Shown here: piece after piece, positions 1 through 64,000 of the stretch
How the letters are laid out: every line of letters starts with the position of its first letter
How positions within the stretch are numbered: the stretch's first letter is position 1
Assembly: GCA_004295055.1 (NCBI GenBank)
Contig: SHNJ01000012.1
Location: 62,001 to 126,000 of the forward strand
Direction of reading: 5' to 3'
DNA from: Alphaproteobacteria bacterium
GTDB lineage: Bacteria > Pseudomonadota > Alphaproteobacteria > SHNJ01
DNA: 64,000 nt
The notes under the pieces: generated by a model
Databases searched by the model: none
Told to the model about the DNA's origin: nothing
Seen by the model: only the letters and a program-made list of their open reading frames with translations
Translations under genes and position numbers: made by a program

Positions 1-798
1 CCAGTAAACGGCGGCGAACAAGAACAACCATACCACGTCGACGAAATGCCAGTACCAGGCGGCGGCTTCCAAACCGAAATGCTGTTCCGGCGTAAAATGG
101 CCTTTGATAGAGCGGATCAGGCAAACCAGCAAAAATGTGGTCCCGATCATAACGTGGAATCCGTGGAATCCGGTTGCCATAAAAAATGTGCTTGGATAAA
201 CGCCATCTTTAAAAGTAAAAGCGGCGTGATGATATTCATAGGCTTGAACGCAGGTAAACAATGCACCCAGCAAAACGGTGCAAATTAAGCCCTGGATCAA
301 TCCTTTACGATTGCCTTCGAGCAGCGAATGATGCGCCCAGGTTACCGTGGTGCCGGACAGCAGCAGCACCAATGTATTGAATAAAGGCAAATGGAATGGA
401 TCGAATGGCGAAATGCCTTTTGGCGGCCAAACACCGCCGGTCGCTTCTTTCGGATAAAGGCTGGCATCGAAGAATGCCCAGAAAAATGCGGCAAAAAACA
501 TTACCTCGCTGGCGATAAACAAAATCATGCCATAGCGATGGTGCAAACGGACGATCGGCGTATGATGTCCTTCGGAATGGGCTTCGCGGACAACGTCGCG
601 CCACCAGCGGAAAGCCAGAAAACACAACACCGCAAATCCGGCAATAACGCCCGTAAGTCCCAAATTAACATTCAATATTTTCATATCGGGGTGCATATAC
701 AGCACCGCGCAAATTGCCATGAATCCGGCGGCAAAGGCCGACAAGATTGGCCATATGCTGGGGTCGACCAAGTGAAAATCGTGTTTTTGCTGTGCCAT
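1..798 (-). CDS. coxC: Cytochrome c oxidase subunit III (partial, C-terminus cut by window edge)
   Basis: Subunit III of the aa3-type haem-copper oxidase, an inner-membrane protein supporting the catalytic subunits. The reading frame opens at the ATG at 796-798 and stays open to the window edge, giving 266 residues. Recognisable are the N-terminal [14 protein letters not shown], the [15 protein letters not shown] segment, the [10 protein letters not shown] helix and the terminal [17 protein letters not shown] stretch that normally lies a few residues from the end, so almost the whole protein is present. It lies 15 bases downstream of ctaG on the same strand, as the last visible gene of the cox operon. 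Confidence 0.96.
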
Positions 799-813
799 AA
801 TAACCTTCCTTAC

Positions 814-1380
814 TTACTGATAATTGGTGGAACCGCTGCTGGAAATCAAATTCTGATCCGGCGCCTTGAAAAATGTATAAGACAATGTGATCGACGTCAC
901 ATCGTCCAATTGCTTGTCCTGGGCCATGGCCGGATCGATAAAAAACTGCACTGGAAAATCCGCTTCTTCGCCTGGTTTCAAAAAATGGCGCGTGAAACAA
1001 AAACACTGCAATTTATTGAAATAGGCGGCGGTTTTTTCCGGCGTTACATTATACGTCGAAGTGCCTACCACAGGCTCAAGACCGGTATTTTTGACATGAA
1101 AGCTGATGTTGGCCACTTCGCCCAGCTTCACGTCCATCGTGCGCATCGATGGCGCAAAAGACCAGGATAAATTCGGATCGACATCGGTATTAAAACGCAC
1201 CGTAATTACACGGGTACCGATTTCTGTCGGGGCTTTGGCAGCCTTTCTTGCCGTTCCATCAAATCCGGTAACCTGGCAAAATAGCCGGTATAAAGGCGGC
1301 GACGCAAAAGTAAGGCCGGTCATCACCGCCAATATGGTAAGCAGATATAAAACCGTTTTTTGATTTTTATTTCTGTGCAT
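814..1380 (-). CDS. ctaG: Cytochrome c oxidase assembly protein CtaG (Cox11)
   Basis: Periplasm-facing copper chaperone that delivers CuB to oxidase subunit I. I chose the ATG at 1378-1380 (MHRNKNQ), because the upstream in-frame extension overlaps another small gene. One N-terminal transmembrane helix (about residues 9-28) is followed by the Cox11 domain. The copper-binding CFCF motif is visible in NKLQCFCFTRH, and an upstream cysteine lies in YRLFCQVTG. The length of 188 residues is normal. It lies between the small cox ORF and coxC. The family assignment is firm; the copper role is known from the family. Confidence 0.95.
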   Translation of the reverse strand: MHRNKNQKTVLYLLTILAVMTGLTFASPPLYRLFCQVTGFDGTARKAAKAPTEIGTRVITVRFNTDVDPNLSWSFAPSMRTMDVKLGEVANISFHVKNTGLEPVVGTSTYNVTPEKTAAYFNKLQCFCFTRHFLKPGEEADFPVQFFIDPAMAQDKQLDDVTSITLSYTFFKAPDQNLISSSGSTNYQ

Positions 1381-1382
1381 TG

Positions 1383-1484
1383 TTATCCGCCAATTTTCGC
1401 TATGGTAATCAAGTACATCAGCGCCACAAAACAGCCTAGAACCAACAATAAAACCAAATTTTTTCTTTTGACGTTTGGATTCAT
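1383..1484 (-). CDS. 33-residue single-helix protein of the cox operon
   Basis: A short reading frame fills the gap between ctaB and ctaG. It starts MNPNVKRKN, continues with a hydrophobic helix (LVLLLVLGCFVALMYLITIA) and ends KIGG. Its ATG overlaps the ctaB stop as ATGA, and its own stop is followed two bases later by the ctaG ATG, so spacing and translation coupling both support a real gene. Alphaproteobacterial cox operons often carry a tiny CoxF-like single-pass protein here, with a basic N-terminus and one helix. Its role is probably oxidase assembly, inferred from position only. Confidence 0.75.
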   Translation of the reverse strand: MNPNVKRKNLVLLLVLGCFVALMYLITIAKIGG

Positions 1485-2377
1485 CGCACTGCATCCGCCA
1501 TCAAAATCGCAAACACTAAAAATAAATAAAGGATGGAATAACCAAATAATTGTTTGGCGCGCTTTTCCACGATATCTTTCTCGCTACGCCATAATTGAGC
1601 GGCCAGAATCACAAACAATACCGACAACGCGCCTGCGGTAGCGGCATAAAACAAACCGGCCGCGCCAAAATACCAAGGCAACAAAGATGCCGGTATCAAT
1701 GTCAGACTGTAAGCCAAAATATGATTTAGCGTTGATTGCCGGCCCCGCACCACCGGCAGCATGGGAATGCCCGCACGCGCATAATCGCCGGATTTATACA
1801 AAGCCAGGGCCCAGAAATGCGGCGGCGTCCATAAAAAAACCAAAAGAAACATGGAAAGCGGCGCCGCATCAATCGTGCCCGTCGCGGCTGCCCAGCCAAT
1901 CAGCGGCGGAAAGGCGCCAGCCGCGCCGCCAATCACGATATTTTGCGGCGTGCGGCGTTTCAACCAGATCGTATAAACAAATACATAAAATAAAATGGAG
2001 ATCGCAAGAATTACGGCCGATAAAATATTGACGGCAAGACCTTGCAATAATACCGATGCCGCCGCCAGCGTAACGCCAAATGCCAAGGCGGATTCCGGCG
2101 CAATACGTCCAGACGGGATGGGGCGATTGCGGGTGCGCGACATTAACGCATCGACATCGCGTTCATACCACATATTAATGCACCCAGCCGCGCCCGCGCC
2201 AATGGCGATACAAAGAATCGTGGTGAAAGCCAAGACCGGATGCAAAGATACAGGCGCCGCCATCATTCCAGCCAGACCGATAAACACCACCAATGACATC
2301 ACGCGCGGCTTTAGCAGCGCGAAATAGTCATTGGCATCGCTTTGATCGGCAAAATATGCGGAAGTTACTGTTGTCAT
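1481..2377 (-). CDS. ctaB: Protohaem IX farnesyltransferase (haem O synthase)
   Basis: Membrane prenyltransferase converting haem B to haem O, the precursor of haem A for the oxidase. The protein is 298 residues, a usual length, with many transmembrane helices. The first Asp-rich prenyl-diphosphate site is seen in NMWYERDVDALMSRTRNRP, and the second conserved loop in YKSGDYARAGIPMLP. It begins eight bases after the coxA stop and overlaps the next small ORF by four bases, so it is co-transcribed with the oxidase genes. The first residues (MTTVTSAYFADQ) match a plausible cytosolic N-terminus. Confidence 0.96.
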   Translation of the reverse strand: MTTVTSAYFADQSDANDYFALLKPRVMSLVVFIGLAGMMAAPVSLHPVLAFTTILCIAIGAGAAGCINMWYERDVDALMSRTRNRPIPSGRIAPESALAFGVTLAAASVLLQGLAVNILSAVILAISILFYVFVYTIWLKRRTPQNIVIGGAAGAFPPLIGWAAATGTIDAAPLSMFLLVFLWTPPHFWALALYKSGDYARAGIPMLPVVRGRQSTLNHILAYSLTLIPASLLPWYFGAAGLFYAATAGALSVLFVILAAQLWRSEKDIVEKRAKQLFGYSILYLFLVFAILMADAVR

Positions 2378-2385
2378 CGAGGATC

Positions 2386-3999
2386 TTAGTGCCCTCCGCC
2401 TACGCCCACAAAGTTTGGCAACTCATCATAGGTATGGAATGGTGGTGGGGAAGATACGGTCCATTCCAACGTGGTTGCGCCTTCGCCCCAATAATTGGCG
2501 CCGACTTTTTTGCCGGCCAATAATGTATGGAACACGATGAAAATGAACAACACCGTCGCACCGGCCGAGAGATAAGACCCCATCGACGAGATATGATTCC
2601 AATACGCAAAAGCATCCGGGTAATCCGGAATACGGCGCGGCATGCCGGCAAGCCCGGCGAAGTGCATTGGGAAGAACGTTAAGTTCACACCGATAAAAGT
2701 GATCCAGAAATGCAGTTTGCCTAAAAATTCATTGTACTGGCGGCCGGACATTTTTCCGATCCAATAATAGAACGCGGCGAACATGATAAATACCGCGCCC
2801 AGCGACAATACATAATGGAAATGCGCTACCACATAATAAGTGTCATGCATGGCGGTATCGATACCCGCATTGGCCAAAACCACGCCGGTTACGCCGCCAA
2901 CGGTGAACAAGAAAATAAATCCGATCGCCCACAACATCGGCGTTTTAAATTCGATCGAACCGCCCCACATGGTTGCAATCCAACTGAAAATCTTAATGCC
3001 GGTTGGAACCGCGATAATCAACGTCGCGATAGTAAAATAGGCGCGTGTATCCACCGCAATACCGGTAGTATACATATGGTGAGCCCAAACGATAAAACCC
3101 ACAACGCCGATCGACACCATCGCATAGGCCATGCCCAAATAGCCGAAAATCGGCTTTTTTGAGAAAGTCGAGATAATGTGGCTGACAATGCCGAAGGCGG
3201 GCAAAATCATAATATAAACTTCGGGATGGCCGAAGAACCAGAATAAGTGCTGGAATAAAACCGGATCGCCGCCGCCAGCCGGATCAAAAAATGTGGCGCC
3301 GAAATTGCGGTCAACCAACAACATGGTAATCGCGCCGCCCAATACCGGCAACGATAACAGCAACAAGAAAGCCGTAATTAAAATCGCCCAGGCGAATAAT
3401 GGCATTTTATGCAAGGTCATGCCCGGCGCGCGCATGTTCAAAATCGTGGTGATAAAATTAATCGCGCCTAAAATCGAGGATGCGCCAGCAAGATGCAGCG
3501 AGAAAATCGCCATATCCACCGATGCCCCCGGATGGCCTAATTTGCTTGATAACGGCGGATATACGGTCCAGCCGGTGCCTGCGCCGGCGCCAACAAACAT
3601 CGATCCCGCCAACAATAAAAATGCCGGCACAATCAGCCAAAAACTGATATTATTCATGCGTGGAAATGCCATATCCGGCGCGCCGATCATCATAGGCACG
3701 AACCAATTGCCGAAACCGCCAATCAGGGCCGGCATAACCACAAAGAACACCATGATCAAACCGTGGGCCGTGATCCACACGTTCCACATATCTATGTTGT
3801 CAACCGATAGATATTGCAGACCCGGTTCCGCCAATTCCATACGCATCAGAACGGAAATCGCGCCGCCGATCAAACCGGCGATAATGGAGAATATGATGTA
3901 AAGCGTTCCAATATCCTTGTGATTGGTGGAACAGAACCAGCGTTTAAAAAATCCTGGTGCATGATCGTGATGATCGCCGTGATGTGCAGTATGAGCCAT
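2386..3999 (-). CDS. coxA: Cytochrome c oxidase subunit I
   Basis: Catalytic subunit of the aa3-type oxidase; it reduces O2 to water and pumps protons. At 537 residues it has the family's twelve-helix pattern. CuB ligands and the His-Tyr cross-link region are in [16 protein letters not shown], and the haem ligands in [15 protein letters not shown]. The Glu of GHPEV marks an A1-type (D-channel glutamate) enzyme. The N-terminus is His-rich ([16 protein letters not shown]) before the typical [14 protein letters not shown]. It follows coxB by about 40 bases and precedes ctaB. Confidence 0.98.
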
Positions 4000-4040
4000 T
4001 ATAAAATTCCTCCAAAAATATTCTGTAACTTAAACTAGAT

Positions 4041-4895
4041 TTAGTGTGCGGCTGGCGCGGCGGATTGCTTGGTTTCAGCTTCTGGCGTGCCTTCGGCAAC
4101 TGGGAATTTTGCCTTGGCTTCTTTGACCCAGGCTTCAAATTCCGCCTTTGGAACCGCTTTTAATGCAATCGGCATGAAACCGTGATTGGTGCCGCATAAT
4201 TCCGAACATTGGCCATAATACATTCCTGGTTTTTCGATACGCAGCCAGGTTTCATTGATCTTTCCCGGCACCGCGTCTTTTTTCACGCCCAGGGACGGCA
4301 TTGCCCACGCATGCAACACATCCGCGCCAGTGACTAAAATACGAATATTCGTTTCGGTTGGCAGAACCACCAGATTATCGGTGCCCAATAAACGCGGGTG
4401 GCCGGCGGCTTTCGCTTCTTCATCTTTTAAAATATAGGCATCGAACGTAAAGTTGCCGTTGTCCGGATATTCATATGTCCAAAACCACTGCTTGCCAATT
4501 GCTTTTAAAGTCATTTCCGCATTCACGGCTTTGTCCGAGAAATACAACAAACGCATCGACGGCACGATAATAATCAATAAAATCAAAACTGGGATTAAGG
4601 TCCAAACAACTTCCAACATGGTGTTATGGGTTGTCTTGCTTGGAACCGGATTGCGGCGCGCATTGTACCGCACCATAACCCATAACAATAACGCCAACAC
4701 AAATGTGGCAACAATAGTAATCAGAACCAAAAGAAAATCATGAAAACTGGTAATTTTTTCCATCACCGGCGAAGCGGCGGCTTGGAAGCTCAATTGTTTT
4801 TCATGCGGCGCGCCGACAATGTCCGCGGCGAATGCCAGTGCTGTTACGAAAAAAGAGAAAATAAAGGAACTAAAACCAATGATTACGCGTTGCAT
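4041..4895 (-). CDS. coxB: Cytochrome c oxidase subunit II
   Basis: CuA-bearing subunit that accepts electrons from cytochrome c on the periplasmic side. I chose the ATG at 4893-4895 (MQRVIIGFSS), preceded by a GGA-type ribosome site and opening directly into a signal peptide ending near ALAFAA. The longer in-frame start at 4964 would add 23 unlikely residues. Two helices follow, then the cupredoxin domain with the CuA motif YGQCSELCGTNHGFMP at about residue 230. The tail is Ala/Glu/Lys-rich. It is the first gene of the cox operon, divergent from tldD. Confidence 0.96.
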   Translation of the reverse strand: MQRVIIGFSSFIFSFFVTALAFAADIVGAPHEKQLSFQAAASPVMEKITSFHDFLLVLITIVATFVLALLLWVMVRYNARRNPVPSKTTHNTMLEVVWTLIPVLILLIIIVPSMRLLYFSDKAVNAEMTLKAIGKQWFWTYEYPDNGNFTFDAYILKDEEAKAAGHPRLLGTDNLVVLPTETNIRILVTGADVLHAWAMPSLGVKKDAVPGKINETWLRIEKPGMYYGQCSELCGTNHGFMPIALKAVPKAEFEAWVKEAKAKFPVAEGTPEAETKQSAAPAAH

Positions 4896-4964
4896 AAGGA
4901 TATCCATTTGATTTTTATGATTGATTAATCCTCGATCTATAATGGAAAACCGGAAAAAAGTCAC

Positions 4965-4982
4965 TTTGTTCCATGGAACAAA
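4965..4982. promoter_or_regulatory. Perfect 18-bp palindrome between coxB and tldD
   Basis: TTTGTTCCATGGAACAAA reads the same on both strands. It sits about 70 bases upstream of the coxB start and about 110 upstream of tldD, in the only promoter region available to both genes. A perfect 18-bp dyad is the size of a site for a dimeric repressor or activator. No regulator can be named. Confidence 0.45.
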
Positions 4983-5090
4983 ATCATGTTTTATGTAAAT
5001 ATGTGCAATTCCTTGAATTTAACTCTATTTTTCTCTTAATTCCTGACTATATTAATAAACAATCGGTATTTAAACGAAGGAATACGGCCC

Positions 5091-6527
5091 ATGTCCCATC
5101 TTTTACAGTCAGATAAGATCTTTTTTGGAAAAAATTCGCAATTGGATCTACATGCCGTGCAAAAACTGGTCAGCGACAGTCTGGTCAAATCTGACGATGG
5201 GGAGATGTTTTTGGAATATTGCCTGTCGGAAAGCCTGTCTTGGGACGATGGCAAACTAAAATCTTCGACCTATGATATTTCACAAGGATATGGAATGCGT
5301 GCGGTTGCTGGCGAAGCGGTTGGATATGCCCATTCGACCAATTTTACCTTCGACGCCATGAAACGTTCCGCCGATGCCATTAAATCGGTTTACAAAAATT
5401 ATTCGGGACAATTGGGCGAACCGCCCGTAGGCACCAATCTGCATTTATATACCGAGGATAATCCGTTAACCGACATGGGATTTGCCGAAAAAATCAATAT
5501 TCTGCAACGCATCGATGAATATGCCAGAATTCAAGATCCACGCGTTAAACAAGTAATGGCAAGTCTTTATGCCGAATGGCAGGTAGTACAAATTATCCGT
5601 CCTGATGGCCGCCGTATCGCGGATGTCCGTCCCTTGGTTCGCGTCAGCGTCAGCGTAATCGTCGAACAAAATGGCCGCATGGAAACGGGATCTTATGGCA
5701 TGGGTGGACGCAAATCCTATACCGAGTTCCTAACCGATCAGAACTGGAAAAATGCGGTCCATGATGCGTTGCGCCAGGCGGTGCAAAAATTGGATTCCGT
5801 TTCCGCCCCCGCGGGCGAGATGACCGTGGTGCTGGGCGCTGGTTGGCCGGGCGTGTTATTGCACGAAGCTATCGGCCATGGATTCGAGGGCGATTTCAAC
5901 CGCAAAAAAACGTCGGTATTTACAGGCATGATGGGCCAGCGCGTTGCCTCGCCTGGTGTGACCGTGGTGGATGATGGCACGATTCCAGACAAACGAGGAT
6001 CGATTACCGTCGATGACGAAGGCACGCCATCGCAACGCAATGTGATCGTCGAAGACGGCAAATTGGTCGGGTTTTTGCAAGACCGCCAGAACGCCAGATT
6101 GATGGGTATGAAGCCAACCGGCAATGGGCGGCGGCAATCTTATGCGCACGCCCCTATGCCGCGCATGACCAATACATATATGTTGAACGGCAATCATACA
6201 CGCGAAGAAATTATCAAATCGGTCAAACGCGGATTATACGCGACCAATTTTGGCGGCGGCCAAGTGGATATCACATCGGGCCAGTTTGTGTTTTCCGCAT
6301 CCGAAGCGTTTTTAATCGAGGACGGGAAAATAACCGCGCCAGTTAAAGGCGCTACGTTGATTGGCAAAGGAGCCGACGCGCTGACCAAAATTAAAATGGT
6401 CGGCAATGACACCGCGCTGGACGAAGGCATTGGCACTTGCGGCAAAGACGGCCAATCGGTACCGGTAGGCGTAGGCCAGCCGACACTCCTCCTCGAAGGA
6501 ATGACCGTAGGCGGAACACAAGTATAA
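5091..6527 (+). CDS. tldD: Metalloprotease TldD
   Basis: Zinc-dependent protease subunit of the TldD/TldE(PmbA) pair, known for processing modified peptides and for CcdA turnover. The 478-residue length is normal. The metal motif HExxxH is visible in LLHEAIGHGFEGDFNRK, and the C-terminal half carries GRRQSYAHAPMPRMTNTYM and the closing MTVGGTQV typical of TldD. The start follows a GAAGGAA ribosome site. The stop overlaps the next start as TAATG, suggesting translational coupling with the FMN reductase. No TldE partner is in the window. Confidence 0.95.
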   Translation: MSHLLQSDKIFFGKNSQLDLHAVQKLVSDSLVKSDDGEMFLEYCLSESLSWDDGKLKSSTYDISQGYGMRAVAGEAVGYAHSTNFTFDAMKRSADAIKSVYKNYSGQLGEPPVGTNLHLYTEDNPLTDMGFAEKINILQRIDEYARIQDPRVKQVMASLYAEWQVVQIIRPDGRRIADVRPLVRVSVSVIVEQNGRMETGSYGMGGRKSYTEFLTDQNWKNAVHDALRQAVQKLDSVSAPAGEMTVVLGAGWPGVLLHEAIGHGFEGDFNRKKTSVFTGMMGQRVASPGVTVVDDGTIPDKRGSITVDDEGTPSQRNVIVEDGKLVGFLQDRQNARLMGMKPTGNGRRQSYAHAPMPRMTNTYMLNGNHTREEIIKSVKRGLYATNFGGGQVDITSGQFVFSASEAFLIEDGKITAPVKGATLIGKGADALTKIKMVGNDTALDEGIGTCGKDGQSVPVGVGQPTLLLEGMTVGGTQV

Positions 6528-7042
6528 TGTCCGACAAGCCGCTGGTTATATTGGGAAGCTCCCGCAGCAATGGCGATACACGCCATGCGGTTGATCTCGC
6601 TATGGCGGGCCATGAATTCGAATTGGTCGATTTACTGAATTATAATTTTACGTTTTATGATTATGAATACAGAAACCGCAAAGACGATTTTCAAGCCATC
6701 GTCCCAAAAATGCTAGGCGCAGAAAAAATAATTTTTGCAACGCCGGTTTATTGGTATGCAATGAGCGCGCCTTTAAAAATATTCATCGATCGTTTTTCCG
6801 ATTTGGTGCGCGTCGAAAAAAACCAGGGCCGGCAATTAGAAGGCAAGAAAACTTTTCTAATTAGCAGCGGCACAGACGATAATCTGCCGCAAGGATTCGA
6901 AATTCCATTTCAACGCACCAGCGAATATTTGGATATGGATTACCAAGGGGCCGTATATTTATACAGTGGCGGCGATAACAATCTTCGGCAAAAATCGGCG
7001 CAAAAAATCGGCGTGGAATTTACAAAACTGCTAAACAATTAA
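6527..7042 (+). CDS. NADPH-dependent FMN reductase / flavodoxin-like oxidoreductase
   Basis: A 171-residue flavodoxin-fold protein. The phosphate-binding loop is seen in ILGSSRSNGDTRHAV near the start, and the second FMN contact in FATPVYWYAMSAPLKIFIDR. The start is the ATG overlapping the tldD stop (TAATG); the longer frame upstream lies inside tldD and is a shadow. It probably reduces flavins or quinones with NAD(P)H in the cytosol, but the substrate cannot be read from sequence. Confidence 0.85.
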   Translation: MSDKPLVILGSSRSNGDTRHAVDLAMAGHEFELVDLLNYNFTFYDYEYRNRKDDFQAIVPKMLGAEKIIFATPVYWYAMSAPLKIFIDRFSDLVRVEKNQGRQLEGKKTFLISSGTDDNLPQGFEIPFQRTSEYLDMDYQGAVYLYSGGDNNLRQKSAQKIGVEFTKLLNN

Positions 7043-7170
7043 ATTGCTTCATACGCCAAGATGCGACTGCGATGGTATTGCGTAAAATTATTTTCAATTT
7101 TTCGCGCGATATTACAACCATCGGTTGTATAATTAATCATCCGGAAATATTTTGAGCGTATACTGCAACT

Positions 7171-7644
7171 ATGATCTCCAGATTTTTTTTTATTCTATTC
7201 CTCACCGGCGTTTGGTTTGCGCCAGCGCCAGCACCAGCCGCAACCGAGCAAGGAGCCGAACATTATCTGCCTGGCCCCTTGCCGGCGGAGGTGGTTCGCG
7301 TCATTGACGGCGATTCCGTAGAAGTGCGCGTGCGCGTGTGGCTGGATCAAGAGGTTACCACCACCGTAAGGTTGCAAGGCCTGGACACGGCAGAATTAAA
7401 ATCGCGCTGTGTACAAGAACACGATTTGGCGATTGCCGCCAAAGCGCGGCTTGAAGAATTGCTGCGTGGGCAAAAAGTGGAATTGTATGACATTCAACGG
7501 GATAAATATGGCGGCCGGGTGATTGCCAAAATACGCACGCAGGGTGAAGCCGACATTGCTAAAACTCTTATCGCCGAAAATTTGGGCCGGGCCTATGAAG
7601 GTAAAAAACGCGGATCTTGGTGCGAACGCGCCGATGCCGAATAA
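7171..7644 (+). CDS. Secreted thermonuclease-like (SNase) protein
   Basis: 157 residues with a signal peptide (FFFILFLTGVWFAPAPAPAA) followed by a staphylococcal-nuclease-like beta-barrel. Characteristic are VVRVIDGDSVEVRV, VRLQGLDTAELKSRC (catalytic-loop region) and DKYGGRVIAKI. The family cleaves DNA and RNA with calcium; export would place it in the periplasm or outside. Its stop codon touches the stop of the convergent methyltransferase gene with no base between. Two cysteines (Cys in KSRC and in SWCERA) could form a disulphide. Confidence 0.86.
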   Translation: MISRFFFILFLTGVWFAPAPAPAATEQGAEHYLPGPLPAEVVRVIDGDSVEVRVRVWLDQEVTTTVRLQGLDTAELKSRCVQEHDLAIAAKARLEELLRGQKVELYDIQRDKYGGRVIAKIRTQGEADIAKTLIAENLGRAYEGKKRGSWCERADAE

Positions 7645-8259
7645 TTAATACAAATGGGCTAAAACCGGCAGCCAGCCAATTTCATGGCCATATTCAATCA
7701 ATTCAACCAATGGAAAAGCCAGCAAAAACCATGTGGCATCGCGCAAAGTTAACATCATAAAACGCGGATTGGCGGAAACCAATGGCGGGGAGTTCCAGAG
7801 CTTAAAATTGGGAATCCAGGCTGGCGTACGATTGCGATAATTTTCATAAACAGCGCCAAATTTTTCATGCAGAAACGCTTCTTCCCGTGCCACAACATGC
7901 GGGTAATATAAAATAAACGCCAGCACCAGCAAAAGTAAAAAGCTCATCATCCCGGTAATAAAGCCAAGCCCCAGCACGCCAAAGAAACTAAAAACATACA
8001 AAGGATTTCGTACGATGGAATAAGGGCCTTCGGCTACCAAAGTTTCATTTTTACGGCCACCGACATACATGGTGCACGCGACACGTCCCGCAACCGCAAT
8101 AATTAGACAAACATATCCTAACCATTCGGTGACTTCTTCCAGCCATTCTAGTCTTGGCGCGCAGAACAACAAAACACCCACGCACAAAACAGCAAAATAG
8201 CGCGTCCATTTAATCCGAGATTTTAAAAGCTTAGCCTGAGGCTGTATAATATTTTCCAT
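7645..8259 (-). CDS. Isoprenylcysteine carboxyl methyltransferase / phospholipid methyltransferase family membrane protein
   Basis: 204-residue polytopic membrane protein. The SAM-binding C-terminal region of the ICMT/PEMT family is recognisable in YSIVRNPLYVFSFFG and in REEAFLHEKFGAVYENYRNR. Bacterial members methylate lipids or small molecules and rarely have a known substrate. It converges on the nuclease gene with abutting stop codons, so no terminator separates them. Confidence 0.85.
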   Translation of the reverse strand: MENIIQPQAKLLKSRIKWTRYFAVLCVGVLLFCAPRLEWLEEVTEWLGYVCLIIAVAGRVACTMYVGGRKNETLVAEGPYSIVRNPLYVFSFFGVLGLGFITGMMSFLLLLVLAFILYYPHVVAREEAFLHEKFGAVYENYRNRTPAWIPNFKLWNSPPLVSANPRFMMLTLRDATWFLLAFPLVELIEYGHEIGWLPVLAHLY

Positions 8260-8301
8260 GGCGCCATTATGCTCTTAAATATGTCAAAATCAAGTTAGGA
8301 A

Positions 8302-10233
8302 CTAGCCCTTATTTAATCGATTATCGATCAAATCCTGAACCACCGCCGGATCGGCCAGCGTCGACGTATCGCCCAAATTGGACAATTCATTTTCCGCAAT
8401 CTTGCGCAAAATGCGGCGCATGATCTTGCCCGATCTTGTTTTCGGCAGTCCTGGCGCAAATTGAACGAAATCCGGCGTGGCAATCGGCGATATCTTTTGC
8501 CGAACCCATTGGGTCAATTCTTTACGCAGACTTTCATTCGCTTCGATGCCTTTCTTCAAAGTGACATAGGCGTAAATCCCCTGTCCTTTGATATCGTGCG
8601 GCATGCCGACCACCGCTGCCTCGGCAACGGAATGATGTTCAACGAATGACGATTCGATTTCCGCGGTGCCCAAACGATGGCCAGATACGTTAATCACGTC
8701 GTCGACACGTCCGGTAATCCAATAATAACCATCTTCATCGCGGCGGCATCCATCGCCAGTAAAATACTTTCCGGGGTAAGTTTTAAAATAGGTTTCAACA
8801 AACCGGTTATGATCGCCATACACGGTACGCGCCTGGCCTGGCCAAGAATCGGCGATCACCAGATTGCCTTCGCCCGCGCCCATCAACATTTTGCCATTGG
8901 CATCGACAATTTCAGGGCGAACGCCGAATAACGGCGTCGTGGCCGAACCGGGTTTTAACGGCGTAGCGCCAGGCAGCGGCGATATCAAAATTCCGCCCGT
9001 TTCGGTTTGCCACCAGGTATCGACAACGGGGCAACGCGCATCTCCAACCACATTATAATACCACAGCCAAGCTTCTGGATTGATCGGCTCGCCCACCGAT
9101 CCCAGCAAACGCAACGAATCGCGCTTGGTGGATTTTACAGGCCCCTCACCCTCCCGCATCAGTGCGCGAATCGCGGTTGGGGCGGTATAAAAAATACTGA
9201 CCGCGTGCTTGTCTATCACTTGCCAGAAACGCGATGTGGTCGGGTGATTAGGAATCCCTTCGAACATCAAGGTTGTTGCACAATTGGCCAGCGGACCGTA
9301 AACGATATAACTATGGCCGGTGATCCAACCCACATCGGCCGTGCACCAATAAATATCTTCGCGGTTATAATCGAACACATAGTGATGCGTCATCGCGGCA
9401 TACAATAAATAGCCGCCGGTCGTATGCAAAACACCCTTGGGCTTGCCGGTCGAACCCGAAGTGTACAAAATAAACAGCGGATCTTCGGCATTCATTTTTT
9501 CTGGCGGGCAATCGGCGCTTACTTTTACCGATGCTTCGTGCCACCAAATGTCGCGCGAAGAATCGAGATTCACTTTTCCGCCCGTACGTTTCACCACCAA
9601 GGTTTTCTGAACGCCGGGACAGGATTTCAAGGCGATATCGACATTCGATTTTAACGGCACGGTTTTTCCGCCGCGCAATCCTTCGTCGGCGGTAATTACA
9701 ATGCTGGACCCGCAATCCTGAATGCGGCCGGCTAGCGATTCGGCCGAAAATCCGCCAAAAACTACCGAATGAATAGCCCCAATGCGGGCACAGGCCAGCA
9801 TGGCATAAGCGGCTTCGGGAATCATGGGCAGGTAAATTGTAACCCGGTCGCCTTTTTTAACGCCCATTGATTTCAACACGTTCGCCATGCGGCAAACCTG
9901 TTCGTACAACTCGCCATAGGTTATTTTTTTAGATTCATTCGGATCGTCGCCTTCCCAAATAATCGCAACGCGGTTTTTATGTTCCGCCAAATGACGATCG
10001 ATGCAGTTATGGGATACGTTTAAAATACCGTCTTCATACCAACGAATACGGGCATTATCGGCAAAATCCACATTCTTTATTTTTTTAGGAAACTGAAACC
10101 AGTCAAGACGCTTTGCCTGCACCGCCCAGAATTGATCTGGATGATCGATGGATGCCTTCATCATGGCAATATATTGTTCGGTATTGATATTGGCCAACGC
10201 AGCAAATTCTGGATTAATCGGTATCATTGTCAT
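8302..10233 (-). CDS. acs: Acetyl-CoA synthetase (AMP-forming)
   Basis: Activates acetate, and often propionate, to the CoA thioester through an acyl-adenylate. The 643-residue length is typical. The P-loop [17 protein letters not shown] is clear, as are WWQTETGG and the C-terminal [15 protein letters not shown], whose lysine is the site controlled by acetylation in this family. Its start overlaps the end of recX by 20 bases on the same strand. Together with the prp genes further on it suggests short-chain fatty acid use. Confidence 0.97.
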
Positions 10234-10786
10234 CGAAATCCCCGTTTTTAATATTTAAGATTTGTTTGGCGAGAGCAAAGGCAAATCCGGCGGCGGCAAA
10301 TTTCTGCAATTGTTTCTTGGCATCTAATCCTGGCGCCGCGAATGGCCCTAATTTTTTACGCTTGGCAAATCGCATCGCCGCTTGATATTCCATGTCCGGA
10401 TCTTCTTCTATAATTCTATCCAACGCCGATTCGGTATCGTCGTTGGCAATGCCTTTTTGTTTTAATTTGGCGCGAATACTGCGCAGGGATTTGCCGCCTT
10501 GGTTCATATTTTTAATCCGGTGCCAGGCAAAATTTTGATCGTCTAAATATCCGGATGCTGCAATTTTTGCGATGGTTTTATCGACCATCGCAATAAAATC
10601 CGCTTCTTTATGCACCCCGGATTTCTGCAAACGGCGCATTAAAACCTGGCGCAAGGAATGGGTCGAAGCGGCGTAACGCCCCAGATAGTACAAGGCGGCT
10701 TTTTCCAAATATTCCGACGTTATAGCGCGCGGTTTTGGCGGTCTTTTATCCTTATATTTTTTTTCAATTTTTCTGGCAGATTGCAT
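10214..10786 (-). CDS. recX: RecX family regulatory protein
   Basis: 190-residue, mostly helical and basic protein of the RecX family, which binds RecA filaments and modulates their activity. Typical repeats are seen: [23 protein letters not shown], then [19 protein letters not shown] and [14 protein letters not shown]. The N-terminal 20 residues are Lys/Arg-rich. The 3' end overlaps acs by 20 bases, an unusual pairing since recX more often follows recA. It is divergent from argD. Confidence 0.85.
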
Positions 10787-10866
10787 TGGAATTGCCTATG
10801 ATAACCGGCTTACAGATTAGGCCGAGCGCCATAAAATACCAAGTTATTTTTCAGGACTGTCCAGAC

Positions 10867-12081
10867 ATGAATTCGAATTTCTCCCTGCAAAAACCGGTCA
10901 CCGACGCATTAATGCCCCTGGCAAGACGGGCCAATTTGGCGTTTACCCACGGGGAAGGACCCTATTTATATGGGTATGATGGCAAAAAATATCTGGATTT
11001 CCTGGCTGGCATCGCCGTTTGCTCACTGGGGCACTCTCATCCGCAATTGGTTGCTGCAATGCGGGAACAATCCGGCAAAGTCTGGCATTATTCCAACCAC
11101 TTCCGAATACCGGAACAAGAACGTCTGGCGGAACGCCTGGTCGAGGCAACAGGAATGGAACAGGCTTATTTCTGCAATTCTGGCGCGGAAGCGAATGAAA
11201 GCGCGTTCAAATTAACCCGCAAGTATTTCGACGACATCGGCCAGCCGGAGAAATTCCGTATCATCACTTTTGAACAAGCTTTTCATGGCCGCACGCTGGC
11301 CACCGTTACCGCCACGGGTCAAGAGAAATACTTAAAGGGATTTTATCCGAAAGTGGATGGGTTTGATAAAGTCGCTTATGGAAATATGAATGAATTGCGC
11401 GCCGCCATTACGCCGGAAACCGCCGCAATTATGATCGAGCCCGTGCAAGGCGAAGGCGGATTACGCGTTGCGTCCGACGAATGGCTGCAGGCGCTGCGCA
11501 AAACATGCGATGAATTTGGCCTGTTGCTGATTTACGATCAGGTGCAATGCGGCGTTGGCCGGACCGGTAAATTCTGTTCGCATCATTGGTCCGGCGTGAA
11601 ACCCGATGTATTGACATTCGCCAAAGGAATTGCCGGCGGATATCCGATGGGCGTTTGCCTTTCCACCAAAAAAGCCGCAACCGGCATGACACCCGGCAGT
11701 CATGGCACCACTTTTGGCGGCAGCCCGATGGCTTGCGCGTTAGCCAATGCGGCGCTTGACGTTTTGCTGGCCCCTGGATTTATGGAAAATGTACAACAAC
11801 GCGGCCAGCAACTGCGCGAGGGATTGGAAAAACTGGCGCAACAATATCCAAACATTGTTATCGAACCGCGTGGGCGCGGGTTATTGGCGGGATTCCAGTT
11901 GAAATCCAATATCGTCAATACCGATTTCGTACCGCAATTGCGCGAACACGGATTGCTGTCGACCGTTGCCGGCGAAAATTGCATTCGTCTGGTGCCGCCA
12001 TTGATTATCACCGCAAACCATGTCGACGAGGCATTGGCGATTATCGAAAAAACCTGCCGCGATTTCAAACCGGCCGCATAA
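10867..12081 (+). CDS. argD: Acetylornithine aminotransferase
   Basis: PLP-dependent class III aminotransferase of arginine (and possibly lysine) synthesis. I chose the ATG at 10867 (MNSNFSLQKPVTDALMPLA), preceded by CAGGA; the longer frame would run into the recX promoter region. The 404 residues carry YLDFLAGIAVCSLGHSHP, the phosphate-binding CNSGAEANE, and the PLP lysine in FAKGIAGGYPMG. The hslO gene follows after 11 bases, so the two are probably one transcript, an arrangement common in alphaproteobacteria although argF is missing between them. Confidence 0.95.
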   Translation: MNSNFSLQKPVTDALMPLARRANLAFTHGEGPYLYGYDGKKYLDFLAGIAVCSLGHSHPQLVAAMREQSGKVWHYSNHFRIPEQERLAERLVEATGMEQAYFCNSGAEANESAFKLTRKYFDDIGQPEKFRIITFEQAFHGRTLATVTATGQEKYLKGFYPKVDGFDKVAYGNMNELRAAITPETAAIMIEPVQGEGGLRVASDEWLQALRKTCDEFGLLLIYDQVQCGVGRTGKFCSHHWSGVKPDVLTFAKGIAGGYPMGVCLSTKKAATGMTPGSHGTTFGGSPMACALANAALDVLLAPGFMENVQQRGQQLREGLEKLAQQYPNIVIEPRGRGLLAGFQLKSNIVNTDFVPQLREHGLLSTVAGENCIRLVPPLIITANHVDEALAIIEKTCRDFKPAA

Positions 12082-12092
12082 GGAATATCAAC

Positions 12093-13061
12093 GTGGCCGA
12101 TCATCCAGAAGAAATCACCCTTTCCTCGATCCCCAGTATCGACGATTTTATTTTACCCTTTCAGATCGAAAGCCTGCAGATACGCGGCCGGTTGATTCGG
12201 CTGTCCACCGTGGCCGATACCATTATTCACAAACATGAATACCCGCCGCCAATTGCGCAAATTGTTGGCGAAAGTCTTGCTATCACCGCGTGTTTAGCGA
12301 ACATGTTAAAATTCGACGGAATTTTCACCTTGCAAACCAAAACCGATGGGGCGGTGCGTTTCCTGGTGGCAGATATGACCAGCGAGGGTCATTTGCGCGG
12401 ATATTGCCATTACAATTCCGAAGAAATGGAAAAAGTCATCGCCGCCAACAATAAAGATTTATCTTTGCCGCGATTGATGGGAACAGGATATTTGGCATTC
12501 ACCGTAGATCAGGGCGATAAAGCCGATCCTTATCAAGGCATCGTGGAATTGACCGGAAACAAACTGGTTGATTGCGTGCATCATTATTTCCAGCAATCGG
12601 AACAATTGGAAGCCGCCATCAAGGTTGCCACCGGCGAATTGCCAAGCCTTGCCGGACGCAATCACTGGCGCGCTGGCGCGATTATGTTACAACGAATACC
12701 GCTGGAAGGCGGATCATCCATAACATTGGATGCGGAAGAACAAGAAGATGGCTGGCGCCGGTTAATGTATTTATTGGGTACTTGCACCGATGAAGAATTA
12801 ACCGACCCTTATTTAACCGCCCAGCAGTTATTATTCCGCTTGTTTCATGAGGATGGCGTGCGTGTCTTTAAGCCCACTCCCCTGGTGCATAAATGCCGCT
12901 GTAATCGCGAACGGGTGGAGAATGTTTTACTCCGGCTAACAGCAGAAGATTTGCAAGAAATGCAAATTGATGGCAAAATCGTCGTCACTTGCCAGTTTTG
13001 CAATTCTAAAGAAATTTTTACGTGGGAAGAAATCAACCGTAAAACTGAAAATCCGGCGTAG
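12093..13061 (+). CDS. hslO: Redox-regulated chaperone Hsp33
   Basis: Chaperone holdase activated by oxidation of a C-terminal zinc centre. I chose the GTG at 12093, eight bases after AAGGA; the longer frame is inside argD. The 322 residues end in the zinc site CRC (HKCRCNRERV) and, about 30 residues later, CQFC (VVTCQFCNSKEIF), so all four cysteines are present and the redox switch should work. The core starts with RGRLIRLSTVADTI. Confidence 0.95.
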   Translation: MADHPEEITLSSIPSIDDFILPFQIESLQIRGRLIRLSTVADTIIHKHEYPPPIAQIVGESLAITACLANMLKFDGIFTLQTKTDGAVRFLVADMTSEGHLRGYCHYNSEEMEKVIAANNKDLSLPRLMGTGYLAFTVDQGDKADPYQGIVELTGNKLVDCVHHYFQQSEQLEAAIKVATGELPSLAGRNHWRAGAIMLQRIPLEGGSSITLDAEEQEDGWRRLMYLLGTCTDEELTDPYLTAQQLLFRLFHEDGVRVFKPTPLVHKCRCNRERVENVLLRLTAEDLQEMQIDGKIVVTCQFCNSKEIFTWEEINRKTENPA

Positions 13062-13088
13062 CTCTATATTCAACCAATGAGGTTCATG

Positions 13089-13688
13089 ATGAAAAAAATT
13101 ATAGCATTATTTCTAACTTTAGGCCTGCTGACCGCTTGCGCCAGCAATGATGCGCCGCCTGCGCCGCAAGATATGAGTTTTAAGGATCAAGCGCCTATCG
13201 CTCTTGCCGTATCGGATTTCCAAATTGTTCAGGATTATAAATCGCCAATGGCGGCACCGAACGTGGAACATATGTTCGCTATTTCTCCGGCCAAGGCGGT
13301 CGAAAGCTGGGTAAAAGATCGTTTATCGGCCAAAGGCGGCCAGTTTTTGGCGCGTGTTGTGATTCGCGATGCCAGCGTGAAAGAAACCGAATTGCCATAT
13401 ACCAAAGGCTGGCGCGGATGGTTTAGCACCGAAGAAGCCGCCCGTTATGACGGATCGCTGTCGGTGATGATTGAAATCGTCCGTCCCGACGGATATGTGG
13501 AGGCTTATGTTTCCGCCAAATCCACCCAAAGCCGCACTGTTTTGGAAAATGCGTCGCAATCCGACAAGGACCGGGTTTGGTATGATTTAACCCGTGCCCT
13601 GGCCAATGATATCGACCGGGAATTGAGCAAACAAATCAGCGCCAATTTCGGCCCGATTCTGATGACTCGCGGTCCGGCAACGATGTAA
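13089..13688 (+). CDS. Lipoprotein of unknown function
   Basis: 199 residues with a lipoprotein signal: MKKIIALFLTLGLLTACAS, with the lipobox LTAC. I chose the second of two adjacent ATGs (13089) because GAGG lies six bases upstream; starts at 13077 and 13086 are possible. The mature part has no repeats or known motif I recognise; it contains conserved-looking stretches such as AVESWVKDRLSAKGGQFLARVVI and WYDLTRALANDIDREL, suggesting a compact envelope domain. A strong terminator follows. Confidence 0.75.
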   Translation: MKKIIALFLTLGLLTACASNDAPPAPQDMSFKDQAPIALAVSDFQIVQDYKSPMAAPNVEHMFAISPAKAVESWVKDRLSAKGGQFLARVVIRDASVKETELPYTKGWRGWFSTEEAARYDGSLSVMIEIVRPDGYVEAYVSAKSTQSRTVLENASQSDKDRVWYDLTRALANDIDRELSKQISANFGPILMTRGPATM

Positions 13689-13705
13689 TTGACCCGATTC
13701 CAACA

Positions 13706-13736
13706 AAAAGGCCGCCAAATTGGCGGCCTTTTTTAT
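13706..13736 (+). terminator. Rho-independent terminator after the lipoprotein gene
   Basis: Stem GGCCGCCAA / TTGGCGGCC with a tiny loop, flanked by A-run and TTTTTT. Confidence 0.9.
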
Positions 13737-13810
13737 TATTTTTCAATATCCTATTTCTCTTGAATCCAATTGTTTCTTATATAGAATCATTAAAACTTTG
13801 AGGGAACAAG

Positions 13811-16800
13811 ATGGCCAGCAGACTAGTCCGGCAAATTTGGCTAACCGCCGAGCAACATGCACGAGGCATGAATAGTGATCATGTCAATTGGCGCCATGTA
13901 TTGCTTGCACTATTATCCAGCAATAATGGATCGCAGGTTTTTAGTCGCCTTGGTATTTCCGTTGGAACATTAGAAACTGACATTAGATTCTCGTTACTGT
14001 CCCACAAACTTGGGTTCGGACCAATTGCGATTGCGGCCGATTCATCCCCGCCTAAAGCACTAGAGATAGATTGGACCAGAACACCTCCTATAAGCGAGTT
14101 ACTAAGATCCCCGAGCGGTCAAATCATCATTCGGATTGCGAATCATTTATTGGACCTAAGAGAAGTGCAAGTAATTTTAAATGAAGCCAAACTTGCCGCA
14201 GAAAGAAAAATGCAGGTAAGAAGAAGCGAAGATGAAAACGCGGAAGCTGTAGAACCTGGACTCACTATAAGGGGATATAATGAAATATTAGAAAGATGCA
14301 TTGGAATCATAGGTTATTATGATAACCAATCAGAAACTGTACAAAATTTACGAAAAAAACAAGCTTCTGTTGATTCTGCGAGAGAAGCTATAAATATTGC
14401 CCAAAAGCTTTTAAGAACAGAAATGCAAGACCTTACTGCAGGCTTTGCTGAAGAAGTTGGAAAATCCGTACTCCAACAACAAGGAGTGTCTGCTTATGAC
14501 AATGCTTCTGTCCAAGAAGCTTATAAAACAGGCGCTCGTAATCTAACCGATGAACAAGACTCGGCCCCCTTAACCGATGATTTGGTCAAAATTGTACTTG
14601 ATGCAAAAAATCCTTTGATAGAAGTCTTGCTTTATCGGTCGGGGTTGGTTGTGCCCGAAGGAACAACACCTCCAGTCTTCCAATTTCCGGCACATAATGT
14701 TGCCAATGTATTTTTAGGCGCCTGGGACACGGCAAGAGATCTTAGAGCCAAAAATCTAACCGTTGATTATTTATTACCTGTTTTAATCGGGGATAGTTTA
14801 GTCACTCAAGCGCTTATCAAAACCGGTTTTAAGCCTGAGGTAGCTCGCGGGGCCATGGCAAAAATAATCGAAGATAAAGCCGCAGCAGATAATGTTGGCA
14901 GCACTTACCGCCATAGCGTTGTTCCAGATGATTTATTTCAAACTACTTTGAAAAGAGCGGCAGCTTTAAGTTTTAAGGACAGACCGGTTATTGCCGCCGA
15001 TATTTTTGCATTGCTAATTGATGATCCCAAAACCGGCCTTGCAAAACGTCTACAAGAGTGGGGCGTGGCGGATCCAAAGGATTTTGTACGCGAAGCGGAA
15101 ACTGTATTAAGGGAAATTGGGCAAGATCCGGAACAACGCAGCGCTTTGCATGCCATCTTTGGAATCCCAATGAAATCGTCCGAGGCATTGGCAAACTATA
15201 CAACAGATATGGTGTTAAAGGCCCGCCAAGGAAAATTCGATGCCGTCATTGGCAGGGAAGGAGAAATTAATCAAATAGAAGATGCATTACTGCATCGCAA
15301 AAAAAGCAGCGCCGTTTTAGTGGGCGATGCTGGTGTTGGAAAAAGCGCTGTCGTTGAAGGATTGGCAACCCGGATTGCAAACGCAAAGGCCGATCCCAGA
15401 TTGGCCAATTTACGCTTGCTTCATTTGGATATTGGTAAATTAGTGGCAGGCACTCACTACCGGGGCGATTTCGAAGCGCGCGTACAAGCGATTGTCGCTG
15501 GAGCATCAGCCGATAAAAATATCGTTTTGTTTATTGACGAAATGCATGGCATGGTTGGTGCTGGTGGAACAAACGAAGGCACCCTAGATTTAAGCAATAT
15601 ATTAAAACCGTATTTGGCACGAGGTGAAATTCGTGTCATAGGTGCTACTACCTGGAATGAGTATAGAAAACACATTGAAAAAGACACTGCTTTGAATCGC
15701 AGATTTCATGTGATTGACGTTCAAGAACCAAACTTAGAAAAAACCATTGAGATTCTTACCGGCCTAGCACCAACTTATGCGGCCCATCATAAGGTAAAAA
15801 TTCCCCCTTCTGTTATTCGCGCAATCGCGGAAACGGCGGAAAGATACATTAACAGCCGCAAACAACCGGACAAATCCATCGATGTATTGGATGCAACTTT
15901 GCTGGCCGCTCGAAAACGAGGCGGGACTTATGCCTCACTGCATGATGTTAAAGAAGTAGTCGCAAAAATGACCAATATTCCGTTGGTCAATATTCAAAGT
16001 AGAGATAAAAGTGGCTACGGCGCATTGACCGAAAAATTAGGGCTGCGGATTATTGCACAAAGAAATGCGGCGGTTGCGGTCGGAGATGCGATTAAACGCG
16101 GCATGGCGGGGATTCAAGAATCCGGCAAGCCGTTAGGATGTTTTATTTTTATTGGACCAACCGGTGTTGGAAAAACTTTGACCGCGAATGTTATTGCCGA
16201 AGAGCTGGGGTTGGAACGCCCTATTCGTATTGATATGTCAGAATATGGCGAAAAACACAGTGTTTCCCGATTAATTGGCGCGCCGCCCGGCTATGTTGGT
16301 TATGATGAACCCGGACAATTGACGGAACCAGTCCGACGCAGACCATTTTCGGTCGTATTGCTGGATGAAATTGAAAAAGCGCATCCGGATATTCTATCAA
16401 TTTTACTGCAAGTCACCGAAGATGGGCGCTTGACCGATGGACGCGCCAACACCATAGATTTTCGCAATACCGTTCTTATTATGACCAGTAATATTGGCGC
16501 CAGAGAAGCCATGGCTGCAGCGCAGCAGTTTGGTTTTGTGGGAGCCAAAGACAGAGACAATGTTGAACTTGCAAAAGAAAAAATGCGCGAAGCCTATGAT
16601 CAGGCGGTACGAAAATGGGCATCGCCTGAATTTTTAAACCGCGTCGACCAAGTAACTTTTGATCCTTTGTCGCCCACCGATATGCCGCCCATAGTTGACT
16701 TACATGCCTCTTTGCTGGCAAAACGGGTGCGTGCGCAAAACGTATCTTTAGAAGTAACTCCGGACGCAAAAGCATGGCTTGCACAAAATGGTTATGAATT

Positions 16801-16822
16801 GAGTATGGCGCCCGGCCTTTAA
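13811..16822 (+). CDS. ClpA-like double-AAA+ ATPase with extended N-terminal region, frameshifted near its end
   Basis: Unfoldase of the Clp/Hsp100 class. AAA1 has Walker A GDAGVGKS (about 505), Walker B LFIDEMHG (about 573) and Arg finger in LNRRFHVIDV; AAA2 has GPTGVGKT (about 782), VVLLDEIEKAHPD (about 850) and FLNRVDQVTF. There is no middle coiled coil, as in ClpA. QFGFVGAK lies where ClpA/ClpX carry the ClpP-docking loop. The region before AAA1 is about 480 residues against under 200 in ClpA; it contains several Clp-N-like half repeats (about 1-55, 300-355, 378-440). The frame ends at SMAPGL, but the conserved GARPLKR sensor-2 sequence continues one base back in frame. The 5' half looks more A/T-rich than neighbours. 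It is flanked by terminators, so it is a single-gene unit. Confidence 0.85.
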   Translation: MASRLVRQIWLTAEQHARGMNSDHVNWRHVLLALLSSNNGSQVFSRLGISVGTLETDIRFSLLSHKLGFGPIAIAADSSPPKALEIDWTRTPPISELLRSPSGQIIIRIANHLLDLREVQVILNEAKLAAERKMQVRRSEDENAEAVEPGLTIRGYNEILERCIGIIGYYDNQSETVQNLRKKQASVDSAREAINIAQKLLRTEMQDLTAGFAEEVGKSVLQQQGVSAYDNASVQEAYKTGARNLTDEQDSAPLTDDLVKIVLDAKNPLIEVLLYRSGLVVPEGTTPPVFQFPAHNVANVFLGAWDTARDLRAKNLTVDYLLPVLIGDSLVTQALIKTGFKPEVARGAMAKIIEDKAAADNVGSTYRHSVVPDDLFQTTLKRAAALSFKDRPVIAADIFALLIDDPKTGLAKRLQEWGVADPKDFVREAETVLREIGQDPEQRSALHAIFGIPMKSSEALANYTTDMVLKARQGKFDAVIGREGEINQIEDALLHRKKSSAVLVGDAGVGKSAVVEGLATRIANAKADPRLANLRLLHLDIGKLVAGTHYRGDFEARVQAIVAGASADKNIVLFIDEMHGMVGAGGTNEGTLDLSNILKPYLARGEIRVIGATTWNEYRKHIEKDTALNRRFHVIDVQEPNLEKTIEILTGLAPTYAAHHKVKIPPSVIRAIAETAERYINSRKQPDKSIDVLDATLLAARKRGGTYASLHDVKEVVAKMTNIPLVNIQSRDKSGYGALTEKLGLRIIAQRNAAVAVGDAIKRGMAGIQESGKPLGCFIFIGPTGVGKTLTANVIAEELGLERPIRIDMSEYGEKHSVSRLIGAPPGYVGYDEPGQLTEPVRRRPFSVVLLDEIEKAHPDILSILLQVTEDGRLTDGRANTIDFRNTVLIMTSNIGAREAMAAAQQFGFVGAKDRDNVELAKEKMREAYDQAVRKWASPEFLNRVDQVTFDPLSPTDMPPIVDLHASLLAKRVRAQNVSLEVTPDAKAWLAQNGYELSMAPGL

Positions 16823-16998
16823 AGCGCTTGATACGCGATAAAATTGAAACTCCTCTGGCATCCTACATGCTTGGGGGAAGGGCAAGAAGACCCTTGGGAA
16901 TAAGAATAGAAAAACCAGCCGGGCAAGATCAAATTACTTTGGTTGAAGATAATTCTATTATTAAACACCTTGCGAAACTTAGAAGAAAAACTCGTTGA
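16804..16998 (+). pseudogene. Displaced C-terminal 64 codons of the ClpA-like gene (-1 frame)
   Basis: Read from 16804, the sequence gives YGARPLKRLIRDKIETPLAS and continues for 64 codons to a TGA at 16996-16998. GARPLKR is the sensor-2 signature that follows the AAA2 core in every Clp ATPase, and it joins the main frame exactly where SMAPGL departs. One missing base near 16800-16806 explains it. No slippery heptamer or ribosome site is visible, so either a real mutation or an assembly error is more likely than programmed frameshifting. Confidence 0.85.
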
Positions 16999-17003
16999 GC
17001 AAT

Positions 17004-17037
17004 AAAAAAGGCCGCTAGTAAAGCGGCCTTTTTTATT
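17004..17037. terminator. Bidirectional rho-independent terminator
   Basis: Stem AAGGCCGCT / AGCGGCCTT around AGTAA, A-run on one side and T-run on the other. It serves the ClpA-like gene from the left and folE from the right. Confidence 0.88.
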
Positions 17038-17059
17038 ATGCACAAGATCTACCTAGCAC

Positions 17060-17692
17060 TTAAGTGCCGGATTTTATAAGCCGCAGCACTTCTTCGCGCT
17101 TGATGGCATCATGCTCATACAAACCCAACGCCTGCATGGTGATCATATTGACGCCTTGTTTATGCACGCCGCGATTGGTCATGCATTCATGCACACCTTC
17201 GGCGACGACAATCACGCCCTTGGCGCTAAGATGCTGGTAAATCGCAATCGCGATTTCCGAGGTCATTTTTTCCTGAATCTGCAAACGTTTGGCATATACA
17301 TCGACAACACGCGCCAATTTGCTAATACCCGCCACCATTTTATTCGGCAAATAGGCAATGTGGATTTTACCGGTAAATGGCATGATATGATGTTCGCAAT
17401 GCGATTCGTATGGAATATCGCGCAGAATAACGACATCATGATAACCCGACGGCTGTTCAAACGTTTTGCCCAAAATCTCGGCCGGATCTTCGGCATAACC
17501 GCGGAAAAATTCTTCGAACGCGCGCACTACGCGGTCCGGGGTTTCAATCAAACCCTCGCGGTCTGGATCATCGCCAGCATACCGAATCAAGGTGCGAACC
17601 GCATCCATCGCCTGCTCCTCGCTGGGGCGGATATCGTCGCCCAGTTGATGAATCGATTTTAAAAGGGCGGTGACGGAATCTTTGTTGCTCAT
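17060..17692 (-). CDS. folE: GTP cyclohydrolase I
   Basis: First enzyme of tetrahydrofolate synthesis: GTP to dihydroneopterin triphosphate. 210 residues. The zinc site is in SHCEHHIMPFTGKIHIAY, with the second cysteine in VHECMTNRGVHK. The closing MITMQALGLYEHDAIKREEVL is typical. apaG lies 30 bases upstream on the same strand and both are probably co-transcribed. Confidence 0.96.
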   Translation of the reverse strand: MSNKDSVTALLKSIHQLGDDIRPSEEQAMDAVRTLIRYAGDDPDREGLIETPDRVVRAFEEFFRGYAEDPAEILGKTFEQPSGYHDVVILRDIPYESHCEHHIMPFTGKIHIAYLPNKMVAGISKLARVVDVYAKRLQIQEKMTSEIAIAIYQHLSAKGVIVVAEGVHECMTNRGVHKQGVNMITMQALGLYEHDAIKREEVLRLIKSGT

Positions 17693-17722
17693 AAGAAATC
17701 TTTCAAAAGTTGGAATTTATAT

Positions 17723-18115
17723 CTATTGCATTTTGATCGGTTGGTAAGGGCTGTCGAGCGAAAAGGCGGGGATATCGACATTAAACCGGTCGCCGGTTTG
17801 ACTTTCCATCTCATAACTGCCCACCATAATTCCCGATGGAGTCGGCAGCGGCGTACCGCTAGTATATTCATAAGCATCGCCCGGATTCAAAACCGGTTCT
17901 TCGCCAACAACCCCGGGCCCGCGCACTTCCTGGGTGCGGCCATAAGAATCTGTAATTTTCCAATGGCGATTGCGAAGCTGTACCGTCTCCTTGCCGCAAT
18001 TTTCTATTCGCACATGATAGGCCCATACAAAACTGTTATCGTTTGGCGCCGATTGATCGGCCAAATAGGTTGGCTTGACCGTAATACGAATATTGTGGGT
18101 GGTTTTACTGTACAT
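17723..18115 (-). CDS. apaG: ApaG domain protein
   Basis: 130-residue single-domain protein of the ApaG fold (fibronectin-III-like). Typical signatures are FVWAYHVRIENCGKETVQL, RHWKITDSYGRTQEVRGPGVVGEEPVL and the C-terminal GSYEMESQTGDRFNVDIPAF. The function is not settled; bacterial members are linked to cobalt/magnesium resistance and diadenosine tetraphosphate levels. It lies just upstream of folE. Confidence 0.94.
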   Translation of the reverse strand: MYSKTTHNIRITVKPTYLADQSAPNDNSFVWAYHVRIENCGKETVQLRNRHWKITDSYGRTQEVRGPGVVGEEPVLNPGDAYEYTSGTPLPTPSGIMVGSYEMESQTGDRFNVDIPAFSLDSPYQPIKMQ

Positions 18116-18165
18116 CGGCGCGCATCATACGGCAAAAGCCATACTAAGAAAAGGGGGCCAAATCA

Positions 18166-18195
18166 TAAAAAAAGGGGCCAAAAGGCCCCTTTTTC
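18166..18195 (-). terminator. Terminator after the OmpA-type lipoprotein gene
   Basis: On the minus strand GGGGCC, loop TTTT, GGCCCC and then a run of seven T. It separates this gene from apaG. Confidence 0.85.
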
Positions 18196-18211
18196 CATAT
18201 TATTGCATTGA

Positions 18212-19129
18212 TTAGTACATAATATTCCGATCGTGCGATGGCGTTCCGCCAATCCTTACGCCAGCGCGGCGATTGCGCGCTTCGCGAACATTATCGCCGG
18301 TTGAAATGGCCAAATCGTCTTCGCCGCGCGCTTCCACGCGGATATTTTTCGACGGCACGCCAGCTTTAATCAGCACATTGCGCACAGCCATAGCCCGGCG
18401 GTGCGATAAGGCCATGTTGCCTGCGCGAGTGCCGGCGGTGTCCGTATGGCCTGTGACTATGACAGGATTGTCGGTGCCGGCCCGTTTAGCCAAGGCTTTT
18501 ACTTCCTTAATATCTGCGGCATTCAATTTAGAAGATCCAAAGGCAAAATAGATTGTACCGTCGCCGGAATGCGGGGTTGTATCTTTCATCGCCATCGAGG
18601 CGCGTGCTTTTTTCGGCTGACTGCTGGCGTACTTCTTGGCTTTATCGGCAAGAGCCGTTTCCGATTTTTCTAAATCCGCGAACGCGGCCATAAATTCCTT
18701 GCGGCAGGCGGCGATATCGTTTGGCTGCCAATTTTCTTCTTGTTGTTCGACCCAGCAATCGAATTTCGCCATGGCCTTAGCGGCCTGGTTCGGCGATGAT
18801 TTTTTTGCGCCGTTATCCAACATATAATCCAGGCGATTGTAATAATTGGTCATTTCCGCAATTTTGTGGTTTGGGATATTCCAATTGTTAGGATTTTCCG
18901 GATCCACATTTTCACCGTTCAAAGCGCGCAAGCCTTTGTTTGCGAAATGATCGGCATCGTACCAATCATACTGATGCGCTTCGGAACGGACGAAGGATTT
19001 ATATTCTTTGACTAATGCTTGGGTAAAGGGAGAACCTTTGACTTTGGCATCATCGAACTTATCGACATTGACGCCGGCGCAACCGGATAAAACCAACAGC
19101 GCGGAGAGGACGATAAATTTCTTAAACAT
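18212..19129 (-). CDS. OmpA-family peptidoglycan-binding lipoprotein
   Basis: 305 residues. I chose the ATG at 19127-19129, six bases after AAGGAG, giving the lipoprotein signal MFKKFIVLSALLVLSGC. The C-terminal OmpA-like domain (about 205-300) starts GTIYFAFGSSKLNAADI and contains VTGHTDTAGTRAGNMALSHRRA and the closing NRRAGVRI; the Asp and Arg that grip diaminopimelate are within TGHTD and NRR. The middle region (30-190) is unlike Pal and has a possible alpha-helical character. It probably links the outer membrane to peptidoglycan. Confidence 0.86.
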   Translation of the reverse strand: MFKKFIVLSALLVLSGCAGVNVDKFDDAKVKGSPFTQALVKEYKSFVRSEAHQYDWYDADHFANKGLRALNGENVDPENPNNWNIPNHKIAEMTNYYNRLDYMLDNGAKKSSPNQAAKAMAKFDCWVEQQEENWQPNDIAACRKEFMAAFADLEKSETALADKAKKYASSQPKKARASMAMKDTTPHSGDGTIYFAFGSSKLNAADIKEVKALAKRAGTDNPVIVTGHTDTAGTRAGNMALSHRRAMAVRNVLIKAGVPSKNIRVEARGEDDLAISTGDNVREARNRRAGVRIGGTPSHDRNIMY

Positions 19130-19416
19130 GAGATTCTCCTTATATATCAATCATTTAAAATAACAGCGTCTGGATTCCGGTCCCTGCCCGATCCATACAC
19201 AATGCTTGCCGATAACCGCACCATTCTGCAATCAAAATATGATTTATTAGCAACAGTTTATGCCCGGGGTGTTGTGATAAAACACAACCGTCCTTGCCGC
19301 CAGAAAATGATTCTACCCGGCTTTGCGAGCAAAATAATTTCCTTGTCGGGGTGGCCTCGACCATCTTCTTAGCGTATAACTGCTATGCGTCTTCTTATAA
19401 GGAGAATAGGATTTAC

Positions 19417-20304
19417 ATGCCAAAAACCACATTGAGTTTTTATCTGCATATTATTGCGGTTGTTTTGATTGTTTTGTTGGTGACCAACTGGGCCGGTAAA
19501 TCGGTGGAATCCACCAATGAGCAAAAAACATCGGTTTTTGCGCGGGTCATGAAAACAAAAACCATCCGTTGCGGATATGGCGCTTGGCCTCCGATCTTAA
19601 GCAAAGACCCGAATACCGGCAAAGTTTCCGGCGTTATGTACGACCTTATGGAAGAAATTGGCAAAGGATTGAATCTTAAAATCGAATGGACCGAGGAAAT
19701 TGCATGGAGTGAGTTTGCGGCCGCCCTTGAAGGCGACCGGTTTGACATGTTTTGTGTTCCAATGGCCGCCGTACCGCAACGCGTCACTCATGGATATTTT
19801 ACCGCGCCATTCGCCTTTATCGAATCCTATGCTTATACACGCGCCGATGATAAACGTTTTGATAATAACCTGGACGCCATCAACGCCGAAAATGTTACTA
19901 TTTCCGTCATCGAAGGCGAGTTGACATCGGCATTGGCGCGCAGCGGTTTTCCCAAAGCCAAATTATTGGAAATCACCGCGCAGCAAGGGCTTGTTCAAGC
20001 CGTTTTAAACGTTACCAGCGGCAAGGCCGATGTAGTGTTTATCGATACCGTTACCGCGCATGAATTCATGAAAAGCAATCCTGGAAAGTTGCGCAAGATT
20101 CCTGCCGATCATCCGATTGGCGTATTCGGCATATCGATGATCGCAAAACTGGAACAAGACCAAAGATTCTTATGGCTGATCGATTCCAGTATCCGGCACC
20201 TGCTGAATACCGGATTTGTCGACAGGCTTTTGAAAAAATACGATATTGGAACGGATCAATTTTTGCATACCGCCAAACCATATCAACCGGCAGTAAATCC
20301 ATGA
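19417..20304 (+). CDS. Solute-binding protein family 3 (paralogue 1), N-terminally anchored
   Basis: 295 residues; start at 19417 with TAGGA just upstream. An uncleaved-looking N-terminal helix (LHIIAVVLIVLLVTNWAG) is followed by an SBP_bac_3 domain: VFARVMKTKTIRCGYG, GVMYDLMEEIGKGLNLKIEW, then FDMFCVPMAAVPQRVTHGYF, where the Arg that usually binds an amino-acid carboxylate is kept, and KADVVFIDTVTAHEF with the Asp that usually binds the amino group. It is closely similar to three genes at 25-28 kb. No ABC permease or ATPase is nearby. Its stop overlaps the crcB start as ATGA. Confidence 0.85.
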   Translation: MPKTTLSFYLHIIAVVLIVLLVTNWAGKSVESTNEQKTSVFARVMKTKTIRCGYGAWPPILSKDPNTGKVSGVMYDLMEEIGKGLNLKIEWTEEIAWSEFAAALEGDRFDMFCVPMAAVPQRVTHGYFTAPFAFIESYAYTRADDKRFDNNLDAINAENVTISVIEGELTSALARSGFPKAKLLEITAQQGLVQAVLNVTSGKADVVFIDTVTAHEFMKSNPGKLRKIPADHPIGVFGISMIAKLEQDQRFLWLIDSSIRHLLNTGFVDRLLKKYDIGTDQFLHTAKPYQPAVNP

Positions 20305-20687
20305 ACCCAACCATGATATTGGCCGTCGCAATCGGCGGCGCCTTGGGATCGACGGCACGATATTTGACCAATATCGGCGCGGGTAAATTTTTGGGCACGG
20401 ACTTTCCGTATGGCACGATGATTGTCAACATCATTGGGTCTTTTATTATTGGGTATTGGATGGAATCGATGGCGTTGCGTTGGAATGTGGGCATGGAACT
20501 GCGCGCCTTTCTGATCGTCGGCATCTTGGGCGGATTTACCACTTTTTCCGCTTTTTCGTTGGATGCGATTTTGCTATTGCAACGCGGACAAACCACGCCA
20601 GCGGTGATTTACATTTGCGCATCGGTTTTATTGTCGTTGCTGGCGACGATACTTGGAATTATTTGCGTCAGAGGATTACCGGCATGA
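20301..20687 (+). CDS. crcB: Fluoride exporter CrcB/Fluc
   Basis: 128-residue dual-topology fluoride channel. Typical are GGALGSTARYLTN, GTMIVNIIGSFIIGYWME and GILGGFTTFSAFSLDAI with the pore Asn and Phe positions. I chose the ATG overlapping the upstream stop (ATGA). There is no room for a fluoride riboswitch directly upstream, because crcB lies inside an operon behind a solute-binding-protein gene, which is odd for this resistance gene. Confidence 0.93.
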   Translation: MNPTMILAVAIGGALGSTARYLTNIGAGKFLGTDFPYGTMIVNIIGSFIIGYWMESMALRWNVGMELRAFLIVGILGGFTTFSAFSLDAILLLQRGQTTPAVIYICASVLLSLLATILGIICVRGLPA

Positions 20688-20917
20688 TTGGGAATATTTT
20701 CAGTGCATTTGGCAAAACATTAGGATGGATATTCAATATCCTGATGCTGCCATTGTCCATTTATGCGTTAATGCAAATAATGGGATGGGATTGGGTAAAA
20801 TCCGGCGTAGCCGCCCTAATTTTAACAGCGGTACCGGTTATCGGATCGATCGGAAATTTATTGCTGGCATTTATCGGCATTTATTTTGTAACCATGAACT
20901 GGCCGCATTTATTCTAG
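20684..20917 (+). CDS. Small two-helix membrane protein downstream of crcB
   Basis: 77 residues, starting at the ATG that overlaps the crcB stop (ATGA). Two hydrophobic segments (about 8-30 and 40-70) with short charged ends: TLGWIFNILMLPLSIYALMQ and AVPVIGSIGNLLLAFIGIYF. I do not recognise a family. Overlapping coupling with crcB suggests a related role or simple operon packing. A terminator follows. Confidence 0.72.
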   Translation: MIGNIFSAFGKTLGWIFNILMLPLSIYALMQIMGWDWVKSGVAALILTAVPVIGSIGNLLLAFIGIYFVTMNWPHLF

Positions 20918-20923
20918 AAAAGA

Positions 20924-20946
20924 AAAAGCGGCCCGAAAGCCGCTTT
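20924..20946 (+). terminator. Hairpin after the SBP-crcB operon
   Basis: Stem AAAGCGGC / GCCGCTTT with loop CCGAAA. It is followed by C- and T-rich sequence rather than a clean T-run, so efficiency is uncertain. Confidence 0.65.
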
Positions 20947-20976
20947 CCCCCTACTCTCTTTTACACCCCTAAATCG

Positions 20977-21195
20977 TTATACGGTGACATCGACTCTGTC
21001 ACTGCCGCTCTCTGAATCACTCTGTTCCAGCTTGTTCGACAAAGCGTCAACTTTGTCCTGTTTTCTTTGCAAATCTTGCTTAACCTCGATATCAAATCTT
21101 TCTCTTGCGTCGGCATGCGCCTTGGCGCTTGCGGCTGCAACTCCACCAATGCGGGTATAATTTACCGCAACGGTGTTCACCGGTACTGCTGTCAT
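20977..21195 (-). CDS. 72-residue orphan protein, coiled coil with acidic tail
   Basis: Start at the ATG 21193-21195, seven bases after GGGGAG. The N-terminus is MTAVPVNTVAVNYTRIGG, followed by a charged helix (about 22-56, heptad-like DIEVKQDLQRKQDKVDALSNKL) and an acidic end (SDSESGSDRVDVTV). No family recognised. An inverted repeat, ATTGCAT-TTT-ATGCAAT at 21292-21308, lies upstream. It stands alone between two terminator/operon ends. It could be a spurious frame, but the strong ribosome site favours a gene. Confidence 0.55.
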   Translation of the reverse strand: MTAVPVNTVAVNYTRIGGVAAASAKAHADARERFDIEVKQDLQRKQDKVDALSNKLEQSDSESGSDRVDVTV

Positions 21196-21350
21196 AAAAC
21201 CACTCCCCCTGTAACGCTCCCCTTGGCCCAAAGGCCAAACCCGTACTCTTATTATTTAATCATGCCGGCTTTAATTTCCGGTAAAATATAGATTGCATTT
21301 TATGCAATTTTATATAGGAAAAACAATGGGTTAAAAATAACCGATATGTA

Positions 21351-23132
21351 TTACATTCTTTTTTGCAATTTTTGCGTGTGTCCCCGGTCAACCAATTGCG
21401 GAATCAGCCTATTCCAAGCCGCGCCGTAAGCCGCAAAATCACATAATGGCGACCCTGCCACAGTATGCGTTATGCCGCCGCCGCGCCATTCGGTTAATAA
21501 ATCGGCATTGCCGGCAAACTGAATCACTTTTTGAATTAAATCTTTTTGGTTTTTGGCACAGAATTGAGGAAGATTCGCGTATTGTAAAAATGCGTAGCTG
21601 AATCTCTGGAATAATTGATCGCCAGGTACAGTGAATAATGGAATGCCTTGCGCCAGAACATCCATCGATGTCGCGCCGCCATTCACCATAATTGGGTCCA
21701 TCACTATATCCACGCGGCGCAAGCAATCCACATAATTGGTTGGCGTATTGGCGATAAATTCAATCCGCGAATTATCGATGCCTTGGGCGGCAAACAGACT
21801 GCGGACATTTTTTCGTACCGATTCTGCCGCTACATCGGGATGGAACACCAGCATTTTCGAATCTGCCAATTCCCGCATAATGGCCGCATCCCGCACAATC
21901 ATATCCGGTGTCCATTTATCCAGCCGGTTTGGCTGGCCAAACGTAACAAAGCCGTTTTGGACTATGGGCGGAATAAATTTATCCGGCAATGTCGGCACAT
22001 CCGGCAAAATCATATACGGCGCATCAATTACCGTGCATTCTTCGGCCAAAAAGCGCCGGTCGGTCGGCGCGCAATATTGATCGACCAATACCGAATCGAT
22101 CCCCGGCAGTCCCATTGTATGACCCCAACCCAGCCACATGATTTGTACCGGCGCCAAGCGCGCTTCGAATATCCACGTGGCAGAACGCGGACTATGCCCA
22201 CCCAAATCGAACAGTACATCGATATGATCGGCGCGCACGGTTTCCAAAACCAAATCCATCGGCAAATTTTTCAAACTGCGGAAATGATTGCCGGCAATTT
22301 TACGTATCTCGGCATAAACCGGATCGCGCGGCAGATCGTCGCCGACATTGTAAACATGAATCCGCAAATCGGGCATATATTGCGCGGCATAGGCGCGCAG
22401 TAACGACAGAAAGTACCGGCCCACGGGATGCGTGCGGAGTTCATGGCACACAAACCCGACACGATAAGGGGCTTTGGACGGCGCCGAAGTAACCGCGTGG
22501 CGGTCCAAACGATGCCAGATTGACGAAGCCAGTTTTTTTAAACGTTCCTTGCCGGTGTCATGTTCCGCGCCAGCCAGGAAATGCACCAATTGCCGGCTGC
22601 GCAATCTTCGGTCCGCGGCGGTAAAATCCGCCTCACCCGCGCGTTCCAATTGCTGCAGATGATTGAATTCCAGCGTGCGGCGCAATGTGCCGGCAAGATA
22701 GAAATAGAATTTAGAATCATACCCATGCTGCATCAGCAGAATTCTGGCGCGAGCGTGCGCTTCGTCGATCCGGCCCAAACGGCACAAGGTTTCGCAAATC
22801 AACAAGGATGCTTGTTGATGATTAGGGTCCTGGCCCAAAATATATTCAAGAACATCCAAGGCTATTTGATCGTATTCCAGGCGCAAATAATACCGCGCCA
22901 GCAAAATACGCAAATTCAAATTGGTCGGATTGGAGAAAACCGCCGCGCGATAATCGATTTCCGCTTCTTGCAGTCTTCCTTGAAAATACAAAGAATCGGC
23001 GAGACCATTCAACGCATCCTCATTTTCCGAATCCAAATTCAAAATTTGCCGATATAGATTTTCGGCCGAGCGCCAATCGCCATTATTTCCGGCGTACCTG
23101 GCGGCAAGCAATATTTTTGCGGATTTACTCAT
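21351..23132 (-). CDS. TPR protein with O-GlcNAc-transferase-like (GT41) domain
   Basis: 593 residues. TPR-type helix pairs fill about 1-150 (for example GDWRSAENLYRQILNLDSEN and GRLQEAEIDYRAAVFSNPTN). From about 225 a GT41/SPINDLY-like transferase follows: YRVGFVCHELRTHPVGRYF, DVLFDLGGHSPRSATWIFEA with the conserved GH, PVQIMWLGWGHTMGLPGID, and the sugar-nucleotide region DPIMVNGGATSMDVLAQGIPL. No signal peptide, so cytosolic. The family transfers GlcNAc or other sugars to Ser/Thr or Asn of proteins. Its start overlaps the prpC stop as ATGA, so it is the last gene of the prp operon; substrate unknown. Confidence 0.85.
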   Translation of the reverse strand: MSKSAKILLAARYAGNNGDWRSAENLYRQILNLDSENEDALNGLADSLYFQGRLQEAEIDYRAAVFSNPTNLNLRILLARYYLRLEYDQIALDVLEYILGQDPNHQQASLLICETLCRLGRIDEAHARARILLMQHGYDSKFYFYLAGTLRRTLEFNHLQQLERAGEADFTAADRRLRSRQLVHFLAGAEHDTGKERLKKLASSIWHRLDRHAVTSAPSKAPYRVGFVCHELRTHPVGRYFLSLLRAYAAQYMPDLRIHVYNVGDDLPRDPVYAEIRKIAGNHFRSLKNLPMDLVLETVRADHIDVLFDLGGHSPRSATWIFEARLAPVQIMWLGWGHTMGLPGIDSVLVDQYCAPTDRRFLAEECTVIDAPYMILPDVPTLPDKFIPPIVQNGFVTFGQPNRLDKWTPDMIVRDAAIMRELADSKMLVFHPDVAAESVRKNVRSLFAAQGIDNSRIEFIANTPTNYVDCLRRVDIVMDPIMVNGGATSMDVLAQGIPLFTVPGDQLFQRFSYAFLQYANLPQFCAKNQKDLIQKVIQFAGNADLLTEWRGGGITHTVAGSPLCDFAAYGAAWNRLIPQLVDRGHTQKLQKRM

Positions 23133-24283
23133 GCGGCGCGCTGGTTGATAGGGGTTACTTTACGTTCCACCGGACCAATATACTGGCTTAACGGGCGAAT
23201 TAATTTATTGGACGATAATTGTTCGATCACATGCGCCGCCCAGCCGGTAATACGGCTCATAATAAACAGCGGCGTGAAAAATGGAATTGGGAAACCCATC
23301 ATGTAATAAGCGGGCCCAGCCGGAAAATCCAAATTGGGATGAATATTTTTTTCGGCAATCATGGTGGATTCCAGAATATTGGACATTTCCACCCACTTTT
23401 CGCCGCCCAAAGATTTTGCGGCCAGATCGCGGTATTTCTTCATACATGGTACACGCGAATCGCCGTTTTTATAAACGCGGTGGCCGAATCCCATAATTTT
23501 TTTCTTAGTCGCCAACGCATCCAGCATCCATTTTTTAGGATCGCCATTGCCGACATCCATTAACATATGCATCACCGCTTCGTTCGCGCCGCCATGCAGT
23601 GGGCCTTTTAACGATCCCACCGCGCCCGACGCGGCGCTGTGCAAATCGGATAAAGATGAAATAATCACCCGCGCGGTAAAGGTGGAGGCATTAAATCCAT
23701 GTTCTGCATATAATGTCATCGATACGTCGAATGCTTTCAGCACGTCTTTCGATGGAATTTTACCAAAGCACATTTGGAAAAAATTCTCGCAATATCCCAG
23801 TTTTGGATCGGGCGGAATGAAATCTTCACCCTTGGTATGGCGCATTGCTGCCGCCGTTACCGTGGGCAATTGCGCCAAAAGCCGCATATATTTACGGCGA
23901 TTCGCTTCAACACTGTTATTTTCCGCATCCGCATCTTCCAGTCCTAAATAGGCGATGCAGGTTTGCATCATGCGCATTGGATGAGAATTTTTCGGGAACG
24001 TTTTGATAACCGATAAAATATTGCCGCTGACGCCGCGCGATTTTTTTTCCATATCGCAAAAATCGGCATATTGTTTGGTGTTCGGCAGCTCGCCATTGAG
24101 CAGCAAATAAGCGACTTCCATAAAATCGCAATTTTCGGCCAGATCCTGAACCGGATAACCGTAATAGGTCAGATATTGTTTATCGGGAATAACACGGGAA
24201 ATGCGCGTTTCATCGGTGACTACCCCTTCGAGGCCTTTTTTAATATTGCTTACGGAATTGGCGGCCGCCGGAACACTCATCAC
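23129..24283 (-). CDS. prpC: 2-methylcitrate synthase / citrate synthase
   Basis: 384 residues, the short citrate-synthase type. Condenses propionyl-CoA (or acetyl-CoA) with oxaloacetate. Catalytic residues are seen in LKGPLHGGANEAV, GFGHRVYKNGD and LDFPAGPAYYMMGFP. The gene order prpB-prpC and prpD in the same operon favours methylcitrate synthase over the TCA enzyme. It starts 16 bases after the prpB stop and overlaps the GT41 gene by four bases. Confidence 0.92.
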   Translation of the reverse strand: MMSVPAAANSVSNIKKGLEGVVTDETRISRVIPDKQYLTYYGYPVQDLAENCDFMEVAYLLLNGELPNTKQYADFCDMEKKSRGVSGNILSVIKTFPKNSHPMRMMQTCIAYLGLEDADAENNSVEANRRKYMRLLAQLPTVTAAAMRHTKGEDFIPPDPKLGYCENFFQMCFGKIPSKDVLKAFDVSMTLYAEHGFNASTFTARVIISSLSDLHSAASGAVGSLKGPLHGGANEAVMHMLMDVGNGDPKKWMLDALATKKKIMGFGHRVYKNGDSRVPCMKKYRDLAAKSLGGEKWVEMSNILESTMIAEKNIHPNLDFPAGPAYYMMGFPIPFFTPLFIMSRITGWAAHVIEQLSSNKLIRPLSQYIGPVERKVTPINQRAA

Positions 24284-24299
24284 TCACCTATTTCTTCAC

Positions 24300-25181
24300 T
24301 TAATTTTTCTTCACTTTGAAATTATAAATCTTCTGATCGAATTTACTATAGCTTTCATAATCCAACAAATCATACAATTCCGCGCGGGTTTGCATATTTT
24401 TTACCACATTCTGTTGCGTGCCATCGCGTTTGATCTGTTTCAAGCCATCCGTAATTGCGCCCATCGCAAGGCGCAGCGTGGTTACGGGATAAATAACGAT
24501 ATTGTAACCCAAATTTTCCAATTGTTTTACAGTCAGCAATTTTGATTTGCCGAATTCGGTCATATTGGCCAGCAATGGGACCTTGACCGCCTTGCGGAAT
24601 TTTTCGAATTCTTTTTCACCTTCTAATGCTTCGGGGAAAATCGCTTCCGCTCCAGCATCAACATACGCCTTCGCGCGGGCAATCGCCTTGTCTAAACCTT
24701 CGACCCCTTTGGCATCGGTGCGGGCCATGATTAAGAAATCCGGATCTTGTTTTACACTGATGGCTGCGCGGATTTTTTGCACCATGGTTTTTGTATCTAC
24801 CAATTCCTTGCCGTCCAAATGGCCACAACGTTTGGGATGCACTTGATCTTCCAAATGAATCCCGGCCGCGCCAGCTTCTTCGAACATAGTTACCGTGCGC
24901 GCGACATTCGGAATCCCGCCAAATCCGGTATCGGCGTCGGCCAGAATCGGCAAATCCATCACGCGCGTCATTTGCGCACAAATACCGGTAACTTCTGGTA
25001 ACGTCGTCATACCAATATCCGGCAACCCCATCGATGCCGAAAACGCGCCGCCCGATAAATACACGCCGTCAAACCCAGCGCGCTGAATCGCCATCGCGAC
25101 CAGCGGGTTGAATGCACCCGGCATGCGCAGCAATTTGCCGGATTTCAAAGATTTGCGAAAAGATTTACGGGTTTGGGTCAT
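24300..25181 (-). CDS. prpB: 2-methylisocitrate lyase
   Basis: 293 residues, PEP mutase/isocitrate lyase family. Cleaves 2-methylisocitrate to succinate and pyruvate. The catalytic loop signature is KRCGHLDGKELV (Cys), with ADADTGFGG and HLEDQVHP for magnesium and substrate. Its start shares one base with the stop of the upstream solute-binding gene (TAATG). The first codons, ATGACCCAAAC, are the same as in two neighbouring solute-binding genes, which is curious. Confidence 0.95.
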   Translation of the reverse strand: MTQTRKSFRKSLKSGKLLRMPGAFNPLVAMAIQRAGFDGVYLSGGAFSASMGLPDIGMTTLPEVTGICAQMTRVMDLPILADADTGFGGIPNVARTVTMFEEAGAAGIHLEDQVHPKRCGHLDGKELVDTKTMVQKIRAAISVKQDPDFLIMARTDAKGVEGLDKAIARAKAYVDAGAEAIFPEALEGEKEFEKFRKAVKVPLLANMTEFGKSKLLTVKQLENLGYNIVIYPVTTLRLAMGAITDGLKQIKRDGTQQNVVKNMQTRAELYDLLDYESYSKFDQKIYNFKVKKN

Positions 25182-26053
25182 TAGTTCGCTCCGATTGGCA
25201 CGGGAAGAATAGTGCCGTCATATTTATCGTATTTCTTGATGATTTTTTCAATGACGCCGGTATTGATCAATTCCAGCGTCGCTACATCCAGCATGCGTTT
25301 GAATTTATATTCATCCTGTTTGATAAACAACGCGTTGGTATACATACCGACGGGTTTAGCATTCAGGATTTTTATCTTGCCGGGATTTTTGGCGATATAA
25401 TCATGGCCGATAAAGCTGTCGGACAGGGCGAAATCGGCTTTACCATTCGCCACATCGTTGACAGGTTCCATCAACGACGTCAATTGCGGCAAACTATGTT
25501 GTTGCGCCCGGCTAAAAGCGCGCTGCGTCATCAAAGCCATGGTCGATCCATCGATATAAGATGCGCTATATTGCGGATCATTTAATTGCGCGTAATCGCC
25601 GGTAAACCGGGTTTCATTTTCGCGCACCATGACAATAAGCGGCGTAAGCGCAATCGGCGCCACAAAATCCATCGCCCGCGCCCGCGCCGAAGTGGGCCAT
25701 ACGGTGCTGCAATAAGCATCGATGCGATTCGATTGCAAAGAAGAGGCAACGTCACCGCCACCAATCTCCTCGGCCCATTCGATATTCAACGATAAGGATT
25801 TTGCCATTTCCTCGGCATAATCATAGGCGATACCGGAAAATTCGCCGGTATTGACGTCTTTCATCAAAAATCCGGGGCGAATGAAATACCCACAGCGAAT
25901 AGTTTTGGTGCGCATCACCCGGTCAAACACGGATTCTTTTTCCGCCGATTTTGTTTGTGACATCCCACCCCACCCCAACCAATTCGCCGCGGTGAATGTT
26001 ACGGCGAGACTGACGAGAATGGAAAGTAAAACGGTTTTGGTAGTTTGGGTCAT
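25181..26053 (-). CDS. Solute-binding protein family 3 (paralogue 2), N-terminally anchored
   Basis: 290 residues. An N-terminal helix (VLLSILVSLAVTFTAANWLGW) without a clear cleavage site precedes SVFDRVMRTKTIRCGYFIRP, GIAYDYAEEMAKSLSLNIEW, DAYCSTVWPTSARARAMDF (ligand Arg kept) and KADFALSDSFIGHDY (ligand Asp kept). The two cysteines, in IRCGY and DAYCS, are shared by all four paralogues. It lies between paralogue 3 (ATGA overlap) and prpB (TAATG). The context suggests binding of a carboxylate tied to methylcitrate metabolism; this is inference. Confidence 0.85.
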   Translation of the reverse strand: MTQTTKTVLLSILVSLAVTFTAANWLGWGGMSQTKSAEKESVFDRVMRTKTIRCGYFIRPGFLMKDVNTGEFSGIAYDYAEEMAKSLSLNIEWAEEIGGGDVASSLQSNRIDAYCSTVWPTSARARAMDFVAPIALTPLIVMVRENETRFTGDYAQLNDPQYSASYIDGSTMALMTQRAFSRAQQHSLPQLTSLMEPVNDVANGKADFALSDSFIGHDYIAKNPGKIKILNAKPVGMYTNALFIKQDEYKFKRMLDVATLELINTGVIEKIIKKYDKYDGTILPVPIGAN

Positions 26054-26940
26054 GGTTGCACCGATAAAGGTTGATAAGGATTGGCGACGCGAAGAAAAGA
26101 TCCTGGAACGGATTGGTACTTTTTCAATATCTCATCCACGGTTCCATCGGCCATTAAATACAGCAATACTTGATCAAGCAAATTTTTAAAATCTACTTCG
26201 CCTTTTTTAACAATCATCGAACTTGCGCCGATAAAGACCGGATGGTTTGGAGTAGCATTTTTCAATTTTTTATCCGGGTTGTGACGATTATACAAATCCA
26301 ACTCCGAAACGAAATAAATGGCCGCATCGGCTTTTTTCGTGGCAACTACTTCCAATGCTTCTGCCGGACTGGAATATTCCGGCAAACTGTACAATTTGGC
26401 ATTTTGGAAACGGGTTTTGTGCAGATATTGTTGTGGCGTTCCTTCAACAATAGCCAATGTGTAATCGGAATTATTCAGTATCGTCACGTCCTTATCAAAA
26501 CGCGTATCATCGGCGCGGACAATCACAATAGACGGCGTAAAAAAGAATGGCACGGTGAAATCAGCCACCTTTGCCCGTGTGGGCATATTCCATGCACCGG
26601 AACAAAGCGCGTCATAGCGATCTTGATTCAAATCCTGCGCCATTGTTGGAAAAGCGGATTCCATCACCCATTCAATTTTCATATTCAACCGAGCGCCGAC
26701 TTGTTCCATCACATCGTGGGCAATGCCGCTAAGTTCGCCTGTATTTGGATTTTTAATCATATAGGGCGGAACATTGAAATACCCGCAACGAATCGTCCCT
26801 GCGCGTATCACGCGCTCATAAACGGATTCTTTGGCGTTTGATGCTTGCTGCGGTTTCAACCCCATCCAATTAATCAGCAAAAAACAAACTGCCAAACTGG
26901 CGACAATAGAAATTAGAACGGTTTTTGCGGATTGGGCCAT
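26050..26940 (-). CDS. Solute-binding protein family 3 (paralogue 3), N-terminally anchored
   Basis: 296 residues, same plan as its neighbours: anchor helix (VLISIVASLAVCFLLINWMG), SVYERVIRAGTIRCGYFNVP, GIAHDVMEQVGARLNMKIEW, DALCSGAWNMPTRAKVADF. It differs in the second ligand site: KADAAIYFVSELDLY lacks the Asp present in the others, so its ligand may differ. Its stop overlaps the start of paralogue 2, and it starts two bases after paralogue 4, so the three are translated as a block. Confidence 0.85.
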   Translation of the reverse strand: MAQSAKTVLISIVASLAVCFLLINWMGLKPQQASNAKESVYERVIRAGTIRCGYFNVPPYMIKNPNTGELSGIAHDVMEQVGARLNMKIEWVMESAFPTMAQDLNQDRYDALCSGAWNMPTRAKVADFTVPFFFTPSIVIVRADDTRFDKDVTILNNSDYTLAIVEGTPQQYLHKTRFQNAKLYSLPEYSSPAEALEVVATKKADAAIYFVSELDLYNRHNPDKKLKNATPNHPVFIGASSMIVKKGEVDFKNLLDQVLLYLMADGTVDEILKKYQSVPGSFLRVANPYQPLSVQP

Positions 26941-26942
26941 GA

Positions 26943-27821
26943 TTACATACTCAATAAATATTTGGCAGGAATGATTGTTCCTGGATGTTGTTCATATTTT
27001 TTGACGATTTTTTCGATAACACCAGTGCCGATTAGTTCCAACGTCGAAATTTCCAGCATACGTTTAAATTCATATTCGCCACGTTTCAAAGCAATAGAAT
27101 TTGGGAAAGTAGCAAAGGGTTTGCTCAGCACTAATTGTTTTATCTTGCCTGGATTATGAGCCATAAATTCCTCGGCGGCATAAGAATCGATTAAGGCAAA
27201 ATCAGCCTTGCCTGATTCCACCGCCAATGCCAGATCGGTGTGCGGCGTCAATTGTGGCAATGCGTATTTTTTTACCGCCGGAAATAAGCGCTGAATAATT
27301 TGCGCAGGCGCGGTGCCATCGATCAGAGCGACGGTGACGGCGGGATCGTTCAATTGCTGGTAATCGGTAAATTGCCGCGTTTCATTGTTGCGAATATAAA
27401 CGCCCATTACACTGGTTGCGATTGGCATGACCATATCCATCACTCTCGCGCGCGGCGCGTTTGGCCAAAGTGCGGCGCAATACAAATCAATCTTGCCGGA
27501 ATCGAGTGCCGCGCCAACTTCACCCGGCGCGATTTCATCATTCCATTCGACATTCAATGATAAACCACTGCCCAGTTCCCGGACATAATCGACCACCACG
27601 CCCGATAATTGCCCAGAGTTGACGTCTTTCATCACAAACCCGGGCCGTAGCGTATACCCACAGCGAATGGTCTTGGTTCGCATCACGCGGTCATAGACAG
27701 ACTCTTTTGCCGCCGTTTTCGTTTGCGTATCTCCACCCCACCCCAACCAATTCGCCGCCGTGAATGTTACGGCGAAACTGACGAGCACAGAAAGCAAAAT
27801 GGTTTTGGTGGTTTGGGTCAT
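26943..27821 (-). CDS. Solute-binding protein family 3 (paralogue 4), N-terminally anchored
   Basis: 292 residues, nearest in sequence to paralogue 2: near-identical N-terminus (MTQTTKTILLSVLVSFAVTF, then AANWLGWGG), SVYDRVMRTKTIRCGYTLRP, GVVVDYVRELGSGLSLNVEW, DLYCAALWPNAPRARVMDM and KADFALIDSYAAEEF. Ligand Arg and Asp are both present. It begins three bases after prpD ends. The likeness of this gene to paralogue 2 across paralogue 3 suggests tandem duplication followed by divergence. Confidence 0.85.
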   Translation of the reverse strand: MTQTTKTILLSVLVSFAVTFTAANWLGWGGDTQTKTAAKESVYDRVMRTKTIRCGYTLRPGFVMKDVNSGQLSGVVVDYVRELGSGLSLNVEWNDEIAPGEVGAALDSGKIDLYCAALWPNAPRARVMDMVMPIATSVMGVYIRNNETRQFTDYQQLNDPAVTVALIDGTAPAQIIQRLFPAVKKYALPQLTPHTDLALAVESGKADFALIDSYAAEEFMAHNPGKIKQLVLSKPFATFPNSIALKRGEYEFKRMLEISTLELIGTGVIEKIVKKYEQHPGTIIPAKYLLSM

Positions 27822-27824
27822 GGA

Positions 27825-29369
27825 TTAAAAAATTCCCCGTTTGTCGCGCGCATTGCGCGTTAATGTTTTGGGATCTAATTGCACGTTCAAATCCGCCATC
27901 TGATCGGCGCGCAATTTGGCAAGATTCTGCGCCGCGTCTAAAAACCGCGCCGATTCGGCAGCGGCGATAATGCCATCGGTCAGCATTTTGAATTTATTGA
28001 CGTATTGTGGACGCTGCCATGGCGTTGCGCCGAGCGAATGCGCATTCGCAACTGCCATTTCATCGGCGATTTTGGTGCCGTCATTTAGGATGATTTCAAT
28101 CCGTCCGCCAAACGCTTTTTGTTTTGGGTCGTGCGAATGGTATCGTTCGGTCCAATTTTTGTCTTCGACGGTACGAATTTTATGCCACAAACGTACCGTA
28201 TCGGCACGGCCCGCGCGTTCCGGCGCATAGGAATCGACATGATGCCACTTGCCGTCTTGTAATGCGACCGCGAGAATATACATGATCGAATGATCCAATG
28301 TTTCGCGCGACGCCTTCGGATCCATTTTTTGCGGATCGTTTGCGCCGGTGCCGATAACGTAATGGGTATGGTGTGATGTATGCAAAATAATTTCCTTCAC
28401 ATCATCCCAATTTTTTATCTTGGTGCGCATGCGGAAAGACAAATCGATCAAGGCTTGCGATTGATATTCGGCGCTATGTTCCTTGGTGTAAGAGTCCATG
28501 ATCGCGCGTTTCGGCGAACCGATGGCTGGTATCGGCACAATATATTGACCATTTTTGCCAGCCAGCATCCAGGCAATCACGCTGTCTTCGCCTTCGTAAA
28601 TTGGCGATGGCGATTTTTCGCCGCGCATCGCGCGATCCACCGCCTCGATTGCCAATTTGCCGGCATGGGCTGGCGCGTGTGCCTTCCATGAAGAGATTTC
28701 GCCTTTGCGCGATTGGCGTGTGGTGAAACAAACATGTACCGCTTGTTGGATCGATTGATAAATCTGATCGACCGGCAGATTCAACATCGCGCCAATTCCA
28801 CCAGCAGCAGCGGGGCCCAGATGCGCGATATGATCTTTTTTAAATTCGTGCAAACAAATGCCCTTAACAAGATTAATGTGAATTTCATAAGCCGCCGCAA
28901 GACCGCGCAACATATCCGCGCCGGATTTTCCCAATTGCTGCGCGACAGCCAATACAGGGGGAATATTGTCGGCCGGATGCGAATAATCGGCGGCCAAAAA
29001 CGTGTCATGCCAATCGAGTTCGCGCACCGCAACGCCATTGGCCCAGGCCGCCCATTCCGGCGAGAAGCGTGCATTATTGGGCATGCCCCAAACGGTAGCG
29101 CCACCATCGCGTGGATGGCAAAGCGCTTGCGACCTTGCATTCGCAACCGGTTCGCGGTTGATTGCGGCGATGGCAACCGCGGCATTATCTATCACGCGAT
29201 TGATAATCATATCGGTGACATCATTATCCAGCGGCACATTGTCGGCGGCGCTGGCGGCCAATTTCCACGCCAATTGATCTTCGCGCGGACAAGGTTCTGC
29301 CGACGGATATACGCGAACTTTGTGATGAATAAGATTGTCTGAATTATTTTTTAATGCCGCTTGCGCCAT
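27825..29369 (-). CDS. prpD: 2-methylcitrate dehydratase (MmgE/PrpD family)
   Basis: 514 residues. Dehydrates 2-methylcitrate to 2-methylaconitate (or directly toward methylisocitrate). Typical stretches are [44 protein letters not shown] and [16 protein letters not shown]. It is the first gene of the prp operon; AGGGAA lies just before the ATG and TATAAT lies about 30 bases upstream on the minus strand without a clear -35 box. It is divergent from nhaA. No prpR-type regulator is in the window. Confidence 0.93.
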
Positions 29370-29446
29370 GGTATTTCCCTGGGAATAAGAAATGGATTAT
29401 AGTCGGCACATCATACATCAATTTTATTCTCAATCCAGCCCGTGTT

Positions 29447-30583
29447 ATGACTATTATCCAAAGATTTTTACGCCTTTTTCAAGATTCCGGATTCCTGCTG
29501 ATATTCTCGGCCATACTGGCATTGGCCGTGGCCAATTCGCCATTCCATGGTCATTACACCGCCGCCCTGTCCTATGTTCCTCCAATTCATCTGTTCGGCA
29601 AGAGCCTGACGGTTCAAGCATGGATTAATGATCTTCTAATGGCAGGATTTTTTCTTTTGGTGGGCCTGGAAATAAAGCGGGAATTATGCATTGGCGAATT
29701 GAACACCTGGTCCAAGGCCAGTCTGCCAGCAATTGCCGCGATCGGCGGAATGATTGCGCCAGCAATCATCTATCTTTTAATCAATTGGCATTATCCGGAA
29801 CATTGGTCGGGATGGGCGATTCCATCGGCAACCGACATCGCATTCTCTCTTGCTATTTTAGGGGTATTGGGATCGCGCATCCCTCTAAGCCTGAAAATAT
29901 TTTTAACCGCTCTTGCCATTATCGACGATTTGGGCGCGATTATCATAATCGCTACATTTTATACCGATCAACTATATGTTCCCGCAACTATAACAATGCT
30001 GTTTTCCTGCGCCGCGTTGCATCAACTGCACCGCAAATCGGTTTCCTGTATTTGGCCGTATATTATTTTGGGCGCGGCACTATGGACAGCCACATTACTG
30101 TCCGGAATTCACGCCACTTTAGCGGGCGTTTTATTGGCGATCTTTATTCCGCTGAATACCGCGAACAATTTCTTTGAACGGCTGGAACACAACCTGCAAC
30201 CAATTGTTGCATATTTCATTATGCCCGTGTTTGGATTTGCCAATTCTGGTTTGAATTTCGATGACTTTCGAATAACGGATTTTCTAAATCCGCTGCCACT
30301 AGGCATTATTCTAGGGCTTTTTGTCGGCAAACAAATCGGCATTTTTGGGGCTTGTTACGCTTATACCCGCGGACGCCCCGCCTTATTGCCCCAGGGGTGC
30401 AATTTTCGGCATATTTATGGGATCTCCATTTTAGGCGGCATCGGCTTTACCATGTCCCTGTTTATAGGTTCTCTGGCCTTTGCTGGCCCCCAAAATATGG
30501 AACAAATCAAATTAGGGGTACTGTTCGGATCGATTTTATCTGCTATATTGGGATATTGTATACTTTCCCGGAAAACGTCATAA
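29447..30583 (+). CDS. nhaA: Na+/H+ antiporter NhaA
   Basis: 378 residues, multi-helix inner-membrane antiporter. Visible are GLEIKRELCIGEL, the unwound helix region IPSATDIAFSLAILGVLGSRIP with the essential Asp, and ALAIIDDLGAIIIIA with the two adjacent aspartates that bind sodium. I chose the ATG at 29447 (MTIIQRFLRLFQDSGFLL); the upstream frame overlaps the divergent promoter. It ends 15 bases before the DUF3108 gene. Confidence 0.95.
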   Translation: MTIIQRFLRLFQDSGFLLIFSAILALAVANSPFHGHYTAALSYVPPIHLFGKSLTVQAWINDLLMAGFFLLVGLEIKRELCIGELNTWSKASLPAIAAIGGMIAPAIIYLLINWHYPEHWSGWAIPSATDIAFSLAILGVLGSRIPLSLKIFLTALAIIDDLGAIIIIATFYTDQLYVPATITMLFSCAALHQLHRKSVSCIWPYIILGAALWTATLLSGIHATLAGVLLAIFIPLNTANNFFERLEHNLQPIVAYFIMPVFGFANSGLNFDDFRITDFLNPLPLGIILGLFVGKQIGIFGACYAYTRGRPALLPQGCNFRHIYGISILGGIGFTMSLFIGSLAFAGPQNMEQIKLGVLFGSILSAILGYCILSRKTS

Positions 30584-30598
30584 AATAGACTCCGTTAT

Positions 30599-31405
30599 AT
30601 GCGCATTATGTACCCCATGATCCGTTTGGTATTGATATTAGTCCTGGCACTAATAAATGCCCCTGCTTTTGCCATTGAAACAACAACGGCATCAGAAGCC
30701 GTACAACCGATGGTTTTGCAGTACAAAGGATTCTGGGGCGGGATTGAGGCCGCTAATATAACCCTGTCTCTCGAAGAAGATCATCAAAAATACCAATCTA
30801 AATTTGCCTTTGAATCCAAAGGCCTGATTAAAAAAATCTTACGCTTATATTCCAGCGCGGAAAATTCCGGCACAATCAAAAACGATTCGCCTACCACATC
30901 GGAATTTACTTCTACGGTCAGCAAAAGAAAAAAAGAAAAAAAATATTGGTGGCGACTTGACCCTAAAACAGGAGTTGCGCGTGTTCCGGATGAAAATAAC
31001 GAAGACACGGAAAAAACTATTCCTGAATCCATGCGCCAACATATTTACGATCCTTTATCGGTACTTCTGAAGGCTCGCAATTTAATCCGTGAAGCAAGAA
31101 TCAAGAACGATTGGTCCGTGATCAAGGATAAAATATTGCCGGTGTATGACGGCAGGCGCCGTTATGATATCTCGCTGCAGGACATCGCCGAGCGGGAAGA
31201 CAAAGTTGCCGGCCAAATGCGCAAAGTGATAGACATCACCTTATCCATTGTCCCGGTTGCAGGCTTTAAAAGCAGAGATGCGGATATATGGCAAAATACC
31301 AAAATTCATGCGTTTTTATCCGACGATGACCGGCATATTCCCTTGCGCATTCAAGCCAGCACCCCTATCGCCCCGGCTGTAATCATGCTGCAGAGCGGGT
31401 TATAG
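30599..31405 (+). CDS. DUF3108 exported protein
   Basis: 268 residues with a signal peptide (MIRLVLILVLALINAPAFA within the first 25 residues). Typical of DUF3108 are QYKGFWGGIEAANITLSLEE near the N-terminus, HIYDPLSVLLKAR in the middle and a late FLSDDDRHIPLRIQAST segment. The periplasmic function is unknown. Starts at 30599, 30608 or 30617 are possible; none has a strong ribosome site. It probably continues the nhaA transcript. Confidence 0.8.
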   Translation: MRIMYPMIRLVLILVLALINAPAFAIETTTASEAVQPMVLQYKGFWGGIEAANITLSLEEDHQKYQSKFAFESKGLIKKILRLYSSAENSGTIKNDSPTTSEFTSTVSKRKKEKKYWWRLDPKTGVARVPDENNEDTEKTIPESMRQHIYDPLSVLLKARNLIREARIKNDWSVIKDKILPVYDGRRRYDISLQDIAEREDKVAGQMRKVIDITLSIVPVAGFKSRDADIWQNTKIHAFLSDDDRHIPLRIQASTPIAPAVIMLQSGL

Positions 31406-31529
31406 CGGAATGAGTCCGATGCAACGGGCATAAGGCGTTTTTGACTCTTAATATTGTTTTAACTGGTCTAGTATATAAAGATAGGTCATTATTTGATCAG
31501 TCTTTTTCCCAATTTATAAGGATTTTCCC

Positions 31530-32975
31530 ATGACTAAAAAACGCGTCACCTTTATTCCAGGCGACGGCATTGGCCCCGAAGTTTCCAACGCCAGCCGCAA
31601 AGTTATCGAAGCGATGAATGTACCGATCGAATGGGAAGACCACATTGCCGGCGAAGCCGCGTTTGTCAAAGGATATGAAACCGGCGTTCCAACCGAAACT
31701 TTGGAATCGATGAAATCGACGCGTTGCGTATTAAAAGGTCCTTTGGGGACTCCGGTTGGCTATGGCAATAAATCCGCAAACGTGACACTGCGCAAACTGG
31801 CCGAAACTTATGCTAACATACGCCCTGTGCGCGAATGGCCGAATGTGCCAACCCCATTTAAAGGCCGCGGCATTGATATTACCGTCGTGCGCGAAAATAT
31901 CGAAGATTTATATGCCGGCGTGGAACACCAACAATCTCCCGGCGTTTTCCATGCGTTGAAAATGATTTCGGAAAAAGGCTGCGAAAAAATTGCGCGTTTT
32001 GCATTTGAAACCGCCCGCGCCGAAGGCCGCAAAAAAGTCACCTGTGCCTCCAAATCCAACATTATGAAAATGACCGAAGGTACATTGAAACGCGTATTTG
32101 AACGCGTGGCGCCTGAATATCCGGATATCCAAGCCGAACATATGATTGTAGACAATTGCGCGCATCAATTAGCCAAAAAACCGGAACAATTCGACGTGAT
32201 TCTGTTTACCAACATGAACGGCGACGTTTTATCGGATTTAACATCCGGCTTGATTGGCGGTTTGGGATTTGCCCCGTCGGCCAATATCGGCAAGGACATC
32301 GCGATATTCGAAGCGGTGCACGGATCCGCGCCAAAATATGCCGGGAAAAATAATATCAACCCAACCGCGCATATGATGTCGGCGGTGATGATGCTGCGTT
32401 ATCTTGGATTCTTAAATGAAGCAGACAAAATGGAAAACGCTATTTACGCAACGTATGAACAAGGCAAGTTTTTGCCGCGCGACGTTGTAGGCGATGCCAA
32501 AGGCTGCAAGACATCGGAATTCACCGATGGCGTCATTCAAAATCTAGGCAAATCCGCGACTTCGATCAAAGCGCGCAATTTCAAAGAAATCAAAGTGCCT
32601 AACGTGCGCGCCGATATCGATTTTGTAAAAGCGGCAAAGCGCCGCACCGCCGGGATCGATTTGTTTGTCGAATGGCATCAACAAGCAGAAGCGCTGGCAA
32701 AATCGCTGGAAAACCTGTCCGGTAACGGCGCTTTGAAATTGAAAGGCATTTCCAACCGCGGCACGCAGGTATGGCCATCCACCGGTGCACAACCGGATTT
32801 GGTCGATTGCTTCTCCTGCCGCTTTGTTGCCCGTAACGACAATGCCAATGTCAGCGATCACGATATTCTGGATTTGCTGAATAAATTGTCGGCACAGCAT
32901 ACCTGGACGCACATTGAAAAGCTGAATGAGTTTGATGGCAAAATCGGCTATTCCAAAGCGCAGGGCGAAAGCTAA
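31530..32975 (+). CDS. icd: NADP-dependent isocitrate dehydrogenase, long form
   Basis: Oxidative decarboxylation of isocitrate to 2-oxoglutarate. 481 residues: the core has FIPGDGIGPEV, VRENIEDLYAGVEH and the C-terminal cofactor region FEAVHGSAPKYAGKNNINPTA, and an extra domain of about 130 residues follows (from about 350, with WHQQAEALAKSLE and STGAQPDLVDCFSCRF). This longer type is known from Rickettsia and Thermus rather than the 415-residue E. coli form. The start follows TATAAGGA. Terminated by a strong hairpin. Confidence 0.94.
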   Translation: MTKKRVTFIPGDGIGPEVSNASRKVIEAMNVPIEWEDHIAGEAAFVKGYETGVPTETLESMKSTRCVLKGPLGTPVGYGNKSANVTLRKLAETYANIRPVREWPNVPTPFKGRGIDITVVRENIEDLYAGVEHQQSPGVFHALKMISEKGCEKIARFAFETARAEGRKKVTCASKSNIMKMTEGTLKRVFERVAPEYPDIQAEHMIVDNCAHQLAKKPEQFDVILFTNMNGDVLSDLTSGLIGGLGFAPSANIGKDIAIFEAVHGSAPKYAGKNNINPTAHMMSAVMMLRYLGFLNEADKMENAIYATYEQGKFLPRDVVGDAKGCKTSEFTDGVIQNLGKSATSIKARNFKEIKVPNVRADIDFVKAAKRRTAGIDLFVEWHQQAEALAKSLENLSGNGALKLKGISNRGTQVWPSTGAQPDLVDCFSCRFVARNDNANVSDHDILDLLNKLSAQHTWTHIEKLNEFDGKIGYSKAQGES

Positions 32976-32990
32976 GCTTTATCGGTTCAC

Positions 32991-33024
32991 AAAAAAAGGC
33001 GGCCATTTGGGGCCGCCTTTTTTA
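32991..33024. terminator. Bidirectional rho-independent terminator
   Basis: Stem GGCGGCC / GGCCGCC, loop ATTTGG, A-run before and T-run after. It lies between icd and the convergent 453-residue gene. Confidence 0.9.
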
Positions 33025-33036
33025 TTTTTCGATGAA

Positions 33037-34398
33037 TTACATTCTGCGTTGCCGCGCATCCAATATTGCCGCCGCTACTCTTGGATCTGAAGCAACTCCG
33101 ACCCTATGCCGATGCGCTTGCGGATGATTGCGTTCGTTACCGTCATGACGGCGCACGGACGATGGCGCTGTATACACAGATTCCGCCTTGCCAGAAGTAA
33201 CGCGCAGAAGACCAATATCCATTTGCAAATCGTTTCGGGCGTTTTGCCATTCACGAGCATCGTGATCGGTTCCATTTTTACGGCGATTATGCTCGGCGCG
33301 GAATTTTTCCAAAGCGATTTTTTTGGCTTCTGCTTTTGTATAACCTTCGATCATCGCTTCTGCGGTCAATTGACGGAAAATACCCATGGTCATGCGTTTG
33401 CTGGCCAGCACATAACGATCTACCGATTCCTGCAAAGCAAAAGGATTCTTCTCGCGGCGGACTACATCGCGTTCGGCACGGGCCGCTTTTTTATCATGCT
33501 TGGCATTATAATGTTTTGCCATCGCCAACGGCATATCGGCCCGGCCTTGTTGAACATCTCCTCTAATCAAACCGTGTCCTTGACGATTGCATTTTCTGCA
33601 ATATTCATGACGCTTTTTACGCTTGCCAGTTTCATCTTCGTGCCGGCGTTCGGCGCGCAATTCTTTGGCGCATTGATCCCTGGAATCCGATTCGCTATAG
33701 CCCATTCCCATCAGTTCGGCGATGCGGACATCACGTTTCGCAATATAGGCTTGTTTACGGGCCGCTTTCATAGCCGCAACAGCCTCCACCAGATTTTGGC
33801 CATCTTCTGCGGTCGATGTTGGCATTTTAGCAATATCAAACAAGACATCAACTCGTTCTGAAGCCAATTTAAATTCCATTTGCGCATTAAAAACTGGGAC
33901 TACGTTCAAACTAGAAACTGAAACAGATTGCGACTTGGCGACTTCTTGATAATTGGCTTCAATTCTTTTTATATCTGTGCGAACTGTTTCCATTCCAGGC
34001 GATATTTTTTCGCCGGCGAATTTACTGGCAACCGAAACTCCCGCCCCCTCAGCAGCTTTGTTGGCATATTCGGCGGCATATAAAGCGCCGACATATTCCA
34101 CTGCCGCTTTTTGATAAATTCCAGCTGCGTCTTTGGCGGCGGCGACATTGGCATAAGATGGGTTTGCTTTAGCTATAGTTACCAAATCTTCCATAGCATA
34201 CTTAGCGCGGCGCATATCTTCTAACGCATCTTCTGCCCGGCGAAGCGCTTTGGCAGCAATGGCATTTAACTCAAATTGTTTTTTGGAATTTTGCTCTTGT
34301 GCCACTAAATCATTTTGGTTTGGAAACAAAGTTTGCAACACCACAACCGGCTGTACTGAACCACTTTCCCTAATTCCCCCTGAAACTACTACAGCCAA
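33037..34398 (-). CDS. 453-residue orphan protein with internal repeat and Cys/His cluster
   Basis: Starts at a TTG (34396-34398), eight bases after AAGGAG, which decides the start. No signal peptide. About 40-120 is Ala/Lys-rich and helical. A motif occurs twice: RIAELMGMGYSESDSRDQCA (225-) and LTAEAMIEGYTKAEAKKIAL (344-), each followed by a basic RAE-R run. Between them Cys267-x2-Cys270 and His296-x4-His301 could hold a metal. The C-terminal 60 residues are His/Arg-rich. No family recognised. It has its own near-consensus promoter and shares a terminator with icd, so it is a single-gene unit. A nucleic-acid-binding role is possible but unproven. Confidence 0.72.
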   Translation of the reverse strand: MAVVVSGGIRESGSVQPVVVLQTLFPNQNDLVAQEQNSKKQFELNAIAAKALRRAEDALEDMRRAKYAMEDLVTIAKANPSYANVAAAKDAAGIYQKAAVEYVGALYAAEYANKAAEGAGVSVASKFAGEKISPGMETVRTDIKRIEANYQEVAKSQSVSVSSLNVVPVFNAQMEFKLASERVDVLFDIAKMPTSTAEDGQNLVEAVAAMKAARKQAYIAKRDVRIAELMGMGYSESDSRDQCAKELRAERRHEDETGKRKKRHEYCRKCNRQGHGLIRGDVQQGRADMPLAMAKHYNAKHDKKAARAERDVVRREKNPFALQESVDRYVLASKRMTMGIFRQLTAEAMIEGYTKAEAKKIALEKFRAEHNRRKNGTDHDAREWQNARNDLQMDIGLLRVTSGKAESVYTAPSSVRRHDGNERNHPQAHRHRVGVASDPRVAAAILDARQRRM

Positions 34399-34428
34399 TT
34401 TAACTACTCCTTTTTATTATATATTGAA

Positions 34429-34457
34429 ATAATATTACAATATTATAATAAAGTCAA
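34429..34457 (-). promoter_or_regulatory. Sigma-70-type promoter of the 453-residue orphan gene
   Basis: On the minus strand TTGACT (34452-34457), a 17-base spacer and TATTAT (34429-34434), within very A/T-rich DNA about 30 bases before the TTG start. Confidence 0.7.
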
Positions 34458-34492
34458 TAGCTTAATTATTAATATTCTATGACAGAGAATAT

Positions 34493-35044
34493 CTAACTAT
34501 TTGATTTTACCACATAACGCCACAATTTATCTTTGGCTTTCGAAATACCAATGCGGGGGGTCGTGTCGAATTTAGGACGAATGGGATGATCCAACACATA
34601 AAAGTCTGGATCGGAACATAGATCGATCGCGTTGTAATCGCGGGTAATCCCGAAATGGCGGCATAATTTTCCAGGGCCGTTCAAATGCAATTTACTGTCA
34701 TCCAGCAATTGGCAACCGCGAATTAAAACCGCCGCCGCAGTGCCTTCAGGCTCTGTCACAAAATTCAGACAATGATACATGCCGTAAATAAAATACACAT
34801 ACGAATGCCCAGGTGGGCCGAACATGATTTCTGTCCGTTTGGTTTTCCCGCGCGACGCATGACAGGCCTCGTCATTTTTCCCAACATAGGCTTCGGTTTC
34901 GGTAATAGTAGCCGCAATACCATTAAATACCATAATTTTTCCCAGCAAATCCTTGGCAACCGCTACCGTTGGCCGGGCATAAAAATCGCGTGGCAGTCGT
35001 GATGTGGGCACGGGTCTCGATTTATTCTTTGTAGGAGCAGCCAT
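34493..35044 (-). CDS. mpg: 3-methyladenine DNA glycosylase (AAG/MPG type)
   Basis: 183 residues. Excises alkylated purines. The catalytic region ITETEAYVGKNDEACHASRG contains the water-activating Glu, and GPPGHSYVYFIYGMYHCLNFV the intercalating and DNA-contact positions. The basic N-terminus (MAAPTKNKSRPVPTSRL) precedes the fold. It stands alone, divergent from mscL. Confidence 0.94.
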   Translation of the reverse strand: MAAPTKNKSRPVPTSRLPRDFYARPTVAVAKDLLGKIMVFNGIAATITETEAYVGKNDEACHASRGKTKRTEIMFGPPGHSYVYFIYGMYHCLNFVTEPEGTAAAVLIRGCQLLDDSKLHLNGPGKLCRHFGITRDYNAIDLCSDPDFYVLDHPIRPKFDTTPRIGISKAKDKLWRYVVKSNS

Positions 35045-35233
35045 AGTATTACCATCTTGACGCGGACAATCGCGATTGTTATCAATTTTAACATAATTTA
35101 GGTTCCAATGTCTTTTCTTTCGAAACCAAACGGCGATTCCGATTTTACTGCGGCGGATATTTTAAAATTGTCCAGAAACGCGCTAAAACAAGAATGGTCG
35201 CGCCTTCAGGATACAAACCAAGGACCACGCACT

Positions 35234-35644
35234 ATGTTCAAAGAATTTAAAGAATTTGCCCTGCGCGGCAATGTCATCGATCTCGCGGTCGGTGTTGTTA
35301 TTGGCGCCGCGTTTACCACCATTGTCAATTCACTGGTCGGCGATGTCATCAACCCTGTCATAGGATTATTAATTGGCGGAATCGATTTTTCCGAATTTTT
35401 TATCACATTAAAAGGCGAGCATGCGATGACCCTGGAGGCCGCAAAAAAAGCTGGCGCGGTTACATTGAATTATGGCCTGTTTATTAATGCGGTGATTAAA
35501 TTTTTGATCGTGGCTTTTGCTATTTTTATCGTAGTCAAGCAAATCAACCGCCTGAAACGAAGTGAAGCGGTCGCGCCGACCGCCCCACCACCACGGCAGG
35601 AAATTCTACTGGAAGAAATTCGCGATTTACTGGCAAAGAAATAG
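35234..35644 (+). CDS. mscL: Large-conductance mechanosensitive channel MscL
   Basis: 136 residues. I chose [20 protein letters not shown], the family's normal N-terminus, with AAGGA nine bases upstream. Two helices (about 15-45 and 75-100) and a charged C-terminal helix ([13 protein letters not shown]) are seen. An in-frame ATG at 35108 would add 42 residues with no counterpart in the family. Its stop abuts the stop of the convergent SDR gene. Confidence 0.96.
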
Positions 35645-36385
35645 TTAAGCGTTCATTCCGCCATCGACGCCGATCGTCGCGCCGTTCACATTGGCCGATT
35701 CCGGCGATGCCAGGAATGCAATAACAGCCGCGACTTCTTTCGGTTGGCCAAACCGGCTCAGCGGATTCATTTTTCTTTGTTCATCGGAATATTCCGCGTT
35801 TTCCGGATTCATGTCGGTATTGATCGGACCTGGTTCAACGCAATTTACGGTAATTTTCCGAGCGCCCAAATCCCACGCCCAGGCGCGGCTCATCCCCGCG
35901 ACTGCGAATTTGCTCATGGCATAGGCGGTCATGCCTGGAAAAATTGCCCGTTCGCCAAGCACGCTGCCGATATTGATAATACGGCCATGATCGGGCATGA
36001 ATTTAATCGCGGCACGCGTTGCCGCAAAAACCGAATAGACATTGATGTTGAACATTTTTTCGAATTCGGCATCGGTTAAATCCGGCAAAGATTTTTGTTC
36101 ATAAATTCCGGCATTGTTAACCAAAATATCGATTTTTCCAAAATCCTGGCCAATTTTATCGACAGTTTCGCCAACCGCCTTGGGAGTTGTATGGTCTACT
36201 TTGTACGCTTGCGCCTTGCGGCCCATAGCGGTAATTTTTTGTACAATTGCCTTGGCCTCGGCATCGGACTTGCTGAAAGTAATGGCGACATCCGCGCCCA
36301 TTTCCGCCAATCTTACGGCGGTAGCCGCCCCAATCCCCCGAGATCCCCCAGTAATTACAGCCAATTTTCCTTGCAATACGGTCAT
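35645..36385 (-). CDS. Short-chain dehydrogenase/reductase (FabG-like)
   Basis: 246 residues. I chose the ATG at 36383-36385, six bases after AGGAG. NAD(P)-binding TGGSRGIGAA, structural NNAG, catalytic Ser in INIGSVLGE and the Tyr-x3-Lys in YAMSKFAVAG are all present, and the end GATIGVDGGMNA is typical. It is probably an oxidoreductase acting on a keto or hydroxy group; the exact substrate is unknown. No fatty-acid genes are nearby. Confidence 0.88.
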   Translation of the reverse strand: MTVLQGKLAVITGGSRGIGAATAVRLAEMGADVAITFSKSDAEAKAIVQKITAMGRKAQAYKVDHTTPKAVGETVDKIGQDFGKIDILVNNAGIYEQKSLPDLTDAEFEKMFNINVYSVFAATRAAIKFMPDHGRIINIGSVLGERAIFPGMTAYAMSKFAVAGMSRAWAWDLGARKITVNCVEPGPINTDMNPENAEYSDEQRKMNPLSRFGQPKEVAAVIAFLASPESANVNGATIGVDGGMNA

Positions 36386-36517
36386 AAAATGTCTCCTAAA
36401 TGTTGCAAACAAAGATAAATTGCCAAAATATATTTTCAAGCCCCTCGATCAAACATAGACAAATAAGGGCCTCGCGCCCATGATATCCATATCGGTTATT
36501 GTTATAGGGAGCTTTTT

Positions 36518-36757
36518 ATGAACAAATTATTCTGCACCAAAAATGTTGGCGACCGGGAACGTCTATTGCGCGCCATACTAGGGATCGTATTGATGCTGTT
36601 GCACGGAACAGGAAACATCGCCGGAACTTTCGGTATCGTGGTTTTGGTTCTCGGTATCGTTTTGATCTTAACGGCGGCAACCGGATCGTGCTGTCTTTAT
36701 ACCATGATGGGCAAATCGTCTTGCGAAGGCGGCTCTTGCAGCATGGATAAGAAATAG
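36518..36757 (+). CDS. DUF2892 (YgaP-like) small membrane protein
   Basis: 79 residues: cytosolic NVGDRERLLRAILGIVLMLL, two helices and a Cys-rich end (CCLYTMMG, then SSCEGGSC). DUF2892 proteins start with an NVGxxDRxxR motif like the one here. The four C-terminal cysteines are noteworthy and could bind metal or persulphide. Preceded by AGGGAG. A terminator follows. Confidence 0.85.
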   Translation: MNKLFCTKNVGDRERLLRAILGIVLMLLHGTGNIAGTFGIVVLVLGIVLILTAATGSCCLYTMMGKSSCEGGSCSMDKK

Positions 36758-36776
36758 ATTTTTGATTTCTAAAAAT

Positions 36777-36809
36777 AAAAAGCGGGACTATTCAGTCCCG
36801 CTTTTTATT
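36777..36809. terminator. Bidirectional rho-independent terminator
   Basis: Stem AAAAGCGGGACT / AGTCCCGCTTTT with loop ATTC. It serves the DUF2892 gene and the convergent RidA-like gene, whose stop codon lies in the right flank. Confidence 0.88.
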
Positions 36810-37326
36810 TATTTCTAACTCGCAAACTTAAATTCATTTCTACGACATATCTTCCTGGCAAACCGGATACGCCAGATGAAGTGCGGCAATGTTGTCCAAT
36901 CTCCGGCCCCAAGGTATTTAAAAAAACACCGGATGCTGCGTCGGTTACTTTGGGAAAATCGGCAAACTCTGGATCGGCATGATTAACCAACCCGGTTAAA
37001 TGGACTAATCCTGCCACTCGATCCCAATCTCCTTCGCAAATTTTGTCAACAATTCCAAGCAATGTTGCGGCACAGTGCGCGGCCGCCAATTGAGCGCGCT
37101 CCATAGGCACATGCCAATTTTCTTTCCCTAATTTGCCAATAAATTCACTTGGAACTTTTCCATCTCTGCGCGGCGCAACGCCACTGGTGTGAAACGTGGT
37201 TTCCTGGACCCCAATACAAAGGGGCATAAACGATACGATTTTACTGGATGGGGGATCAGTTATGGTTTCCAATTTCAAACCTTGTTCAGCCAGAGCTGCT
37301 ATAACTGCATCTCGCTTCGATGTCAT
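36805..37326 (-). CDS. RidA/YjgF-like (L-PSP endoribonuclease/chorismate-mutase-like) protein
   Basis: 173 residues. The longer YjgF-like subfamily is suggested by [56 protein letters not shown] and the closing [13 protein letters not shown]. RidA itself deaminates reactive enamines; this longer subfamily has no settled activity. The start overlaps the rimO stop (ATGA), so it is co-expressed with rimO. Confidence 0.8.
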
Positions 37327-38666
37327 ACCACTTCTCCTTCTAAATCATATTCATCCGCCGCTGTTACTGTGGCCTTTACGATATGGCCAGGCAGATGGCG
37401 TTTTTTGGATGTCAAATATACTTTGCCGTCCACATCCGGCGCATCGGATTTGGAACGGCCAACAATTCCGTCGGGGCCGGATTGATCGATCATTACCTCG
37501 ATGGTTTTGCCGATTTTCGCCTTTAATCGCGCCGCACTGATTTCTTGTTGCGCTTGCATGAAACGGTGCCAACGTTCTTCTTTGACCTCAATCGGCACAT
37601 GGTTCGGTAAATCGCGCGATGTGGCATGTTCGACGTTTTCATATTTGAAACATCCGGCACGATCGATTTGCGCTTCTTTCAACCAATCGAGCAGAATTTC
37701 AAAATCTTCGTCCGTCTCGCCAGGAAATCCAACGATAAATGTGGAACGCACGGTCATATCCGGGCAAATTTTGCGCCAGTTCTGAATACGATGGACGACT
37801 TTTTCCGCCGCCGCCGGACGTTTCATCGCCTTCAATACATTGGGCGCGGCATGCTGGAATGGAATATCCAGGTACGGTAAAATCTTTCCATCCGCCATCA
37901 TCGGCAAAATTTCATCGACATGCGGATATGGGTATACATAATGCAGCCGCGTCCAAACGCCAAGTTCCCCCAGCGCATTGCATAAATCCAAAAATTTGGT
38001 GCGGTAGGTTTTATCGCGCCATTGCGATTCGGCATATTTCACATCGATGCCATAGGCGGATGTATCTTGAGAAATCACCAGCAATTCTTTAACGCCGGAT
38101 TGCACCAGTGTTTCCGCCTCCGCCATAACCTCGCCCAGCGGCCGCGAAACCAAATCGCCGCGCAATTTTGGAATGATGCAAAAACTGCAACGGTTATTGC
38201 AGCCTTCGGAAATTTTTAAATAGGCATAATGGCGCGGGGTTAAACGCACGCCGCCTGCTGGAATCAGATCCAAATATGGATCGTGCGCCGGCGGTACAGC
38301 CTTGTGAATTGCGGCCACCACCGATTCATATTGATGCGGGCCGGTAATTTCCAGCACTTGCGGATGCCGCGCCATGATCACATCGGGCTCCGCGCCCAAA
38401 CAACCCGTTACAATCACCTTGCCGTTTTCCGCCATCGCCTCGCCGATCGCATCCAGCGATTCTTCGCGCGCGGAATCCAAAAATCCGCAAGTATTGACCA
38501 CCACCACATCGGCGCCATCGTAGCTGCCGGTGATTTCATAGCCTTCGGCGCGAAGTTGCGTCAGAATCCGCTCGGAATCGACCAGCGCCTTGGAACAGCC
38601 CAGCGACACCATCCCCACACGCGGGGCGGTTTTGGTTTGTGCGGTTTTTATAGAATCGTTTTTCAT
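37323..38666 (-). CDS. rimO: Ribosomal protein S12 methylthiotransferase RimO
   Basis: Radical-SAM enzyme that methylthiolates Asp of ribosomal protein S12. The N-terminal domain has [16 protein letters not shown] (family usually GCPKN) and [15 protein letters not shown]. The radical-SAM cluster is [16 protein letters not shown], and a TRAM domain closes the protein. I chose the ATG at 38664-38666 ([10 protein letters not shown]); a GTG at 38705 with GGGGA upstream is an alternative giving 460 residues. It is coupled to the RidA-like gene. Confidence 0.94.
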
Positions 38667-38736
38667 TACCTTGCCATTTCTTTTAATTGGCAGGTTATGT
38701 ATCACAATTTCCCCGATTTGGCAACGGAGTTACGGA

Positions 38737-39243
38737 TTATTTTCGGGCGGCCAATTGCGCGATTTGCGCGGACATTTGCTCGATAATTTGGGTTAGCTTT
38801 AATATTTCCTGCTCGCGCAAAAGATCGATTTTTTGATGCAACTGCTCGATTTCGAGCTCCGCCTTTAAATTGACCGCATAATCATTTTCCGCCCGCCTGC
38901 GATCGATTTCCGATTGGCGATTCTGGCTCATCATAATAACGGGCGCGGTATAGGCGGCTTGAAACGACAACAACAAATTTAAAAGAATAAACGGAAACGG
39001 ATCCAAATTAATAATGCCGAACAGGTTCAATCCAATCCAACAGGCGATCAGCGCCGTTTGCAGCAAAATGAAACCCCAGGACCCAACCAGTGCCGCCACC
39101 GCATCCGCAACTTTCTGGCCAATGGTCGGAGGAGCAACATGTGTCTTTTTTCGCGCAGGCTTAATATGCCGCAAATCAGTCAGGCATTGATGGTCTGCAT
39201 CGGTCCAGGAAGTAATGGGATGTTTGTGTGCGGCGTTATTCAT
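38737..39243 (-). CDS. DUF1003 membrane protein
   Basis: 168 residues. Two transmembrane helices (about 50-72 and 78-100) with the DUF1003 signatures GSWGFILLQTALIACWIGLN and LNLLLSFQAAYTAPVIMMSQ, followed by NRQSEIDRRRAENDYAVNLKAE and a long C-terminal coiled coil. Function unknown. Upstream of rimO on the same strand. Confidence 0.9.
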   Translation of the reverse strand: MNNAAHKHPITSWTDADHQCLTDLRHIKPARKKTHVAPPTIGQKVADAVAALVGSWGFILLQTALIACWIGLNLFGIINLDPFPFILLNLLLSFQAAYTAPVIMMSQNRQSEIDRRRAENDYAVNLKAELEIEQLHQKIDLLREQEILKLTQIIEQMSAQIAQLAARK

Positions 39244-39299
39244 GTCATATTCCTTATTTTAGGCATGGCAATATAGGGATCATAACGCTAAAAACCTAT

Positions 39300-39986
39300 A
39301 TGGGCAATTTTGCAAATTTTTCCATAGAAGACCGGTTGATTTACCGCGACGCCTTAATATTGGGAATCGATAAACCCGCCGGTTTGCCGGTACATAAAGG
39401 CCCAGGCGGCGGCGCGCATTTGGGGCAATTTTTGGATGCGTTGAAATTCGGCTTGCCGCGCAAGCCGGAATTGGCGCACCGGCTGGACAAGGATACTTCG
39501 GGCGTTTTGATTCTGGGCCGAAACCCGCATAGCTTACGCGAATTGCAAAAAATATTTTCACAAAATAAAGCGGAAAAAATTTATTGGGCCGTCGCGCGCG
39601 GCATGCCGCCCACCGAATCCGGCACGATCGATGCCAAATTATACCGGCACTTATTCAAACCTGGCCAGCTGGGTTTTCGCATGATTGTCGATGATCGAGG
39701 ACAGGACGCGATAACAGAATATAAAGTGCTGGCGCGCAAGGATGACCGAACTTTATTGGAATTAAAACCGCAAACCGGGCGCACGCATCAATTGCGCGCG
39801 CACTGTGCACATATTGGATGCCCGATTATTGGCGACCGACTATATGGCGTGGATTCCGACCGTAAATCGAATCGATTATTCCTGCATGCAAAACAAATTG
39901 CGCTGCCTTTATATAAAAACAAACCGCCAATTTCGATCCAAGCGTCTTTACCAACCGATTGGCCAGAATTGCAACAAAACATTTAA
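39300..39986 (+). CDS. RluA-family pseudouridine synthase
   Basis: 228 residues. The catalytic Asp lies in LAHRLDKDTSGVLILGR; further motifs are ILGIDKPAGLPVHKGPGG, LLELKPQTGRTHQLRAHCAHIG and PIIGDRLYG. There is no S4 domain. It modifies uridines in rRNA or tRNA; the exact site is not readable. I chose the ATG at 39300; the upstream extension overlaps the divergent DUF1003 gene. Confidence 0.92.
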   Translation: MGNFANFSIEDRLIYRDALILGIDKPAGLPVHKGPGGGAHLGQFLDALKFGLPRKPELAHRLDKDTSGVLILGRNPHSLRELQKIFSQNKAEKIYWAVARGMPPTESGTIDAKLYRHLFKPGQLGFRMIVDDRGQDAITEYKVLARKDDRTLLELKPQTGRTHQLRAHCAHIGCPIIGDRLYGVDSDRKSNRLFLHAKQIALPLYKNKPPISIQASLPTDWPELQQNI

Positions 39987-40142
39987 ATACGGGGGATAAA
40001 TACCCCCTAAGGCCAAAAAACCAATAAAAATGGGGATTATTTTGGGTTATAGCCGGAAAATAGTGCTGATTTTGCTTGCGTTACCGTGTGTTTGGCGTAT
40101 TTTTTGAATCACGTTTAACCCTAACTTATAAGGAGCGTTAAG

Positions 40143-40442
40143 GTGGCATCTACTTCTCAACCCACAGTAACCTTTAAAACTTTCTTCGCTACATTGGCGG
40201 AAAAATATGACATTCCTAAAAAAACCACGAACGCAATGCTCGAGGATTTAAACACATTGATCGTTAAATCCATGAAAAAAGGCGAGCGTATTCGTTGGGC
40301 TGGTATCGGCATTTTGCAAGTGCGCAAACGCGCTGCTCGCATGGGCCGCAACCCGGCGACCGGCGAACAAATCAAAATTCCGGCGAAAAAGAAAATCGCT
40401 TTCCGCGCCGCGAAAGATTTGAAAACCGCAGTTGGCAACTAA
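40143..40442 (+). CDS. HU-family DNA-binding protein
   Basis: 99 residues; GTG start seven bases after AAGGAG. The HU/IHF fold is seen in FFATLAEKYDIPKKTTNAMLEDL, the GIGILQVRKRAARMGRNPATG beta-arm with the DNA-intercalating Arg-Asn-Pro, and IKIPAKKKIAFRAAKDLK. A nucleoid protein. Strong terminator downstream. Confidence 0.95.
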   Translation: MASTSQPTVTFKTFFATLAEKYDIPKKTTNAMLEDLNTLIVKSMKKGERIRWAGIGILQVRKRAARMGRNPATGEQIKIPAKKKIAFRAAKDLKTAVGN

Positions 40443-40468
40443 GCCATAGCGATTTCATCGCAAACAAA

Positions 40469-40497
40469 ACACCCGCCCATAAAGGCGGGTGTTTTTA
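40469..40497 (+). terminator. Terminator of the HU gene
   Basis: Stem ACACCCGCC / GGCGGGTGT, loop CATAAA, then TTTTT. Confidence 0.92.
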
Positions 40498-40540
40498 TTT
40501 TAAGCCGCTATAATAAGGCGCCCAACCGCAAGGAATATGC

Positions 40541-41362
40541 ATGAGAATCCTTATTTTATCGCTATTCTTATTATTGCCTTTCTCCGCACTGGCCGCCGAT
40601 CAATCCTGGCCGGAACAAAGCGCACAATTGCTGCGCCAGGCGCAGAGTCAAAAATATTTCAAGGAAACAGCCAAACTGCATCCGGCGTTTTTGCCGACCA
40701 GCGATGGAAAAAGTTTTTTGGCGGTCTGGACGCCGAGCAAAACACCTCCACGAAAATGGATTGTCTCCTTGCCTGGCACTGGCGGGTATGCAACGCGCGA
40801 TTTGCAAATTTGGGCGCAACATTTGAATGGCGAAAATATCGGTATTGTTGTTTTGCAATGGTGGTTGGGCGGCGGCGATAAGACATCGGACTATTACTCG
40901 CCATTCGATATTTACCGCGAACTCGATATTGCCTTAAATCAACTGCACATCGCGCCCGGTCAGGCCATGTTGCATGGTTTCAGCCGGGGCAGCGCGAATA
41001 TTTATGCGGTTGCCGCAATCGATCAGAACAAGGGTAGAAAATATTTCAATACGATTGTCGCCAATTCCGGCGGCGCATCGATGGATTATCCGCCAACACA
41101 ATTAATCACGCGCGGCGAATTTGGCCCGAAACCTTTTGCCGGAACCCAATGGGTTACGTCCTGCGGGATGCGCGATGAAAACCCGGATCGAGACGGCTGC
41201 CCCGCCATGAAACGGACGGCAAAATGGATTGAATCGATGGGCGGAAACGTGGCCCTGCAAATCGAAGATCCGGCCGAAGGGCATGGCGCCCTGCACCGGA
41301 ATCCAGCCAATACCAAGCATTTACTGGATTGGTATTTAGCAATGCCGAAAAACGGCCAATAG
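40541..41362 (+). CDS. Exported alpha/beta hydrolase
   Basis: 273 residues, signal peptide MRILILSLFLLLPFSALAA. The nucleophile elbow is GFSRGSAN, with an oxyanion-type SLPGTGGYA before it and a late His in GHGALHRNP. The fold places it in the alpha/beta hydrolase superfamily, periplasmic or secreted. The substrate is not readable. A cluster of Cys (SCGMRDENPDRDGCP) could form a disulphide. Confidence 0.78.
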   Translation: MRILILSLFLLLPFSALAADQSWPEQSAQLLRQAQSQKYFKETAKLHPAFLPTSDGKSFLAVWTPSKTPPRKWIVSLPGTGGYATRDLQIWAQHLNGENIGIVVLQWWLGGGDKTSDYYSPFDIYRELDIALNQLHIAPGQAMLHGFSRGSANIYAVAAIDQNKGRKYFNTIVANSGGASMDYPPTQLITRGEFGPKPFAGTQWVTSCGMRDENPDRDGCPAMKRTAKWIESMGGNVALQIEDPAEGHGALHRNPANTKHLLDWYLAMPKNGQ

Positions 41363-41516
41363 CCCAGGCTTTATTACACTAAAACATGGGTAGACAGATC
41401 CGATTTATATTTGTATTCTGCGCCCCAAAGTCGATCGGTTCGCACCGGCCCCGCTTCGCTCCTAACGGAGCTATGCAGGGCGGTTTTGACTTTATATTAA
41501 TTTAGCGGCCAAAACC

Positions 41517-41606
41517 GGATGAGTGGCAGAGTGGTCGATCGCGCCGCACTCGAAATGCGGTATACTCGCAAGGGTATCGGGGGTTCAAATCCCTCCTCAT
41601 CCGCCA
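41517..41606 (+). tRNA. tRNA-Ser (anticodon CGA)
   Basis: Acceptor GGATGAG pairs with CTCATCC; the 3' end GCCA is encoded. The anticodon stem CCGCA / TGCGG holds the loop CTCGAAA, anticodon CGA at 41551-41553. A long variable arm as in class II tRNAs and a T-loop TTCAAAT are present. No integrase or attachment repeat follows it. Confidence 0.96.
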
Positions 41607-41625
41607 TCTTACCAAATAATGCAGC

Positions 41626-42291
41626 ATGCCAAACTTTCCATACCAACTGATCGATCTTACCCACGCCCTATCTCCTGCCATTCCGACTTGGGATGGGTCT
41701 TGCGGATTCGATCACAAAGTGCATTTCGATTATACGCCAACCGACGAATACCAATTTCGCATTCATAAAATTGCGATGAACGAGGGTATCGGCACGCACA
41801 TGGATTCGCCAGCGCACTGCATCCCTGGCGGTAAAACCGTCGATCAGTTACCCTTATCCGATCTAATCGCGCCATGCGTGGTGATCGATGTGTCCGCACG
41901 CGGCGATGAAAAATACAAAACTTCCGTTGACGATATTAAACAATTTGAAAAAGACCACGGCCCTATTCCAACCGGCAGCGTTGTAATGATCAAAACCGGC
42001 TGGGCGCGTTTTTGGAACAATCCAGACCAATATCACAATAGTTTCCGCTTTCCTTCGGTAGATGTGGAAACGGCAAAATTATTATTATCGCGCGGCATAA
42101 AAGGGCTTGGCATCGATACGTTGTCTTCCGACCGTGGCGATGAAGGTTTTCCGGTGCACAAAGCCGTGCTGGGCGCCGGAAAATATTTGATTGAAAATGC
42201 TGCGGGCCTAAACGATATGCCCCCAATCGGCGGTTATGTTTTAACCGCACCGCTTAAAATTCAAGGCGGCACCAGGCGCCAATACGGCTGA
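41626..42291 (+). CDS. Cyclase family metal-dependent hydrolase (kynurenine formamidase-like)
   Basis: 221 residues. The metal motif HxxxDxPxH is in GTHMDSPAHCIPGGKTV; other marks are IDLTHALSPAIPTWDG and GLGIDTLSSDRG, typical of the cyclase/kynB family. Members hydrolyse N-formylkynurenine or related amides. No other tryptophan-breakdown genes are seen, so the substrate is open. It starts 19 bases after the tRNA. Confidence 0.87.
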   Translation: MPNFPYQLIDLTHALSPAIPTWDGSCGFDHKVHFDYTPTDEYQFRIHKIAMNEGIGTHMDSPAHCIPGGKTVDQLPLSDLIAPCVVIDVSARGDEKYKTSVDDIKQFEKDHGPIPTGSVVMIKTGWARFWNNPDQYHNSFRFPSVDVETAKLLLSRGIKGLGIDTLSSDRGDEGFPVHKAVLGAGKYLIENAAGLNDMPPIGGYVLTAPLKIQGGTRRQYG

Positions 42292-42313
42292 TTGGGTTGA
42301 CACAAAAAGGGCG

Positions 42314-42940
42314 TTAAAAAAACCCGCCATATTTCACCGAACATCCATAAGGTTTGGTGGACGATAACGCGACTGTGCGGTTGGCATTAATATCGGCAAA
42401 AGCCATATCGATATAATTTCTGGCCTTCTTTACGTCCGCTATATCGGTCGAATTAATATCATCAATTGCCCCGGCATAGGCCAGCTTGCCGGTTTTATCG
42501 ACGATGAACATATGCGGCGTCGTTTTCGCGCCGTATAATTTCCCGATTTTACCCGATTCATCCAACAGCACCGCGGTCGGCGACGCGCCGCGGCTAACGG
42601 TCAATTTATTCGCGGTTGCGCCATCGACATGGCCCTGCTTACCAGGCGCCGATGAAACAATCGATAACCACACCACATCCTGCGCGGTATATTTTTTCTG
42701 CAAGGATTGCATATTGCCCGATTCGTAATGTTTTCTAACAAATGGGCATTCATTGTTGGTCCATTCCAAAACCACATTGCGGCCCTTGAAATCCGACAAA
42801 TTGACGGTTTTGCCGTTGGAATCGGTCGCGGCGAAATCCGGCGCGGGATTGCCGATAATCGGCGCGGCAAACGCGATCGGGGCAAAAGCGGCAAAGGCCA
42901 AGAAAACCGCAATAGATAAAAATTTCTGGGTAATGGACAT
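42314..42940 (-). CDS. Exported redoxin (AhpC/TSA-thioredoxin-like) protein
   Basis: 208 residues. Signal peptide MSITQKFLSIAVFLAFAAF, then APIIGNPAPDFAATDSNGK, the active cysteine in WTNNECPFVRKHY, and TPHMFIVDKTGKLAYAGAID with the cis-proline. A second Cys lies near the C-terminus (KPYGCSVKY). This fits the periplasmic single-CP peroxiredoxin-like group; oxidant and partner unknown. It converges with the cyclase gene. Confidence 0.85.
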   Translation of the reverse strand: MSITQKFLSIAVFLAFAAFAPIAFAAPIIGNPAPDFAATDSNGKTVNLSDFKGRNVVLEWTNNECPFVRKHYESGNMQSLQKKYTAQDVVWLSIVSSAPGKQGHVDGATANKLTVSRGASPTAVLLDESGKIGKLYGAKTTPHMFIVDKTGKLAYAGAIDDINSTDIADVKKARNYIDMAFADINANRTVALSSTKPYGCSVKYGGFF

Positions 42941-43102
42941 GGATTGGCTCCTTTCAAACGGATGAAAGCTAAGATATTCTTTTTAACGGGTTTTTCCAGC
43001 CATAAAGCCGGATTTAAGCCAGCTTTGCCCCCCATTTGGATTGAACACCCATAACCCCCTGAAAATCATTGGAAAAAATGACAAATTTTGTTGCGAAAGC
43101 GA

Positions 43103-43130
43103 TTGACAGAAAGCGCAAAATCCTTATATT
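43103..43130 (+). promoter_or_regulatory. Sigma-70-type promoter of rplU-rpmA
   Basis: TTGACA (43103-43108), a 16-base spacer, TATATT (43125-43130), about 70 bases before rplU. Confidence 0.75.
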
Positions 43131-43202
43131 GACGGGTTCGCCAAAGCCGCTGAACGGCCTAAGCATATAGAATTATTATATAAATATAAGAGGCAAGGTA
43201 TC

Positions 43203-43661
43203 ATGTACGCAATCATCCAAACCGGTGGAAAACAATATCGCGTGAAAGAAGGCGATATTTTCTCGGTTGAAAAATTGACCAAAGAAGCCGGTCAAACCGT
43301 AACGTTCGATTCGGTATTGGCCATCGAAGACGGCGGCAAGGTGCAGCTGGGCAAACCAACCATCGGCGGCGCCAGCGTCAGCGTGCAGGTTTTGGATCAA
43401 TATCAAGATGACAAAGTGATCATCTTTAAAAAGAAACGTCGTCACAATTACCGCCGTAAACGCGGCCATCGCCAAGAATTGACCATGGTAAAAGTGTTCG
43501 ATATCAGCGCTTCTGGCGGCCCGAAAAAATCGGCTCCGGAATACAAAGCGCGCAACAAACGCCCAGCGGCAGCGGCAAAATCCGCCAAAGCAGCCAAACC
43601 GGCGGCAGCGAAAAAACCGGCGGCGAAGAAAACCGCGGCCAAAGGCAAAAAAGCCGAGTAA
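43203..43661 (+). CDS. rplU: 50S ribosomal protein L21 with Ala/Lys-rich tail
   Basis: 152 residues. The L21 core (1-103) is complete: MYAIIQTGGKQYRVKEGD and KKKRRHNYRRKRGHRQELT. A tail of about 45 residues of Ala, Lys and Pro follows (PAAAKKPAAKKTAAKGKKAE), a known feature of many alphaproteobacterial L21 proteins. The start follows GAGGCAAGGTATC. It is co-transcribed with rpmA. Confidence 0.97.
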   Translation: MYAIIQTGGKQYRVKEGDIFSVEKLTKEAGQTVTFDSVLAIEDGGKVQLGKPTIGGASVSVQVLDQYQDDKVIIFKKKRRHNYRRKRGHRQELTMVKVFDISASGGPKKSAPEYKARNKRPAAAAKSAKAAKPAAAKKPAAKKTAAKGKKAE

Positions 43662-43683
43662 TAGGATTAAAGGAGTTTAAGTT

Positions 43684-43941
43684 ATGGCACAGAAGAAAGC
43701 AGGCGGTAGTACCGCCAACGGTCGCGACTCAGCCGGCAGAAGATTGGGCGTAAAAGTTAGCGGCGGACAAGACATCTTGGCCGGCGGCATTATCATCCGT
43801 CAACGCGGCACCAAATTCTATCCAGGCAAAAACGTGGATATGGGCCGCGATCACACCATTTTCGCGACCACGGATGGCAAAGTTCAATTCCAACGCAAAA
43901 GCGGTGGCAAAACCTTTGTTAACGTCGTAGGCAACGCCTAA
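43684..43941 (+). CDS. rpmA: 50S ribosomal protein L27
   Basis: 85 residues. [20 protein letters not shown] begins directly after the start without the cleaved leader found in Firmicutes, and [18 protein letters not shown] is conserved. It lies 22 bases after rplU, preceded by AAAGGAG. A two-hairpin end follows. Confidence 0.98.
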
Positions 43942-43965
43942 GATATTTAAGCTTGAGAAGCTTAA

Positions 43966-43993
43966 AAGCGGCCCCTCACAGGGCCGTTTTTTA
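43966..43993 (+). terminator. Terminator of rplU-rpmA
   Basis: Stem CGGCCC / GGGCCG, loop CTCACA, then TTTTTT. A second perfect hairpin, TTAAGCTT-GAG-AAGCTTAA (43947-43965), lies immediately before it. Confidence 0.88.
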
Positions 43994-44134
43994 TTGGCCA
44001 AATTTACCACGAACGGTTGAATCTAGTTTCTTAAAATATCCCCTTTGTAATATTGCTGCGCTAATTTCCCCTAGGCACTTTATTTATATTCGGTTATCAT
44101 TAGAAAATTGAATAAATAATCCAGGGGGAACGTG

Positions 44135-44347
44135 ATGAAATACTCGCGAATATGCGAAATGGTGCAAGCGCCAGGTACTGGCTGCACTGTTAGTTTTGAA
44201 AAACACGAGGCTACAATTAATGGACCCAAAGGATCAATTACTATTCCCAGCTTGGGTAAAGCTCCGCCTGACGCTGCGGAAAAAGTGCAAGCAGCCACGG
44301 GAGTTGAGAGGCGTTTTTTAGCGCTTAAAGCTGCCACACGCACATAG
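44135..44347 (+). CDS. 70-residue orphan protein between rpmA and obgE
   Basis: Start at ATG 44135, six bases after AGGGGG (a GTG at 44132 is in frame). No family recognised. A stretch near residue 17, TVSFEKHEATINGPKGSITI, resembles the V-x-V-x-G-P-K-G-x-L motif of ribosomal protein L6, though the rest does not fit L6. A terminator separates it from rpmA and obgE starts 49 bases later. Confidence 0.55.
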   Translation: MKYSRICEMVQAPGTGCTVSFEKHEATINGPKGSITIPSLGKAPPDAAEKVQAATGVERRFLALKAATRT

Positions 44348-44378
44348 ATATTATTCATTATTTTTGCTATTTTCCTGA

Positions 44379-46017
<1,639 letters not shown>

Positions 46018-46106
46018 GCCCGGTTTTATTGGTTTTTGTTTTACATTTTTTTAACAATTTGATTTATAATAAGGGTATACGCTTGGAAAAGGAGATTTTT
46101 CCCATA

Positions 46107-46460
46107 GTGACCAAACAACAAAGTGCTTCAGCCGTTCTCGACCTGATCGAACGCTGCTTAGATGAAACTAAGGCCCAAGACGTCGTTGTTATCGATTTAT
46201 CCGGAAAATCCAGTATTGCCGATTATATGATTGTTGCCTCTGGCGCCTCGCAACGCCAGCTGGGCGCGATTGCCGATCGGATCAGCCGCACCGTCGACCC
46301 CGTAAAGGTCGAAGGCATCCCCGGCTGCGACTGGGTTTGCGTGGATACCGGCGATGTCATCGTGCATCTTTTCAAACCCGAAGCGAGAGGGTTTTATAAC
46401 GTTGAAAAGATGTGGGGCGCTAATATACCACAAGTCGATCAACCTACGCTTATGGCCTAA
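46107..46460 (+). CDS. rsfS: Ribosomal silencing factor RsfS
   Basis: 117 residues; GTG start at 46107, about 12 bases after AAGGAG, slightly long spacing. DYMIVASGASQRQLGAIADRI, GCDWVCVDTGDVIVHLFKPE and ARGFYNVEKMW are typical. It binds L14 and blocks subunit joining in starvation. The family follows nadD in most bacteria. An inverted repeat separates it from rlmH. Confidence 0.94.
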   Translation: MTKQQSASAVLDLIERCLDETKAQDVVVIDLSGKSSIADYMIVASGASQRQLGAIADRISRTVDPVKVEGIPGCDWVCVDTGDVIVHLFKPEARGFYNVEKMWGANIPQVDQPTLMA

Positions 46461-46530
46461 GGTTCGAGGTATCCGGTGCCAAGTTCCAGGTTGTTGACCT
46501 GAAACCCGTTACCTGATACCTGACACCTGT
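46461..46530. repeat. Intergenic inverted repeat A (TCAGGTA/TACCTGA units)
   Basis: The gap between rsfS and rlmH is filled by degenerate units: AGGTATCCGGTGCC..CCAGG on the left, ACCTGAAACCC and TACCTGATACCTGACACCT on the right. The arms are complementary around GGTTGTTGACC, so the whole gap can fold. The same units occur at 52826-52960. Confidence 0.7.
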
Positions 46531-46531
46531 T

Positions 46532-46987
46532 ATGAAAATCACCATCATTGCTATTGGCAAATCCAAACGCGACGCGGTTGCGGAACTTTGCGCCGAATAT
46601 GAAAAACGCCTGTCCTGGCCGGTGAAAATCCTGGAATCGGACAGCAAAGGCGCAAATAAGCCCAATATCAAGGAAATCGAGGCCGAGCAAATCGCCGCGC
46701 AAATTCCCAAAGGCGCGATGATCGTGGCGCTCGATGAACGCGGCAAAAATCCGACCAGCAAAGAATTCGCGGAATCTATTAAATCCTGGCAGAATGCTGG
46801 GCAATCACATTTATGTTTTATTATTGGCGGCGCGGATGGATTGGATATAGGTATATTGAAACGCGCCGATTATAAATTGGCATTCGGCGCCATGACTTGG
46901 CCACATAGGTTGGTTAAGGTGATGTTATTGGAACAAATTTACCGCGCCAAAACGATTCTGGACGGACACCCGTATCACCGGGATTAG
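46532..46987 (+). CDS. rlmH: 23S rRNA (pseudouridine1915-N3)-methyltransferase RlmH
   Basis: 151 residues, SPOUT methyltransferase. MKITIIAIGKSKRDAVAELC, LDERGKNPTSKEFAE, FIIGGADGLDIGILKRADY and MTWPHRLVKVMLLEQIYRA with the terminal HPYHRD are diagnostic. It starts immediately after an inverted repeat with no clear ribosome site. Its stop overlaps that of the convergent gene by four bases. Confidence 0.95.
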   Translation: MKITIIAIGKSKRDAVAELCAEYEKRLSWPVKILESDSKGANKPNIKEIEAEQIAAQIPKGAMIVALDERGKNPTSKEFAESIKSWQNAGQSHLCFIIGGADGLDIGILKRADYKLAFGAMTWPHRLVKVMLLEQIYRAKTILDGHPYHRD

Positions 46988-47481
46988 GCTAGGCGAATGC
47001 TACCTTGTCTTTGTTCTCGTATACGCCGCGCAACATAGGGGCAACCAAAGCCGCCTATCATCCCAATTACCAGACCAGAAATCATGCCTGTGGCAAAGAT
47101 CCACTGATTACCCTGAGAAATAGTATTTAATCGGGTGTCAATTTGTTGATTATAACTGGCCGCCACTGCTTGGGCTGTTAAATTCTGTTGTACGTTAACA
47201 GTTGGAACCTCAATCGCAGTCGCTCCTGCTTCAGCAATTCTTCCTATAGAAGGCAAAACCGAATTGGATTGCAGCACGGAATAGTTATGGGTGATAGGAT
47301 TAAAGTTTAAAGATACACCTTCATTATTCGGCATTCGAACGGTAAGAGGTGTTGGCACACTCGCCAAGTACTGCCCTTGTTCACGTGTGGTGCAAACCTC
47401 AGAAATCGTGGATCCTATCATTCCCCCAATTACTGTTGCTCCAACCAGTATGGCTACCTGTTTAGGAAGTTGATTTGCCAT
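46984..47481 (-). CDS. 165-residue orphan protein with two glycine-zipper membrane helices
   Basis: Start ATG, six bases after AGGGAA. A helix at about 8-30 (VAILVGATVIGGMIGSTI) and another at about 128-150 (FATGMISGLVIGMIGGFG) flank a roughly 95-residue soluble loop with VEVPTVNVQQNL-type polar sequence. The second helix reads G-x3-G-x3-G-x3-G, a glycine zipper used for helix packing. The end is basic (RRIREQRQG), predicting both ends in the cytosol. No family recognised. It interrupts the otherwise conserved block and has its own promoter. Confidence 0.65.
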   Translation of the reverse strand: MANQLPKQVAILVGATVIGGMIGSTISEVCTTREQGQYLASVPTPLTVRMPNNEGVSLNFNPITHNYSVLQSNSVLPSIGRIAEAGATAIEVPTVNVQQNLTAQAVAASYNQQIDTRLNTISQGNQWIFATGMISGLVIGMIGGFGCPYVARRIREQRQGSIRLA

Positions 47482-47509
47482 GATAATTTCCCTTTTTAAA
47501 AGTCGTTTC

Positions 47510-47538
47510 TTTGTAGGATCATGTTATTTATATGTCAA
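47510..47538 (-). promoter_or_regulatory. Promoter of the 165-residue membrane gene
   Basis: On the minus strand TTGACA (47533-47538), a 17-base spacer and TACAAA (47510-47515), about 30 bases before the ATG. Confidence 0.62.
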
Positions 47539-47583
47539 TAAACTATTGGCTTTCAGGATTTATTATATGCTAATTCTAACTCT

Positions 47584-49110
47584 ATGAAAACCCAACAAAA
47601 ACCTGTAATTCTGTGCATCCTCGATGGCTGGGGATATAGCGAAACACGAACCGACAACGCCGTTGCCATGGCCAAAACCCCAAATTGGGACCGGTTGTTG
47701 AAATCATCGCCGCAGGCGTTACTAAAAACCTGCGGCCGCGATGTGGGATTACCCACCGGGCAAATGGGCAATTCCGAAGTAGGCCATATGAATTTGGGCG
47801 CCGGACGCGTCGTCATGCAGGATTTGCCGCGAATCGATTCCGCGATCGAAGATGGAAGTTTAAAAAATCATCCGATTCTAAAACAGATGATCGAAACCCT
47901 GAAATCCAAAGGAAGATCATGTCATTTGATGGGATTGTATTCGCCAGGCGGCGTGCATTCGCATCAAGATCATATAGTAGCGCTATGTAAAATTCTGAAT
48001 GATGCTGGCATTCCAACATACTTGCATCTATGGACCGATGGCCGCGATACACCGCCGCAAAGCGCAATCGATTATGTATCGGCGCTGGAACAGGAATTAA
48101 AGAACCTGCCGCATATTAAGCCTGCCACCCTTTGTGGGCGATACTATGCCATGGACCGCGACAAGCGATGGGAACGGGTGGAATTGGCTTATAACGCTAT
48201 CGTCGATGGCAAGGCGGATCACGCGCCGTCCCTTTCCGCTGCAATTAAATCCGCGCATGATGCTGGCGAGACGGATGAATTTATCAAGCCACGCATTTTG
48301 CCAGGCTTTCAAGCCATGCAAGACGGCGATGCGATTTTATGTGCCAATTTCCGGTCCGACCGGGTGCGGCAAATTATGACTGCGCTTTTGGATCCCGATT
48401 TTCATGACTTTGCCCGCCGCCCTGTTCATGCATCTGTCGCGGTGGCAATGACCGAATATTCGGCTGATTTGGCCAACCGGATGCAAATATTATTCACGCC
48501 GCAACCTTTGCATGACTTGCTGGGCGAAGTGGTCGCCAAGGCCGGCAAGCGCCAATTGCGCATGGCGGAGACGGAAAAATATCCGCATGTCACTTTCTTT
48601 TTCAATGGCGGCGAGGAAAAACAATATACCGGCGAAGACCGGATTCTGGTTCCCTCGCCGAAAGTCGCTACCTATGATTTGCAACCGGAAATGTCGGCGA
48701 TTCCATTGACCGATAAATTGGTCGAAGCGATTGAATCCGCCCAATATGATTTTATTTTAATCAATTACGCCAACCCCGATATGGTCGGCCATAGCGGCAT
48801 TTTAGAAGCGGCCATCAAGGCCTGTGAAACGGTTGATATATGTCTTGGGCGTGTTATGGATGCGGTTGAGAAAATGGGTGGGGTAATGCTCGTAACCGCC
48901 GATCACGGCAACGCCGAAATGATGCGCGATCCGGAAACTGGCGAGCCGCACACCGCCCACACATTGAACCCGGTAAAACTGGTACTTTTTAACGATAAAA
49001 CTGGCGTCAAAACGCTGAAGAATGGTAGACTGGCGGATGTGGCGCCAAGCGTTTTGCGCTTGTTGAACTTGCCACAACCAGCATCGATGACCGGAACCGT
49101 AATTTTATAA
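47584..49110 (+). CDS. gpmI: 2,3-bisphosphoglycerate-independent phosphoglycerate mutase
   Basis: 508 residues. Interconverts 3- and 2-phosphoglycerate using two manganese ions. LCILDGWGYSE, the phosphoserine site QMGNSEVGHMNLGAGR, DGRDTPPQSA, and TADHGNAEMMRDPETG are present. It sits two bases before the envC-like gene, a standard alphaproteobacterial pairing. Confidence 0.97.
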   Translation: MKTQQKPVILCILDGWGYSETRTDNAVAMAKTPNWDRLLKSSPQALLKTCGRDVGLPTGQMGNSEVGHMNLGAGRVVMQDLPRIDSAIEDGSLKNHPILKQMIETLKSKGRSCHLMGLYSPGGVHSHQDHIVALCKILNDAGIPTYLHLWTDGRDTPPQSAIDYVSALEQELKNLPHIKPATLCGRYYAMDRDKRWERVELAYNAIVDGKADHAPSLSAAIKSAHDAGETDEFIKPRILPGFQAMQDGDAILCANFRSDRVRQIMTALLDPDFHDFARRPVHASVAVAMTEYSADLANRMQILFTPQPLHDLLGEVVAKAGKRQLRMAETEKYPHVTFFFNGGEEKQYTGEDRILVPSPKVATYDLQPEMSAIPLTDKLVEAIESAQYDFILINYANPDMVGHSGILEAAIKACETVDICLGRVMDAVEKMGGVMLVTADHGNAEMMRDPETGEPHTAHTLNPVKLVLFNDKTGVKTLKNGRLADVAPSVLRLLNLPQPASMTGTVIL

Positions 49111-49112
49111 CA

Positions 49113-50342
49113 ATGAGCCTTTTCAAAAATAAATCGCCGATTTTATTGGCCGTAATTCTGTCCGGCCTGATCGTTATGCATACTCCGGCATTTGCCAAGC
49201 CGGAACAGACTGCGGTCAAATCCACGCCAGCCAAAAAATCCGCCAATCGTATCGACCAAATCAATAATCAAGCGCAGCAATTAGAAAAAAATATCGAGGC
49301 GGAGCGCGCCAAGCAGGAAAAGCTAAAACTTCAGCAAGAAGAACTGGCCGAGGAAATAGAAAAGTTACAAGGCGATATGGTCGAGGCTGCCGAACGCGCC
49401 CAGGATCAGGAAGAAGCGTTGAGCAAACTGGAAGCCAGCCTTAAGGATTTAGGCGCGCAACGCGATAAGGCCGAAAAAGATTTGCTGAAAAGCCATGACT
49501 CATTATCGCATGTACTTGCTGCGATCTTGCGGTTGAAACGCCAGCCGCCACAGGCATTGCTGGCCATTCCGCAAACCCCTGCCGAAACCGCGCACACCAT
49601 CGTTCTTTTAAAACAAATGACGCCGGAGTTGGATAAGCAGGTGGCAGTGTTAAAGGCACAATTGGACGCTATTTCCTTGGTTGAAAAAACCATCGAAGAA
49701 AAACATTCCGAAGTTATCGACCGCAGCAAGCAGCTGTTGGCGGAAAAAGAAAAATTGGAAAGTCTGGTTAAAAAGCGCAAAGCAGCTCATGCAGCCAACC
49801 AAAAAGCGCAAGAGAAACAAGAACAAAAGATTCAACAATTAGCCGGCCAGGCCGCCGATTTACGCGATTTAATCGCGAAATTGGAAGAAGAACGCAAACA
49901 GCGCGTTACCCAAACCCTGCCTAAGCCAAAAATTAAACCCAAATCAGGCAAGGAAGTTGCCACCATCGGCGGTATTCCTTTGCCGGCCAAGGGTAAAATC
50001 GTCACCGAATATGGCGAAACCAACACAATGGGCGGACTTAGCAAGGGTTTGGTCATAGAAACCCGCCCACAAGCCCAGGTAGTTAGCCCCTATGCTGGCG
50101 AAGTAGTCTACGCCGGACAATTTCGGTCGTACGGATTGATCTTAATTATTGAAGTTGGGGACGGGTACCATATAATGTTATCCAATCTTGGACGCATCGA
50201 TAGCGCGCTGGGGCAAAATCTGGTTGCCGGTGAACCCGTCGGGGTCATGGGCACAGGTCCCGCCTCGCCCCGGCTCTATGTCGAATTCCGTAAAAACGGG
50301 CAACCAGTTCCTCCACAGAATTGGACCAGCCCTAACTCTTAA
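49113..50342 (+). CDS. Murein hydrolase activator, EnvC type
   Basis: 409 residues. Signal peptide (ILLAVILSGLIVMHTPAFA), long coiled coil (about 45-270, rich in Glu, Lys, Gln) and a C-terminal M23/LytM domain starting GGIPLPAKGKIVTEYGE. The zinc ligands are lost (GGLSKGLVIE for HxGxD; PRLYVEFRKNG for HxH), as expected of an amidase activator and not a peptidase. Acts at the division site. Sits between gpmI and ctpA. Confidence 0.9.
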   Translation: MSLFKNKSPILLAVILSGLIVMHTPAFAKPEQTAVKSTPAKKSANRIDQINNQAQQLEKNIEAERAKQEKLKLQQEELAEEIEKLQGDMVEAAERAQDQEEALSKLEASLKDLGAQRDKAEKDLLKSHDSLSHVLAAILRLKRQPPQALLAIPQTPAETAHTIVLLKQMTPELDKQVAVLKAQLDAISLVEKTIEEKHSEVIDRSKQLLAEKEKLESLVKKRKAAHAANQKAQEKQEQKIQQLAGQAADLRDLIAKLEEERKQRVTQTLPKPKIKPKSGKEVATIGGIPLPAKGKIVTEYGETNTMGGLSKGLVIETRPQAQVVSPYAGEVVYAGQFRSYGLILIIEVGDGYHIMLSNLGRIDSALGQNLVAGEPVGVMGTGPASPRLYVEFRKNGQPVPPQNWTSPNS

Positions 50343-50357
50343 ACCAAAAGGTTCCTT

Positions 50358-51764
50358 ATGTTGCGTTATGTAAAATTTCTAGCCGCGGTTGCCCTGATCG
50401 CCGGTTTACTCTCTATCCCGTCTTTTGCCGCTAATGACGATAAAAAAGCCAGCAAAAGCGCTTCTGAAACATATCAATTGCTGAATTTGTTCGGCGATGT
50501 ATTTGAACGCACTCGCCAGGAATATGTGGAACCGGTCGAAGAGGAAAAATTGATGGAAGACGCCATCAACGGCATGCTATCCGCCCTGGACCCGCATTCC
50601 AGCTATTTAAACGCCAAGAATTTCCAAGATATGCAGGTTCAAACCAAAGGCGAATTTGGCGGACTTGGTATCGAAGTTACAATGGAAGCCGGATTGATAA
50701 AAGTTGTATCGCCGATCGATGACACCCCGGCGGCAAAGGCCGGATTGAAACCAGGCGATTTCGTTACCCATATTGACGGCGAACAAGTCATGGGCCTGAC
50801 TTTAAGCGAAGCGGTAGAAAAACTGCGCGGCCCCGTAAACACCAAAGTCAAATTATCGGTACGCCGGGAAAATGCGGAACCGTTCGATGTAACATTGACA
50901 CGCGATATCATCAAAATCCAATCGGTCAAAAGCAAAGTTCTGGACGATGTCGGCTATGTGCGGATTACCACATTCAACGAATTGACCTATCCGGGATTAA
51001 GCAAAGGAATCGAAGAAATTAAATCCAAGTTGGGCGACAATTTAAAAGGTATCGTGCTGGATCTGCGTAACAACCCAGGCGGATTGTTGGATCAGGCAAT
51101 CGCGGTATCGGACGCATTTTTAGAAAGCGGCGAAATCGTATCAACCCGTTCGCGCAAAGTGGAAGACACGCAACGTGTTAACGCCAAACCTGGCGATTTG
51201 ATCAAAGGACTGCCAATTGTAATATTAATCAATGGCGGTTCGGCATCGGCATCGGAAATTGTTTCCGGCGCCTTGCAAGACAATCACCGCGCAATCGTGC
51301 TGGGTACGCAATCGTTCGGCAAGGGATCGGTGCAAACCATTATTCCATTGCCAGGCCATGGCGCGATGCGCCTGACCACCGCCCGGTATTACACCCCGTC
51401 CGGCAAATCGATCCAAGGCAAAGGCATAACGCCAGATATCGAAGTTCCAGTGGCTAAAATTGAAATCTTGGAAAAAGATTCCAAAGGCCGCCGGGAAGCA
51501 GACTTGCGCGGCGCGTTGAAAAACGATCAGGATAAAGACGCTGTAAAATCCGACGATAAGAACGGCAAAAAATCCGACGATAAATCGGCCAATAAAGATA
51601 AGGAAGACGCGGATAAATATGCCGCGGCTGAATCCGGAAAACCGGATGAAGATTATCAATTGGCTCGTGGCGTCGATTTGCTGCGTGGAATTTATATGTA
51701 CAACCATCCCGGCGCCGTTAAAAAAGCGGCAAAAGAAACCCCCACCCCGGCCAAAGCAAAGTAA
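50358..51764 (+). CDS. ctpA: C-terminal processing protease, S41 family
   Basis: 468 residues. Signal peptide (AAVALIAGLLSIPSFA), a PDZ domain (about 90-165; GEFGGLGIEVTMEAGLIKVV), and the S41 core with the catalytic Ser in NGGSASASEIVSGALQDN and Lys in SFGKGSVQT. The C-terminal tail is Lys/Asp-rich (DKDAVKSDDKNGKKSDDKS) and ends Ala/Pro/Lys. Periplasmic protease. Fifteen bases after the envC-like gene. Confidence 0.95.
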   Translation: MLRYVKFLAAVALIAGLLSIPSFAANDDKKASKSASETYQLLNLFGDVFERTRQEYVEPVEEEKLMEDAINGMLSALDPHSSYLNAKNFQDMQVQTKGEFGGLGIEVTMEAGLIKVVSPIDDTPAAKAGLKPGDFVTHIDGEQVMGLTLSEAVEKLRGPVNTKVKLSVRRENAEPFDVTLTRDIIKIQSVKSKVLDDVGYVRITTFNELTYPGLSKGIEEIKSKLGDNLKGIVLDLRNNPGGLLDQAIAVSDAFLESGEIVSTRSRKVEDTQRVNAKPGDLIKGLPIVILINGGSASASEIVSGALQDNHRAIVLGTQSFGKGSVQTIIPLPGHGAMRLTTARYYTPSGKSIQGKGITPDIEVPVAKIEILEKDSKGRREADLRGALKNDQDKDAVKSDDKNGKKSDDKSANKDKEDADKYAAAESGKPDEDYQLARGVDLLRGIYMYNHPGAVKKAAKETPTPAKAK

Positions 51765-51769
51765 GACCC

Positions 51770-52825
51770 ATGACCGTCCTTACCGCCGATAAAGCCCATA
51801 CCAAATTATCCTGGTGGGGCTTATTGGTTGTAGTGTTTTTATTTATCGCGGGTGTATCGGCCCTCATTGCCTGGGCCATGGTTCAGGCAGAAGACACCGC
51901 TTCGCGCCGCACATTGGCCATTCCCAGCGCCAGTTCTGATATCGCAGGGTCGGCAATAACTGCAGGCATTCAATCCATATTGGGTGCGATGGAAACGCCG
52001 CCGCTGCCGGATGTTGGTGAACAGGCTTCTCCTGTTTCCACCACCCCCGATTCCAGCCCCGATATTGCAGCACCCGCGCCTTTGCCGCCAGCCATTGTTT
52101 CCGGCATTCCATGGAAAGCCAATGCGGCACGATATGACCGGTCCGACAGCAGGCCTAAAATCGCGATTATTGTTACGGGCCTAGGCCTTAAAAAAGAAGA
52201 AACGGAATTGGCATTAAATGAATTGCCGCCACTGACCACTATCGGATTTTCGGTTTATGGCGAAAATCTTTTCTCGCTGATACAGCGCGTGCGTGCCAGA
52301 AACCAGGAAGCCTTGGTCGAATTGCCATTGGAGCCGGTTTATTATCCTGGCAGCGATCCGGGACCGCGCGCATTGTTTACCGATAAATCCTGGGACGAAA
52401 ATGCAAAAAATTTAGATTGGGTTTTAACCCAAGCCAAGGGCAGCGTGGGTCTACTGGCTTTTATGGGCGGGAAATATCTATCAAAAACCGGACCAATGAA
52501 GGCGGCTTTGTCCGAAATAAAACAGCAAGGTTATATTTTCGTCGATAACATGGCTTCGGTAAATTCCGTTACCGATCAAGTATCGGCCGATATCAAGTCG
52601 CAAATCGCCAGCGTCACATTACTGATAGACAGCGAGCCATCCCGGAGCGCGATCGACGCGCGATTGAAGGATCTGGAACAGCAAGCCAGAACCAGCGGAT
52701 ACGCGGTCGGCTTGGCACAGGCTTATCCTATCAGCGTGCGTAAAATCAAAGAATGGTCCCAAACGCTGGAGGCCAAAGGCCTTGTATTAATGCCAATCAC
52801 CGCAATGGTTGACATTGGGAAATAG
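51770..52825 (+). CDS. Divergent polysaccharide deacetylase family protein (DUF610)
   Basis: 351 residues: one N-terminal helix (WWGLLVVVFLFIAGVSALIA), a Pro/Ala/Ser-rich linker to about 115, then a deacetylase-like barrel: IAIIVTGLGLKKEETELAL, IGFSVYGENLFSLIQRVRA, VELPLEPVYYPGSDPGPRAL and SYAVG/AQAYP. In this family the usual metal Asp-His-His set is incomplete, and IVTGLG replaces the usual Asp motif. Typical neighbour of ctpA and rppH. Confidence 0.88.
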   Translation: MTVLTADKAHTKLSWWGLLVVVFLFIAGVSALIAWAMVQAEDTASRRTLAIPSASSDIAGSAITAGIQSILGAMETPPLPDVGEQASPVSTTPDSSPDIAAPAPLPPAIVSGIPWKANAARYDRSDSRPKIAIIVTGLGLKKEETELALNELPPLTTIGFSVYGENLFSLIQRVRARNQEALVELPLEPVYYPGSDPGPRALFTDKSWDENAKNLDWVLTQAKGSVGLLAFMGGKYLSKTGPMKAALSEIKQQGYIFVDNMASVNSVTDQVSADIKSQIASVTLLIDSEPSRSAIDARLKDLEQQARTSGYAVGLAQAYPISVRKIKEWSQTLEAKGLVLMPITAMVDIGK

Positions 52826-52960
52826 GTTTCAGGTATCAGGTACCCGGTGTCAGGTAGGTTATGGATTTATACGAGCAATTATTCTAAAATTCGATACCTA
52901 TTCCCAAAACCTGACTTTTTAATAATGATCCTGAAATCCGACACCCGACACCTGACACCT
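52826..52960. repeat. Intergenic inverted repeat B (TCAGGTA units), right arm enters rppH
   Basis: Left arm GGTTTCAGGTATCAGGTACC..GGTGTCAGGTAGG just after the DUF610 stop; right arm CCTGAAATCCGACACCCGAC then ACCTGACACCT. The arms are inverted complements with mismatches. TCAGGTATCAGGTA is shared with the reverse complement of the 46461-46530 repeat. Confidence 0.72.
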
Positions 52961-53419
52961 TCCCGTTACCGGCCCGGCGTCGGCATTATGTTATTGAACA
53001 AAAACCGCGAGGTTTTTGTCGGCCAGCGCGCCGATAAAATTGCCGATGCCTGGCAAATGCCGCAAGGCGGCATCGATGATGGCGAAAATCCAAGCGATGC
53101 GGTCTGGCGCGAATTGCGGGAAGAAGTTGGCACAGGCAAAGCGGATATTATCGCCGAAAGCAAAGATTGGCTGTATTACGATTTGCCATCCGATTTGCAG
53201 AAAAAATTATGGGGCGGAAAATATATTGGCCAACGGCAAAAATGGTTTGCCATGCGATTTACCGGGGTCGATGCCGATATTAAAATCGACGCGGACGCCA
53301 AGCCGGAATTTATAACTTGGCAATGGGCGCAACCCAATCAATTGCTGGATTTAATCGTGCCGTTCAAACGCGATGTTTACGCGCGGGTTTTGCAGGAATT
53401 TAAAAATTTACTATCCTAG
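52925..53419 (+). CDS. rppH: RNA pyrophosphohydrolase RppH
   Basis: 164 residues. Removes pyrophosphate from 5' ends of RNA. YRPGVGIMLLNKNREVFVG is the normal N-terminus of the domain, and the Nudix box is GGIDDGENPSDAVWRELREE then VG. The ATG at 52925 is the only close start; it puts the repeat arm in frame as about residues 2-13 (ILKSDTRHLTPS). No good ribosome site is seen. The stop overlaps the convergent elaA stop through CTAG. Confidence 0.92.
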   Translation: MILKSDTRHLTPSRYRPGVGIMLLNKNREVFVGQRADKIADAWQMPQGGIDDGENPSDAVWRELREEVGTGKADIIAESKDWLYYDLPSDLQKKLWGGKYIGQRQKWFAMRFTGVDADIKIDADAKPEFITWQWAQPNQLLDLIVPFKRDVYARVLQEFKNLLS

Positions 53420-53862
53420 GCAACTTTAATCATATCGATATGCATAATGCCAAGATCGTCATAAGGTTTGCCGCACGGCATAAAACCAAGATTGGAATAA
53501 AATTTCTCTAGCCGTTCTTGCGCACCGATTTTTATTGGAATGCCGGGAAATAATTCTGTCGATTTTTCCAGCGCCGCGGTCATTAATTGTTGCCCCAATC
53601 CTTGGCCGCGGAATTTTTGATCGGTGATAACGCGCTGAATTTTCACTTCGCTGCCCATATGATGTGGCGGCAGCAACCGCGCATAAGCGGCCAATTCCGG
53701 ACCCTGCCATAAACATAAATGCCAGGAAACTTGATCCAAATTATCCAGATCTGCCCAAGGACAATTTTGTTCAACCACAAATACATCGATACGCAGTTTT
53801 AAAATGGCATAAAGTTCATTCAAACTAAGCTGATCGAATTTCTTCCAGACCGGCTGCTGCAT
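53416..53862 (-). CDS. elaA: GNAT acetyltransferase, ElaA type
   Basis: 148 residues. ELYAILKLRIDVFVVEQNCP is the ElaA opening, and the acetyl-CoA loop is RGQGLGQQLM. The substrate of ElaA is unknown. Its start overlaps the stop of the ferritin-like gene (TAATG), so they are coupled. Confidence 0.93.
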   Translation of the reverse strand: MQQPVWKKFDQLSLNELYAILKLRIDVFVVEQNCPWADLDNLDQVSWHLCLWQGPELAAYARLLPPHHMGSEVKIQRVITDQKFRGQGLGQQLMTAALEKSTELFPGIPIKIGAQERLEKFYSNLGFMPCGKPYDDLGIMHIDMIKVA

Positions 53863-54698
53863 TACGCTGCCTGTTTCAAATCATTCGCCAGTTTGTGCAG
53901 ATTTTTTTGCATTTTTTTGTACGCCAGCGTTGTCAGCCAGGAATTCAATTTCCCGCCCGCTTTGAGGCCAGTTGCTTTCAATACCATACCAACCGCGCGC
54001 TCGATATGGTGGCGGCGGTAATAGGAATAAGCGCCGAACATATAGCGTTTATTGAATAATTCCCGGTCATAAGCTGTATTGTCGTTGGCCGCAAGATTGC
54101 CGGAATAATAGGCATAGGATAATTCATCATCCTCGGTTTCACTGATCCTGCCGATGGCGATCATCAATCGGCGCGGGAAAGAAATTTTTTCAATCGCCAC
54201 ATATTTTTTAAAATATTGGTAAAATAATTTGTAATGCCGGAATTCATCCGCGGCGATATGGCGGCAAATATCTTTTAATACCGGCTCGTCGGTCGATTCC
54301 ATCAGCGCCGTGTAATAGGAACTGGTTCCGGTTTCGACAATACAACGCGCAATCATCTCGCCAGCGCGCGATCCGCGCGCGGAAACGCCAGCCTGCACTG
54401 GAATTTGATAACCGGAGGTAAATTTTTGGAACGCATCTTCTAAATTGAATGTTGGATCGTATAATGACGCCCACTTACCAAGGCTTTGCCCGTGTTGAAT
54501 TTCTTCAATCCCCCAATCGCGCGCGGACGCGCAAAAATCGGGGTCATCCGCGAATACGGGTACCAAATGATCGGCATATTGTCCGCCATTATATTCCACC
54601 AACGCGGCGGCCTTGATCAATGGCACAATAGCAGGATCAACTTTGGACCTGTCGAATTTTTCCCAATCAATATCGGTTTGATAATCCCAATGTTTCAT
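53862..54698 (-). CDS. Ferritin-like diiron protein
   Basis: 278 residues. The four-helix diiron pattern is visible: Glu35 (ALVEYNGGQ), E66-I-Q-H69 (GIEEIQHG), Glu122 (IVETGTSSYY) and E152-F-R-H155 (AADEFRHYKLF). This two-ExxH arrangement is that of rubrerythrin, ferritin and acyl-ACP-desaturase-like proteins. The C-terminal 80 residues are basic and helical. Substrate unknown; an oxygen-dependent oxidase or desaturase-like role is possible. Confidence 0.82.
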   Translation of the reverse strand: MKHWDYQTDIDWEKFDRSKVDPAIVPLIKAAALVEYNGGQYADHLVPVFADDPDFCASARDWGIEEIQHGQSLGKWASLYDPTFNLEDAFQKFTSGYQIPVQAGVSARGSRAGEMIARCIVETGTSSYYTALMESTDEPVLKDICRHIAADEFRHYKLFYQYFKKYVAIEKISFPRRLMIAIGRISETEDDELSYAYYSGNLAANDNTAYDRELFNKRYMFGAYSYYRRHHIERAVGMVLKATGLKAGGKLNSWLTTLAYKKMQKNLHKLANDLKQAA

Positions 54699-54699
54699 T

Positions 54700-54900
54700 T
54701 TATCTTCCGTGTGTTGCTGGCTGTTTTGTTATAATCGGCCGAGATGTTGTTTCTGGCTTATCTTTCATCGCCAATACCCCCGATACCAATACAACAGCTG
54801 TCACAATCATATAATAACCCCACCCAGCCCTAGTCAAAGGCGCGTTGCGTGCGTTGCGATCCCCCAAGACCATTGCCCAACCATATGTTATTTGATCCAT
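54700..54900 (-). CDS. 66-residue single-helix membrane protein
   Basis: Start at ATG 54898-54900, eight bases after AAGGA (a further ATG at 54909 abuts the ribosome site). MDQITYGWAMVLGDRNARNA, then a helix (YYMIVTAVVLVSGVLAM) and a polar end (KPETTSRPIITKQPATHGR). No family recognised. It is one base from the start of the ferritin-like gene, so it probably leads that operon. Confidence 0.62.
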   Translation of the reverse strand: MDQITYGWAMVLGDRNARNAPLTRAGWGYYMIVTAVVLVSGVLAMKDKPETTSRPIITKQPATHGR

Positions 54901-54947
54901 AACTCTCATCCTTACTTATATTTTAATTGCTTGGACCATTACTTTTG

Positions 54948-54974
54948 AATAAAAAGGGGGCAAAAATGCCCCCT
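54948..54974 (-). terminator. Terminator of the atp / PanD-like operon
   Basis: On the minus strand GGGGGC, loop ATTTTT, GCCCCC, then TTTTTATT. Confidence 0.9.
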
Positions 54975-54997
54975 GATTCCAGCCAAATGCTTGTAAG

Positions 54998-55408
54998 TTA
55001 AGCGGCACCGGCACGACGGCGGCGAGCATCCAAGAATTTCGCGGCGCCTTGATCGATGCTGTGGATTGGACGATTTTTCTCGTCCGTTGGAACTTCTTGC
55101 GGGATCCAGTTGCCGGCTGCGGCCGCTGGAACGCTGGCATAGGTCAAAATTTGAATAACATCGCCGGATTTCGCCAATTGGCTGCATCCGCCGTTAGTTT
55201 GAATAACGCCAGAGGCTTTTTTGCCTGGCAAAGCGTATGTGGTGAAATGAGCGCCAGTGGTGATATTGATGACTTGAACTTCCTGAAACTTGCCAATGCC
55301 AGCCATTTCCATCAATTTTTCATCGATGGTGATACCACCGTCGATATCGGAATCCGTGTCGGTAACTTTCACGCGCTGAATTTTACCGGAAAGCATTGTA
55401 ATCATCAT
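54998..55408 (-). CDS. PanD-like (aspartate 1-decarboxylase fold) protein lacking the processing serine
   Basis: 136 residues aligning without gaps to PanD over 1-76: MLSGKIQRVKVTDTD (Lys9 kept), GGITIDEKLMEMAGI, INITTGAHFTTYALPG and IQTNGG. In PanD, Ser25 of the Gly24-Ser25 bond becomes the pyruvoyl group; here the pair is Gly24-Gly25 (codons GGT GGT). Arg54, which binds the aspartate carboxylate, is His54. Tyr58 and Asn72 are kept. So it cannot form the cofactor by the known route, and beta-alanine synthesis is unlikely. It lies 22 bases after atpC in the F1 operon, ending at a terminator. The Arg/Ala-rich tail (DARRRRAGAA) is extra. Confidence 0.82.
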   Translation of the reverse strand: MMITMLSGKIQRVKVTDTDSDIDGGITIDEKLMEMAGIGKFQEVQVINITTGAHFTTYALPGKKASGVIQTNGGCSQLAKSGDVIQILTYASVPAAAAGNWIPQEVPTDEKNRPIHSIDQGAAKFLDARRRRAGAA

Positions 55409-55430
55409 GTGCTCAATCTCCCTATTTTGT

Positions 55431-55826
55431 TTAGGCCGCGACGGCCAACATGGCTTCGCAAACTTTTAACTCGGTGATCAAGGTATCTTGGGTCGGATCT
55501 TCTTGCAATTTTTTTGTAATATTTTCGATACGGGATACAACTTGTTCACGTTTTATCTCTTTGGCAGGTATAGCATAGTCAGCCAAAATGGTGCAATGGT
55601 TATTTTCTACCGCTGCAAAGCCCCCGGAGATAAATAAAGTTTCGCTATCGTTATTGTTAACCGGTTGAATTTTAATAATTCCCGGCCGAAGCGTGCTAAG
55701 AAACGGCGCATGCTTTGCCAGCACGCCAAAGTCGCCCTCCGTCCCCGGAATGACAACCATTTGCACTGGCTCCGACAGCAAGGTTTTGTCGGGCGCGATG
55801 ATATCGAGTTGAAAAGATTCGGCCAT
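55431..55826 (-). CDS. atpC: F1 ATP synthase epsilon subunit
   Basis: 131 residues. FQLDIIAPDKTLLSEPVQMV and PGTEGDFGVLAKHAPFLSTLRPG are typical of the beta-sandwich, with a short C-terminal helical pair. It couples rotation and can inhibit hydrolysis. Last ATP synthase gene of the operon, 8 bases after atpD. Confidence 0.97.
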   Translation of the reverse strand: MAESFQLDIIAPDKTLLSEPVQMVVIPGTEGDFGVLAKHAPFLSTLRPGIIKIQPVNNNDSETLFISGGFAAVENNHCTILADYAIPAKEIKREQVVSRIENITKKLQEDPTQDTLITELKVCEAMLAVAA

Positions 55827-55834
55827 GCGATTTC

Positions 55835-57286
<1,452 letters not shown>

Positions 57287-57303
57287 TTAATTCCTTTATT
57301 CGT

Positions 57304-58194
57304 TTAGACCGCTTCGGCGCCAGAGACGATTTCGATCATCTCTTTGGTGATGTACGCTTGGCGCGCGCGGTTATAATTCAAATTCAATCTGTCGATTGCC
57401 TTGCCGGCGTTACGGGTGGCATTATCCATCGCCACCATCCGCGCGCCTTGTTCGGACGCGTTATTTTCCAGCAAAGCGCGGTAGATTTGCACGCGAATAT
57501 TGCGCGGCAAAAATTCAGCCAAAATTTCTTCCGGGCTTGGCTCGAACTCGTAAATCGCTTTTGGTTCCGATTTTTCTTCGTTTTGATTGGCGATCTTCGG
57601 CGCCATTGGAACCGGAATCAATTGCTGCGCGGTGACCACTTGGGTCATCGCGGATTTGAAATGGTTGTAAAATAACGTCGCAACATCAAATTTACCTTCG
57701 TTGAACAATTCCATCACTTTGCTGGCCACGCGTTCGGCATCGGCAAACGACAATTGTGGTTTGCCGATATCTTCCATCGTGCCAACGATGGAGTCGGCAA
57801 ATTCGCGGCGCAAGAAATCACGGCCCTTGCGGCCAACGCATAATACCAAAACTTTTTTGCCCAATTGGCGCAAACGCACGATTTCGGCGCGCGCACGGCG
57901 GGAAATCGATCCGTTGAACGCGCCGCAGAGGCCGCGATCAGACGTCATAACCACTAGTAAATGCACATCGTCCTTGCCAGTGCCGCGCATTAATACCGGC
58001 GCTTCGGACGCGCTGATATTTTGCGTTAAATTGGCCAGCATTTTTTCCATGGCTTGCGCGTATGGGCGGCCAGCGGCGGCGCGATCGGTGGCGCGTTTTA
58101 ATTTCGCGCCAGCGACCATTTTCATGGCTGACGTAATCTTACGCGTGGATTTCACGCTTTTGATTCGGTTTCTAAACTCTTTTAAACTCGGCAT
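57304..58194 (-). CDS. atpG: F1 ATP synthase gamma subunit
   Basis: 296 residues, the central rotor stalk. The N-terminal helix [20 protein letters not shown] with [15 protein letters not shown], the Rossmann-like middle ([13 protein letters not shown]) and the C-terminal helix [24 protein letters not shown] are characteristic. 28 bases after atpA. Confidence 0.98.
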
Positions 58195-58222
58195 GGATTA
58201 TCCCGTTTTCAGCCCGTGAATC

Positions 58223-59779
<1,557 letters not shown>

Positions 59780-59797
59780 TTAATTCCGTATTAAAAC

Positions 59798-60361
59798 CTA
59801 AGCGGCGCCTTTTAACGCCAGACTTAATCCTTCGAATTTGGTGCGCAAGGAACCGTCGATCATTGTCGATCCAACACGCACCGCAACGCCGCCAAGTAAA
59901 TTTGGATCTACCTTCGACGTTACGACAATTTTCTTGCCGGCAAACATTTTGCTGATTTCTGTTTGCAATTGCTGCATTTGCGCGGCTTCCAGTGGGCGCG
60001 CCGAGATTGCTTCGGCGGCGATTTCCCCGCGCATTTCCGCCAATTTTTCGGCAAACGATCCGACAATTTCAGGCAGTAAATTCAAACGATTATTATTCGC
60101 CAGCATTCCGGCGAAATTGACCAGCAATCCGCTGGCGCCCGATTTTTTCAAAATTTCCACGATGGCGTTTAATTTTTGTTCGCGGCGTAAAATCGGCGTT
60201 TCGATCAATGTTCTCAATTCCGGGCTTTGTTCAATCGCCGCGCCCAATTTCTGCAATTCTTGTTGAATAGTGTCGACGGCATTATTCTGAATCGCCAAAT
60301 CCAGCAAAGCCTTGCAAAAGCGATTGACCAATTGCGCGTTAACCGAATAAATTCCTGCCAC
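59798..60361 (-). CDS. atpH: F1 ATP synthase delta subunit
   Basis: 187 residues, the peripheral connection between F1 and the stator. VNRFCKALLDLAIQ, LRTLIETPILRREQK, LVNFAGMLANNNRLNLLPEIV and the C-terminal LGGVAVRVGSTMIDGSLRTK are typical. It is the first gene of the F1 operon; no F0 genes are here, as usual for alphaproteobacteria where F0 is elsewhere. Confidence 0.97.
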   Translation of the reverse strand: MAGIYSVNAQLVNRFCKALLDLAIQNNAVDTIQQELQKLGAAIEQSPELRTLIETPILRREQKLNAIVEILKKSGASGLLVNFAGMLANNNRLNLLPEIVGSFAEKLAEMRGEIAAEAISARPLEAAQMQQLQTEISKMFAGKKIVVTSKVDPNLLGGVAVRVGSTMIDGSLRTKFEGLSLALKGAA

Positions 60362-60532
60362 GTTTTTTCCTTTTTTAAATTCGCGCGCTTTATAGCATCC
60401 GAAACCCGGTAGTGCAAGCTTTCTCTTTGAAATATCTGGAAAATTCTGGATTGGTCAGACCGTGGAAAAACCGGTCATACTTAGCGAGATCTGGCGAAAC
60501 TTTATTACAAAATATAAATTTTTGACGCAAAG

Positions 60533-62530
60533 TTAGACAAAACTATACGGATCTACATCCACTTGAATTTTAATGGCGCGGGAATGGGGCTGTGATCCCA
60601 CCCAGGCACGTAAATGGTCCTGGATTGCGAGATTCTTGGCCGCCTTGACCAGAAAACGCATCCGGTATTTACCGCGCAGGCGCGATAAGGGCGCTGGCGC
60701 AGGGCCCAATATTTGCAAGCCCGTAATATTATGCGGGATAGCGCGCGCCAATTTCCCCGCATGTTCTTCGACCATGGATTGGTTTGCCCCCGAAATTACC
60801 ACCGATGCCAAACGCGAGAATGGCGGCATGGACAGCAATTTGCGTTCTTCCATTTGCAAGGCATAAAATGCCTCGTCATCGCCGCGCGCGATGGCCTGTA
60901 ATACCGGGTGATCCGGCAAATGGGTCTGCAAGTAAACCTTGCCATGCAAATCCTCGCGGCCCGAACGGCCAGCAACTTGCAATAATAATTGATGTGTGCG
61001 TTCGGCGGCGCGCAAATCCCCGCCAGCAAGACCGAGATCCGCATCCACAACACCAACCAATGTTAGACGAGGGAAATGATAACCCTTGGCGATCATTTGC
61101 GTTCCGATCACGATATCTATTTCGCCAAGTTCCAACGCCTGCACCAACTCCGCCACTTTTTGCGCGCTTTCGGTCAGATCGCTGGACATCACCGCCACGT
61201 GCGCGGATGGAAATAATTGTTTTACTTCTTCTTCTATCCTCTCCACCCCCGGTCCGATCGGATGCAAATCATTTTCTTTTTTGCATGATGGGCAGTTTTG
61301 CGGTTTGCGCATGGTAAACCCGCAATGATGGCAACATAGCTCGCCGGTTTTTTGATGTTCCACCAGCCAGGCGCTGCACCGTTTGCATTGCATGCGGTGA
61401 CCGCATGTGCGGCACAAGGTTAATGGCGCATAGCCGCGCCGGTTTAAAAACAACAGGCTTTGTTGCCGCGATTGCAAATTATCCGCGAGCGCTTTTTGTA
61501 AAACATCGGAAATCCACCGTCCGCGCGGCAATTTGTGGGTGCGCAGATCGATTATCTGAATATCCGGCAATTTCGCGCCGCTGTACCGTTTGGATAAATG
61601 CAAATGATGATATTTGCCCGATTGCACATTGGCGGCCGTTTCCAAACTTGGGGTCGCGGAGACCAATATAATAGGTATTTTTTCCAAATGTGCGCGCACC
61701 ACCGCCATATCGCGGCCGTGATATAACACGCCTTCTTCTTGCTTGAATGCGCCTTCATGTTCTTCGTCGACCACAATCAGGCCTAAATCTTTGTACGGCA
61801 AAAACAACGCCGAACGCGCACCGATAATCACTCGCGCGCGACCCGTGACAATATCCAGCCAGTTTTGCCGCCGCTCGGTGGATTTCAAATCCGAATGCCA
61901 TAACGTAGCAGCCGCGCCGAATTCATCTTGAAACCGCCGCAATAATTGCGCCGACAGCGCAATTTCCGGCAACAGCAACAATACTTGTTTTTTTTCCTGC
62001 AACGCCTTGGCAATCGCCTGAAAATAGACTTCGGTTTTTCCCGATCCCGTAACGCCTTCCAATAAAGTCGCTGAATATCCGCGGCCTAATTTACCAACCA
62101 AATCATCGGCGGCGCGTTGTTGTTCGGGTTCCAACGATATATTAGGCGGACGATAATCGTAACTTTTTGCGGTCACCGGTTTGCGAGCACGTTTTGGCAC
62201 GGCAAACACCGATTTTTCCGCCATCACCATTTTTAAAATAGCACCACGCGGATTCATGGTGTATGTCGCCACCCAATCCACGAATTGCCGCATCGCATCG
62301 GTCAATGGCGGCAGATCCAGGCTGTCGTTGGCAGCTTTTAATTTATGATCCGGCACATTGCCGGCGCCTTTACCCCAAACGATGCCGACCATTTCCTTTG
62401 GCCCGAATGGCAGGCGCAAGTAACTGCCCGTCGCGGTGGCAATATTGGCTGGGATCTTATAGTCAAAGCAATCCTTTAAGGGTAAAGGCAGCAAGACTTG
62501 AAAGACATCCTGGTTTGTGGTTAATGTCAT
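60533..62530 (-). CDS. priA: Primosomal replication protein N' (PriA helicase)
   Basis: 665 residues. 3'-5' helicase restarting stalled forks. N-terminal DNA-binding domain (1-110), helicase with Walker A GVTGSGKTEVYFQAI, DEEH box VDEEHEGAFKQEEG, a zinc region of eight cysteines (CRTCGHRMQCKRC and CCHHCGF, CPSC) and the motif V/VI region GTQMIAKGYHFPRLTLVGVV. It lies directly upstream of the F1 operon on the same strand, separated by 170 bases. Its start is next to an inverted repeat. Confidence 0.97.
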   Translation of the reverse strand: MTLTTNQDVFQVLLPLPLKDCFDYKIPANIATATGSYLRLPFGPKEMVGIVWGKGAGNVPDHKLKAANDSLDLPPLTDAMRQFVDWVATYTMNPRGAILKMVMAEKSVFAVPKRARKPVTAKSYDYRPPNISLEPEQQRAADDLVGKLGRGYSATLLEGVTGSGKTEVYFQAIAKALQEKKQVLLLLPEIALSAQLLRRFQDEFGAAATLWHSDLKSTERRQNWLDIVTGRARVIIGARSALFLPYKDLGLIVVDEEHEGAFKQEEGVLYHGRDMAVVRAHLEKIPIILVSATPSLETAANVQSGKYHHLHLSKRYSGAKLPDIQIIDLRTHKLPRGRWISDVLQKALADNLQSRQQSLLFLNRRGYAPLTLCRTCGHRMQCKRCSAWLVEHQKTGELCCHHCGFTMRKPQNCPSCKKENDLHPIGPGVERIEEEVKQLFPSAHVAVMSSDLTESAQKVAELVQALELGEIDIVIGTQMIAKGYHFPRLTLVGVVDADLGLAGGDLRAAERTHQLLLQVAGRSGREDLHGKVYLQTHLPDHPVLQAIARGDDEAFYALQMEERKLLSMPPFSRLASVVISGANQSMVEEHAGKLARAIPHNITGLQILGPAPAPLSRLRGKYRMRFLVKAAKNLAIQDHLRAWVGSQPHSRAIKIQVDVDPYSFV

Positions 62531-62535
62531 AGCAT

Positions 62536-62621
62536 TAGGGTATAGGGTTTAGGGTTTTGGGTATAGGGAAAATTATTCTCTACCACCCCTTCTAAACCGT
62601 AAACCCTAACCCGCAAACCCT
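62536..62621. repeat. Intergenic inverted repeat C (TAGGGTT units)
   Basis: The divergent gap between priA and tal contains AGGGTATAGGGTTTAGGG, TTTTGGGTATAGGG on the left, and its rough inverted complement TAAACCGTAAACCCTAACCC on the right. Units are 6-8 bases and degenerate, similar in style to repeats A and B but with a different unit. Confidence 0.68.
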
Positions 62622-62633
62622 TTGAGGAAAAAA

Positions 62634-63290
62634 ATGAAATTCTTCGTCGATACCGCCGATGTGCAGGAAATTAAGGAATTGGCCGCAACCGGGCTTTTGG
62701 ATGGGGTAACCACCAACCCGTCGTTAGTAGCCAAATCGGGGCGCAATTTCCTCGAAGTCATTGCCGAAATTTGCAAAATCGTCGATGGGCCGGTTTCGGC
62801 CGAGGTTGCCGCAACCGATTATGACGCCATGATCAAAGAAGGGTTGAAATTATCCAAGATCGCCAAAAACGTTGCGGTCAAAGTGCCTTTGACACCGGAT
62901 GGGCTGAAAGCCTGTAAAACTTTCCGCGCCAAAAATATTATGGTCAATGTGACGCTGTGTTTCTCGCCGGCGCAGGCAATTCTGGCGGCCAAGGCCGGCG
63001 CGACTTTTGTATCGCCATTTGTTGGACGCCTGGATGATATTGGCGTCGACGGCATGCAATTGATTGCCGATATCGCGCAAATATATAAGCAATATTCGGA
63101 TTTCGACACGCAGATCCTGGTGGCATCGGTGCGAAAACCGGAACATGTGGTCGAAGCGGCCAAAGTCGGCGCGCATGTAGCCACCATTCCAGCCGCAATC
63201 ATCAAGCAATTATTCCATCACCAGTTGACGGACAAAGGTCTTGCCCAGTTTGTTGCCGATTGGCAAAAAACCGGACAAAGCATTCTTTAA
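62634..63290 (+). CDS. tal: Transaldolase / fructose-6-phosphate aldolase family
   Basis: 218 residues, the short type (FSA/TalC size). [37 protein letters not shown] and the Schiff-base Lys in [13 protein letters not shown] are visible, with [16 protein letters not shown] chose the ATG at 62634 after GAGG; a TTG at 62622 is in frame. Pentose-phosphate pathway. Its stop abuts the stop of the convergent aldo/keto reductase. Confidence 0.95.
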
Positions 63291-64000
63291 TCAGGTACGA
63301 GCTAATTCGCGCCTAGGCATCACCGCAGTGTTCAAATCATAACGCATGATTTTACCGTGCGGTCCGTCGCGGTCGCGTTCTAATCCATATACCGGTCCAT
63401 TCGGCCCCTTGGCTTTGGATCGTACCGTTTGAATTTTTCCAACATCGTCCGGGCTAAGGCTGCATCGTTGGATTAGTATCGTTTCCGTCAAATGCGCCTG
63501 GTTTCGCGCGCCGACAATAACCCCTGCTACATTTGTACAACGCAGAACATAGGCGCTTGCTACCGCACTTGGACTAACATCATATTTCTTTCCAATATTT
63601 GTCAAAGTTCGCAATAATTCCTGGAACAATTCCCATCCGCCGAATTCTTCGATCATCAGATGGTATTTGGTTTGCGAACGATTTTGAAACGGAGGCTCCG
63701 GCGGCGCGGCGCCTAAATTCGATTCTTGCAAAAAGCCGCCAGCCATAGTTCCATACGCTAGCAAACGCACGCCATGATTGCGGCAAACATCACGTAATAT
63801 TTTATCCTGACCCGGACGATCATCCAGCACCGAATATTGCACCTGATTGCTGACAACCGGCACGCCAGCGCGTAACAATTCCTGCAATCTCGCGCCATCG
63901 AAATTGGTTACGCCAATATGGCGGATCTTTCCTTGCTTTTGCAATGCTGCCAGATGCTGCGCGACTTCAACATACCGATGCACGGCAAAATCCCACCAGT
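63291..64000 (-). CDS. Aldo/keto reductase (partial, N-terminus outside the window)
   Basis: The frame is open to the right edge, so the beginning lies outside the window. The visible end starts WWDFAVHRYVEVAQHLAALQ and includes GKIRHIGVTNFDGARLQELL, NQVQYSVLD, VRLLAYGTMAGGFL and a late GVIVGARNQAHLTET, all typical of the NADP-dependent AKR barrel. The N-terminal catalytic Asp-Tyr-Lys part cannot be seen, so the substrate class is not readable. A GTG at 63981-63983 would give 230 residues but is an internal codon. Confidence 0.85.
   Translation of the reverse strand, partial: WWDFAVHRYVEVAQHLAALQKQGKIRHIGVTNFDGARLQELLRAGVPVVSNQVQYSVLDDRPGQDKILRDVCRNHGVRLLAYGTMAGGFLQESNLGAAPPEPPFQNRSQTKYHLMIEEFGGWELFQELLRTLTNIGKKYDVSPSAVASAYVLRCTNVAGVIVGARNQAHLTETILIQRCSLSPDDVGKIQTVRSKAKGPNGPVYGLERDRDGPHGKIMRYDLNTAVMPRRELART

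Follow-up and report, generated by a model that had tools for sequence, protein, structure and literature searches.

A candidate PanD-fold pseudoenzyme encoded at the end of an F1 ATP synthase operon in an alphaproteobacterium

Introduction

The aspartate decarboxylase PanD (PF02261, TIGR00223) is a tetramer with four active sites located between its protomers (PMC4410942). Arg54 of each active site is supplied by the neighbouring subunit, and in the enzyme from Mycobacterium tuberculosis the ligand is held by this arginine and by the main chain at residues 74 and 75; the R54A variant is inactive (PMC6969166). Tyr22, Ile60 and Ile86 also lie near the active site, and the E. coli variant S25A, which lacks the serine that forms the pyruvoyl group, is a constitutively inactive zymogen (PMC3975893). 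S25A folds but cannot be cleaved (PDB 1pqe).

Two described systems show how a protein without decarboxylase activity can act on a decarboxylase. The PanD regulator PanZ/PanM has no decarboxylase function, sits at the PanD protomer interfaces and tunes coenzyme A synthesis; it is confined to Gammaproteobacteria (PMC4537548). The trypanosome AdoMetDC prozyme is a dead paralogue of a pyruvoyl-dependent decarboxylase that regulates its partner, the active copy being encoded in the same genome (PMC5201418).

Here, a gene for a PanD-fold paralogue is described from a 64,000-nucleotide stretch of an alphaproteobacterial genome (the window). The paralogue resembles PanD in sequence family, length, gapless alignment and predicted fold, and shares with it Lys9, Gly24, Thr57, Tyr58, Asn72 and Gly73. 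It differs from PanD in lacking Ser25, and hence the pyruvoyl cofactor, and Arg54, in changes of Tyr22, Ile60, Ala76 and Ile86, in scoring below the equivalog cut-off, and in lying beside atpC instead of pan genes. It is predicted to behave as S25A does; however, S25A is an engineered single change, whereas the paralogue is natural and its pocket is reworked. Like the prozyme, it appears to be a dead copy accompanied by an active one, but the folds are unrelated, and the prozyme activates its partner, while a partnership of the paralogue is hypothetical. Unlike the paralogue, PanZ/PanM has a GNAT fold.

Results

The paralogue gene closes the atpHAGDC operon

The features of the locus are as follows.

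54955-54974, minus strand: intrinsic terminator (AGGGGGCATTTTTGCCCCCT, then TTTTATT), 23 bases past the stop of the paralogue
54998-55408, minus strand: 136-aa PanD-fold paralogue lacking the cleavage serine (PF02261, E 2e-31; AF2 pLDDT 91)
55247-55249, minus strand: codon 54, CAT (His), where the substrate-binding Arg54 is expected
55334-55339, minus strand: codons 24-25, GGT GGT (Gly-Gly), where the Gly-Ser cleavage site is expected
55418-55423, minus strand: RBS-like AGGGAG, 9 bases 5' of the ATG of the paralogue, read by eye
55431-55826, minus strand: atpC, F1 epsilon (PF02823, E 1e-27)
55835-57274, minus strand: atpD, F1 beta (recognised from its translation by sequence)
57304-58194, minus strand: atpG, F1 gamma (recognised from its translation by sequence)
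58223-59752, minus strand: atpA, F1 alpha (recognised from its translation by sequence)
59798-60361, minus strand: atpH, F1 delta (recognised from its translation by sequence)

The paralogue is the final gene of the operon. As had been described in the initial annotation, its reading frame is intact, without internal stops, begins 22 bases past the stop of atpC and is terminated together with the operon: the terminator lies directly 3' of its stop and was the best and the sole good one found by a terminator scan of the region. With a codon score of 0.56 bits per codon, the paralogue resembled the atp genes and exceeded atpC and the two genes past the terminator. Gene order, the terminator and codon usage lead us to infer that it is co-produced with the subunits of the F1 ATP synthase.

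A GNAT protein encoded at 53416-53862 was considered as a PanZ/PanM-like partner and rejected, since it matches PRK10314 (ElaA), lies past the terminator, and PanM is gammaproteobacterial only. Its neighbour at 53862-54698 (minus strand) encodes a ferritin/diiron-like protein, with matches to the fatty acid desaturase, rubrerythrin and AurF models all below their cut-offs. Elsewhere in the window, a 7-base unit (CAGGTATCAGGTGTC...) recurs in overlapping copies of either orientation, forming two intergenic clusters at 46466-46529 and 52823-52961; a 12-mer of this repeat had 13 matches in the window as compared with 1.5 expected.

The paralogue belongs to the PanD family and is predicted to adopt its fold

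The paralogue matched Pfam Asp_decarbox over residues 1-113 (profile positions 1-113 of 115) with 108 bits (cut-off, 25). By itself, this match would lead to its being labelled an aspartate decarboxylase. With the NCBIfam panD equivalog TIGR00223 it scored 95.4 bits, below the curated cut-off of 106; the genome's own canonical panD reached 148 and an Omnitrophota homologue (L074) 129. The AF2 model showed a confident PanD fold, i.e., a double-psi beta barrel, and its best Foldseek matches in the PDB were two E. coli mutants that stay uncleaved, G24S and S25A (1pqf and 1pqe; TM 0.98, rmsd 0.7 Å).

The gapless alignment with PanD that had been claimed at the outset extends further, from residue 1 to 105-116, with both the M. 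tuberculosis and the E. coli enzymes, and a register error at position 25 is therefore impossible. A cleavage serine at a shifted position is ruled out by this alignment and by the lack of any serine in the paralogue from residue 21 to 65.

Changes are concentrated around the active site

To analyze the conservation of the active site, 164 distinct PanD relatives were compared; they stem from members of the class and of the phylum, from Omnitrophota and from viral contigs. Ser25, Tyr22, Lys9, Tyr58 and Gly73 were invariant (164 of 164), and Arg54 was present in all but one (163 of 164). Gly25, found in the paralogue, occurred in none of them. The only homologue without Arg54 was the second PanD copy of an Omnitrophota genome (G776; L211 / L215 4180-4560), which carries His54 together with Ser25. 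The initial annotation had named the replacements Ser25 to Gly (codon GGT) and Arg54 to His, as well as the retention of Lys9, Tyr58 and Asn72, all of which were confirmed; Thr57 and Gly73 are retained too.

The list of replaced active-site residues proved incomplete. In a 73-sequence set, 27 columns were conserved to at least 90%, and the paralogue differed at ten of them (11, 22, 25, 42, 54, 60, 74, 75, 76 and 86). Nearly all of these ten surround the active site. The other homologues showed a mean of 0.7 and at most 8 such changes. Besides positions 25 and 54, the replacements include His11Gln, Tyr22Ile, Ile60Leu, Ala74Gly, Ala75Cys, Ala76Ser and Ile86Gln; residues 11 and 76 presumably line the pocket as well. 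Outside the active site, the conserved columns (15, 16, 29, 48, 66, 83, 103, 109 and 112) are unchanged. One Omnitrophota PanD, with Ser25 and Arg54, adjoining panC and the sole copy of its genome, has Gln11, Gly74 and Cys75; thus, these three replacements alone are no sign of inactivity.

Since both S25A and R54A are inactive, the loss of both residues leaves the paralogue without a known route to decarboxylation. Judged by its sequence, it would be catalytically dead, a candidate PanD-fold pseudoenzyme rather than a PanD enzyme.

A canonical panD is present in the same genome

A search of the rest of the genome, which had been proposed as a check, revealed a canonical panD on another contig (G000:C6:7858-8193; 166 bits), with Glu-Gly-Ser and Arg54. 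It is followed by panB and panC in a complete panD-panB-panC cluster (the genome is 99% complete), and its product is presumably active. Thus, the paralogue is not needed for pantothenate synthesis, and the possibility that it is the genome's only panD is ruled out.

The paralogue shares about 37% identity with this canonical PanD, which does not fit a recent duplicate; the tree neither backs nor rejects sisterhood of the two (AU p 0.19). The branch of the paralogue is long (1.56 changes per column) and was placed near the base of the careful tree, a placement that is unsure, and the genome's own canonical panD grouped with a PanD from a viral contig. In the first tree, the paralogue had grouped with the Omnitrophota homologue L074 and a PanD from an Alsobacter prophage (L075), both of which had been picked by motifs taken from the paralogue query; this grouping vanished with more rows. 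Since the phylogeny of PanD conflicts with that of 16S (PMC4537548), horizontal transfer is a plausible origin of the paralogue.

PanD homologues with Ser25 were also observed in the apparent Alsobacter prophage (L075, 5944-6390) and on several viral contigs (L084-L093). PanD genes thus seem to travel with phages, and some of the viral contigs may be host DNA. Another genome of the same class (G383) carries two PanD copies on one contig (C9; L076 and L077), both with Ser25 and Arg54.

Orthologues and signs of selection

Across about 980 genomes (class, 385; phylum, 399; order, 2; Omnitrophota, 237), no hit was closer than 45% and none qualified as an orthologue of the paralogue; phages, plasmids and viral contigs yielded no orthologue either. 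The order was sampled through two genomes; the second, at 57% completeness, had neither an orthologue nor an atpC match. Scans of 84,980 species for the Gly-Gly or His54 motifs returned 49 stretches, none of them a PanD; these scans were restrictive and run without a positive control, so that divergent orthologues would be missed. The alignments used for them (A1-A8) contained invented filler residues and served as search devices only, lending no biological support. Two candidate relatives were dismissed: L046 is a chance match to a short motif, and L078 is not a PanD. Clustering beside atpC, which had been proposed as a check, was not observed elsewhere: no PanD relative lay within about 1.5 kb of atpC at 29 loci from other members of the class. 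Among the papers searched, there was no PanD paralogue beside atpC and no serine-less PanD.

When neutral substitution of the genome's own panD was simulated down to 40% identity, with indels ignored, about 5% of the runs remained free of stops. The intact frame, the strong codon usage and the concentration of losses at the active site suggest that the paralogue is probably kept by selection; the failure to find an orthologue counts against its maintenance and would also fit a recent inactivation of the gene.

Discussion

The paralogue is probably a catalytically dead but maintained protein with a non-catalytic role, irrespective of any specific partner. Its sequence and predicted structure suggest that the chain would fold as PanD and stay permanently uncleaved, because there is no serine to form the pyruvoyl group, and that the aspartate pocket has been rebuilt. 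Produced along with the F1 ATP synthase subunits, the protein would work by binding rather than by catalysis. Among specific mechanisms, we tentatively rate as likeliest that it joins tetramers with the cell's active PanD. As the active sites lie between protomers, one providing the cofactor and the other Arg54, and the paralogue lacks both Ser25 and Arg54, it could spoil a site from either side, and a dominant-negative regulator is therefore the simplest specific mechanism, the negative counterpart of the AdoMetDC prozyme. Every mixed interface would be silenced, and the synthesis of beta-alanine and coenzyme A would be turned down. Co-assembly is far from certain, since identity to the genome's own PanD is about 37% and sisterhood is unsettled. 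That an uncleavable PanD made with the ATP synthase silences shared active sites and so couples coenzyme A supply to synthesis of the energy machinery is a speculative extension of this mechanism.

A sub-case of the dead-paralogue reading that competes with the mixed tetramer, and that we hold about as possible, is a stand-alone pseudoenzyme. Unrelated to active PanD, it would form homotetramers and serve to sense or buffer a different small molecule, held in the altered pocket (Gln11, Ile22, Gly25, His54, Gly-Cys at 74-75 and Gln86). The retained fold and the retained residues Lys9, Thr57, Tyr58, Asn72 and Gly73 fit this proposal. Moreover, the E. coli variant T57V, although uncleaved, binds malonate via Lys9 and Arg54 (PMC3975893), so that an uncleaved pocket is able to bind a ligand; the paralogue, however, has lost Arg54, the main carboxylate anchor. 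Somewhat more doubtful is a vestigial gene, i.e., an acquired or duplicated active PanD that was inactivated, drifts, and persists only through a highly expressed operon. Its long branch, the lack of an orthologue in the search and its redundancy beside the canonical panD would be explained in this way. Against drift speak an intact frame without any indel over residues 1-116, codon usage as strong as that of the atp genes and the loss of conserved columns at the active site while those elsewhere were kept.

The initial annotation had also proposed a non-enzymatic PanD-fold protein linked to the ATP synthase. The dead PanD fold within the atp operon is well supported, whereas the functional link draws solely on where the gene lies in a single genome. 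An F1-binding subunit or regulator with the PanD fold is unlikely. The position as last gene of atpHAGDC, 22 bases past atpC and ahead of the operon terminator, argues for it, and the genome had no match to the alphaproteobacterial F1 inhibitor zeta (PF07345), which was detected in Caulobacter, the only control compared; against it stands the absence of a PanD relative near atpC at all 29 loci read from other members of the class. For an enzyme of different chemistry, the second earlier proposal, no support was obtained. Lys9, Tyr58 and Asn72 could in principle build another, pyruvoyl-free active site with the new Cys75 and His54, but Cys75 occurs in a PanD that bears Ser25 and His54 in another, and we know of no pyruvoyl-free PanD-fold enzyme; we regard this reading as very improbable. 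An assembly or sequencing error that masks a normal PanD appears least credible of all. Both cleavage codons do read GGT, as had been pointed out, but the argument that this speaks against a sequencing slip carries little weight, since Ser25 to Gly (AGT to GGT) and Arg54 to His (CGT to CAT) are each one base from the canonical codon. Instead, the differences at no fewer than nine separate active-site positions and the canonical panD on another contig of the same genome speak against an error.

For the PanD family, the favored reading of a maintained, catalytically dead paralogue yields a candidate natural pseudoenzyme with a reworked pocket, in a family for which the literature search found no described pseudoenzymes. 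All other PanD relatives examined, even the very divergent ones from viral contigs, retain the serine that forms the cofactor; a natural PanD unable to form it, standing beside a working copy and co-expressed with the ATP synthase, would be a pseudoenzyme. Since the PanD active site is shared by two subunits, the mixed tetramer offers a simple, testable model of control via a dead subunit and, if true, would add a prozyme-like regulator to vitamin B5 synthesis.
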